Shown here: one piece after another, positions 1-45,448 of the stretch
Position numbering within the stretch: the first letter of the stretch is position 1
How the letters are laid out: every line of letters starts with the position of its first letter
IMG/VR virus record: IMGVR_UViG_3300032296_000825
Coordinates: 1 to 45,448 of that record
DNA from: a virus
Length of the DNA stretch: 45,448 bases
Reading direction: 5' to 3' (one strand)
Translations under genes and position numbers: made by a program
Notes under the pieces: model-generated
What the model was told of the DNA's origin: nothing
Database searches by the model: none
The model's input: only the letters and a program-made list of their open reading frames with translations

Positions 1-15
1 ATAGACTCATGCAAA

Positions 16-29
16 ACCCTAAATAGGGT
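16..29. repeat. Small inverted repeat just before uvsW
   Basis: A 6-bp inverted repeat, ACCCTA-AA-TAGGGT, lies immediately upstream of the uvsW start. Its right arm includes the AGGG that can serve as the ribosome binding site (4 nt before the ATG at 33). If it folds in mRNA it could partly hide that site, but the stem is short and the loop is only two bases, so it may equally be a DNA-level site or chance. Confidence 0.3.
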
Positions 30-32
30 AGC

Positions 33-1568
33 ATGAGTGATATTGTAATTGAAGATGTCGATTCAGTCAATATAAGGGTTCGCTGCGAAAGAAGCATCGC
101 GAAGGAACTCTCGGACTTCTTCACATTCAAGGTTCCTGGCCATGCATATATGCCAGCGTATCGCAAGCGCATATGGGACGGGCAGATCAAACTCTACAAT
201 ATGTTTTCACAGACCATCTATGGTGGTCTTGAGAGATATGTCCTAGACTTCGCGAAGGAGCGAGGTTACTCCGTCAATCGGGGAGTACGCGAAGACAATC
301 CTTTCAACTCAGAACAAGTCGAAAAATACATCAAAGAGTTTCTGAAACCTTCCTTGGACGGAAAGGTCATTGATGCACATGAGCATCAAATCAATGCGAT
401 CACTCACGCATTACAGAAAGACCGTGCGCTACTCGTCTCACCTACAGGTTCGGGGAAGAGTCTCATCATCTACGCCTTGGTTCGCTACTATCTTGATAAG
501 ATACCAAGTGATAGAAAGATTCTAATCGTCGTTCCAACCACATCTCTTGTGTCGCAGTTATACTCAGACTTCGATGAATATTCTTCCGTTTCAGGATGGA
601 AGACAGACCGTCATTGTCACAAGGTGATGTCGGGTCTTCCAAAGGATGACATAAAGCGCAGAGTGATTATCTCGACATGGCAGAGTATCCACACACAGAG
701 CAAGGACTTCTTCGACAAGTTTGGTGCTGTGTTTGGTGACGAGTGTCACTTGTTCAAAGCAAAGTCTCTAACATCAATAATGACCAAACTGGAAAAGTGT
801 CCCATTCGAATTGGAACCACAGGAACCTTGGACGGAACCTTGACTCACCGATTGGTAATCGAAGGACTCTTTGGCCCAGTACATCAGGTCACAAAAACAA
901 AAATCCTGATGAAAAGAAAACTCTTGTCAGACCTCAAGATAGACGCTATACTGTTGAAGCACGACGAGTGCATCAGACAGGAGATGAAGCGTTGTGCGTA
1001 TCAGGATGAGATCGACTACATCGTGACCAACGAGGCGAGGAATGAGTTCATCTGTGGACTCGCTGCAAACCTCAAGGGAAACACCCTCATCCTGTTTCAA
1101 TTCGTTGAGAAACATGGAAAGAAACTCAACGAAATGATGAAAATGTTCGCTCCCACCAAAAAGGTATTCTTCGTACATGGTGGGACGGATGCAGATCAAC
1201 GCGAGGAAATTAGAAAGATCGTAGAAGGCACAGAAGACTCAATCATCATTGCCTCATACGGTACTTTCAGCACAGGTGTATCCATTCGTCGCCTACATAA
1301 TATCGTGTTCTCCTCTCCGTCCAAGAGTAGAATCCGTGTTCTACAGAGCATCGGAAGACAACTCAGGAAGTCGGAGCATAAGGACATCGCTAGACTGTAT
1401 GACCTCGCGGATGACATTTCTTGGAAGAAGTACAAGAACCACACACTCAGGCACTTCGAAGAGCGTTTGAAGATTTATGAAGGTGAAGGGTTCGAACATA
1501 AGATAGTCAACATTGTGTTGAAGCACAAGGAGGATGCCGATGTCGGAAACAGGTTACAAAGTGATTAA
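33..1568 (+). CDS. uvsW: UvsW-like RNA-DNA / DNA-DNA helicase (SF2)
   Basis: This is a 511-residue superfamily 2 helicase. The N-terminal ~100 residues match the UvsW accessory domain (basic and aromatic, with WDGQIKL at about residues 48-54). Walker A is SPTGSGKS at 136-143, motif II is DECH at 236-239, and the C-terminal helicase lobe has the SIGRQLRKS-type motif VI. In T4, UvsW unwinds R-loops and branch-migrates recombination intermediates, and shuts off origin-dependent initiation late in infection. The gene overlaps the next one by 29 bp and heads a run containing 55, 47 and 46. Length is close to T4 UvsW (about 500 aa). High confidence. Confidence 0.95.
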   Translation: MSDIVIEDVDSVNIRVRCERSIAKELSDFFTFKVPGHAYMPAYRKRIWDGQIKLYNMFSQTIYGGLERYVLDFAKERGYSVNRGVREDNPFNSEQVEKYIKEFLKPSLDGKVIDAHEHQINAITHALQKDRALLVSPTGSGKSLIIYALVRYYLDKIPSDRKILIVVPTTSLVSQLYSDFDEYSSVSGWKTDRHCHKVMSGLPKDDIKRRVIISTWQSIHTQSKDFFDKFGAVFGDECHLFKAKSLTSIMTKLEKCPIRIGTTGTLDGTLTHRLVIEGLFGPVHQVTKTKILMKRKLLSDLKIDAILLKHDECIRQEMKRCAYQDEIDYIVTNEARNEFICGLAANLKGNTLILFQFVEKHGKKLNEMMKMFAPTKKVFFVHGGTDADQREEIRKIVEGTEDSIIIASYGTFSTGVSIRRLHNIVFSSPSKSRIRVLQSIGRQLRKSEHKDIARLYDLADDISWKKYKNHTLRHFEERLKIYEGEGFEHKIVNIVLKHKEDADVGNRLQSD

Positions 1569-2124
1569 ACTAAAGAGTGGTGAGACATTAGTTGCTCAAG
1601 TGAAGGAAAACACCAAGTCTCATGTCGGTGTCTTTAGACCTATGGAGATCAAGTATATGCACATGGTTGATCTTGGTGGTCGTAAACATGAAACAATGGT
1701 TCTAGTGGATTGGTTGAAGTCCACCGTAGAGAACTCATTCAAGATAGACAAGGAATTTATCTTGGGTGTGTTTAATCCAAGACCCGATATAATCTCCCAA
1801 TATGAGAATCAAATGGTGCTTGAAGATGTAGGGGGAGGTCATATGAATCAGATTCTTCCCATTCCTATTGCTCCACCACAACAAAAGCAAGGTCAACCTC
1901 CTCAATCCATACAGGATTTGATTGCTGATGCCTTGATTAAAGACTTACTCTCCTCTGCACCAAAAATGACAGATGATGATATTGATGCATTGGAAGGTGG
2001 GGATTTAGTTCAAGACCTGATAGCAAAATCCAAGAACGAAAAAATGATAAATGAGAAAGATGATCCTAACTATGGTTCAAGTTATTGTGATTGGTCTTCA
2101 AATGTTGAAGATTATCTTTCTTGA
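1540..2124 (+). CDS. Sm-like (LSm/Hfq-fold) phage protein
   Basis: A 194-residue protein whose first ~80 residues look like an Sm fold: a GYKVIKLKSGETLVAQV strand-turn-strand (Sm1-like), then VFRPMEIKY and a later FILGVF strand. Phages of the marine T4-like group carry such Sm-like proteins, and a structure of one of putative cyanophage origin exists (from memory). The C-terminal half is proline/glutamine-rich and then acidic, probably flexible. A perfect AAGGAGG (1527-1533) lies 6 nt before the ATG at 1540 but directly abuts the ATG at 1534, so 1540 is chosen. RNA binding and a regulatory role are inferred from the fold only. Confidence 0.7.
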   Translation: MSETGYKVIKLKSGETLVAQVKENTKSHVGVFRPMEIKYMHMVDLGGRKHETMVLVDWLKSTVENSFKIDKEFILGVFNPRPDIISQYENQMVLEDVGGGHMNQILPIPIAPPQQKQGQPPQSIQDLIADALIKDLLSSAPKMTDDDIDALEGGDLVQDLIAKSKNEKMINEKDDPNYGSSYCDWSSNVEDYLS

Positions 2125-2147
2125 ATCCTTTACTCATAAGAAGTTGA

Positions 2148-2156
2148 TGCTATACT
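2148..2156 (+). promoter_or_regulatory. Extended -10 promoter candidate before gene 55
   Basis: TGCTATACT fits an extended -10 element (TGnTATAAT with one mismatch) in one of the few intergenic gaps (2125-2178), 23 bases before the gp55 start. No -35 hexamer is visible at 17±1 bp, consistent with the extended -10 type. It could drive early or middle expression of 55-47-46 by the host sigma-70 holoenzyme. No MotA-box-like element was recognised. Confidence 0.45.
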
Positions 2157-2178
2157 CCCACTAGAGCAAGGTAAATAC

Positions 2179-2739
2179 ATGAGTAAAAAGGACAGTCATT
2201 ATGTTGATAACGAAAAGTTCTTCTCCGCTTTGAAGGAATGGAAAAGAGAAATAAGAGAAGCGGAAGACGCGGGTGATTCAGCACCACCCGTGTCAGAGTA
2301 CATTGGAGAATGTTTCATCTTGATCGCAGAGCGTCTGTCCATGAGGGCAAACTTCATAAACTATCCATTCAGAGATGAGATGGTAGGAGATGCAATAGAA
2401 AATTGCCTGATGTATGCAAGCAACTTCGACCCTGCAAAGTCAGACAATCCTTTCTCTTATTTTACACAGATCATCTACTACGCCTTTCTCCGAAGAATAC
2501 AGAAAGAAAAGAAGCAGAACTTCATCAAAGCAAAATTGCTTGAAACAGCAGACATAATGGGAGAGTTTGTTAATATAGTTGATGAAGAGGAAATAAGAGG
2601 TAGCAAGAATCCTTATGCTGATTACTTCAAGTTGACTTCTACCGACATACAAAACTTTTCTCCTCCTGAGAAGAAGTCACTCAAGAGAAAGAAAAAGAAA
2701 AGAAAAGACGGAGATGACGAATGCAGATCGCTATTTTGA
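2179..2739 (+). CDS. 55: Late-transcription sigma factor gp55
   Basis: The 186-residue protein matches T4 gp55 (185 aa). The central section, with ANFINYPFRDEMVGDAIENC (about 55-74) and FDPAKSDNPFSYFTQIIYYAFLRRIQKEKK (split by eye, about 82-112), resembles sigma region 2: the core-binding helix and the aromatic -10 recognition face. gp55 directs host RNA polymerase to late promoters (TATAAATA). The C-terminus is strongly basic, then DGDDECRSLF; gp55 in T4 ends in a sliding-clamp-binding tail, and the acidic-hydrophobic end here fits that role by inference. The final 19 bases overlap gene 47. Confidence 0.9.
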   Translation: MSKKDSHYVDNEKFFSALKEWKREIREAEDAGDSAPPVSEYIGECFILIAERLSMRANFINYPFRDEMVGDAIENCLMYASNFDPAKSDNPFSYFTQIIYYAFLRRIQKEKKQNFIKAKLLETADIMGEFVNIVDEEEIRGSKNPYADYFKLTSTDIQNFSPPEKKSLKRKKKKRKDGDDECRSLF

Positions 2740-3779
2740 CAGATACGCATTTCGGTGCTAGAAACGATTCGCCTCAGTTCATTGAATACTTTCTAGAATT
2801 CATTGAGAAGCAGTTCTTACCTGAGTGTGAGAAAAGAGGAATCACAACAATCCTTCACTTGGGCGATCTGATGGATCGTCGCAAGTTCGTGAACTTCAGC
2901 ACACTAAACCATGTTCGAAAGAGATTCATAGAGAAAATTCAAGAGAAGAACATGGTGATGTATTGTCTAATAGGCAATCACGACACCTATTACAAGAATA
3001 CAAACAATGTGAACTCCCTGAAGGAACTCTTCGGGGAGCGTTATACTTCATTCATTCCAATTGAATCACCAACCGAGATTCAGTTTGGTAACAAGAAGTT
3101 TGCCTTGATTCCTTGGATTAATAAGGAGAACAAGGCAGAATATGATGCTTTTATCTCCAAGACAGACGCAACCATCGTCTGTGGTCACTTCGAACTCAAC
3201 GGTTACGAGGTTCTTCGTGGAGTGAAGTTTGAAGGTGGCATGGAGGATACATCTCTACGCAGATTTGACAAGGTTCTTTCGGGTCACTTCCACATGAGAC
3301 ACCGTAAGAACAACATTCATTATCTCGGTACACCTTATCAGATAACCTTCTCCGATCTACATGAGAAGAAGGGTTTCTACATCTACGATACAGAAAAAGA
3401 CGAGATGGAATGTATAGACAATCCTTCTCGTATGTTCCTTTCAATCGACTATTCCGATGACCTAGATATAGAGGATTATTCCATCTATGAAAACAAGTTC
3501 ATAAAGATGTTTGTGAGAGGAAAGAAGACTCAAAACAAACTTGATTCCATCGTGGAAAATCTTTATGATGCTAAGGTAGGAAGTCTAACAATTGTCGAAG
3601 AGGATGTTGAGAAAATTGAAGATGCTGAGGTTGCTGATATGTCCTTGGATACGCTTTCCTTGATCTACAAGGAGGCAGAAGACTTCTACAATAACATTGA
3701 GGGAATACCTGTTTCTAAACTGAAGAAACTAATACAGGATATTTACATGGAGGCATTGTCATCAGATGACGAACAATGA
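2721..3779 (+). CDS. 47: gp47 recombination nuclease subunit (Mre11/SbcD-like)
   Basis: A 352-residue calcineurin-like phosphoesterase of the SbcD/Mre11 family. Metal-binding motifs appear in order: DTHFG (8-12), GDLMDRR (48-54), GNHD (85-88), GHFELNG and then GHFHMR. With gp46 it forms the Mre11/Rad50-like complex that resects DNA ends for recombination-dependent replication and degrades host DNA. The start lies inside the end of gene 55 and the stop overlaps the small Cys-rich gene, so translation is probably coupled. Length is close to T4 gp47 (339 aa). Confidence 0.95.
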   Translation: MQIAILTDTHFGARNDSPQFIEYFLEFIEKQFLPECEKRGITTILHLGDLMDRRKFVNFSTLNHVRKRFIEKIQEKNMVMYCLIGNHDTYYKNTNNVNSLKELFGERYTSFIPIESPTEIQFGNKKFALIPWINKENKAEYDAFISKTDATIVCGHFELNGYEVLRGVKFEGGMEDTSLRRFDKVLSGHFHMRHRKNNIHYLGTPYQITFSDLHEKKGFYIYDTEKDEMECIDNPSRMFLSIDYSDDLDIEDYSIYENKFIKMFVRGKKTQNKLDSIVENLYDAKVGSLTIVEEDVEKIEDAEVADMSLDTLSLIYKEAEDFYNNIEGIPVSKLKKLIQDIYMEALSSDDEQ

Positions 3780-4017
3780 AGAAGAATCAAAAGGTCTTGG
3801 TGATACGGTAGAGAAAATCATCAGTCAGATTGGTGATGTCACCAAAATTGAGTATATCCGTCGCAAAAAGAATTGTGAAGGTTGTAGGAAGAGAAAAGAA
3901 TGGTTGAACAAACAGTTCCCCTATTCAACAGAACAGGTTCAATCTGAACCAGTAAAGAAAGAAGGATGCAAGTCTTGTGGGCAAAAGAAAAGTGACTGCA
4001 AGAATTGCAACAAATGA
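3766..4017 (+). CDS. Small three-CxxC protein between 47 and 46
   Basis: An 83-residue protein overlapping the end of gene 47 and ending 3 bp before gene 46. It has a charged helical N-terminus and six cysteines arranged as three CxxC pairs (C37/C40, C68/C71, C78/C81), set among lysines. This looks like one or more small zinc sites. T4 has small genes 46.1/46.2 in this interval, but I do not recognise homology. An accessory to the Mre11/Rad50-like complex is possible from position alone. Confidence 0.7.
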   Translation: MTNNEEESKGLGDTVEKIISQIGDVTKIEYIRRKKNCEGCRKRKEWLNKQFPYSTEQVQSEPVKKEGCKSCGQKKSDCKNCNK

Positions 4018-4020
4018 TTT

Positions 4021-5742
4021 ATGATTCGATTCAAGACCGTGAAATTCAGAAACTTCGGTTCCTTCGGTAATACGGACACCGAAATAAACCTAGAGCGTCA
4101 TAGAACGACCCTTGTTTCGGGTATGAATGGACATGGAAAGTCCTTCGCACTCTTGGATTCAATAACATTCGCACTCTTCGGTAAACCTTTCCGAAAGATT
4201 AACATCCCCCAACTTGTCAATACCATCAATGACAAAGATTGCATGGTGGAGGTTGAGTTTTCCATTGGTGAAACTGATTACCAAATCAGGAGAGGCATCA
4301 AACCAAAAGTATTCGAAATCTACAAGGACAGCAAACTGATAGATCAGGACGCGAAAGCGAAGGACTATCAGAAGATGCTTGAGGAGCAAATTCTCAAGAT
4401 GAACTACAAGTCATTCACGCAAGTCGTGATCCTTGGTAGTTCATCTTTTGTTCCTTTCATGCAGTTGAGCGCACAGGATCGTCGTGAGGTGATTGAGGAT
4501 GTCTTGGATATTCAAGTCTTTTCCAAGATGAACACAGTTCTGAAGAACAAGGTTTCACAAAAGAAAGAAGAAATCAGAGAGGTCGAAAATACCCTCACAG
4601 TCCTACAAGACAAGATCAAGGTTCTTGACAATCATATTCAAACATTGAAGCAGGAAGACGCTTCCAAGATCAAGGGTCTTGAGGAAGAGATTGAAAGTGC
4701 CGAGGTGATTATTTCCGAGAAAGAAGGAAATATAGATTCTCTTCTTGGCAGACAAAAGCAACTTTCCGAGCAGATCAAGAACACCGATTCTTTGAAGGAA
4801 AAACTGAGCAAGTTGGACAACATGAGAAAGATAATCTCAAACTCCGAGAAGAAATCGGATGAGAAGATTGCTCTTTTCAACCAATCTCCCGAGTGTCCTA
4901 CTTGTTTGCAGAACATTTCTGATGAAACCCGAACTACCATTCTTGACAAGTACAAGAACAAGAAGAAGGAGTACGAAGATGGCATCACCAAGATTGAGGT
5001 TGAAATCGACCGACTGAACGAGGAACTGACAGACCTCCGTAAGATTTCATTGGCGGTGTCGGAGATCAACGAGAGCATCATGGCAGAACGAAGCGTGGTT
5101 GAGTCTTCGAAGAAGTACATCACAAAGATCAAGAATCAAATCACCATGCTTTCCAACAAGAGCGATGGGAACGAGATGAGCGAAACTCAATCCAAGGTTT
5201 CCTCGCTCATCGAAGACAAGAAGAACTTTGATGAGAAGAAAGAAGAACTTCGGGTTGATAGTCTTCTTCTTGGTTGTGCAGGGCATCTACTGAAGGACAC
5301 GGGAATCAAGTCAAAGATCATCCGACACTACCTTCCCATTATGAACAAACTCATCAACAAGTATCTCACCGACATGGGGTTCTTTGCACAGTTTACATTG
5401 GATGAGAATTTCAACGAGACAATCAAGAGTCGTCACCGCGATCAGTTCACTTATATGTCATTCTCCGAGGGTGAGAAGATGCGTATCGACCTCGCTCTTG
5501 TTCTCGCATGGAGGGAGATCGCGAGACTAAAGAACAGCGCGAATACCAATCTTCTCATTCTTGACGAAGTTTTCGACTCATCTCTTGATTCTGTTGGAAC
5601 TGAAGAATTTCTGAAGTTGATGAGTATTCTTAGTGCATCTACCCATGTATTCGTTATTTCTCACAAGTCAGATCAGTTGGTTGACAAGTTTGACAATCAA
5701 ATCACCTTCGTAAAGAAGGGAAACTTCAGTAGGTTGCAATAA
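4021..5742 (+). CDS. 46: gp46 recombination ATPase subunit (Rad50/SbcC-like)
   Basis: A 573-residue SMC-type ATPase. Walker A is GMNGHGKS (34-41). A long coiled coil runs from about 165 to 400, broken at its apex by a zinc hook CPTC (C292/C295). The C-terminal head has the signature SFSEGEKMRIDLAL and a Walker B/D-loop NLLILDEVFDSSLD. T4 gp46 is 560 aa. It clamps DNA ends and controls gp47. The ATG follows the preceding stop by three bases, and the stop overlaps the next start (TAATG). Confidence 0.96.
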   Translation: MIRFKTVKFRNFGSFGNTDTEINLERHRTTLVSGMNGHGKSFALLDSITFALFGKPFRKINIPQLVNTINDKDCMVEVEFSIGETDYQIRRGIKPKVFEIYKDSKLIDQDAKAKDYQKMLEEQILKMNYKSFTQVVILGSSSFVPFMQLSAQDRREVIEDVLDIQVFSKMNTVLKNKVSQKKEEIREVENTLTVLQDKIKVLDNHIQTLKQEDASKIKGLEEEIESAEVIISEKEGNIDSLLGRQKQLSEQIKNTDSLKEKLSKLDNMRKIISNSEKKSDEKIALFNQSPECPTCLQNISDETRTTILDKYKNKKKEYEDGITKIEVEIDRLNEELTDLRKISLAVSEINESIMAERSVVESSKKYITKIKNQITMLSNKSDGNEMSETQSKVSSLIEDKKNFDEKKEELRVDSLLLGCAGHLLKDTGIKSKIIRHYLPIMNKLINKYLTDMGFFAQFTLDENFNETIKSRHRDQFTYMSFSEGEKMRIDLALVLAWREIARLKNSANTNLLILDEVFDSSLDSVGTEEFLKLMSILSASTHVFVISHKSDQLVDKFDNQITFVKKGNFSRLQ

Positions 5743-6482
5743 TGATATCCCTAGCGATACCTAATTTCAACCAGTATGATACTGTAAAAAGACTCATTGA
5801 AGAAAATGTCAATGACGATTGTATTGGTGAAATCGTGATAACCGAAGATGTGGATGTCGATGAGCATTCATACTGGAAACAAGTCGAAGAACTCTCAAAG
5901 CAATATAGTAAAGTTAGGTTCTATAAAAACCCCATAAGACTAGGTGCTTATCTAAACAAGCATCATGTGGTTGAACTGTGTAAATATGATTGGGTTGCTT
6001 TATGCGACTCTGACAATTTCATGGGTAGATCGTATTTTGATGTGCTTATGCAACAAGACAAATGGGACGAGTCGATTCTCTATTGTCCGTGTCACGGTAA
6101 ACCCAACGATGGAAGAGAATGCCTAAACTTCAATCATTTGCAGGGTGAATTAATAACCAATATTTCATGTCTGTTGGATGAAGAGAGGTATGGACTTTTC
6201 TTCCATATGGGAAACTACTTCTTCAACAAAAAGAAATACCTTGAGATATCATCTAGATTCTTGGAGGATGTTCCTGATGGGAAGAGAGGGGGGATAGCAT
6301 ATGACTCCTTTATGATCTGCCAACAATGGTTGAGAGAAGGAAACAAGATACTTTGCGTCCCCAAATTGACCTACGAACACATGAATAGACCAAATGGTGC
6401 TTATTGGTATTACAGTAATGGATGGTTTTGGGAATTCTATGAACTCAAGAGATACTTGTCTAGACTTAGTGGAAAAGAGTAA
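5742..6482 (+). CDS. GT-A fold glycosyltransferase (GT2-like)
   Basis: A 246-residue protein with a GT2-like start (SLAIPNFNQYDTVKRL), a nucleotide-sugar strand region (VRFYKNPIRLGAY) and a DxD-type metal motif CDSDNFMG at about 89-96. No membrane segments are visible, so it is probably cytoplasmic. It overlaps gene 46 by one base and the methylase by one base, an accessory insertion inside the recombination cluster. Acceptor and sugar cannot be told from sequence; DNA, virion protein or host glycan are all possible. Confidence 0.75.
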   Translation: MISLAIPNFNQYDTVKRLIEENVNDDCIGEIVITEDVDVDEHSYWKQVEELSKQYSKVRFYKNPIRLGAYLNKHHVVELCKYDWVALCDSDNFMGRSYFDVLMQQDKWDESILYCPCHGKPNDGRECLNFNHLQGELITNISCLLDEERYGLFFHMGNYFFNKKKYLEISSRFLEDVPDGKRGGIAYDSFMICQQWLREGNKILCVPKLTYEHMNRPNGAYWYYSNGWFWEFYELKRYLSRLSGKE

Positions 6483-7270
6483 TGCAAAAGTCAATTCTTA
6501 GATATCCCGGTGGGAAGTCAAAGGCAGTAGATGTGATAATGCCTTACTTCCCATCTGATCTTGACACGATGGTTGCTCCATTCTTTGGTGGGGGTTCCAT
6601 TGAACTCGCTTGTGTATGTAACGGTGTGCGTGTGTGGGGATACGATGTCTATAGGCAACTCGTTATCTTTTGGCAGCAGTTACTTTCCAAACAAACCGAT
6701 CTACACAAAAGAGTCTGTGAATTCGAAATGCCTCTGCCAAAGGAGAAGTTCTATGATATGCAAAGGAACTTTGAATCACTCACCGATGACTTGGAGATCG
6801 CCGCACAGTTCTATGTTATCAATCGAACTAGTTTCTCGGGAACTACCCTGTCGGGAGGTATGTCCTCGACCCAACAGAACTGGACGCAATCGTGTCTAGA
6901 TCGCCTCAGAGACTTTTCTCTTGATGGGATGTTCTCCTCGTCCGATCTGCTCACGGTCGAGCATATGGACTACAAGCAGTCCTTGCTCATTCATAATGAA
7001 GATTTTGCCTATCTTGATCCTCCATATCTTTTGGAGAAATCTTCTCTTTATGGGGTGAAGGGAAACACACACAAAGATTTCGATCACATTGGTCTGCATT
7101 CCATTCTCACAAAGAGAGACGCACCTTGGGCATTGTCCTACAATAATCACCCCGAGATAATGGAACTCTACAAAGACTACACCATCCACAAACCCGAGTG
7201 GAGATATTCGATGAAATCTAAAAACGGGTGTAAGGAATCTTACGAAGTGTTGATTACCAACTATTCTTGA
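6482..7270 (+). CDS. dam: DNA adenine-N6 methyltransferase, D12 (Dam) class
   Basis: A 262-residue class I methyltransferase. The N-terminal RYPGGKSKAV and the SAM-binding VAPFFGGGSIEL (FFGGGS at 34-39) are characteristic of the Dam/D12 family, and the catalytic motif is DPPY at 179-182. It transfers methyl from SAM to adenine N6 in DNA. A role in protecting phage DNA from host restriction is usual for phage Dam enzymes. T4 Dam is 259 aa. The target sequence cannot be read from the protein by eye. Confidence 0.92.
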   Translation: MQKSILRYPGGKSKAVDVIMPYFPSDLDTMVAPFFGGGSIELACVCNGVRVWGYDVYRQLVIFWQQLLSKQTDLHKRVCEFEMPLPKEKFYDMQRNFESLTDDLEIAAQFYVINRTSFSGTTLSGGMSSTQQNWTQSCLDRLRDFSLDGMFSSSDLLTVEHMDYKQSLLIHNEDFAYLDPPYLLEKSSLYGVKGNTHKDFDHIGLHSILTKRDAPWALSYNNHPEIMELYKDYTIHKPEWRYSMKSKNGCKESYEVLITNYS

Positions 7271-7279
7271 TCTGTTCAC

Positions 7280-7308
7280 TTGACAACCACATGAGTTGGA
7301 GGTAGACT
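7280..7308 (+). promoter_or_regulatory. Possible sigma-70-type promoter before the glycosylase gene
   Basis: TTGACA (7280-7285), a 17-bp spacer and TAGACT (7303-7308) fall in the 44-bp gap after dam. The -35 is perfect and the -10 matches 4 of 6. The expected start of transcription would fall at about the ATG (7315), leaving no leader, and a GGAGG (7298-7302) sits 12 nt before that ATG. The arrangement is therefore ambiguous. Confidence 0.3.
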
Positions 7309-7314
7309 TCTGCC

Positions 7315-7782
7315 ATGAACATCTTCGTACTTGATACAAATCCAAATGAAGCAGCACGACAAGCGTGTGACAAGCATATCGTCAAGATGATCCTTGAGTC
7401 AGCGCAAATGCTATGTACCGCTCACACAGAAGGCGCACCCTACAAGGCAACACACAAGAAGCACCCATGCACTCTGTGGGTGTCTGCCAGTAAGTCCAAC
7501 TATCTTTGGTTGTGCGATCATGGTCTTGGTTTGTGTGCAGAGTACACAAAGAGATATCAAAAGACACACAAGACAGAGAACATAATCAAATGGTGCATGG
7601 AAAATGTACCTTGTCTTCCTGACATCGGATTGACGGAGTTTGCACAGGCGATGCCTGATAAGTACAAGGTCAAGGGAGATGCGGTCAAAGCGTATAGAAA
7701 CTATTACAACGGTGAGAAGGCAAGGATCGCCAAGTGGAAGAACGGCAATGTTCCTACTTGGTTCACAGGAGTTTTTGAATGA
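7315..7782 (+). CDS. Probable pyrimidine-dimer DNA glycosylase (phage family)
   Basis: A 155-residue protein of a family common in marine T4-like phages and usually labelled pyrimidine-dimer DNA glycosylase. Conserved features by eye are the start MNIFVLD, CDKHIVKMILESAQML (about 18-33), HPCTLWV, NYLWLCDHGL and the C-terminal FAQAMPDKYK...YRNYY...KWKNGNVPTWF. The resemblance to T4 endonuclease V (DenV) is weak except for the Pro-Thr-Trp-tyr/phe end. It would start base-excision repair of UV damage. The function is taken from family labelling, not from a catalytic motif I can verify. Confidence 0.6.
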   Translation: MNIFVLDTNPNEAARQACDKHIVKMILESAQMLCTAHTEGAPYKATHKKHPCTLWVSASKSNYLWLCDHGLGLCAEYTKRYQKTHKTENIIKWCMENVPCLPDIGLTEFAQAMPDKYKVKGDAVKAYRNYYNGEKARIAKWKNGNVPTWFTGVFE

Positions 7783-8771
7783 ATCACGAAACAATTCTAG
7801 TGACAGGTGGAGCAGGGTACATCGGTTCTCATGCAGTACATTCTCTCATTAGTAGTGGAAGAAATGTAGTCGTAGTTGACCGTGACAAGGAAGCGTGTGA
7901 TGCCCTATTGGATCGCTATTCCAAAAAGAAGAAGAAGGGTTCTTTCAAGGTTCATTGTACAGATATCACCAATGATGTTTGGATGGATGGCATTCTTGAA
8001 AATGAAAGACCAACCGCCGTCATGCATTTTGCTGCTGATCTGAGTGTTCCGGAATCTGTACAGAATCCTCTGAAGTATTTCAACAATAATACATCCAAGA
8101 CCATCAATCTCATTGATAGACTAGTTCGTCATGGTATTTACCGCTTCATTAATTCTAGCACTTGTGCTGTCTATGGAACACCTAGTAATCCAAATAACAT
8201 TACTGAATCAACGATCTGCAAACCTGTGAATCCATATGGTCACTCTAAACTTATGAATGAGTTTGTACTTAAACAGGTAAGTACCAGTATACCTGCATTT
8301 AAGTACACCTCCTTTAGATATTTTAATGTTGCAGGATGCCATCTAAATGGAAAGATTCTCGACTATCGTTGGAAAGATAAGGGGAATGTCATCCCCAAGT
8401 TTATCAACAATGTACTAAAGGGTGATGAACTTCATGTTTATGGAACCGACTATGAGACTCTAGACGGAAGTTGTATCCGAGATTACATCCACCCCGAAGA
8501 TTTGATTTCCGCACATATGATTGCACTAGACAATGACATAGAGGGAGTGTACAATCTAGGAAGTGGCATAGGTTACTCTGTTTGGCAGATCGTAGAGAAT
8601 CTTGTCGCAGTCACAGGTAAGAATCTAGATGTCGCCCACAAACCGAGACGAGCGGGTGATCCATCAATTTTGATCGCTAACCACGAAAAATTCACAAAAG
8701 CAACTGGTTGGGAACCTACATTTACATTGAAGGAAATCATTGCTACGGCATGGAAAGCATATGGCGTATGA
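7779..8771 (+). CDS. galE: UDP-glucose/galactose 4-epimerase-like SDR enzyme
   Basis: A 330-residue extended short-chain dehydrogenase. It has the NAD-binding GGAGYIGSH (about 10-18), an INSSTCAVYGTP serine strand and the catalytic Y-G-H-S-K (YxxxK). The C-terminal region (RAGDPSILIANHEKF, TGWEP) is typical of GalE. It interconverts UDP-glucose and UDP-galactose (or the GlcNAc/GalNAc pair), supplying galactosyl donor to nearby glycosyltransferases. It overlaps the glycosylase gene by 4 bp (ATGA). Confidence 0.88.
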   Translation: MNHETILVTGGAGYIGSHAVHSLISSGRNVVVVDRDKEACDALLDRYSKKKKKGSFKVHCTDITNDVWMDGILENERPTAVMHFAADLSVPESVQNPLKYFNNNTSKTINLIDRLVRHGIYRFINSSTCAVYGTPSNPNNITESTICKPVNPYGHSKLMNEFVLKQVSTSIPAFKYTSFRYFNVAGCHLNGKILDYRWKDKGNVIPKFINNVLKGDELHVYGTDYETLDGSCIRDYIHPEDLISAHMIALDNDIEGVYNLGSGIGYSVWQIVENLVAVTGKNLDVAHKPRRAGDPSILIANHEKFTKATGWEPTFTLKEIIATAWKAYGV

Positions 8772-8774
8772 GTC

Positions 8775-9869
8775 ATGGCGAAGTTAAACAAACAAATCCT
8801 AGACAGAGCATACGGTTCAGAACCCGAGTGGTCGGGGAACGAAGACGACATAATTGATGGAATCAATTGGTATGTCACTACATCCGATAGGAGAAACTAT
8901 AAGAAATGGACTCTTGATTGGGTGAAAGATGAGCGTAGTCATTGGTCAAAAGAAGATTATGACTATGTTCGAAGGAATCCAAATAAATCATTCAGACAAA
9001 TCGGTCATTATTGCCGAATGCTGTCCCGTGGTTATCCTCAACTAGATCAGTTGACAAAGGTAGCAAATGAACAAATTGCTACGATGATTTCTTCGGGTAA
9101 GGTAAAGAAGGAAATAAACGCCGAGAAGGGTGTTGTCACTCCAATCGACAGGATTAACAATCAAGTAAATGAACTTGCTTGTGACATGAATATTCTTCTA
9201 GATGCTGTGAATGAATCCATCAGAGCAAATACAGAAGTTCACAAGAAAGCAGATGTATTCAAGTGGTTGAAGGACAAGAGAGTCGGTCACAGACAGGCAA
9301 GACTTCTAGCAGATGTGTTTGTTCCTAATCTAAAGGAACTAGATGATTTGCTGTCGGGCAAGGATAAAGATTTGAAAGAGGGTTATTCCTATCTTTCCAA
9401 ACCACAGCAGAAGAAGTACCATGCATTTGTGAAGTCGATTGTTGATGATTGCATTCGCTATTCGGATCAAAATAAACCATTCATCGTTAGGAAGAAGAGA
9501 AGACGCGACCCGTCTAAGGTTGTGTCCAAGGTAAAATACCTAGAGACAAGTCCTGAATTTGGTCTTCGTAGCGAACCCCCACAAGATATTATTGATTCGA
9601 AGAAAGTGGTGGTTTTCAATACCAAGTACAAGGTTCTTAGTGTATACTGGTCCAAGGGCGACGATCTGTTGTCTGTCAAGGGAACGACCATACTCAATTA
9701 TGACGAGGAAAAGTCAGAGTGTCGCACCATAAAGAAACCAAAAGCACTAATAAAGACTATCAAGAATGAGAAAAACTTGGATAAGGTTTGGAGTTCCCAA
9801 AATAGTGTAGTAAAGAAACCCAACGGAAGACTAAACGAGTTCTCCGTTATCGTGAAAGTGTTCAAATGA
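8775..9869 (+). CDS. Unknown conserved-type phage protein, 364 aa
   Basis: I do not recognise a domain. The protein is basic and probably soluble, with a W/Y-rich N-terminus (WYVTTSDRRNYKKW), a helical middle (ELACDMNILLDAVNESI, KADVFKWLKDKRVGHRQARLL) and a beta-rich C-terminus (KVVVFNTKYKVLSVYWS). It lies between galE and RNase H and overlaps the latter by 4 bp. The basic charge and its position in the replication run would fit nucleic-acid binding, but this is inference. Confidence 0.75.
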   Translation: MAKLNKQILDRAYGSEPEWSGNEDDIIDGINWYVTTSDRRNYKKWTLDWVKDERSHWSKEDYDYVRRNPNKSFRQIGHYCRMLSRGYPQLDQLTKVANEQIATMISSGKVKKEINAEKGVVTPIDRINNQVNELACDMNILLDAVNESIRANTEVHKKADVFKWLKDKRVGHRQARLLADVFVPNLKELDDLLSGKDKDLKEGYSYLSKPQQKKYHAFVKSIVDDCIRYSDQNKPFIVRKKRRRDPSKVVSKVKYLETSPEFGLRSEPPQDIIDSKKVVVFNTKYKVLSVYWSKGDDLLSVKGTTILNYDEEKSECRTIKKPKALIKTIKNEKNLDKVWSSQNSVVKKPNGRLNEFSVIVKVFK

Positions 9870-10738
9870 TTCTGCTTGATACAAATCAACTTTTCTTAGC
9901 GTCCTACTTCGTTCATCGCAAATACTCGGAACAAGTGGAAGAAGGGATGCTTCGTCATCTTTTCCTCAACACCATCCGAATGTATCGTAAGCAATTCCAC
10001 AAGGAATACGGAGAAGTTATTCTCTGTCTAGAGTCTTCTAATTGTTGGCGAAAGCAGTTCTATCCTTATTACAAGGCAGGACGCAAGAAGAAGGATGATA
10101 CCCATGATTGGAAGACCGTCTTTGATCTTTTTGAGAAGTACATCAAGGAGATCAGCGAGGTTTTCCCTTGGATGATTATGCGTGTACCACAAACGGAAGC
10201 GGATGACATTATTGCAGTCATCTGCCAACAGTTTCATTGTGACGAGAAAATTATGATCTTGTCCAATGACAAGGACTTCATGCAGTTGCAGCGATACCCT
10301 TCCATCTTTCAGTACAGTCCAATCAAGAAGGAACAATTGATCTGCACCGATCCAAAGGCATTCCTTGTTGAGCATATCCTAAAGGGTGATACTGCCGATG
10401 GAATCCCCAACATCCTTTCCGATGATGATGTGTTTGTTCAGGAGGACAAGCGTCAGAAGACTCTAGGCAAGAAGAAGATGCTACAGTTGATCTCTGATGG
10501 TAAACTTTCAGAGGTTGAAAATTGGAATCGAAATCAGACACTAGTTGACTTCTCTTCGATTCCTGATACAATCCGCGAAGACATCATCAGAATGTACAAG
10601 AACGAAAAGAGTTTCCGAGACAATCAGCGTCAGGAAATATCCAATACCCCGGGACAGGGTATGTTTAGTAGAGTGTCCACATACTTCATCAAGAACAATC
10701 TGAACAACCTTACAGATTTGGTGGAGGATTTCATCTGA
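9866..10738 (+). CDS. rnh: RNase H / 5'-3' flap exonuclease (T4 Rnh-like)
   Basis: A 290-residue FEN/PIN-type nuclease. Acidic active-site motifs are visible: LLDTNQL (3-9), CLESSNCWRKQFYPYYK (arch-helix region), TEADDIIAV (about 110-118) and LSNDKDFMQLQ. T4 RNase H (305 aa) removes RNA primers and some adjacent DNA from Okazaki fragments. It sits directly upstream of the clamp and clamp-loader genes. It overlaps the previous gene by 4 bp. Confidence 0.92.
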   Translation: MILLDTNQLFLASYFVHRKYSEQVEEGMLRHLFLNTIRMYRKQFHKEYGEVILCLESSNCWRKQFYPYYKAGRKKKDDTHDWKTVFDLFEKYIKEISEVFPWMIMRVPQTEADDIIAVICQQFHCDEKIMILSNDKDFMQLQRYPSIFQYSPIKKEQLICTDPKAFLVEHILKGDTADGIPNILSDDDVFVQEDKRQKTLGKKKMLQLISDGKLSEVENWNRNQTLVDFSSIPDTIREDIIRMYKNEKSFRDNQRQEISNTPGQGMFSRVSTYFIKNNLNNLTDLVEDFI

Positions 10739-10748
10739 AGAGGTTCAT

Positions 10749-10952
10749 ATGAATAGAGATAGATTTGATAGAGATCGGGACAAGAGAAAGAGAAGCGAGA
10801 GTGACTACCATGACTACTTCAAGTCAGCAAGACGAGAAGAGCGTCAGAAGCGTAGGCACAATATCAACCACAAGATGAAGGACATTGCTTCGGGTCATCT
10901 TTCACCTGATGAGATAGCGGAACTTGAGGAATATTATGAAAACGACGAGTGA
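10749..10952 (+). CDS. Small highly charged protein, unknown
   Basis: A 67-residue protein, Arg/Asp/Lys-rich at the N-terminus and with an acidic C-terminal helix (LSPDEIAELEEYYENDE). It is preceded by AGAGG, and its 3' end lies just before the sliding-clamp gene. No recognised homologue. Its tail carries the sequence that can act as ribosome binding site for an alternative clamp start at 10936, so translation of the two may be coupled. Confidence 0.65.
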   Translation: MNRDRFDRDRDKRKRSESDYHDYFKSARREERQKRRHNINHKMKDIASGHLSPDEIAELEEYYENDE

Positions 10953-10959
10953 AACCACA

Positions 10960-11634
10960 ATGAAACTTTCAAAGCAGTCAATTGACATACTAAAGAACTT
11001 CAGCAGCATCAATTCAAATCTGCATATCATTCAAGGTGCAGAACAAATTACAGTTTCCCCCATGAAGAATATCATGGTGGAGGCAAAGTTTGAAGAAGAG
11101 TTTCCCCGCGAATTTGCTATTTGGGACTTGAGTAAGTTCCTTGGAACGATCTCGCTATTTGATGATCCAATCCTAGACTTCAGGGACAAGAATGTTATTG
11201 TCTCTAGCGGTTCTACAAAGGTGGTTTATCACTATGCCGAACCAAAGTTGGTAAGCGGTTGTCGTCCATCCAAGGAATTCACCATGCCTGATACGGTCAT
11301 CAACTTTGATCTGTCCCATCGTGAGTTTGTTGAACTACAGAGAGCAGCAGCAGTTCTCCGTCTACCTGATCTTTGCATTACCAATAGCGATGATGGAATC
11401 GAAATTGTTGCTCTCGACAAGAACGATGTGACATCGAACCGTTATTCTATTACGGTTGGCGAAAACAAGTCAGGTGCTTCCTTCAAGATGTACCTTAAGA
11501 GCGAGTATCTAAAGTTGCTTGCAGGAGACTACACCGTTGACATTTCCGACAAGATCGTGAGTCGTTTTAAGAACAATACCGTTGATCTCACCTACTACAT
11601 CGCCCTTGACTCGGATTCGGTCTATAATGGTTGA
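10960..11634 (+). CDS. 45: Sliding clamp (gp45)
   Basis: A 224-residue clamp protein, aligning from MKLSKQSIDILKNFSSINSN with T4 gp45 (MKLSKDTTALLKNFATINSG; 228 aa). The homotrimer gives processivity to the polymerase and, in T4, activates late transcription with gp33/gp55. The start at 10960 follows homology; an in-frame ATG at 10936 has a better ribosome site (GAGGA at 10926-10930) and would add eight residues (MKTTSETT), so the true start is not settled. Confidence 0.93.
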   Translation: MKLSKQSIDILKNFSSINSNLHIIQGAEQITVSPMKNIMVEAKFEEEFPREFAIWDLSKFLGTISLFDDPILDFRDKNVIVSSGSTKVVYHYAEPKLVSGCRPSKEFTMPDTVINFDLSHREFVELQRAAAVLRLPDLCITNSDDGIEIVALDKNDVTSNRYSITVGENKSGASFKMYLKSEYLKLLAGDYTVDISDKIVSRFKNNTVDLTYYIALDSDSVYNG

Positions 11635-12577
11635 AACAATGAACGATGAATTCCTTTGGGTCGAGAAGTACCGACCAAGAACAATCGAAGAGTGCATCCT
11701 CCCCGATGATCTACGAAAGACCTTCCAAGCAATCGTAGACAGCGGGGAGATGCAGAATCTTCTCCTATCGGGTGGGCCTGGGTGTGGCAAGACCACAGTT
11801 GCCCGAGCATTGGCAAACCAACTAGGTTGCGATTGCATGGTCATCAACTGCTCGGAGGATGGAAACATCGACACCCTTCGGACAAAGATCAGGAACTTCT
11901 CTAGCACGGTTTCACTCACCGATCAAAAGAAGGTCGTGATCCTAGACGAGTTTGATTATTCAAACGCACAGTCAACACAACCCGCTCTCCGTGGGTTCAT
12001 CGAAGAGTTCTCCAAGAACTGTCGATTCGTTCTGACTTGCAACTATAAGAATCGAATCATCGAACCCCTTCATTCAAGATGTACCTGTATTGACTTCAAG
12101 TTCAGCAAGAATGATCGCATGAAGGTGAGCGCAATGTTTATGAAGCGTCTCACCGACATCCTAACCCAAGAAGGTGTGGGTTTTGATGAGAGAGTTCTTG
12201 CAAAACTAATCACTCGCTATTCCCCCGATTGGCGCAGGGTTCTAAACGAGTGTCAACGATACTCCGTAGGTGGTGATATTGATGTAGGCATCCTCTCTGA
12301 GTCGGGGGATGTTCGTGTATCTGAACTTACTAATTTCCTAAAGGAAAAGGACTTCACTAATGTCCGCAAGTGGGTGACAGAGAACATCCACAACGATCAG
12401 ACGGTGATCTTCCGCAAAATCTATGACAGTCTTTATGACAAGATGGAGGCGCAGTCGATCCCAAATGCGGTTCTCATTCTCGCAGACTATCAGTACAAGG
12501 CAGCATTCGTCGCGGATGCGGAGATCAACTTGGTCGCCTGTCTTACAACTATTATGATGGAGTGTGATTTCAAGTGA
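11627..12577 (+). CDS. 44: Clamp loader large subunit (gp44, AAA+)
   Basis: A 316-residue AAA+ ATPase: VEKYRPRTIEECILPDDL near the N-terminus, Walker A SGGPGCGKTT, Walker B ILDEFDYS, sensor 1 LTCNYKNR and an arginine-finger-type HSRC. T4 gp44 is 319 aa and forms a 4:1 complex with gp62 to open and load gp45. The ATG at 11627 places KYRP at the same distance from the start as in T4; an ATG at 11639 is also possible. Neither has a clear ribosome site, suggesting coupling to gene 45, which it overlaps by 8 bp. Confidence 0.95.
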   Translation: MVETMNDEFLWVEKYRPRTIEECILPDDLRKTFQAIVDSGEMQNLLLSGGPGCGKTTVARALANQLGCDCMVINCSEDGNIDTLRTKIRNFSSTVSLTDQKKVVILDEFDYSNAQSTQPALRGFIEEFSKNCRFVLTCNYKNRIIEPLHSRCTCIDFKFSKNDRMKVSAMFMKRLTDILTQEGVGFDERVLAKLITRYSPDWRRVLNECQRYSVGGDIDVGILSESGDVRVSELTNFLKEKDFTNVRKWVTENIHNDQTVIFRKIYDSLYDKMEAQSIPNAVLILADYQYKAAFVADAEINLVACLTTIMMECDFK

Positions 12578-12954
12578 ATCTTACCGAAGTTCTCAACTCC
12601 ATCAACTACGACAAGACGGACATCTTCCGCGATCTGCCCGATGTGACAGACAAGGAGTATGTCCCCTTTGTCATCAACAAGTGCCTGTCCTACTTCCCCG
12701 ATACCATTCTACAGGCAAATGCCATGAACATGAGGCATGGGATGGATCGTAGGATGCAGTATCATTATCTACAAAATTCTATCCGAAAGCGGAAGCGGTT
12801 CTCAAAATGGAACAAGATTGGCAAATCGGACGATCTTGAAATTGTGAAGAGACATTACGGTTATTCAGCACAGCGAGCAGAAGAGGCCCTTTCTATTCTA
12901 TCGGAAGAGCAGTTGGAGAATCTTAAAAAACTACATAAAGGAGAATCGCCATGA
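12574..12954 (+). CDS. 62: Clamp loader small subunit (gp62)
   Basis: A 126-residue protein starting at GTG and overlapping gene 44's stop (GTGA). It is shorter than T4 gp62 (187 aa) but keeps the pattern VINKCLSYFPDTILQANAMN (T4: NALSQFPECMPAVYAMN) and YHYLQNSIRKRKRFSKW (T4: FNYLMAAVPRGKRYGKW). It is the single non-ATPase subunit of the loader. The C-terminus is shortened relative to T4. The stop codon overlaps the start-stop leader described separately. Confidence 0.88.
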   Translation: MNLTEVLNSINYDKTDIFRDLPDVTDKEYVPFVINKCLSYFPDTILQANAMNMRHGMDRRMQYHYLQNSIRKRKRFSKWNKIGKSDDLEIVKRHYGYSAQRAEEALSILSEEQLENLKKLHKGESP

Positions 12955-12959
12955 TTTAG
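12938..12959 (+). promoter_or_regulatory. Start-stop leader before regA
   Basis: A strong AAGGAG (12938-12943) is followed 7 nt later by ATG ATT TAG (12951-12959), a two-codon reading frame in the same frame as regA. A second in-frame TAG follows at 12972-12974, then GTG (12975) and ATG (12981). The ATG overlaps the gp62 stop. This arrangement looks like a translational leader that takes ribosomes finishing gp62 and stops them before regA. Confidence 0.4.
12944..12954 (+). repeat. 11-bp direct repeat, left copy (right copy 13381-13391)
   Basis: AATCGCCATGA occurs exactly at 12944-12954 and again at 13381-13391, bracketing regA. In both copies the ATG lies at a potential translation start: the two-codon leader on the left and the GT25-like gene on the right. 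It could be a RegA operator, a duplication scar from insertion, or chance similarity of two initiation sites. Confidence 0.5.
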
Positions 12960-12980
12960 TACAGAAAGAGTTAGGTGAAT

Positions 12981-13382
12981 ATGGAAAAAGATAATATTGT
13001 GGGTGAGTTGTTAGAGATCACCCTAAAGACGGAAGAGGACTTCTTAAAAGTTAAAGAAACATTGACCCGAGTCGGGGTGTCCTCCCGCAAAGAAAAGAAA
13101 CTCTATCAGTCATGTCATATACTCCACAAGAGGGGCAAGTATTACATTGTCCACTTCAAGGAGTTGTTTAAGTTGGATGGTCTTGAGTCGAACTTTGACC
13201 AAGAGGACTTGGGAAGACGAAACTCAATCGCCAAGTTGCTAGAAGAATGGGGTCTGCTGACAATCGTAGATTCGGAAAAGGCAGAAGACCCCATAACCCC
13301 CTTGAGCAAAATCAAGATCATCAAGTATTCTGAACGGGGGGAGTGGGAACTCTGTCCTAAATACCACATAGGGAAGAAATAA
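12981..13382 (+). CDS. regA: RegA translational repressor
   Basis: A 133-residue protein closely matching T4 RegA (122 aa): LEITLKTEEDFLKVKETL, LYQSCHILHKRGKYYIVHFK and a C-terminal WELCPKYHIGKK. RegA binds translation-initiation regions of many phage early mRNAs, including its own. The N-terminus is about 11 residues longer than T4's. ATG 12981 is chosen (AGGTGA just upstream); GTG 12975 is the alternative. The upstream start-stop leader and the 11-bp repeat may relate to autoregulation. Confidence 0.95.
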   Translation: MEKDNIVGELLEITLKTEEDFLKVKETLTRVGVSSRKEKKLYQSCHILHKRGKYYIVHFKELFKLDGLESNFDQEDLGRRNSIAKLLEEWGLLTIVDSEKAEDPITPLSKIKIIKYSERGEWELCPKYHIGKK

Positions 13383-13387
13383 TCGCC

Positions 13388-14038
13388 ATGAAAATTGATC
13401 TTCGTAATGTATACACACTTTGGATAAACCTAGACGAGAAGACAGACAACGCCCAGTACATGGAAAATCTATTCAAGGAGAATGGGTTTACCAATACTGA
13501 GCGTTTTTCTGCTATAAAGAAAAGCACACCCACGGCAGACAGAATCGGTGAACAGCATTATCCCGGTATTGCTGAATCTCAGTTTGCTTGCATGAGAAAG
13601 ATCATGCAAAGGGGTTATCCCGCATTGATCCTAGAGGACGATGTTGCCATAAACAAGGACATATTTTTTCCTGAAATAGAAGTTCCTGATGACTGTGATG
13701 CATTCTACCTCGGTACATCTCATGGAGATAATCACTATTCTGCTGTAAGTGTCGGTAATGGAATCTGCAAGATCAAGAATATGCTTTCTGCTCATGCTAT
13801 TCTGTATACTTCAGATAGGTACATCAATGATATAGTAACCAATGGTCCTAGGTATGTCGAAGAGCAGAAGAAACCATTTGATGTCTACACATATCAAATC
13901 CAACAGAGATACAATATATACTCATTCCCTGCTCCTTTCTTCTACCAAAGTGATGATAGAAACAATGCTAACAAGTGGGAAGCAATGACCAAAAATCCAT
14001 TAAGAATCACCAAGAAGTTTAGTGTATTTACAATCTGA
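13388..14038 (+). CDS. GT25-like glycosyltransferase
   Basis: A 216-residue protein resembling the GT25 (LPS-biosynthesis LgtB-like) fold: an N-terminal VYTLWINLDEKTDN strand, a region equivalent to the family's GE/C-S segment (GIAESQFACMRKIMQRGYP) and the acidic motif LILEDDVAINKD (about 96-107). Members transfer galactose or related sugars to LPS or to hydroxylysine of collagens. This gene opens the large accessory block after regA. Base use is visibly more AT-rich than in the replication genes. The acceptor is unknown. Confidence 0.75.
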   Translation: MKIDLRNVYTLWINLDEKTDNAQYMENLFKENGFTNTERFSAIKKSTPTADRIGEQHYPGIAESQFACMRKIMQRGYPALILEDDVAINKDIFFPEIEVPDDCDAFYLGTSHGDNHYSAVSVGNGICKIKNMLSAHAILYTSDRYINDIVTNGPRYVEEQKKPFDVYTYQIQQRYNIYSFPAPFFYQSDDRNNANKWEAMTKNPLRITKKFSVFTI

Positions 14039-14046
14039 GATTTGAC

Positions 14047-14808
14047 ATGATTTCATTCAATAGACTAGGAAATATGGGCAGACTTGGAAACCAAATGTTT
14101 CAGTATGCCTCGACATTAGGAATTGCTAGAAAGATAGGAACACAAGCACATTGTAATCTGCAAAACAGCAGTCTTAAGAAATGCTTTTTCTTGGGGGATG
14201 TTTATGATAGTGTTCTTCTTTGTGACAACTATGTGGAAGAGAAGTTCTCATTTAATGAATCGGTTTTCTTTCTCGACAAAAATGAAAATAGAGATTTGAT
14301 TGGATACTTTCAGACTGAAAAGTATTTCAAGCATATTGAAGATGAAATAAAAAAGAACTTCACATTTCTACCACATATAGAGAAAGAGGCAAGAGAAGCG
14401 TTCGATATTCTTGATTTATCACCTGAAAACACGATATCTCTTCATGTTAGAAGAGGCGACTATACTTCATTGCCAGACTACCATCCCATACAAACGATGG
14501 AATACTATATGAGTAGTCTAGAGGTTCTAGGAAAAGATAGAAATGAAGATGTTCTTGTTGTATCTGATGATATAAATTGGTGCATGAACAACTTCAAGGG
14601 AAATAAGTTTAAATTCATCACCTCAAGTCCATCTTTGGATATGTGTGTAATGAGTATGTGTTCAAGTCATGTAATCGCCAACAGTAGTTTTAGTTGGTGG
14701 GCAGCATGGTTGAGTGGAAATGCGACAGTAGCACCAAAAACATGGTTCGGTAGTAAAGGCCCTCAAGATTGGAATGACATTTATTGTGAAGGGTGGACTG
14801 TATTATGA
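14047..14808 (+). CDS. GT11-like alpha-1,2-fucosyltransferase
   Basis: A 253-residue protein with the GT11 hallmarks: N-terminal GRLGNQMFQYASTLGIA, the GDP-fucose-binding SLHVRRGDYTSL (about 135-146) and C-terminal IANSSFSWWAAWLSG. GT11 enzymes transfer L-fucose from GDP-fucose, usually to galactose O2. It sits near the GDP-fucose synthase and the GT10-like gene, supporting a fucosylation module. Its last bases overlap the next gene (ATGA). Confidence 0.88.
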   Translation: MISFNRLGNMGRLGNQMFQYASTLGIARKIGTQAHCNLQNSSLKKCFFLGDVYDSVLLCDNYVEEKFSFNESVFFLDKNENRDLIGYFQTEKYFKHIEDEIKKNFTFLPHIEKEAREAFDILDLSPENTISLHVRRGDYTSLPDYHPIQTMEYYMSSLEVLGKDRNEDVLVVSDDINWCMNNFKGNKFKFITSSPSLDMCVMSMCSSHVIANSSFSWWAAWLSGNATVAPKTWFGSKGPQDWNDIYCEGWTVL

Positions 14809-15686
14809 GAAGATTTAATGCACTATCAATAGTAGACCCCGTGACATGGAATAGATGGTCTGAGCATGGAGTATATCAATGGTTGAAAGATGCTCTAGAG
14901 AAGAACAATCAGACCATGAATTTGATTGTTGATAATACTGTTCTATATGAAGAACACGATAAAGAAGATTCATATGGAATTCTCATAGAATCTCCCGATA
15001 TCCTTGAGTGGTATCATACAGATGTTTTAGGGTTTAGGGGAGCAAGTTTCTTTGAGACTCTGACGGATAAAATGAAAAGAGGAGATCATAGATTTCGTAA
15101 ACTCTATACCTTTGACAAGAGGTATCAAGGTATTCCTAATACTGTGATAATGGGTCAGACTTGTTTTCCGACAATCCCGAAAGAGAGAATGGGTCTTTAT
15201 AGAGAAGAGAAAAAGGAATTAGTGACATTCATAACAAGCAACAAGAATATGACCAAACTTCAAGAGTTTAGAATGTCTCTAGCAAGAAATCTAATAGACA
15301 AGGGTATACCTGTTTTTGGTCGGGGGTACAATCCAGTAGAATGTAAGTCTGAAGTTCTTCGAAAATCAATGTTTTGTTTTGCGGTTGAGAATGGAATCTA
15401 TAGAGGATACCATACAGAAAAAGTGATGGACTGCTTTGTTACTGGTTGTGTGCCAATATATATTGGTGATCCTGACATATCGGATCACTATGATACTAGA
15501 GGAATGATTATATTCAAGAATCCTGAAGAAATGATGGAGAAAGGTGTTGACATTTCAGCAGATTTGTACTATAAAATGCTTCCTTTCGTGGAGAGGAACT
15601 ACGAAATTGCCACCAAAGAGTATACTCCCTCTTTTGAAAAGTGTGTTTCTCTAATATATGAGGATATGATTAGTCATGGACAATAG
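14805..15686 (+). CDS. GT10-like fucosyltransferase
   Basis: A 293-residue protein whose C-terminal half carries the GT10 donor-binding signature: KSMFCFAVENGIYRGYHTEK followed by VMDCFVTGCVPIYIGDP. The family is alpha-1,3/1,4-fucosyltransferases using GDP-fucose. The N-terminal half is less conserved and probably binds acceptor. ATG at 14805 (overlapping the previous stop) is preferred to an upstream GTG at 14793. The exact sugar is inferred from the family and context. Confidence 0.75.
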   Translation: MRRFNALSIVDPVTWNRWSEHGVYQWLKDALEKNNQTMNLIVDNTVLYEEHDKEDSYGILIESPDILEWYHTDVLGFRGASFFETLTDKMKRGDHRFRKLYTFDKRYQGIPNTVIMGQTCFPTIPKERMGLYREEKKELVTFITSNKNMTKLQEFRMSLARNLIDKGIPVFGRGYNPVECKSEVLRKSMFCFAVENGIYRGYHTEKVMDCFVTGCVPIYIGDPDISDHYDTRGMIIFKNPEEMMEKGVDISADLYYKMLPFVERNYEIATKEYTPSFEKCVSLIYEDMISHGQ

Positions 15687-16926
15687 AGTTAGATCATTAG
15701 ACCTGAAGATTAGAAACGCTTTAGAACAGTCACAACCTAATTGTGATCTGTATTCACCTGTCTACATGGGAAAAAACTTCGAAGACGAAGTAGATAGACG
15801 GTGTGGTAATAGCGATATAACCCACGAAAGAGGTGTGATGAAAAAGTTCCTATCTTTGATGTGGAACTCTCCTCACATCCCAAACGAAACATATGACAGC
15901 GTATATAACTGCATTAACTTCGATGATTTCACTTCCGTTAAAACGGAAGGGATTGATTATAAAAGCATTGTAGCAAAATGTAAGCACAAGACAAACTGTC
16001 ATACTATTCCAAAATACAATGTAATTGTTCCGGTAAGGAATCGCCAAGAGCATCTAGACACATTTCTAAAGAACACTCTGACTCTTTTTAAAGAGAAAAA
16101 AGATTGGTGTCTGACATTGATATTTCAAGAAGACACAGAAGAGAGTTTTGAGAGATCATCCTCTCTCCTATCAATGTACCCTCTTATTCACATCATTGAT
16201 ATGCCACATGACGAAGGGTTCTATTCCAAGTACGGAAGTAATATGAATAGATCGTTGTGTTACAATGTTGCATCAATGATTGTCGAATGTGAATTTCAGA
16301 TAAATCACGATGTCGATCTTTTGTTCGGAAACAACTTCATCGAAAATGTAGAATCAAAAACAGAGCAAGAATCCTTTCTTTGGTTACAACCATATAGAGG
16401 AAGCAGAGTTATTCTGATGACTGAAGATCAGACAAAAAGTATAAAGGGAGAAATAGAAAAAGGAAACAATGTTTCTTCTCTTGTGATACAGAATGCTCCA
16501 CCTCTGAGGAAAACTCCTGATTCATATGGTGCAACTGGAGGTTCTGTGGTCGTGAGGCATAAAGTTTTCAGGGAAATTGGTGGTTATGATCCTGAACTTG
16601 TTTGGGGTTATGCACCTGAAGACATTATCTTTTGGTTGAAGTTGGAGATATACTTCAAGACATACCAAAGAACAGAGTCCTACAAGTTAGAACCATTCTG
16701 TTGCAGAGATGTCTTCTCACATGAGACAGATGTAGAACTGTTCCATATGTACCACCCCCCAACTGAAACAGACAGAAGATATCCTTATTTCCCCTTGTTT
16801 ATTGCTAACTGGTTGATGAACATAGCGACAGATGAAGAACACGCCAAATGGTTGGAGATTTCCCGTGAACAATATGAACAATTTTACAATAATGATGGTA
16901 GGTTACAACTCTGCTCCTTGGATTAG
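15676..16926 (+). CDS. GT-A glycosyltransferase, galactosyltransferase-like
   Basis: A 416-residue protein. An N-terminal ~110-residue extension of unknown role precedes a GT-A domain: YNVIVPVRNRQEHLDTFL (about 114-131), the metal motif INHDVDLLF and a C-terminal IGGYDPELVWGYAPEDIIFW, which resembles the GGxDxxxxGWGxED motif of beta-1,4-galactosyltransferase and chondroitin-polymerase-like enzymes. A galactosyl donor could come from the GalE-like enzyme. It overlaps both neighbours. Confidence 0.75.
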   Translation: MDNRVRSLDLKIRNALEQSQPNCDLYSPVYMGKNFEDEVDRRCGNSDITHERGVMKKFLSLMWNSPHIPNETYDSVYNCINFDDFTSVKTEGIDYKSIVAKCKHKTNCHTIPKYNVIVPVRNRQEHLDTFLKNTLTLFKEKKDWCLTLIFQEDTEESFERSSSLLSMYPLIHIIDMPHDEGFYSKYGSNMNRSLCYNVASMIVECEFQINHDVDLLFGNNFIENVESKTEQESFLWLQPYRGSRVILMTEDQTKSIKGEIEKGNNVSSLVIQNAPPLRKTPDSYGATGGSVVVRHKVFREIGGYDPELVWGYAPEDIIFWLKLEIYFKTYQRTESYKLEPFCCRDVFSHETDVELFHMYHPPTETDRRYPYFPLFIANWLMNIATDEEHAKWLEISREQYEQFYNNDGRLQLCSLD

Positions 16927-17617
16927 GAGATCAATAGAGAGTGCGTTGGGTCAGAACTATAGTAACTTTCAAGTGGTTGCGGTAGATGCTCATACAACTG
17001 ATGGAACATATGAAATACTCAAGGAGTATGAATCTGATCCAAGATTCAAACTAATGAGGAACGAAGAGAGGAAATATGTTTCTGAGAATGTCTGTATCGC
17101 GGTGGATAACTCTCCAAACAACACTATAATGTGTGCCTTGGACTTTGATGATTGGTTGATGAGAGACGATGTGCTTTCTATTCTAGATGAAGTCTATAGT
17201 AATGATGTGTGGTTAACATATGGAAATTATGTTGATTACTATTCAGATGATTGTATCATAGATCATAAAGCATTGAGTGATTATCCAAAGAATGTGGTAG
17301 AAGGTAATCTTTTCAGATCAGACAGATGGAGAGCGACGCATATTAGAACCTTTAGAAAAAGTTTATTCCAAAAAATAGATAGAAAAGACTTCATTGATCC
17401 GAAGACGGGTACATGGTATAAGATGTCAGGTGACATGGGATATATGTTTCCAATGCTAGAGATGGCAGGGGATAAACACAGATTTGTGTCCACTCTGCTT
17501 TACTGCTACAATAAAACAAATCCAATCAATGACGACAAAGTATCTTTGGAAGAACAAATCAGTTGTGAGTCTTCTATTAGAAACTCTCCTGTGTACTCTA
17601 GACTAGAATCTTTGTAA
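16865..17617 (+). CDS. GT2 glycosyltransferase
   Basis: A GT2 domain of about 250 residues: FTIMMVGYNSAPWIRRSIES near the N-terminus, VVAVDAHTTDGTYEIL and the metal motif LDFDDWLM. GTG 16865 has GGAG (16854-16857) seven bases upstream; ATG 16874 is the alternative start, three codons later. The gene begins inside the end of the preceding gene, an overlap of about 60 bp, longer than usual here. It ends in a one-base overlap with the next start. Confidence 0.75.
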   Translation: MNNMNNFTIMMVGYNSAPWIRRSIESALGQNYSNFQVVAVDAHTTDGTYEILKEYESDPRFKLMRNEERKYVSENVCIAVDNSPNNTIMCALDFDDWLMRDDVLSILDEVYSNDVWLTYGNYVDYYSDDCIIDHKALSDYPKNVVEGNLFRSDRWRATHIRTFRKSLFQKIDRKDFIDPKTGTWYKMSGDMGYMFPMLEMAGDKHRFVSTLLYCYNKTNPINDDKVSLEEQISCESSIRNSPVYSRLESL

Positions 17618-18567
17618 TGGATACCATGAACAGAATCGTTATACTAAACACCCCTGAAGTGCCTGTATTTGGTACACATCTTTTCCATGTCAAGAAACTC
17701 TGTGAAGGATTTCGTTGGAATGGTCTTGATGTTGTTGAAGTGAATGCTCTTGATGAACTGAACCAAATCAATCTGTGTGAAAACGACTTCATCTACATAT
17801 CAAACCACATTATAAACGGAACAGATGATCCTATGTTTTGCAGATCAAGTGTCTTGGTAGAAAGACTACTCGGTTTCATTGCGTATAAAAAATGTATTCC
17901 AATACTTTGGTTTTGGCACTCGTTTGTAGATAATCCACTTATGGGGGTTCTTCGTGATCGGTATATCCTAACAGGAGAACACTTTAGATCGAAACCAAAA
18001 TCAGCACCACACATTTTGGCATGGGATGTACAAAACAGAACAAACAACTATGTTCCTTCTACTTTCTCAGCAGCAATACATCCTGATAAGATTGGATCAT
18101 TTTCTAGATCAAATACATTTATGAGCAACTTTGTTGGATGTTCGTATAAGGCAGAGTGGTTAGACTTGTTGATGAAACGCCCTAACGAAAAACATCATGT
18201 GACTATAACCCCTCCTCATATTTCGGAAGAAGACAGAGTAAGCAGTTTTTTGAACTCTGTTACTTCGTTAGGGTTTCACAGTCAAACCAACATAGATAAT
18301 AGTGTGGTCGTAGAGAGAGTCTTTGAAGGATTGGCATATGGAAATGTTGTAGTCTCCGACAATCCTTGTTGCAAAGAAATGACAGATGGTATAATTGAGT
18401 TTGTTGATTCTTATGACTCTCTAGTTGATCTTCTACACAAGTCATGGTATGATAGAGACTATCGAACTAGCAAACAGGTAATGGGCATGGAGTGGTGCAG
18501 ACAACATGGTACATACAAACCTGTTGCTTCTGCCTTTCTTGAGAAAGCAGGTGAAATAAATGGATGA
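17617..18567 (+). CDS. GT-B-like glycosyltransferase
   Basis: A 316-residue protein with an N-terminal Rossmann-type region (RIVILNTPEVPVFGTHLFHVKKL) and a C-terminal donor-binding segment VVERVFEGLAYGNVVVSDN followed by IEFVDSYDSLVDLL, the E-x7-E-like pattern of GT-B enzymes acting on nucleotide sugars. The specific family cannot be set by eye. It lies directly upstream of, and overlaps by 8 bp, the GDP-fucose synthase gene. Confidence 0.65.
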   Translation: MDTMNRIVILNTPEVPVFGTHLFHVKKLCEGFRWNGLDVVEVNALDELNQINLCENDFIYISNHIINGTDDPMFCRSSVLVERLLGFIAYKKCIPILWFWHSFVDNPLMGVLRDRYILTGEHFRSKPKSAPHILAWDVQNRTNNYVPSTFSAAIHPDKIGSFSRSNTFMSNFVGCSYKAEWLDLLMKRPNEKHHVTITPPHISEEDRVSSFLNSVTSLGFHSQTNIDNSVVVERVFEGLAYGNVVVSDNPCCKEMTDGIIEFVDSYDSLVDLLHKSWYDRDYRTSKQVMGMEWCRQHGTYKPVASAFLEKAGEING

Positions 18568-19486
18568 TATGCATGATGTGTTGGTGACAGGAGGCAGCGG
18601 TCTTGTTGGTTCCGCTATTCAAGGAGGGTTGAAACCATCATCAAGAGAACTCAATCTTCTCAACTATAATGACATTGTTAGGTTCATAAAGGATAATGGT
18701 GTAAAGAGAATAATTCATTGTGCTGCTAAAGTCGGTGGTATAAAAGCAAACATGGATTATCTTGCCGATTTCTACTATGAAAACATGATGATGAATACTC
18801 AACTTCTACACGCTGCAAAGGAAACAGGTGTTAGCAAAGTTGTCTCTGTCATGTCTACTTGTATATTCCCCGATGACGCTGTGTATCCTCTGAGGATAGA
18901 ACACATCCATGACGGAGAACCACCACAGTCGCATTATGCCTATTCTTACGCAAAAAGAATGCTTGAAGTTCAATCTAGGGCATATAGAGATCAGTATGGT
19001 TGTAATTTTGTAAATGTCGTTCCATGTAATGTCTACGGGCCTAGAGACAATTACAATCTAAATGATTCTCATGTCATACCTGCTCTTATCCACAAGTTCT
19101 ATTTGGCGAAGAAGAACAACACAAGAATGGAAGTATGGGGGGATGGCAGTCCTCAGAGAGAATTCATCTACTCAAAGGATTTAGCATTCATCTTGGTTGA
19201 AGTTCTGAAGAACTATGACAACAGAAAACCTCTAGTTGTTTCACCTGATGAGTTTGTAAGCATAAAAGATGTAGTCAATCAACTTTGTGATATTTTTGAC
19301 TTTGAAGGTGAAATTATCTACCAAGGTCAGAAGATGAACGGTCAGATCAAAAAACCATCAGATAATACTCAAATGAAAAAGTTCTTGATGGGTTATTGTC
19401 CCGACTTTAAGTTCACAGATTTTACAACTGGGTTGAACGAAAGCACCGAGTGGTTTCAGAACAATTATGAAAGAGCGAGAAAGTAA
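18560..19486 (+). CDS. fcl: GDP-L-fucose synthase (GDP-4-keto-6-deoxymannose epimerase/reductase)
   Basis: A 308-residue extended SDR enzyme: VTGGSGLVGSAIQ (about 8-20), the family-typical HCAAKVGGIKANM, serine strand MSTCIFPD and catalytic Y-S-Y-A-K. The stretch VYGPRDNYNLNDSHVIPALI is characteristic of Fcl/WcaG. It makes GDP-L-fucose from the Gmd product with NADPH. The partner Gmd gene is 8.5 kb downstream (27999-29012). A ribosome site AGGTGA precedes the ATG. Confidence 0.92.
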   Translation: MDDMHDVLVTGGSGLVGSAIQGGLKPSSRELNLLNYNDIVRFIKDNGVKRIIHCAAKVGGIKANMDYLADFYYENMMMNTQLLHAAKETGVSKVVSVMSTCIFPDDAVYPLRIEHIHDGEPPQSHYAYSYAKRMLEVQSRAYRDQYGCNFVNVVPCNVYGPRDNYNLNDSHVIPALIHKFYLAKKNNTRMEVWGDGSPQREFIYSKDLAFILVEVLKNYDNRKPLVVSPDEFVSIKDVVNQLCDIFDFEGEIIYQGQKMNGQIKKPSDNTQMKKFLMGYCPDFKFTDFTTGLNESTEWFQNNYERARK

Positions 19487-20037
19487 TGATTTCTTATTCA
19501 CAACCGGGAACAAAACAAGACCTATGGGTGCTTGAAAAACTCAACAACAAGGCAAATGGAATTTTCATAGACATCGGATGTGCTACTCCTTTTTATATAA
19601 GCAATACTGCTCTTTTGGAGAAGCAATATGGTTGGAGAGGACTTGCTTTTGATATTGATTTTGGTAATACAGACTATAAAAACTCTAATCATAATCCATA
19701 CAGAGGAACTGAATATAATGAGTGGAGTACAAGAACTAAAACAAAAACTTATGAGGGGGATGCGACACAGCATGACTATGCTAAAATTTTCGAAGAAAAC
19801 AATATTCCTTCGATTGTTGACTACCTCTCAATTGATCTAGAACCACCTGAAGTCACTCTAGAAGCGTTTAAGAAACTCCCCCACGACAAGTACAAGTTCA
19901 GAACCATAACATACGAACATGACTCGTATAGGAGATCAGAGGAATGGTTGCTTGAGACTAGAAGGGTTGTAACAAGTTATGGTTACATCCTCGCTGAAAC
20001 TAGAGAACAAGATGATTTTTATCTATGGAAGGAATAA
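19486..20037 (+). CDS. FkbM-like methyltransferase
   Basis: A 183-residue protein with a SAM-binding-like start GIFIDIGCATPFYISNTALLEK and an acidic strand VDYLSIDLEPPEVTLEAFKKL, which follows the FkbM pattern (D-Y-L-S-I-D-x-E). It lacks a longer C-terminal domain. FkbM-type enzymes O-methylate sugars. It overlaps the GDP-fucose synthase gene by one base. A role capping or decorating glycans made by the surrounding enzymes is inferred. Confidence 0.7.
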   Translation: MISYSQPGTKQDLWVLEKLNNKANGIFIDIGCATPFYISNTALLEKQYGWRGLAFDIDFGNTDYKNSNHNPYRGTEYNEWSTRTKTKTYEGDATQHDYAKIFEENNIPSIVDYLSIDLEPPEVTLEAFKKLPHDKYKFRTITYEHDSYRRSEEWLLETRRVVTSYGYILAETREQDDFYLWKE

Positions 20038-20041
20038 CTAG

Positions 20042-20674
20042 ATGCTAATTGATGTTTATAAGATTTTTAGACAAGAAGGTATAACTGTAAACGGTGTCAT
20101 TCATGTAGGTGGTCATCGTGGTGAAGAATACGATGGGTATATAGATCACGGTATCACCGATATGGTTTTCTTTGAACCCTCAAAAAGAAGTTACTCTTTC
20201 ATGGAAAATAAAATAGGAAAGGGAAATCCAAGAGTTAAATTGTACAATTTTGCATTGGGTTCATCTGAAGGATCGGTTAAACTTTTTGCGTCCACAGATC
20301 ACTCTGCTTGTAGTTCCATATTAGAACCGTCTTATTGCCTAGAGCAATATCCACAAATCATTTTTGATACTATCGAAGATGATATCAGTATGCGAACCCT
20401 AGACTCATTCTGTGATTCAGGAGAGTTGAACCCACAAGACTATCAATTCATCAATATTGATGTTCAGGGTTATGAACTTGAAGTTCTCAAGGGTTCTTCT
20501 AAATTCCTAGAACACGCCAAAGTAATACTAGCGGAGGTTAACAATAGAGAGGTCTATAAAGGTTGCCCTATGGTTGGCGATATTGACGACTATTTGTCTA
20601 GTTATGGTTTTGTCAGGATCGCGGAAGATTGGTCGGGTGTGTCTTGGGGAGATGCCCTCTATCTCAAGAGATAA
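20042..20674 (+). CDS. FkbM-family methyltransferase
   Basis: A 210-residue protein with clearer FkbM features: VNGVIHVGGHRGEE (SAM loop, about 17-30), MVFFEPSKRSY, NFALGSSEGSVKLF and FINIDVQGYELEVLKGS. The last motif (N-I-D-V-Q-G-Y-E-L) is the FkbM hallmark. It is the second of two adjacent methyltransferases, not a duplicate by sequence. It lies at the end of the glycan block, just before the late-promoter-like octamer. Confidence 0.85.
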   Translation: MLIDVYKIFRQEGITVNGVIHVGGHRGEEYDGYIDHGITDMVFFEPSKRSYSFMENKIGKGNPRVKLYNFALGSSEGSVKLFASTDHSACSSILEPSYCLEQYPQIIFDTIEDDISMRTLDSFCDSGELNPQDYQFINIDVQGYELEVLKGSSKFLEHAKVILAEVNNREVYKGCPMVGDIDDYLSSYGFVRIAEDWSGVSWGDALYLKR

Positions 20675-20677
20675 ATA
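20670..20677 (+). promoter_or_regulatory. Candidate late promoter GATAAATA before the fibre operon
   Basis: GATAAATA differs from the T4 late -10 (TATAAATA) only at the first base. It lies 27 bases before the ATG at 20705 and starts a run of four genes (glycosyltransferase and three virion genes) expected to be late. gp55 in this window would be the reader. The same octamer occurs at 24861-24868 (+) and 44906-44913 (-). Confidence 0.5.
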
Positions 20678-20704
20678 GTAGGACACTTTGTCATGGAGAA
20701 AAAT

Positions 20705-22063
20705 ATGAGCAGACCAACCGTTACACTATGCATGATCGTGAAGAATGAGTCGCACATCATTCACGAATCTCTTCAGTCGATGCTTCCATACATTGACCGC
20801 TACGACATCTCGGACACGGGATCAACTGACAACACCAAGGAAATCATCAAGGAATTTTTCGCCAAGCATAATATTCCCGGCGAAGTCCATGACATTCCTT
20901 GGGAGGGATTCGGTAAATCTAGAACTAGATCACTACGCAACTGCGATGGCAAGGCAGATTATGCATGGGTGATCGACGCAGACGACAGAATGACGGGTGA
21001 TTTCAAGTTTCCTCCCCAGTTCGGTGAACATTGGGCATACTCAATCAAGATTCACCGTGGAGACTTTGAGTGGTGGAGAAATCAAATCTTCAAGACGGGA
21101 GTGGGTTGGGAGTATGTCGGTGTTCTCCATGAATACGCCAACTGCCCATCAATTGAAGCAGCACAGAAGGAGCAAGGAAGATTTCTTACTGCTCGTCTTG
21201 ATGGCAACTATGCTCTTGATGCGCGAACAATGGGTGCAAGAACTAAAGAGTTCGAAACACCTGAAGGTCAACAGGAAATCCCAGGCCAGGAGTCATGGAG
21301 AAAGAAGTATCTCAAGGATGCAGAGACGATCCTTGACTGCCTTACCAATCCTGATAATCCAAACTACGAACCGAACAACCATCGCTACTTTTTCTATCTT
21401 GCACAGTCCTATTTTGATGGTGGTGACTACAAGAATGCAAAGGAATGGTATACCAAGAGAGCAGAACTTGGTGGTTGGGAAGAGGAGCAATGGTATTCGG
21501 TTCTCCGTGTCGCCATGTGCATGAGCAACCTCGGAGAGAGGTGGCAGGATGTTCAGGATGTCTTCCTACAGGCATGGAACCTTCGTCCCACTCGCGTCGA
21601 ACCTCTCTATAACTTGGCACGAATTCACCGCATGAACGGTAATCCGCGTCTAGGTTATCTTTTTGCCAAGATGGGTTGTACCATCTCTTTCCCAAGACAA
21701 GATGTTCTATTCGTAGCGAAAGACTTGTACTCATGGCAAATCTATGATGAACTAGCATCAACGGCGTGGTACGCTGGTGATATGCAAGCGGGTCTTGCTG
21801 CCTCCAATAAACTCCTATCCGAGAAACTATATCCACAAGAGCAAGGTGAACGGATTATGAACAATTGGAAGAATTATGTCAAATGGCATGAGGAGCAAGA
21901 GAAGGCGAAGCAAGAACACGAACAACGAATGTTGCAACAGAAGATTGCTGTCGAGCAAAGGTCATCAGAACAGTCCGAAACGAGAGAGAAGTCAAATCTC
22001 CTAAATAAGAAGAAGAAGGAGAGAGACAGAGCGAAGAAAGCACGAAAACTCTCCCGTCGCTAG
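20705..22063 (+). CDS. GT2 glycosyltransferase with TPR-like C-terminal part
   Basis: About 452 residues. An N-terminal GT2 domain has VTLCMIVKNESHIIHES, DISDTGSTDNTKEI and the metal motif VIDADDRMTG. A helical TPR-like region follows (YFFYLAQSYFDGGDYKNAKEWYTKRAEL, read in two parts), then a charged coiled-coil tail (about 400-450) rich in Gln, Glu and Lys. The start is placed at 20705 because GGAGA (20695-20699) is 5 nt upstream; 20693 is the alternative. GT2-TPR proteins include peptide/protein glycosyltransferases (SunS type), so a protein acceptor is plausible. It is transcriptionally joined to the fibre genes. Confidence 0.85.
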   Translation: MSRPTVTLCMIVKNESHIIHESLQSMLPYIDRYDISDTGSTDNTKEIIKEFFAKHNIPGEVHDIPWEGFGKSRTRSLRNCDGKADYAWVIDADDRMTGDFKFPPQFGEHWAYSIKIHRGDFEWWRNQIFKTGVGWEYVGVLHEYANCPSIEAAQKEQGRFLTARLDGNYALDARTMGARTKEFETPEGQQEIPGQESWRKKYLKDAETILDCLTNPDNPNYEPNNHRYFFYLAQSYFDGGDYKNAKEWYTKRAELGGWEEEQWYSVLRVAMCMSNLGERWQDVQDVFLQAWNLRPTRVEPLYNLARIHRMNGNPRLGYLFAKMGCTISFPRQDVLFVAKDLYSWQIYDELASTAWYAGDMQAGLAASNKLLSEKLYPQEQGERIMNNWKNYVKWHEEQEKAKQEHEQRMLQQKIAVEQRSSEQSETREKSNLLNKKKKERDRAKKARKLSRR

Positions 22064-22072
22064 GAGACAACC

Positions 22073-27350
<5,278 letters not shown>

Positions 27351-27351
27351 A

Positions 27352-27495
27352 ATGATTGATGATATTATCTTTCATAGCAACTACTTTTTCCTAGAACTTC
27401 CAATATACAGTTCGGGAACAATCTCTCGCATAGAAGCACAGAGTGAATACTTTGTTGTTAGATTGGCGTTGCCTGAGAGAATCAGCATATCATAA
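27352..27495 (+). CDS. Possible 47-aa small protein
   Basis: A short frame starting two bases after the preceding stop: MIDDIIFHSNYFFLELPI followed by YSSGTISRIEAQSEYFVV and RLALPERISIS. No good ribosome site is visible. It lies in the longest gap of the plus-strand region (27351-27564), and its tail ends 15 bases before the dUTPase promoter. It may be translated by coupling. A reverse-strand frame also crosses this gap; the plus-strand one agrees with neighbouring orientation. Confidence 0.35.
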   Translation: MIDDIIFHSNYFFLELPIYSSGTISRIEAQSEYFVVRLALPERISIS

Positions 27496-27510
27496 TCATC
27501 GTACTTTTGC

Positions 27511-27539
27511 TTGACACAAGATACATACTGGTGTATATT
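27511..27539 (+). promoter_or_regulatory. Strong sigma-70-type promoter before dUTPase
   Basis: TTGACA (27511-27516), a 17-bp spacer and TATATT (27534-27539), with TG directly before the -10. This is the best host-type promoter in the window. It would start transcription about 20 bases before the dUTPase GTG (27565). It probably marks early expression of dUTPase-gmd-Nmad1-43 separately from the late fibre operon upstream. Confidence 0.75.
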
Positions 27540-27564
27540 ACTCCATATCCAACAGGAGAACATA

Positions 27565-27999
27565 GTGAACTTTTACAGAATGCGATCAAATGCGATTGCG
27601 CCAACTCGCGCAACAAAGGGTTCTGCTTGCTACGATCTTTATGCTTGCATTGACCACCCAATCACACTAGGCCCAAACTCAAAGTATGCCATCCCCACGG
27701 GAATCATTCTTGAAATTCCCGAGGGTCATGTCGTGAAGGTATACGCAAGATCAAGCGTGGGTTTCAAGCGTGATCTAGTTCTTTGCAATTCAGTCGGAAT
27801 AATCGACCACGATTACCGCAATGAACTCATGCTTCTTTTCAGAAATGTGGGTTACAATCCCGTGACAATTGAAGACGGAGAACGACTCGCACAAATGATG
27901 CTTGAGAAGGTTCTCTCATATGAAATGATTGAAGTCACCGAACAACCCAAGATGGTAGAATCTCGCTCGGGTGGAATCGGAAGTACAGGAGTTAGATAA
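27565..27999 (+). CDS. dut: dUTP diphosphatase (trimeric dUTPase)
   Basis: A 144-residue protein starting at GTG 27565 with AGGAGA (27554-27559) five bases upstream. The longer open frame starts at the TTG inside the -35 box and is not plausible. The family motifs are in order: motif I near SACYDLYA, motif II YARSSVG, motif III GIIDHDYRNEL, motif IV GERLAQMML and motif V SRSGGIGSTG. The usual Phe of motif V is Ile here. It hydrolyses dUTP to dUMP, feeding ThyX and keeping uracil out of DNA. The stop overlaps gmd (TAATG). Confidence 0.93.
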   Translation: MNFYRMRSNAIAPTRATKGSACYDLYACIDHPITLGPNSKYAIPTGIILEIPEGHVVKVYARSSVGFKRDLVLCNSVGIIDHDYRNELMLLFRNVGYNPVTIEDGERLAQMMLEKVLSYEMIEVTEQPKMVESRSGGIGSTGVR

Positions 28000-29012
28000 T
28001 GGCAGAAACATTTAGTAAGAAAGTCGCTATGATTAGCGGCGTTTGTGGTCAAGACGGTTCGTATTTGGCAGAACTCCTTCTAAAGAAAGGATACCTTGTA
28101 ATCGGACTTAAACGAAGAACATCGCTTATCAATACAGATCGTATTGACCACTTGGTTCCAGTAGAGTCCAATAGATCATTTATCTTGGAGTACCACGATC
28201 TAAATGATTCTGTTTCTACATGGAGACTCATCAACAAGTATAAACCCGATGAGGTTTACAACCTTGCTGCACAGTCCCATGTTCGTGTATCATTTGATGT
28301 ACCTGAAGACACCATCAACGGCATCACGATTGGTACTCTACATTTTCTAGAAGCGATCAGGAATATCGTACCACATTGCAAGTTCTATCAGGCATCCTCT
28401 TCCGAGATGTATGGCGACGCTCCATGCCCCGAGACAGGGTACACAGAACAATCTACGATGACTCCTGCCTCCCCATATGCGTGTGCCAAGTTATTCGCAC
28501 ACAATCTTGTTCGAAACTATAGACATTCATATGGACTCCGCGCATCTTCAGGTATTCTATTCAACCATGAGTCTCCACGCAGAGGAGAGACTTTCGTCAC
28601 ACGAAAGATCACAATCGCTGCTGCAAAGATCAAGTTGGGTCTTCAGAGAAAAATGTTCTTGGGCAACATGGATGCATATAGAGATTGGGGTTTTGCGGGT
28701 GATTATGTCGAGGCAATGTGGAAAATGCTTCAGCAAAAGAAAGCAGATGATTATGTAATCTCAACAGGAACCACGACATCGGTTCGCGACTTCCTTAACA
28801 AAGTATTTGATATCGCAGGTCTTGGCGATCCGATGAAGTATGTTGAGATTGATCCTAGACTCTACAGACCACATGAGGTTCCTTACCTTTTGGGTGACTC
28901 ATCGAAGGCACAAAAGATTCTTGGATGGAAACCAAAGACAGACATTGACTCTCTCGCAGAGATGATGTATACTTCTGACTACGAGGCAGTTTCCAAAGGA
29001 GAAATAGTATGA
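27999..29012 (+). CDS. gmd: GDP-mannose 4,6-dehydratase
   Basis: A 337-residue extended SDR enzyme: ISGVCGQDGSYLAELLL (GxxGxDGxYL, typical of Gmd, about 13-29), LGLKRR-like RRTS, YNLAAQSHVRVSFDVPE, ASSSEMYGD, catalytic Y-A-C-A-K and NHESPRRGETFVTRKI. It converts GDP-mannose to GDP-4-keto-6-deoxymannose, the substrate of the GDP-fucose synthase encoded at 18560-19486. It lies in the dUTPase transcription unit and overlaps both neighbours. Confidence 0.95.
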   Translation: MAETFSKKVAMISGVCGQDGSYLAELLLKKGYLVIGLKRRTSLINTDRIDHLVPVESNRSFILEYHDLNDSVSTWRLINKYKPDEVYNLAAQSHVRVSFDVPEDTINGITIGTLHFLEAIRNIVPHCKFYQASSSEMYGDAPCPETGYTEQSTMTPASPYACAKLFAHNLVRNYRHSYGLRASSGILFNHESPRRGETFVTRKITIAAAKIKLGLQRKMFLGNMDAYRDWGFAGDYVEAMWKMLQQKKADDYVISTGTTTSVRDFLNKVFDIAGLGDPMKYVEIDPRLYRPHEVPYLLGDSSKAQKILGWKPKTDIDSLAEMMYTSDYEAVSKGEIV

Positions 29013-29347
29013 CGAGAGATGAACTACTACAGAGACACGAAAAGTTGTGCAAGGAAGCGCGTGATCTGATGAATCTCAAGAATAGAGATTACGCGGGAAA
29101 TGAGGGCATCGAACCATTCGCAAACTTTACCCGAGTTGAAGCGATGGGTATTTGTTCCACAGAACAGGGATTTATGACACGAATCACCGACAAGATGAGT
29201 CGTCTTTCTTCATTCCTTCGTGCGGGTAAAATGTCCGTCAAGGATGAGAGTTTCAGAGACACCGTTGTTGATGTAATCAACTATATGGTTCTCCTTGAGT
29301 CGTATCTAGCAGACAAGGCACAAAAGTCTCAAACCAAGGGACAGTAA
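29009..29347 (+). CDS. Nucleotide modification associated domain 1-like protein (Nmad1/DUF1599)
   Basis: A 112-residue all-helical protein matching the Nmad1/DUF1599 family by LMNLKNRDYAG, PFANFTRVE, ITDKMSRLSSFL and the end DTVVDVINYMVLLESYL. The acidic E/D positions resemble all-alpha NTP pyrophosphatases. The family is linked to phage base-modification or nucleotide-pool loci. Position directly before the DNA polymerase fits a dNTP role. An AGGAG precedes the ATG. The substrate is unknown. Confidence 0.75.
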   Translation: MTRDELLQRHEKLCKEARDLMNLKNRDYAGNEGIEPFANFTRVEAMGICSTEQGFMTRITDKMSRLSSFLRAGKMSVKDESFRDTVVDVINYMVLLESYLADKAQKSQTKGQ

Positions 29348-31867
29348 ATGAGTTTCTACACAAGTGTAGCGACACACGGGAACCGTGTGCTATATCGCGG
29401 TTACAAGAACGGCGAGAGAGTACATGAAAGTGTGGATTACATTCCAACCCTCTTTGTCAATGCAACAGAGAAGACGCGATTCAAGACCTTGGACGGTAAG
29501 TATGTCGAACCGTTCAGGCCAGGTTCCATCCGAGATTGCAAAGACTTTATCGAAGAGTATGATGGAGTCGCGGGTTTCTCCATCTATGGAAACAGCGACT
29601 TTGTGTATCAGTTTATCGGTGATCTTTATCCCGAAGATGTTGAGTATGATACCACATCAATTCGTGTGGCATTTCTAGACATTGAAACCACCTGTGAGCA
29701 GGGGTTTCCTAATGTAGACAATCCAGTTGAGAAAATCATCGCCATCACCCTCAAGGTAGGAAACAGAGCGATCTGCTATGGTATCGGTGACTTTTCCATT
29801 GATGATGAAGGTGTGGAATGCAAGGTGTACACGGACGAGGAGACTCTTCTTCTAGACTTCCTTGAAGATTGGAAGCGTCTCGACCCTGATATTGTCACAG
29901 GATGGAATGTAAAGTTCTTCGACATTCCTTATCTCTACACTCGTATCACTAATCTAATGGGTGAGAAGGTCGCAAGGAAACTCTCCCCTTGGGCAAGTGT
30001 TCGCGAACACAAGGTTCACACCAAGCACGGTGAGCGTAGTGCATATGATCTCATCGGAGTGGCGACACTAGATTACCTCGACCTGTACAAGACATTTACA
30101 TATGTCAATCAAGAGTCGTACAAGTTGGATCATATTGCATTGGTCGAACTTGGAGAAACTAAGTTGTCTTACGACGAGTACGATAGCATCTCCGACTTTT
30201 ACACCAAGAACTTTCAGAAGTTCATGGAGTACAACTACAAGGATACCATCCTCATCGAAAAACTTGAGAACAAGATGAAACTATTGGAACTCGCCCTCGC
30301 TCTCGCGTTTACTGCGAAGGTGAACTTTGTCGATGTCTTCTCACAAGTTCGAACATGGGATCAAATCATTTATCATCATCTAAGAAACAAAGACATCGTT
30401 ATCCCCCTAAAGAGGAGGAACAAGAGCAAGGACGAGCAAATCATTGGTGCATTTGTCAAGGAACCAATTGTCGGAAAGCATGATTGGGTTGTATCTTTTG
30501 ACTTGAACAGTCTATACCCACATCTCATAATGCAATACAATATCAGTCCCGAGACAAAGATAAATGTATCAGACAATGATCGCTTTGGAATTGGGCCTGA
30601 CAACATTCTCAAGAAGTATCCTAATAATTGGCAGAAGGCACACGCCAAACTTGAAAATCTCAAGGACAAGGGGTATGCGGTTGCCGCGAATGGGAGTTGT
30701 TATCGAAAGGATGTCGAAGGGTTTCTACCTGAACTCATGCGTCGAATGTATGATGAGCGCAAGATGTTCAAAAAGAAGATGATCGAAGCACAGAAGGCGA
30801 AGGAGAAGAATCCAAATGATAAATCCATCGACTTTGAAATCGCAAAATATCACAACTTCCAACTAGTTCGTAAGATTCAATTGAACTCTGCCTATGGAGC
30901 AATCGCAAACCAATACTTCCGATATTATGATAGGGATATGGCAGAGGCGATTACCTGTTCAGGTCAATTGGCAATTCAATGGATTGCCAACCGACTCAAT
31001 GAGTATCTAAATAAGACAGTTGGAACAGAGAACTATGACTATGTGGTTGCATCCGATACGGACAGCGTTTATCTCCGTCTCGGAAATCTTGTTGACAAAG
31101 TATCTCTTTCCTCTGCTCCCAAGCAAAAAGTGGTTGATTTCTTAGACAAGTCGGGAAAGGATATCATCATTCCCTTCATCAAGAAGCAGTTCACAGAACT
31201 AGCAGACCTAATGAATGCGTATGAGAACAAGATGGTGATGGAGCGGGAAGTCATCGCAGACAAGGGCATTTGGACTGCCAAGAAGCGGTATATGCTCAAT
31301 GTGTATGATTCCGAAGGGGTTCGCTACACAACACCCAAGTTGAAGATCATGGGTATCGAAACTACCCGATCATCTACACCCAATATCGTCCGTTCGAAAC
31401 TGAAAGATGCGATTCGCATCATTATGACGGGAACCGAAGATCAACTGATTGACTTCGTGACCTCCTTCAAGAAGGAGTTTAACGGTCTTGATGTATCCGA
31501 GATCGCGTTCCCTCGCGGTTGCAACAACCTGAATGACTATCGCGATCCCGTGTCCATTTGGAGGAAGTCCACACCAATCGCGGTGAAGGGTGCGTTGGTA
31601 TACAATCATCTGCTCAAGAAGTGGAATCTCACGAACAAGTATGTCGAAATCCAAGAGGGCGACAAGATCAAGTTCGTGAACCTCAAGGTACAGAATCCAT
31701 ATGGGTGCAATGTCATTTCATTTCCCGGAGCAGTTCCGAAGGAGTTTGAACTTGAGAAGTATGTCGATGTGAACAAGCAGTTTGAGACTGCATTCCTTGA
31801 ACCACTCAAGGTGATTCTTGGTCACATCGGTTGGCACTACGAAAGGAGGAATATGTTGTTCCTATGA
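29348..31867 (+). CDS. 43: DNA polymerase, family B (gp43)
   Basis: An 839-residue replicative polymerase (T4: 898 aa). The exonuclease domain has DIETT (111-115) and WNVKFFDIPYL. Polymerase motif A is FDLNSLYPHLI (D385), motif B is KIQLNSAYGAIANQ and motif C is DTDS (D570, D572). The C-terminus ends NMLFL, an aromatic/hydrophobic tail compatible with clamp binding. No intein or frameshift was seen. The last 4 bp overlap the next small gene. Confidence 0.97.
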   Translation: MSFYTSVATHGNRVLYRGYKNGERVHESVDYIPTLFVNATEKTRFKTLDGKYVEPFRPGSIRDCKDFIEEYDGVAGFSIYGNSDFVYQFIGDLYPEDVEYDTTSIRVAFLDIETTCEQGFPNVDNPVEKIIAITLKVGNRAICYGIGDFSIDDEGVECKVYTDEETLLLDFLEDWKRLDPDIVTGWNVKFFDIPYLYTRITNLMGEKVARKLSPWASVREHKVHTKHGERSAYDLIGVATLDYLDLYKTFTYVNQESYKLDHIALVELGETKLSYDEYDSISDFYTKNFQKFMEYNYKDTILIEKLENKMKLLELALALAFTAKVNFVDVFSQVRTWDQIIYHHLRNKDIVIPLKRRNKSKDEQIIGAFVKEPIVGKHDWVVSFDLNSLYPHLIMQYNISPETKINVSDNDRFGIGPDNILKKYPNNWQKAHAKLENLKDKGYAVAANGSCYRKDVEGFLPELMRRMYDERKMFKKKMIEAQKAKEKNPNDKSIDFEIAKYHNFQLVRKIQLNSAYGAIANQYFRYYDRDMAEAITCSGQLAIQWIANRLNEYLNKTVGTENYDYVVASDTDSVYLRLGNLVDKVSLSSAPKQKVVDFLDKSGKDIIIPFIKKQFTELADLMNAYENKMVMEREVIADKGIWTAKKRYMLNVYDSEGVRYTTPKLKIMGIETTRSSTPNIVRSKLKDAIRIIMTGTEDQLIDFVTSFKKEFNGLDVSEIAFPRGCNNLNDYRDPVSIWRKSTPIAVKGALVYNHLLKKWNLTNKYVEIQEGDKIKFVNLKVQNPYGCNVISFPGAVPKEFELEKYVDVNKQFETAFLEPLKVILGHIGWHYERRNMLFL

Positions 31868-32076
31868 AAACTGTAAACATTGATATTGACATGGACGATC
31901 TAGACCTTATCATCTCCATGTTGGACGGGGAGTCCAAGATGCGCGATGAGATGCTGATAGAGATAATCCGAGACGAGTTCAGCACGATGGCGGATGTCGA
32001 GAGTCTAAGAGAATCTAGAGATCGTCTCATTGTTCTTGAAAGAAAGTTGAAGGCAATCTATGCTAAACATAAGTGA
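31864..32076 (+). CDS. Small acidic helical protein between 43 and uvsX
   Basis: A 70-residue protein overlapping the gp43 stop (ATGA) and the start of uvsX. It is acidic at the N-terminus ([15 protein letters not shown]) and helical/basic at the end ([23 protein letters not shown]). A strong AAGGAGGA (31843-31850) lies 13 nt upstream of the ATG, a longer spacing than usual. No homologue recognised. Confidence 0.65.
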
Positions 32077-33124
32077 TCTAGTGGCAGCGAGTGGTAATGA
32101 ACACGCATCCGTAGCGGATAGCGGTCTTGTGTCAGATATCCGTGGTTTCATCGACACGGGTTCGTATTGTTTTAATGCTCTTCTATCGGGAAGTTTATTC
32201 GGGGGGATGCCCGACAATAAGATCACCGCAATCGCGGGTGAGTCTGCAACGGGAAAGACATTCTTCTCTTTGGGAATTGTTCATAAATTTCTGAACGACA
32301 ATCCTGATGCGGTAGTTCTGTATTTCGATTCCGAGCAAGCAATTACTTCACAGATGATCCGAGAGCGTGGCATCGACCCCAAGCGTATTGCCATCCTCCC
32401 CGTGTCAACCGTCGAGGAGTTCCGTCATCAAGCAATCCAAATCACAGACAAGTATCGTCAACAAAAGCAGTCTGAAAAGAAACCAATGATGATCGTACTT
32501 GATTCTCTTGGTATGCTTTCGACTGAAAAAGAGATGGCGGATACTGCGGAAGGCAAGACCACACGCGACATGACCCGCGCACAGGTCATCAAGGCAACCT
32601 TCCGTACTCTCACCCTGAAGTTGGGTCAGGCAGGAATCCCGATGCTTCTGACGAACCACACTTACGATGTCGTGGGTTCCATGTTCCCCACCAAGGAGAT
32701 GGGTGGTGGTAGTGGTTTGAAGTATGCTGCATCAACGATCATCTATCTTTCGAAGAAGAAGGTGAAGGAAGGAACCGATGTCATCGGCAACATCATTCAT
32801 TGCAAACTCTACAAGTCTAGAATGACCAAGGAGAATTCTATGGTTGATGTCATGCTAAGTTATGATAGTGGTCTTGACTCGCACTATGGTCTTGTGGAAC
32901 TTGCAGTCGAAGCAGGAATCTTCGAAAAGATTGGCACACGCATTCAAGTTACAGATGGTTCCAAGGTATACGAGAAGCAAATCTATCGTGAACCCGAGAA
33001 GTTCTTCACGAAGGATGTGATGAAGAAAATTGACGAATGGGTTGGTAAGAAGTTCAAGTATGGTCAGGGTGACTCAACAGAAACAGAAATTCCAAATATG
33101 GTAGAGGAAGAGGAAAATGAATGA
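32060..33124 (+). CDS. uvsX: UvsX recombinase (RecA-like)
   Basis: A 354-residue RecA/UvsX-family ATPase. Walker A is GESATGKT (60-67), Walker B is IVLDSLGML and the L2-type Gly-rich loop is [14 protein letters not shown]. The C-terminus ends in an acidic tail (VEEEENE), as in RecA-like proteins. It carries out strand exchange for recombination-dependent replication together with 46/47 and UvsW. Preceded by GAAGG. Confidence 0.96.
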
Positions 33125-34031
33125 AGTTGAGAATCCTTGTCTTCGCGAGTATGACAAGGAACATTGTTGGCAGTACGACATCCGCATCAAGAACCTTGAG
33201 AGCGACCTCAAGGATGCGGGACTCACCAAGGAAGACATGGAAAATTTCAGAGTCACCGACTTTGAGTTCAGAGTTATCAAGAGTGAAACTGACAAGAGAG
33301 AAGCGATTGACTTCATCAAGAGACACGAATGGTTGGGTAATCTTTCTCAATACACCACCCATTGGTTCGGTGTGTACTACCATAATCCCAACCAAGGTAT
33401 GCTAGGAAGAGACATCCTCGCGGGTGTTATCTTGATGAATCAACCAAACGCATTCTCAAAGTTACTAGGCGACGAGACTAAGGATATCGAAAGACTCATC
33501 AGCAGAGGTGCTTGCATCTCATGGAGTCCCAAGAATCTTGCGAGTGCATTCCTCATGTGGTGTGTTTCGTGGATGGTCAAGAATACCCAGTATAGATTGT
33601 TTACCGCATACTCTGATCCAACGGCGAAGGAGATTGGTACGATATACCAAGCGTGTAACTTTTATTATCTTGGTGCAAAGTCAGGCACGACCACGCGATA
33701 TGTGAATCCATACACAGGAAAGATCGTATCAGATCGTTTCTTCAGGGTTCGTAGTGCATACAAGAAGTATGCACAGGAACTAGGAATTGAATGGGACAGA
33801 TCATGGAACAACGATCAAAAGATGCTTTGGGAGAATATGCCAAGCGAGATCGAAAAGAAACTCAGAGATCATAGCAAACTAAAGCAATCTCAGGCAGAGC
33901 GAGTTGACTTTCCATCGAAACACAAGTATGCTATGGTGCTAGGAGCGACCAAGGCAGAGACAAAGACTCTTCGGAAGAAGTTCGAAGAAAGAAACAATAT
34001 ACTACCTTATCCCAAACAGAGGGGAAAATGA
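33117..34031 (+). CDS. Mom-like GNAT-fold protein (candidate adenine-modification enzyme)
   Basis: A 304-residue protein. The core resembles phage Mu Mom and its relatives: [20 protein letters not shown] and [10 protein letters not shown] (beta strands), [31 protein letters not shown] and then [20 protein letters not shown] with NFYYLG (about 165-190). In Mu, Mom makes N6-(methylcarbamoyl)adenine in DNA to evade restriction; the TAYSDPxxxxxGTIYxAxxF pattern is the most diagnostic element. The C-terminal ~90 residues are basic and extra. It sits between uvsX and the helicase. The reaction is inferred from the family only. Confidence 0.7.
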
Positions 34032-34348
34032 TGACAGAAAAGTATCAGATAGTCGAGGGAAAAGAAACTGGAGAAGTTGCCATCAAACTTTTGGAGCATC
34101 CCTTTGAGGGGGTTGTCGTCAAGATCGGAAAAGTTGCGATCAACGAAAGAGGTGATGGGACAGCATCACTAGCATTCGACTATGACATCCTCAAGGGCAA
34201 TCCCGAAGAACTTGGTGACGCAGACGAGTTCGGTAAAGTCATCGGTGACATTATCGTTGATATCCTAGAAAACCATTCAGACGAGATTTTGGAGAGCGAT
34301 AATGGAAACGACGGAGAAGACAATTCTTCGCAACCTAACGCAGAATGA
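34028..34348 (+). CDS. Small acidic protein upstream of helicase, unknown
   Basis: A 106-residue protein: a beta-rich core (YQIVEGKETGEVAIKLLEHP, GVVVKIGKVAINE) and an acidic, disordered C-terminus. It overlaps the Mom-like gene by 4 bp and the helicase gene by 47 bp. Genes of similar appearance precede helicase or recombination genes in marine T4-like phages, but no function is known to me. Confidence 0.65.
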   Translation: MMTEKYQIVEGKETGEVAIKLLEHPFEGVVVKIGKVAINERGDGTASLAFDYDILKGNPEELGDADEFGKVIGDIIVDILENHSDEILESDNGNDGEDNSSQPNAE

Positions 34349-35717
34349 AGACTACTCAAGAAAGGTCATTCCTTTCCTTAAGGATGAATACTTCAAGAAT
34401 CAGTCGGACAAGTTTATCTTCCTTCTCATCAAGGATCATATTACAAAGTACAATAGTCTCCCCACAGGGGAGGTGTTGCAAATCATGTTGGATGAAAAGT
34501 CCGATGTCAGCGAATTGCTGTACAAGGAATCAATTGAACTCATCCAAGATATCTCTATTGTAAAAGAAGGGATTGACATCAAGTGGTTGACCGATCTGAC
34601 AGAGAACTTCTGCAAGGATCGTGCTATCTACAACGCCATCTTGGAGTCTATTCAGATCATTGATGGAAAGTCGAAGACTAAGACCAAGAATGCGCTACCA
34701 CAGATTCTATCTGATGCTCTTTCGGTTTCATTTGACGAGCATATTGGTCACGACTATCAGGGAGATGCAGAAACCCGCTTTGACTTCTACCACAAGGTCG
34801 AGACTAGAATCCCGTTTGATCTAGAGTTCTTTAATCGAATCACCAACGGTGGAACTCCGAACAAGACTCTTAACATAATTCTTGCGGGAACAGGTGTAGG
34901 TAAGTCGCTGTTCATGTGTCACCATGCAGCAGCGTGTTATGCAGCGAACAAGAATGTCCTCTACATAACTTGTGAGATGGCAGAGGAGAGAATCGCGGAA
35001 CGCATTGACGCGAATCTAATGGACATCACTCTTGATGATCTTAAGATTCTCCCAAAGGCATCTTATGATAAGAAAATCACGCGGGTCACGGAGAACATTC
35101 AATCTAGACTCATCATCAAGGAGTATCCTACTGCAACTGCCACCGTGCAGCATTTCAGAATCCTTCTTGAAGAGTTGAAGTTGAAGAAGAACTTTACACC
35201 CGACATCATCTTCATTGACTATCTAAACATCTGTGCGTCAAGTAGGTTCAAGGCAGGGGCAAATGTAAACTCATATACTCTAATCAAGGCAATCGCTGAA
35301 GAAATCAGAGGTCTTGCAGTCGAGTATAATGTTCCCGTCTTCTCTGCCACACAAACCAATCGCACAGGATTTTCAAGTAATGATGTGGGACTTGAGGATA
35401 CATCCGAATCATTCGGACTTCCTGCAACAGCAGACTTCATGTTCGCATTGATTTCAACAGAAGAATTGGAAGAGAACGGAACCATACTTGTCAAGCAGTT
35501 GAAGAACAGGTATAATGATGTGTACGCCAACAAGAAGTTCGTGGTTGGCATCAATCGTGGAAAGATGAAATTGTCCGATGTGGACAACACCAATGTAAAC
35601 CTTCAAGGAAGTAATCAAGAAGAAACAGATATTGGAGTAGGAGCAGGTTTTGATGGTCGTAACTTCGATGAGAAGTTTAAATCTAGTCGTGATAAACTAA
35701 GGCAACTAAAGGTATGA
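34302..35717 (+). CDS. 41: Replicative helicase (gp41, DnaB-like)
   Basis: A 471-residue RecA-fold hexameric helicase (T4: 475 aa). The N-terminal helical domain is followed by Walker A AGTGVGKS (195-202), CEMAEERIAER (H1a-like), Walker B IIFIDYLNI and the H3/H4 region (VFSATQTNR, LKNRYNDV). It unwinds 5'-3' on the lagging strand with the gp61 primase. The start lies inside the preceding gene, suggesting coupling. Confidence 0.96.
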   Translation: METTEKTILRNLTQNEDYSRKVIPFLKDEYFKNQSDKFIFLLIKDHITKYNSLPTGEVLQIMLDEKSDVSELLYKESIELIQDISIVKEGIDIKWLTDLTENFCKDRAIYNAILESIQIIDGKSKTKTKNALPQILSDALSVSFDEHIGHDYQGDAETRFDFYHKVETRIPFDLEFFNRITNGGTPNKTLNIILAGTGVGKSLFMCHHAAACYAANKNVLYITCEMAEERIAERIDANLMDITLDDLKILPKASYDKKITRVTENIQSRLIIKEYPTATATVQHFRILLEELKLKKNFTPDIIFIDYLNICASSRFKAGANVNSYTLIKAIAEEIRGLAVEYNVPVFSATQTNRTGFSSNDVGLEDTSESFGLPATADFMFALISTEELEENGTILVKQLKNRYNDVYANKKFVVGINRGKMKLSDVDNTNVNLQGSNQEETDIGVGAGFDGRNFDEKFKSSRDKLRQLKV

Positions 35718-35899
35718 AGAACAGAGAATACAAGAAATTTTCGGATCGTCGCCCCGCCGAGAAGCGGTTCAATCTAAATCCCTCGTACATGAGTCCTGAG
35801 TGGATCGAAGAGTATCGTATGTGGTACGAAAACTGGCGCAGAGATTGTTGGAATGAGCGTTTCAATCAAATCAATAACCGCAATGACTACAATCAATGA
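35714..35899 (+). CDS. Small Trp/Arg/Asn-rich protein between 41 and 61
   Basis: A 61-residue basic, aromatic protein (FNLNPSYMSPEWIEEYRMWY, ENWRRDCWNERFNQINN). Overlaps by 4 bp with both the helicase and primase genes, indicating one translational chain. No homologue recognised. Confidence 0.65.
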   Translation: MKNREYKKFSDRRPAEKRFNLNPSYMSPEWIEEYRMWYENWRRDCWNERFNQINNRNDYNQ

Positions 35900-36975
35900 A
35901 TCTATATGTTGACAAAAAGTTTGTGAACTTTCTTTCGGGTTCACTTGAAAAGTTCGCATGGAAGAAGGAAAATCTTGCAAATTGCAGATGTCCTATCTGC
36001 GGAGACTCTCAATCAAATCCAAACAAATGTAGAGGATACTTCTTCGAAAAGGATGGTTCCTATTACTACAAATGTCATAACTGTGGAGTAAGTCTTTCTC
36101 TCTACTCTTTCATGGAGAAGGTTTCACCATCGTTGGTTGCGGAATACCAACTAGAAAGATACAAGTCAAATCAAGTAAAGAAACCAAAGCGACCGAAGAT
36201 AAAGGCAACAGGTGTAGGTGATATGTTCGGACTCCTTAAAAAGAAATACAAGGAAACAGTCAACTCACAGTATCTTGTTCCTGTCGAATCTCTTGACAAG
36301 GATCATCCTGCGATGCAGTTTATAACGCGAAGAAAGATTCCAAGCGATAAGTTGTATCTTCTTCATTACACAGATGATTTTGGTTCTTTCTCAAGAGAGA
36401 TGACAGGGCAACCCGTAGAAGGAAAGGAACCAAGAATCGTTCTGCCATTCTTTGACAGCGAGGGAAACATGGTGGCAGCGCAGGGTCGAGCGTTAATGCT
36501 TCGATCCGTGACGGGTTCGATTGATAGATCGACCGAACAAACAAGGAAACTACTCCGTTATATTACGATCAAGAGCAAGGACGCACCTGATCGTCTGTGG
36601 TTTGGTCAATGGAGAGCAAATCCTGACAAGAAGATTTATGTTGTAGAAGGCCCAATCGACAGTCTCTTTCTCGACAATTGTATTGCTATGGTTGGTGCAT
36701 CAGGTTTCGATAACATTCCAAAGCATCTACAGAAGAGTGAAGGTGTCTATATTCTCGATAATGAACCAAGAAACAAGCACATTTGCGATCTCAACAAGAA
36801 GTTGATCGACGCGGGAAGAAATGTGTGCATCTGGCCTAGTGAGTTGAAGATCAAAGACATCAATGACATGGTGATCGCGGGGATGAGCGTCAAAGAGATC
36901 AAGAAGATCATCGACAGCAATACATTCAGCGGTCTTGAAGCACTATATCGTTTGAACGAATGGAGAAAGACATGA
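35896..36975 (+). CDS. 61: DNA primase (gp61)
   Basis: A 359-residue DnaG-type primase (T4: 342 aa). The N-terminal zinc-binding domain has C32-x2-C35 and C60-x2-C63. The TOPRIM region shows IYVVEGPIDSLFLDN (E then D) and YILDNEPRN, the acidic metal site. It makes RNA primers with gp41. The stop overlaps thyX by 4 bp. Confidence 0.95.
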   Translation: MNLYVDKKFVNFLSGSLEKFAWKKENLANCRCPICGDSQSNPNKCRGYFFEKDGSYYYKCHNCGVSLSLYSFMEKVSPSLVAEYQLERYKSNQVKKPKRPKIKATGVGDMFGLLKKKYKETVNSQYLVPVESLDKDHPAMQFITRRKIPSDKLYLLHYTDDFGSFSREMTGQPVEGKEPRIVLPFFDSEGNMVAAQGRALMLRSVTGSIDRSTEQTRKLLRYITIKSKDAPDRLWFGQWRANPDKKIYVVEGPIDSLFLDNCIAMVGASGFDNIPKHLQKSEGVYILDNEPRNKHICDLNKKLIDAGRNVCIWPSELKIKDINDMVIAGMSVKEIKKIIDSNTFSGLEALYRLNEWRKT

Positions 36976-37670
36976 TAGAGAAGTTAGATGTCTTGGACAA
37001 GGGATTCGTGAGGTACATCGACCACATGGGCAGCGATCTCATGGTGGTCAATGCAGCACGGGTTTCATTTGCCAAAGAAAGTTCTTGGGACGGTGAGCAG
37101 CATTGGACAGGTGCGATCATGGACAAGAAGTTGTCAGATCGTGATAAGAAACTCATCGCTTATCTTGCGAAGCACAACCATTGGACACCGTTCGCACATC
37201 CTCAGATTTGTCTACACATCAAAGCACCTATCTCCATCCGCACTCAACTCTTCAAGCACAAGGTCGGTTTTGTCGAAAACGAGGTGTCAAGACGGTATGT
37301 TAAGGATGCACCTGAAGTCTACATCCCGAAGTGGAGAGGTGCGCCCATTAACGGTGCGAAACAAGGTAGTTCTGATTTTATTGAAGGAACTACTTATATG
37401 GAAGAATGCTACTTGAATTCCGTTGAAGATGCGGTAGACTGCTACAACAATCTTCTTGAGAATGGAGTAGCACCCGAGCAAGCAAGATTTGTTCTTCCGC
37501 AAGGGACATACACCGAGTGGTGGTGGACAGGTTCCTTGGCATCCTATGCGCGTGTATACAAGTTGAGATCAGACCCACACGCACAATGGGAAGTCAGAGA
37601 ATATGCAAAGATGATCGGGGAGATCATCGCCCCACTATTCCCTGAATCATGGAAGACATTGACTACATAA
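36972..37670 (+). CDS. thyX: Flavin-dependent thymidylate synthase
   Basis: A 232-residue ThyX. The signature segment is FKHKVGFVENEVSRRY (about 86-101): a phage-type variant in which the classical RHR-x7-S is KHK-x8-S. The catalytic/substrate segment QARFVLPQGTYTEWW and the C-terminal family end (IAPLFPESW) are present. It makes dTMP from dUMP using methylene-THF, NADPH and FAD. ATG 36972 is chosen since GGAGA (36962-36966) is 5 nt upstream; 36960 is the alternative. Confidence 0.94.
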   Translation: MIEKLDVLDKGFVRYIDHMGSDLMVVNAARVSFAKESSWDGEQHWTGAIMDKKLSDRDKKLIAYLAKHNHWTPFAHPQICLHIKAPISIRTQLFKHKVGFVENEVSRRYVKDAPEVYIPKWRGAPINGAKQGSSDFIEGTTYMEECYLNSVEDAVDCYNNLLENGVAPEQARFVLPQGTYTEWWWTGSLASYARVYKLRSDPHAQWEVREYAKMIGEIIAPLFPESWKTLTT

Positions 37671-37697
37671 AGGACACTCTGAAGGACTACACATAAC

Positions 37698-39623
37698 ATG
37701 ACAAATTTACCAACACTTTATCAGGATTTTATTCACCTCTCTCGTTACTCAAGATGGTTGCCCGAGAAGAACCGAAGAGAGACATGGAAGGAAACGGTTT
37801 CCCGTTACTTCGACTTCTTTGAGAAGCATCTTAAGGAAAAGCACAACTATACTGTGACAAAGAAGGAACGAGAAGAACTTGAAAATGCAGTTCTTAATCT
37901 TGATGTCATGCCCAGTATGAGAGCGTTGATGACCGCAGGGCCCGCGTTGGAGCGAGACAATGTTGCAGGATATAACTGCTCCTATGTCGCGGTCAATCGC
38001 CTTCGCTCATTCGATGAGATTCTTTACATTCTTATGTGTGGTACTGGCGTTGGTTTCAGCGTTGAGCGTAATGAAGTAGATCAACTACCCATCATCGCAG
38101 AGGACTTCCACCCATCTGATACAACGATCATCGTTGCAGATTCGAAGATCGGTTGGGCAAAGGCATATAAGGAACTCGTCTCACTTCTTGCAACAGGACA
38201 GGTTCCCAAGTGGGATATCAGCAAGGTTCGCAAGGCAGGAGAAAGACTAAAGACATTCGGTGGTCGTGCCTCTGGCCCAGAACCTCTTGTTGAACTATTT
38301 GAATTTACAACTGCCACTTTCAAGAAGGCAGCGGGTCGTAGACTTTCCTCTCTAGAGTGTCACGATATCGTTTGTAAGATCGCAGAGATCGTTGTGGTTG
38401 GTGGAGTTCGTCGCTCCGCACTCATTTCACTATCATCACTTACCGATGATCGTATGCGTGATGCGAAGTCGGGCGCATGGTGGAATGACAATCCACAACG
38501 CGCACTAGCAAACAACTCCGCAGTCTATAACAGTCCAATTGAGATCGGAACATTCATGGAAGAGTGGTTGGCACTCTACAAGTCGAAGAGCGGAGAGCGT
38601 GGTATCTTCAACCGCATGGCAGCAAAGAAGACTGTTGCTGCTCTAGGTGATCGCCGCGATCCCAACCACAATTTCGGAACTAACCCATGCAGCGAGATCA
38701 TTCTTCGTGATCGTGAGTTCTGCAATCTTTCCGAGGTTGTTGTTCGTGCGGATGACACGGAAGAGTCTCTTGCCCGAAAGGTTCGCATCGCTGTGACCCT
38801 TGGAACATGGCAATCCACTCTCACCAACTTCCGCTATCTCTCTAGCGATTGGGTAAAGAACTGCGAGGAAGAGCGTCTTCTTGGTGTGTCCCTCACGGGT
38901 ATCATGGATTGCACTCTTACCAACGGATTGAAGGATGGTCTTCCTTCACTTCTACTCCGTCTCAAGAATCACGCAGTCGAGTACAACAAAGAGACTGCAA
39001 AGAAAATTGGAATCAATCCATCTGCTGCAATCACCTGTGTCAAACCATCAGGTACGGTGTCACAGTTAGTCGATGCTGCATCGGGCATCCACCCAAGACA
39101 CAGCAATTATTACATCCGTACTGTTCGCGCAGATAACAAAGACCCTATCTGCAACTTTATGAAAGACAAGGGATTCTACCACGAACCATGTGTGATGAAA
39201 CCACATAATGTAACGGTTTTCTCTTTCCCCATGAAGTCTCCCGATGGATGTGTGACAAGAACTGACATATCTGCAATTGAACATCTTGAACTTTGGTTGA
39301 CATATCAAAAGTACTGGTGTGAGCATAAACCATCCATCACCATCTCTGTAAAGGAGAATGAATGGATGGAAGTCGGTTCGTGGGTTTGGAAGAACCTAGA
39401 CAAGATTTCAGGTATCTCTTTCCTTCCGTTCTCGGATCATGTGTATAAGCAAGCACCATACCAAGACACGGATGAAGAAACTTACCTTAAGGAATTGGAG
39501 AAATTGCCAACAGAAGTTGATTGGGATGAACTCTCCAAGTATGAGCGTGAGGACAACACATCGGGTTCACAAACATATGCCTGTAGTGGTGATAGTTGTG
39601 AAATCGTAGACCTCACCAAGTGA
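37698..39623 (+). CDS. nrdJ: Ribonucleotide reductase, class II (adenosylcobalamin-dependent, monomeric type)
   Basis: A 641-residue RNR catalytic protein resembling the monomeric L. leichmannii RTPR type: CSYVAVNRLRSFDEIL (early redox Cys), LMCGTGVGFSVERN, VVGGVRRSALISLS, GTNPCSEIILRDREFCNLSEV (active-site Cys; read in two parts), CVKPSGTVSQL and a C-terminal YACSGDSCEI redox pair. Class II needs coenzyme B12 from the host and no oxygen or NrdB partner; no small-subunit gene is seen. It supplies deoxynucleotides for replication. Confidence 0.9.
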   Translation: MTNLPTLYQDFIHLSRYSRWLPEKNRRETWKETVSRYFDFFEKHLKEKHNYTVTKKEREELENAVLNLDVMPSMRALMTAGPALERDNVAGYNCSYVAVNRLRSFDEILYILMCGTGVGFSVERNEVDQLPIIAEDFHPSDTTIIVADSKIGWAKAYKELVSLLATGQVPKWDISKVRKAGERLKTFGGRASGPEPLVELFEFTTATFKKAAGRRLSSLECHDIVCKIAEIVVVGGVRRSALISLSSLTDDRMRDAKSGAWWNDNPQRALANNSAVYNSPIEIGTFMEEWLALYKSKSGERGIFNRMAAKKTVAALGDRRDPNHNFGTNPCSEIILRDREFCNLSEVVVRADDTEESLARKVRIAVTLGTWQSTLTNFRYLSSDWVKNCEEERLLGVSLTGIMDCTLTNGLKDGLPSLLLRLKNHAVEYNKETAKKIGINPSAAITCVKPSGTVSQLVDAASGIHPRHSNYYIRTVRADNKDPICNFMKDKGFYHEPCVMKPHNVTVFSFPMKSPDGCVTRTDISAIEHLELWLTYQKYWCEHKPSITISVKENEWMEVGSWVWKNLDKISGISFLPFSDHVYKQAPYQDTDEETYLKELEKLPTEVDWDELSKYEREDNTSGSQTYACSGDSCEIVDLTK

Positions 39624-39651
39624 TGACATTTTCTATTTGAAAGGAGAAATA

Positions 39652-39915
39652 ATGTCAAAGAATTTTGTAAGCAATGTGTGTGAGACTAGTTCGTGCTGCC
39701 CTTGTGGGTGGTTGAAGAAGAAGGTGTTTGGACTATCAATGTGTACATGGTTGATTTTCTTCGCAATTCTTCCATACTCTGCAAAGGGAGTTGTGTGGAC
39801 TGCATCCACCGTCAGCAGTTTGGTTAATAAGGCAACTGGAGTGGTCACACACCGCGAACCACCCGCACCTGTCGTGGAGCGTACTCGTCCCGAGAATGCT
39901 CGACCGAGGAAGTAA
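39652..39915 (+). CDS. Small membrane protein with Cys-rich N-terminus
   Basis: An 87-residue protein. The N-terminus contains VCETSSCCPCGW, then one hydrophobic helix (about 28-50, MCTWLIFFAILPYSAKGVVW) and a basic, Pro/Arg-rich tail. AAGGAG (39641-39646) lies five bases before ATG 39652. It is the last gene before the terminator. No homologue recognised. Confidence 0.7.
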   Translation: MSKNFVSNVCETSSCCPCGWLKKKVFGLSMCTWLIFFAILPYSAKGVVWTASTVSSLVNKATGVVTHREPPAPVVERTRPENARPRK

Positions 39916-39935
39916 TCAATACTCTTCCATGCCGA

Positions 39936-39963
39936 GGGGGTGTCCGCAAGGACACCCCCTTTT
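39936..39963 (+). terminator. Rho-independent terminator
   Basis: A perfect 10-bp stem GGGGGTGTCC / GGACACCCCC with a GCAA tetraloop (39946-39949), followed by four T residues (39960-39963). It lies 20 bases after the preceding stop and ends the long plus-strand transcription unit. Confidence 0.92.
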
Positions 39964-39977
39964 GCATACATACTTAC

Positions 39978-40550
39978 ATGGCAATAGCAGGAATCGACTA
40001 TTCACTTTGCGGACCTTGTATCTGTATCTTCGAAGGAACCCCGAAGGATTTATTCGGATTGAACAAGTGTTCTTTCTACTTCCTCACAGATACCAAGAAA
40101 TTAGCAACAGTCTATGACGGTTATATCTTTGGGGAGTTGTTCGACAACTACAACCACGAATGTCAAAGGTATGAAACCATATCAGATTGGGCGGTAGATC
40201 ATGTTCTTGGTTGTACTGATATCGCAGTAGAAGGTTATGCGTATGGCGCATCAGGAAGAGCGATCTTTCAAATAGCAGAAAACTGCGGACTGTTGAAGTA
40301 CAAACTATATCAAGCAGGAAAACCTGTAGAAATAGTCACACCATCTGCTGTGAAGAAGTGGGGTTCAGGAAAAGGAAATGCATCGAAGGAAATGATGGTG
40401 GATGCATTTGAAAATCAGACGGGAGTTGATCTGATGCGTTTGGTTACACCTGACAAGAAGTCTGTTGGCAATCCTGTGTCTGATATCGCAGACTCATACT
40501 TCATTTGCTCTTATCTTCATCAGATTCTTCGTGACCGCGATCAGACTTGA
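39978..40550 (+). CDS. RuvC-like Holliday-junction nuclease
   Basis: A 190-residue RNase-H-fold nuclease of the phage RuvC-like type. Acidic residues lie in the expected order: GIDYSLCGP (D7), AVEGYAYGASG (Glu, about 80) and a C-terminal SDIADSYFIC (Asp pair, about 169-172). It would resolve branched DNA before packaging, as endonuclease VII does in T4. The start is only 14 bases after the terminator and has no clear ribosome site. The 3' end overlaps the opposing gene by 50 bp. Confidence 0.8.
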   Translation: MAIAGIDYSLCGPCICIFEGTPKDLFGLNKCSFYFLTDTKKLATVYDGYIFGELFDNYNHECQRYETISDWAVDHVLGCTDIAVEGYAYGASGRAIFQIAENCGLLKYKLYQAGKPVEIVTPSAVKKWGSGKGNASKEMMVDAFENQTGVDLMRLVTPDKKSVGNPVSDIADSYFICSYLHQILRDRDQT

Positions 40551-40773
40551 ATTCAAACCACGCCCACATCGAAACGACGAGAACCATGAAACCCCAAGCA
40601 ATTGTTCCCCATATTTTATGATATGGTTCTACTTCATAAGTAAAATTCTGATGAATTGCGTTAGGGTCAATTGGTTTTGAACCTTTTTCATGTTCAAGAA
40701 ATACTTGACCCGTAGAACAACTTGCAAGAAACATGAGCATTGAAATCAATAAGATGATTATGAATTTCTTCAT
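40501..40773 (-). CDS. Small lipoprotein with C-terminal TM helix (u-spanin-like candidate)
   Basis: A 90-residue protein with a signal peptide and lipobox: MKKFIIILLISMLMFLASC (Cys19). A short periplasmic part (20-51) follows, then a hydrophobic helix (about 53-72, IWGTIAWGFMVLVVSMWAWF) and a charged cytosolic tail. N-terminal lipid plus C-terminal TM is the layout of unimolecular spanins (phage T1 gp11), which fuse inner and outer membranes in lysis, although the periplasmic part is short. It overlaps the upstream holin-like gene by 4 bp. Could also be another membrane lipoprotein. Confidence 0.7.
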   Translation of the reverse strand: MKKFIIILLISMLMFLASCSTGQVFLEHEKGSKPIDPNAIHQNFTYEVEPYHKIWGTIAWGFMVLVVSMWAWFEFKSDRGHEESDEDKSK

Positions 40774-41222
40774 CTTGTTCTTCCTACTGCTGATCCGAAG
40801 TAAAAACCAACGATAGTCACTAGAATCTGACGGTTCTCTTGTGTAAAGAGATAACCCTTGATTGTCTCGTATGTAATCACATCATTTGTACCGAACAATC
40901 CAAAGATATCAAGTGGCGCATTTCGTTTCTCTACAACTTCAACAACAGTAGGAATACCAAAGAATGGTAGAATAAACGGAGCAAGGATGGTTCCAAAGAG
41001 AACACATAGAACAATGAATCTTCTGACCCACTTTCCTGCATCTACTCCAACTCTTTGAACTGCCTTGTCGTGGGATTCATCTGTCTTTGCTATTGCGTCA
41101 ATCATTCGATTGAAACGCTCTTGTTCGTTCAGTCTCTTCTCTGCGAGAGACTTAAATATGAATCCTGCGAAACTTCCTCCGACTAGCGAAAGGAACTCGG
41201 TTGTTAGAAGACCTTCTAGCAT
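40770..41222 (-). CDS. 3-TM holin-like membrane protein
   Basis: A 150-residue protein with three hydrophobic segments: about 7-26 (TTEFLSLVGGSFAGFIFKSL), about 68-92 (RFIVLCVLFGTILAPFILPF, then FGIP) and about 132-147 (ILVTIVGFYFGSAVG). The layout and the final GFYFGSAVGRTR resemble the 3-TM holin family known from gene-transfer agents. Adjacent to the u-spanin-like gene it suggests a lysis pair. No endolysin gene is in the window. Confidence 0.6.
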   Translation of the reverse strand: MLEGLLTTEFLSLVGGSFAGFIFKSLAEKRLNEQERFNRMIDAIAKTDESHDKAVQRVGVDAGKWVRRFIVLCVLFGTILAPFILPFFGIPTVVEVVEKRNAPLDIFGLFGTNDVITYETIKGYLFTQENRQILVTIVGFYFGSAVGRTR

Positions 41223-41223
41223 A

Positions 41224-41658
41224 CTACCCCCTATTATGTCTTAGACGACCATCCGTCTGCCTTCTTCGAAGAAAGACCATCTCACCCGTCTCTTCATTTT
41301 TCACAACTACAGGTCTGCTAGGATTACGAAGGGAATAGTTTTTGATTTGAACACCTAGATCGGAGTCCTCATCAATATATCTGTTCCAACGCTCTCCTCT
41401 GATCTTTCCGTCCTTTAGTTTCTTGAATTCCTCGGACGGAACCATGAAGACCTTTCCCTCGTACTTCTTGAGTTCTCTATGACCTCTTCTGAAAATCTTT
41501 CTCTTGAGAGGTTTCTCATATCCGCTGATCCCGCTGAATGATCCTGCGGGTTGAGCGGCAAGACCCCCCGATACATTGGTAATCTCTTCTGAGAAATATC
41601 TCTCAAACTCATTGCGATGATTCGCTAGTGTCTGCATGAAGTCTTGAAATTTCTTCAT
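41224..41658 (-). CDS. Unknown basic protein (late block)
   Basis: A 144-residue, Arg/Lys-rich protein. The first ~35 residues are helical (KKFQDFMQTLANHRNEF), then a Gly/Ser linker and a basic part containing FMVPSEEFKKLKDGKIRGERW and VVVKNEETGEMVFLRRR. Two adjacent ATGs exist; 41658 lies 6 nt from AAGGAG (41670-41665) and is preferred to 41661. No family recognised; a virion or DNA-associated role is possible from charge and position. Confidence 0.65.
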   Translation of the reverse strand: MKKFQDFMQTLANHRNEFERYFSEEITNVSGGLAAQPAGSFSGISGYEKPLKRKIFRRGHRELKKYEGKVFMVPSEEFKKLKDGKIRGERWNRYIDEDSDLGVQIKNYSLRNPSRPVVVKNEETGEMVFLRRRQTDGRLRHNRG

Positions 41659-42059
41659 CATATTCTCCTTAGTATCCCTATTACCTTTGTATCCATCGGT
41701 ATTCTAGTATATTCGTCGTTCTTTGGTAGATAGTTCAGATATACCAAGAATGTCTTGAGAAGGGGTTTAAACCTGTCTTCCATTTTATAGAACAACATCT
41801 TCGTCGCAGCGTCTATATCGAAGACATTGTAGAAGATTATGATATGATTCAGAATCAGTCTTTCCTTCAACTCACCTGATGTCTGATATCTACCGAACAG
41901 TCTCTTGATGTATTTGATCCTGTTCAAATCTTCTTCGAACTCTCCATGATCTAGACACGATGGATTCTTGTAGTTGTCCATCGCAAACTGGAAGAAAACC
42001 TCATCATTGAAATCTGAGTCGGTTTCAAAATACACGATGTTTCTTAATGCTGTTGCCAT
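41658..42059 (-). CDS. Unknown conserved-type protein of marine T4-like phages
   Basis: A 133-residue helical protein (ALRNIVYFETDSDFNDEVFF, RIKYIKRLFGRYQTSGELKE, LILNHIIIFYNVFDIDAATK). I remember similar proteins from cyanophage structural blocks, where function is unknown. It overlaps the upstream gene by 16 bp and the downstream start, so it is part of one translational chain. Confidence 0.7.
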   Translation of the reverse strand: MATALRNIVYFETDSDFNDEVFFQFAMDNYKNPSCLDHGEFEEDLNRIKYIKRLFGRYQTSGELKERLILNHIIIFYNVFDIDAATKMLFYKMEDRFKPLLKTFLVYLNYLPKNDEYTRIPMDTKVIGILRRI

Positions 42060-42361
42060 CTCTTCGCGGCATTCATCTGATAGACTCTTCTGCCAATCTC
42101 ATCTTCAAAAGACTTCTGAAGAGAGGTTGTTTCGGGGTTTCCCTTCGTTGCAGCATCGAAATGTTTCGATACAATCTTATTGATGTCTTGTGACAGGTGT
42201 GGTTGAGAAGATAGGTCTGCTATCTCTTTTGCAGCAGCATCCATGTGTGTTCCAAATTCATCAGGAACTACTGGTTGACCACCGATGATCTCGGTGGCCG
42301 CTGCGATTACATTCTTCAGACTGTCTGCTGTGTTATTAAATGGGTTTGGTACTTGTGACAT
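42044..42361 (-). CDS. Small unknown protein downstream of the fusion gene
   Basis: A 105-residue, mildly helical protein (SLKNVIAAATEIIGGQPVVP, LSQDINKIVSKHFDAATKG). ATG 42361 is preceded by AAGGAG with a 5-nt spacing, and it starts 11 bases after the three-domain fusion gene ends. No family recognised. Confidence 0.65.
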   Translation of the reverse strand: MSQVPNPFNNTADSLKNVIAAATEIIGGQPVVPDEFGTHMDAAAKEIADLSSQPHLSQDINKIVSKHFDAATKGNPETTSLQKSFEDEIGRRVYQMNAAKRWQQH

Positions 42362-42372
42362 TTGTTCTCCTT

Positions 42373-44541
42373 TCAAATACCGAAAAAATCATTCGCGATT
42401 TCATTCATTTCACCGGGGGTCATTCTCTTGTAACGACGAACAATCTCGTCAGTACCTTCCTCGGGAGGGTTAGTAAAGTCTACTTTCTTTGCTCTCTTCT
42501 TGTATCTATCTAAAAATTCTTGAGTTCCTTCAATGGTTGGATCAACTGCCTCGTCTAAAGAAGATGTCTTTATGAACTTCCTTGCAGGATCAACAAGTAT
42601 TCTATGATCCGTCATAAAAGGAACACCGACAAGAACTGGTGTTGACTTGTTGCTTCTATTGTCTAGACTAAACAACTTCCTGAATTTCTTGTTCAAGAAT
42701 GTCATAACGAGTTCAATCATGGGTCTTTCTTCTGCGGGTTGACCTGCTCCTTGTTTGATCTTCACCGTTCCCATCAACTTATTTCTAAATCTCTTACCGT
42801 TGAAGTGCCAAACAACCATATCACCTTTTATTGTAAAAGAATCCGCATGAAGACAAGTGACAGTACCGTTGCCTGTGTCGAACTTCGCAGTAACATCACC
42901 AACTCCTTCGATATTGACAACCTCATGTGTTCCAACCACAGTTGGTGGATGAACCCAGTTGCTCTTCTTAATGATGCTCTTGACAAACTTTCCGATGATG
43001 TTCTTTCCCGTTGCCTTTTCGACACCTTCTGATCCGGGCGAAGAATTGACCTCTAGAACATATGGTTTTCCCGTCTTCTTGGATATGGCGATATCTACAC
43101 CCGCGTAGTAGCATCCAACTGCCTTCGCTGATTTCACAGCGATCTGTTCGATATTCTTATCAATTGATACCTTGGCAACCGAACCACCAAGAGAGTAGTT
43201 TGTTCTGAACTCTTTCTTCGTGCTAGAAGTTCTCTTCATTGCAGCGATTACCTTGCCATTCAACACAATAACTCTGAAGTCATAGTTGATGGGAATGAAC
43301 TCTTGGATGATTAGTTCTTGATCCTTGTCGATCTTTTCAATTGCCTCGACCGAAGATTTCAAAGACTTCTCACTCTCCACGATGAAGACACCTTTGCCCT
43401 TCGAACCTCGGATCGTCTTGACCACAACAGGAAACTTACCACCGACCTTCTTGTGAATCTCCATTACCTTTTCGGGTTTGGTGATGAGGGCAGTCTTTGG
43501 TGTGGGGATGTTATCATCCAACAATGAAAGATATGTTCGATACTTGTCCGAACAAGTCTCTATTGAATCTCTTGGATTGACCACGAAGAAACCTTCTTTT
43601 TCAAAGGAGGTTATGATATTCAGAGTTCCCGATGTCCAGTTAGAACCACGAACAACAATCACCGTGTTCTTGATATCAGCAATAAACTCCTTACCATCTC
43701 TGTTTATGATTGTGATGGTTCCATCTTTATTCTTGATGGTATTGCATTCAGGAAAGAATGCAACAAAGCACTCGACATCCATGCGGTCGCATTCTTCCTT
43801 TATTCTTCTTGCTGTTATCATGTAATTGTCAGGGTTCTTGGAGTTGAACCCCGAGAACACAACAACCTTGACATCACTTTTCTTGACTACCTCTTGAGGT
43901 TCAACTTCTTCTTTGATGCCCATGTTTGCCCTTAGTGTTTTGAAGAGTCTATTAGCGTCTTCTTTTCCGAGACGAGAGGGAACACCCTTTACAAAGGTGT
44001 CGTAATCGTTGTTTTCCGCTGCTGCCCGCATCTTGGATGCGCTCATGCCTGTCACATCTGTTGCATCAGGGTCGCGCTCACCTGCGCTAACGACATCAAA
44101 ATTACTAGGGTCAATACCAAGGGACTTCTTAGGGTCTTTGTGATCCAAATATGGAGTGATTGTTTTCTTAAACTCCGCAACCCTATCTCCACCAACGACT
44201 AATGTTATCTTACTATAACCCTTCTCGCGAAGATGATAAAGTGCATCAAATACAGTATCAACATTTGGGTCGTCTACTATATCAATCTTTGGAAACGACT
44301 TCCGTAGAAAATAAATCTTGTCTTTAGATGACAGAGGATTCTTCTTCTTGTCTTGTGTTCTACTAGGGAACACAAAAGCGTCTGCCCCCAATTTCTTAGA
44401 GACAGACAAGACCGCCCCAACCAGTTTTTCGTGACCGATTGTGGGTGGTTGAAATCTACCGAATGTAAAGACAGCGGATTTCTCCCTCTGACTTCTCAGT
44501 AGAACTTTCTCTTCATATTTCATCTGAGAAAGATTTTTCAT
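42373..44541 (-). CDS. Three-domain fusion: nucleotidylyltransferase + RimK-like ATP-grasp ligase + RimB-like aspartyl protease
   Basis: A 722-residue protein. Domain 1 (about 20-210): (T/H)xGH nucleotidylyltransferase with FGRFQPPTIGHEKL (22-40) and GMSASKMR (165-172), a type seen as a stand-alone protein in cyanophages. Domain 2 (about 222-530): RimK-like ATP-grasp; PVVVKTIRGSKGKGVFIVES (371-390), QEFIP (413-417), YAGVDIAIS (479-487) and LEVNSSPG (496-503) carry the ATP/Mg and ligase residues. Domain 3 (about 535-657): RimB/DUF785-like retropepsin fold with AKFDTGNGT (552-560), LHADS, AEERPMIEL and LVGVPFM (637-643). The tail has two EGTxExxxRYKK repeats and TPGE. The substrate is unknown; amino-acid ligation to a protein plus a linked cleavage is the family-based idea. 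Confidence 0.85.
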   Translation of the reverse strand: MKNLSQMKYEEKVLLRSQREKSAVFTFGRFQPPTIGHEKLVGAVLSVSKKLGADAFVFPSRTQDKKKNPLSSKDKIYFLRKSFPKIDIVDDPNVDTVFDALYHLREKGYSKITLVVGGDRVAEFKKTITPYLDHKDPKKSLGIDPSNFDVVSAGERDPDATDVTGMSASKMRAAAENNDYDTFVKGVPSRLGKEDANRLFKTLRANMGIKEEVEPQEVVKKSDVKVVVFSGFNSKNPDNYMITARRIKEECDRMDVECFVAFFPECNTIKNKDGTITIINRDGKEFIADIKNTVIVVRGSNWTSGTLNIITSFEKEGFFVVNPRDSIETCSDKYRTYLSLLDDNIPTPKTALITKPEKVMEIHKKVGGKFPVVVKTIRGSKGKGVFIVESEKSLKSSVEAIEKIDKDQELIIQEFIPINYDFRVIVLNGKVIAAMKRTSSTKKEFRTNYSLGGSVAKVSIDKNIEQIAVKSAKAVGCYYAGVDIAISKKTGKPYVLEVNSSPGSEGVEKATGKNIIGKFVKSIIKKSNWVHPPTVVGTHEVVNIEGVGDVTAKFDTGNGTVTCLHADSFTIKGDMVVWHFNGKRFRNKLMGTVKIKQGAGQPAEERPMIELVMTFLNKKFRKLFSLDNRSNKSTPVLVGVPFMTDHRILVDPARKFIKTSSLDEAVDPTIEGTQEFLDRYKKRAKKVDFTNPPEEGTDEIVRRYKRMTPGEMNEIANDFFGI

Positions 44542-44547
44542 ATGGTA

Positions 44548-44700
44548 TTACTTCTTTGTTGTGTTGTTCCAAGGCAACTTGGAGTTCACCCATGTCCATA
44601 GTGGCGCACCGACGAGCGCACCAAGAACAAAGACGGTGAAACTGTAAAACACAGTTCCAAGTGTGCTTGAGAAAAGCAACTCAAAATTACTTGTATCCAT
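44548..44700 (-). CDS. 50-aa single-TM protein
   Basis: A short frame directly abutting the previous stop (TAA then ATG at 44700). It encodes MDTSNFELLF, then a hydrophobic stretch (about 13-35, LGTVFYSFTVFVLGALVG) and a terminal WTWVNSKLPWNNTTKK. AAGGA lies a few bases upstream. I recall small membrane proteins of this look beside head genes of marine T4-like phages. Function unknown. Confidence 0.7.
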   Translation of the reverse strand: MDTSNFELLFSSTLGTVFYSFTVFVLGALVGAPLWTWVNSKLPWNNTTKK

Positions 44701-44886
44701 TTATTCTTCCTTCTTTCTTGAACGAGGTTTCTTTTCCTCTTTTGCTTCTACGCTTTCAATCTTCTTATCCGAAGAAGATTGAGGAACTCCACTTTCAACT
44801 ACAGGTTTTGAGCAGAGTGTTCCATTAAGGCGATCTGCATACTGCTTCGCCTGATACTGTTTCTGATTCAAATTTCTTTGTGCCAT
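44701..44886 (-). CDS. 61-aa basic protein ending -KKEE
   Basis: ATG 44886 lies 6 nt after AAGGAG and about 20 bases after the GATAAATA octamer. The protein is polar: MAQRNLNQKQYQAKQYADRL, then a Ser-rich middle and a Lys/Glu/Arg tail (KPRSRKKEE). It is the first gene of the late transcription unit. A C-terminal Glu-Glu is the kind of end extended by RimK-like ligases, and such a ligase is encoded two genes downstream. This link is speculation. Confidence 0.65.
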   Translation of the reverse strand: MAQRNLNQKQYQAKQYADRLNGTLCSKPVVESGVPQSSSDKKIESVEAKEEKKPRSRKKEE

Positions 44887-44905
44887 GATAATCTCCTTAC
44901 CTATG

Positions 44906-44913
44906 TATTTATC
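44906..44913 (-). promoter_or_regulatory. Candidate late promoter GATAAATA, minus strand
   Basis: On the minus strand the octamer GATAAATA is centred about 24 bases before the ATG at 44886. It overlaps the stop of the upstream gene. It is the same variant of the T4 late -10 as at 20670 and 24861 on the plus strand. Confidence 0.5.
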
Positions 44914-45448
44914 CTTTATCCCAGTTCTTCGCTGCATTGAAGTTTGCTCGGGAGAAGGTGAGTCTATCAACTAGTTTGAACGCTCCCTTTCCTATACGAT
45001 CAATTGCTACGAATCCTTCGGGTGCTGTTACTTCGAATCCGTTGTCCTTCTTCAAGAATAGACCAATAGATTTCACCTGTTCGATCTTTCTTACAATAAA
45101 CAACTTGACTTCTGATAGTTTAGCATGGATAGCAAAGAGGGCCACAATCGCTTGGGCGTTTGATTTGATATAGTTCACCGCGTCTTCTTTTGCTTTGGTC
45201 TTTGATGAAACAGATGCTTGTGTCTTTGCTTTTGAAATCTCGGCATCATATCTCTGCTCCACGAAGTTTAAGAACCCCTTGTAGATAGAATGAGGATCAC
45301 CGATGTTTCCTGTTCTAACAAGAGAGTTATAGAAAGTCTTTAGTTCGATTTCTATGCTACTCTTGGTCAACATGGTGTCAATGATCTTTAGGTACGCTGT
45401 CTTTGATGCCATTCTTGTAAGATCGCCTAGCAACTTCTTTGCAGTTTC
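44909..45448 (-). CDS. 5'-truncated gene, C-terminal part of a conserved marine T4-like phage protein
   Basis: The frame is open to the window edge (it continues upstream of 45448 as ...ETAKKLLGDL), so only the C-terminal ~179 residues are present. A TTG at 45433 is not a convincing start. It has a helical region with a long charged/hydrophobic segment (SIYKGFLNFVEQRYDAEISK, AIVALFAIHAKLSEVKLFIV) and a characteristic end PEGFVAIDRIGKGAFKLVDR followed by LTFSRANFNAAKNWDKG. I recall this end from large cyanophage head-region proteins of unknown function. Confidence 0.7.
   Translation of the reverse strand, partial: ETAKKLLGDLTRMASKTAYLKIIDTMLTKSSIEIELKTFYNSLVRTGNIGDPHSIYKGFLNFVEQRYDAEISKAKTQASVSSKTKAKEDAVNYIKSNAQAIVALFAIHAKLSEVKLFIVRKIEQVKSIGLFLKKDNGFEVTAPEGFVAIDRIGKGAFKLVDRLTFSRANFNAAKNWDKG

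What the first reader, a model, noticed from the sequence alone, without database searches (positions are those of the whole stretch)
42373..44541. Three-enzyme fusion: nucleotidylyltransferase, RimK-like ligase and RimB-like protease in one phage polypeptide
The sequence shows three intact-looking catalytic domains in one 722-residue frame: TIGH and SASKMR motifs (domain 1), full ATP-grasp motif set with K375, E414, D482, E497 and N499 (domain 2), and an FDTG retropepsin motif with a C-terminal VGVPF (domain 3). In bacteria RimK adds glutamates to ribosomal protein S6 and RimB-type proteins are linked to it in regulation. Marine T4-like phages usually carry domain 1 alone. A single protein that could activate, ligate and trim an amino-acid tag would be a new post-translational modification device, on host ribosomes or on phage head proteins.
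Basis: partly seen in the sequence, partly recalled or inferred. Interest (0 to 1): 0.87.

Follow-up and report, generated by a model that had tools for sequence, protein, structure and literature searches.

The report
Virion-packaged RimK–RimB enzyme fusion
A marine T4-like phage encodes a glutamate-adding enzyme, a matching tail-cutting protease and a nucleotide-transfer enzyme in one chain, and signals shared by its relatives suggest such enzymes are packed inside the virus head and injected into the host, probably to edit a host protein such as one on the ribosome.

Summary
Window 42373-44541 (minus strand) encodes 722 residues: a HIGH-type nucleotidylyltransferase (NTase, 20-212), a RimK ATP-grasp ligase (225-528), a RimB/PF05618 retropepsin-like domain (533-660) and a tail. 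Active-site motifs are intact. The fusion is real: it occurs in a second contig (99.8% over 11 kb) and in at least six other distinct viral proteins (684-1162 aa).

I do not support the reading "one enzyme that activates, ligates and trims". NTase and RimK-RimB each occur alone, linkers vary from about 13 to 400 residues, and RimK needs no separate activator.

New finding: 46 of 48 distinct stand-alone phage RimK-RimB N-termini carry a T4 capsid-targeting sequence (F..[FY][IL].E|A; T4 internal proteins MKTYQEFIAE|A), against 0.9 expected from shuffling. Stand-alone NTases and the neighbouring DUF6267 gene often carry it too. Complete relatives encode the gp21-type prohead protease. Published virion proteomics found the YerA41 RimK-RimB protein and cyanophage NTases in particles.

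Best reading: a head-packaged, injected enzyme polyprotein whose RimK-RimB pair writes and erases poly-glutamate on a host (possibly ribosomal) protein. Caveat: the window protein's own N-terminal tag is degenerate, and its substrate is unknown.

The parts
42373..44541 (-). Whole CDS, 722 aa: NTase - RimK ATP-grasp - RimB retropepsin-like - tail
44485..44541 (-). N-terminal extension, residues 1-19 (MKNLSQMKYEEKVLLRSQR); degenerate version of the capsid-targeting sequence seen in relatives (L4, M7, E10 at the T4 spacing; no strict motif)
   Evidence: T4 spacing and PMC9026906
43906..44484 (-). HIGH-superfamily nucleotidylyltransferase domain, residues 20-212
   Evidence: PHROG 3041 2.4e-51; PF01467 18.9 bits, cut-off 21; core motifs T26-R29, PPT, GH, S167/S169/K170/R172 kept in 30/30
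44431..44460 (-). GRFQPPTIGH motif, residues 28-37
44026..44043 (-). SASKMR motif, residues 167-172
43909..43917 (-). IKE, residues 209-211 (IKE|E), a prohead-protease-like [LI]-x-E site at linker 1; model disordered at 213-218
42958..43869 (-). RimK-type ATP-grasp ligase, residues 225-528 (K375, E414, D483, E497, N499)
42562..42945 (-). RimB/PF05618 retropepsin-like domain, residues 533-660
   Evidence: 42.6 bits, cut-off 27; weak match to Pseudomonas retropepsin-like 9g58
42871..42879 (-). Catalytic DTG, residues 555-557
   Evidence: D555 32/32, T556 30/32 (S in 2), G557 32/32
42547..42558 (-). LDEA, residues 662-665 (LDE|A), prohead-protease-like site after RimB; an L-x-E at this place in 7/7 triple fusions
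   Evidence: low-confidence segment 656-677 in the model
42376..42546 (-). C-terminal tail (GTDEIVRRYKRMTPGEMNEIA), shared with cyanophage NTase proteins that lack RimK-RimB
44909..45448 (-). Upstream neighbour, 3' part of a DUF6267 gene; the complete copy in L002 starts MIRFGNYIIEE (capsid-targeting-like) and carries KWDGAP and EGFV...KLVDR

Best explanation
The protein is capsid cargo: a polyprotein of three separable enzymes made late in infection, drawn into the T4-type prohead with the scaffold, probably cut at [LI]-x-E sites by the gp21-type prohead protease, kept in the head with the DNA and injected at the next infection. Inside the new host, the RimK-RimB part works as a write/erase pair. 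RimK adds alpha-linked glutamates to a protein C-terminus, ribosomal protein S6 being the best guess. RimB cuts poly-glutamate and stimulates or resets RimK, so host translation can be retuned before phage genes are expressed. The NTase is a second cargo (NMN or other nucleotidylyl transfer) sharing the same ticket, not a step of the same reaction. Shown here: domain architecture, intact motifs, recurrence, capsid-targeting motif in the stand-alone families, gp21 protease in complete relatives. Shown by others: YerA41 RimK-RimB protein and cyanophage NTases in virions; RimK/RimB chemistry in Pseudomonas. Inferred: packaging and cleavage of this particular protein, and its target.
For: Capsid-targeting motif [FY]..[FYLMI][LIMVC].E near the N-terminus of 46/48 distinct stand-alone phage RimK-RimB proteins. 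Shuffled N-termini give mean 0.9, maximum 5 in 1000; internal windows of the same proteins 1/713; the next residue is Ala in 31/46. T4 IPII/IPIII read from T4 itself: MKTYQEFIAE|A. The motif is also strict in 27/64 NTase N-termini (shuffled 0.9) and in most DUF6267 neighbours. Stand-alone S-RIM12 RimK and a Vibrio bacterial RimK start directly at the fold, without it. PF03420 gp21 protease is present in Mosig, YerA41, Melnitz, S-RIM12, S-H25 and the 86-kb contig of triple fusion L109. Triple fusion L113 starts MKKFRDILAE|A; L129 has LLEE|A before RimK and FSQFILEA at its C-terminus. An L-x-E lies just after RimB in 7/7 triple fusions; of six such sites in the window protein the two outside folded domains are at the two linkers. 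YerA41 RimK-RimB is listed as phage-particle-associated (PMC7354516; record annotation). Cyanophage NTases were found in virions (PMC9602691, PMC10665884). RimB cuts poly-Glu tails and stimulates RimK (PMC11957791, PMC7343187).
Against: The window protein's own N-terminus lacks the strict motif (only L4/M7/E10 keep the spacing); of seven triple fusions only L113 has it strictly at the N-terminus. The window contig holds no gp21 gene (it is a fragment). [LI]-x-E is a short motif, the site after RimB partly coincides with the natural RimB C-terminus (...SLD/E), and the seven proteins are related, so they are not seven independent cases. YerA41's RimK-RimB has no strict motif, so its presence in particles could be carry-over. 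The S6-ligase equivalog score is not reached (115 against 331 bits), and the bacterial RimBK hybrid tested did not glutamylate S6.
Confidence: 0.5

Rival explanations
1. A single three-step enzyme, as first read: NTase activates, RimK ligates, RimB trims one amino-acid tag.
For: All three active sites are intact in one chain; the order NTase-RimK-RimB is kept in seven distinct proteins.
Against: ATP-grasp enzymes activate the carboxylate themselves. NTase and RimK-RimB mostly occur apart. The linker between them ranges from about 13 to 400 residues with unrelated inserts. The NTase tail continues after RimB and matches NTase-only proteins, as if RimK-RimB had been inserted in the middle.
Confidence: 0.08
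2. The RimK-RimB pair acts inside the prohead on phage head or scaffold proteins (a poly-Glu tag for assembly or charge balance), not on the host.
For: The targeting motif would place it in the prohead; the cargo genes lie together.
Against: It would need ATP and glutamate in the prohead; no phage substrate is known; the RimK substrates known from bacteria are not phage proteins.
Confidence: 0.17
3. Ordinary intracellular enzyme, made during infection to tune the ribosome or a metabolite; particle detection is contamination and the N-terminal motif has another role.
For: Some cyanophages carry RimK with no targeting motif, next to metabolic genes. In Mosig and Melnitz the gene lies by regA and replication genes, not head genes. 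YerA41 g112 is a middle gene.
Against: 46/48 stand-alone RimK-RimB N-termini carry the motif, while S-RIM12 and bacterial RimK lack it.
Confidence: 0.2
4. The ligase modifies a small molecule or a DNA base (as LysX/MptN/CofF relatives, or phage hypermodified bases) rather than a protein tail.
For: The RimK family includes coenzyme and LysW ligases; MptN and LysX profiles score higher than the S6-ligase equivalog. YerA41 has a bulky thymidine modification.
Against: The RimB partner is specific to poly-alpha-Glu peptides in bacteria; the YerA41 modification is described as apparently oligosaccharide.
Confidence: 0.05

Closest known systems
Bacterial RimABK system and RimBK hybrid (Pseudomonas; Desulfotalea DP2392, PMC11957791)
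   Same: RimK-type ligase joined to a RimB retropepsin-like domain with conserved DTG; predicted poly-Glu writer and eraser
   Different: In the bacterial hybrid RimB precedes RimK; here RimK precedes RimB. The phage forms add an N-terminal capsid-targeting sequence and, in this group, an NTase.
T4 internal proteins IPI-IPIII and Alt (capsid-targeting sequence, gp21 processing; PMC9026906)
   Same: Same N-terminal motif spacing in the stand-alone relatives, gp21-type protease present, probable injection; Alt is a head-packaged T4 enzyme also cut at its C-terminus
   Different: Different enzymes; the window protein has a degenerate N-terminus; several enzymes in one chain
Cyanophage virion NTase / NMNAT-like proteins (S-SCSM1, S-CREM2, S-CBWM1)
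   Same: Same kind of nucleotidylyltransferase domain (homology to those particular proteins not aligned here); found in virions by mass spectrometry
   Different: No RimK-RimB attached; those papers propose NAD synthesis; the targeting motif did not come up in the passages read here
RimK-RimB proteins of Pelagibacter phage Mosig and Yersinia phage YerA41
   Same: Same RimK-then-RimB pair, 34-38% identical to the window's part; YerA41 protein reported in particles
   Different: No NTase; annotated only as glutathione synthetase or structural protein

Membership tests
RimK family (TIGR00768 / PF08443) | Family profile above curated cut-off | tested here: met
   TIGR00768 199.6 against 143.4; PF08443 149.9 against 21
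RimK family (TIGR00768 / PF08443) | ATP-grasp catalytic residues | tested here: met
   K375, R423, D483, E497, N499 in 32/32; E414 invariant in alignment A1
S6--L-glutamate ligase equivalog (NF007764) | Score above equivalog cut-off | tested here: not met
   115.2 against 331 bits: RimK-like, not shown to be the S6 enzyme
S6--L-glutamate ligase equivalog (NF007764) | Glutamylates ribosomal protein S6 | not testable with these tools
   needs an enzyme assay
RimB retropepsin-like protease (PF05618) | Profile above cut-off and D[TS]G active site | tested here: met
   42.6 against 27 bits; D555 32/32
RimB retropepsin-like protease (PF05618) | Cuts poly-alpha-glutamate, works as a dimer | not testable with these tools
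   biochemistry needed
Bacterial RimBK hybrid | RimB domain N-terminal to RimK | tested here: not met
   Order is RimK then RimB in all phage forms; bacterial order from PMC11957791
HIGH-superfamily nucleotidylyltransferase (PF01467) | Profile above cut-off and GxxxPPxxGH / S-x-S-x-x-R motifs | tested here: inconclusive
   18.9 bits against 21 in the window protein; L109 and L113 pass; motifs complete in 30/30
T4-type capsid-targeted internal protein | N-terminal targeting sequence, window protein itself | tested here: not met
   MKNLSQMKYEE lacks the strict motif; only the spacing of L4, M7, E10 is kept
T4-type capsid-targeted internal protein | N-terminal targeting sequence, stand-alone RimK-RimB relatives | tested here: met
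   46/48 against 0.9 expected
T4-type capsid-targeted internal protein | gp21-type prohead protease in the genome | tested here: inconclusive
   Absent from the 45-kb window fragment; present in the triple-fusion contig of L109 and in five isolates
T4-type capsid-targeted internal protein | Found in virions, cleaved | not testable with these tools
   Published for YerA41 and cyanophage homologues as presence only

The most novel reading that the evidence does not exclude
Abundant marine T4-like phages carry a pre-made poly-glutamate write/erase machine in their heads and inject it to reprogramme host ribosomes (S6 tails) before any phage gene is read; in one group it is delivered as a polyprotein together with a nucleotidylyltransferase and split by the prohead protease.
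Probability: 0.27. Interest if true: 0.9.

Novelty: new variant of a known kind. Interest (0 to 1): 0.72.

Why it matters
If right, a class of phage genes annotated as glutathione synthetase, S6 modification enzyme or hypothetical protein in very common marine phages, including a phage of SAR11 (Mosig), is a set of injected effectors acting on a host protein, perhaps the ribosome, as T4 Alt acts on RNA polymerase. It gives a simple sequence tag (F..[FY][IL].E|A at the N-terminus) that could be used to list candidate injected proteins across T4-like phages, and it makes the question of why phages carry RimK testable.

Tried and rejected
Assembly chimaera: rejected (L002 and six other distinct homologues). 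One-enzyme pathway: disfavoured (see rivals). NTase against PDB with a 4-sequence profile: nothing meaningful. RimB against PDB by sequence: only a weak, co-linear hit to 9g58, E 0.021. A bacterial RimK-then-RimB fusion was sought: the Vibrio hit is a separate 301-aa RimK followed by matching RimB sequence, not one frame, and the genome-contig scan returned only archaeal RimK-like loci. DUF6267 as a polynucleotide ligase: KWDGAP and EG[FY]V...K are invariant, but Foldseek gave no significant hit, so left open. Whether the NTase fusion arose once or twice: unresolved (two clades). YerA41 DNA hypermodification by the ligase: no support.

Full report
1. What is there. Window 42373-44541, minus strand, is one uninterrupted 722-codon gene. 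Domain searches give a nucleotidylyltransferase (PHROG 3041, 2.4e-51; Pfam PF01467 just below its cut-off here and above it in two homologues), a RimK ATP-grasp ligase (PF08443 8.4e-44; TIGR00768 above cut-off) and a RimB-type 'Zn_protease' (PF05618 7.4e-11, above cut-off). Across 32 homologues K375, R423, D483, E497, N499 and D555 are invariant; across 30 the NTase core residues (TFGR, PPT, GH, S-x-S-K-x-R) are kept. AlphaFold gives three confident domains (mean pLDDT 87, pTM 0.60) joined by disordered linkers at 213-218 and about 656-695; Foldseek's best PDB matches are Pseudomonas RimK (7.9e-24), and E. coli RimK bound to S6 is also among the top hits.

2. It is not an artefact. An independent contig (L002) has the same protein, with 20 mismatches over 11,073 bases of shared DNA. 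A scan of viral contigs found the same NTase-RimK-RimB order in L009/L010 (1047 aa), L011 (915), L012 (1162), L109 (750), L113 (684) and L129 (718). They form two clades in a RimK-RimB tree; one origin of the fusion is not excluded. The same scan showed that RimK-RimB without the NTase is common in marine phage contigs (about 75 of the 80 loci kept), and it is in Pelagibacter phage Mosig and Yersinia phage YerA41. NTase without RimK-RimB is commoner still.

3. Capsid targeting. Reading the N-termini of the stand-alone RimK-RimB proteins showed one shared sequence, e.g. MKAPKFREFISE|A, MQVQPFKNYLEE|A, MKPIKFNDYLTE|A. T4 packs its internal proteins by an N-terminal capsid-targeting sequence removed by gp21; read here from T4 itself it is MKTYQEFIAE|A, with residues 4 and 7 needed for targeting and 8 and 10 for cutting (PMC9026906). 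The pattern [FY]..[FYLMI][LIMVC].E occurs in the first 45 residues of 46 of 48 distinct proteins; shuffling gives a mean of 0.9 and a maximum of 5 in 1000 trials; internal windows give 1 in 713; the residue after E is Ala in 31 of 46. In the Mosig genome only 2 of 179 ORFs match within 18 residues of a candidate start, one being RimK-RimB. NTase proteins match strictly in 27 of 64 (shuffled 0.9), with many near-matches, and the adjacent DUF6267 gene and several other genes beside the NTase carry it as well: a cargo island. A stand-alone cyanophage RimK (S-RIM12) and a Vibrio RimK begin directly with the fold and lack it. A gp21-type protease (PF03420) is found in all five complete relatives tested and in the 86-kb contig that carries triple fusion L109.

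4. Published particle data fit. The YerA41 RimK-RimB gene is marked as phage-particle-associated by LC-MS/MS ('ribosomal protein modification protein', g112; identified with YerA41_066 here by gene order after the ribonucleotide reductase) (PMC7354516). NMNAT-like or cytidylyltransferase proteins were found in virions of several cyanophages (PMC9602691, PMC10665884).

5. The fusion as cargo polyprotein. In the window protein six [LI]-x-E sites exist; four lie inside folded domains and two at the linkers, IKE|E (209-211) and LDE|A (662-664). An L-x-E follows RimB in all seven triple fusions (LDE|A, LSE|A, LTE|A, LEE|A, LEE|R, LFE|S, LGE|S). L113 starts with a full targeting sequence, and L129 has LLEE|A before RimK and FSQFILEA at its C-terminus. 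The tail GTDEIVRRYKRMTPGE matches the tail of NTase-only cyanophage proteins, so RimK-RimB looks inserted between the NTase and its tail. Weak points: the window protein itself has only a degenerate N-terminal tag; cleavage sites are short motifs in related proteins; the site after RimB overlaps the natural RimB end.

6. What it probably does. In Pseudomonas RimK adds glutamates to the S6 C-terminus; RimB is an aspartic protease with a DTG site that removes poly-Glu tails (six or more contiguous Glu, or five when the first is the encoded terminal Glu) and stimulates RimK; a RimBK hybrid with the opposite domain order exists in bacteria (PMC11957791, PMC7343187). By homology the phage pair should write and erase poly-Glu. 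Packed in the head it would act at once after injection. S6 as target is inference: the S6-ligase equivalog score is not reached and the bacterial hybrid did not glutamylate S6. The NTase needs no place in this reaction.

7. Confidence by step (my estimates): architecture 0.99; stand-alone RimK-RimB packaged in heads 0.8; window protein packaged 0.65; cut into parts 0.5; poly-Glu chemistry 0.65; host target 0.55; S6 0.35.

8. Novelty. RimK, RimB, their hybrid, T4 capsid targeting and virion NTases are known. I found no report of phage RimK-RimB as a capsid cargo or of this triple fusion in the open-access papers searched; subscription papers and preprints were not searched. I call it a new variant of a known kind.

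Noticed in passing
44909-45448 (complete in L002:134-1357): DUF6267, the gene upstream of the NTase in over 50 contigs, has KWDGAP and EG[FY]V...K, like motifs I, IV and V of covalent polynucleotide ligases (invariant or nearly so in 38 aligned sequences). The AlphaFold model (pLDDT 83) had no significant PDB match; T4 RNA ligase 2 and DNA ligases were among the weak hits.
   Followed up: partly
L020:118-639, L163:930-1535, and others among loci L109-L188: Other genes with the capsid-targeting N-terminus: several lie beside the NTase (e.g. L163, a HAD related to RNA-repair domains), and one lies near a RimK-RimB gene (L020, an NT5C-type nucleotidase). They look like a set of possible injected enzymes.
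   Followed up: partly
L009, L011, L012 (between NTase and RimK): Long inserts built of shared short cassettes (e.g. DPDTHSDLYTDEDPKGTIHGLGFKD...) with internal targeting-like pieces MFREFMEA, FSNFLES; no Pfam family in the inserts of L009 and L012.
   Followed up: no
41224-41661 (-): 145-aa protein with FERYFSEE near its start, a near-match to the targeting motif; no family.
   Followed up: no
40501-42376 (-): Conserved downstream block (110 aa, DUF7207, 145, 150 and 90 aa); ORFs of similar sizes, with DUF7207 in the same place, also follow the fusion in L109. The 90-aa protein looks like a lipoprotein.
   Followed up: partly
37698-39623 (+): Ribonucleotide reductase with class II (B12-dependent) insertion domain.
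   Followed up: no
L109, L129: Two triple fusions have DSG in place of DTG in the RimB active site.
   Followed up: no
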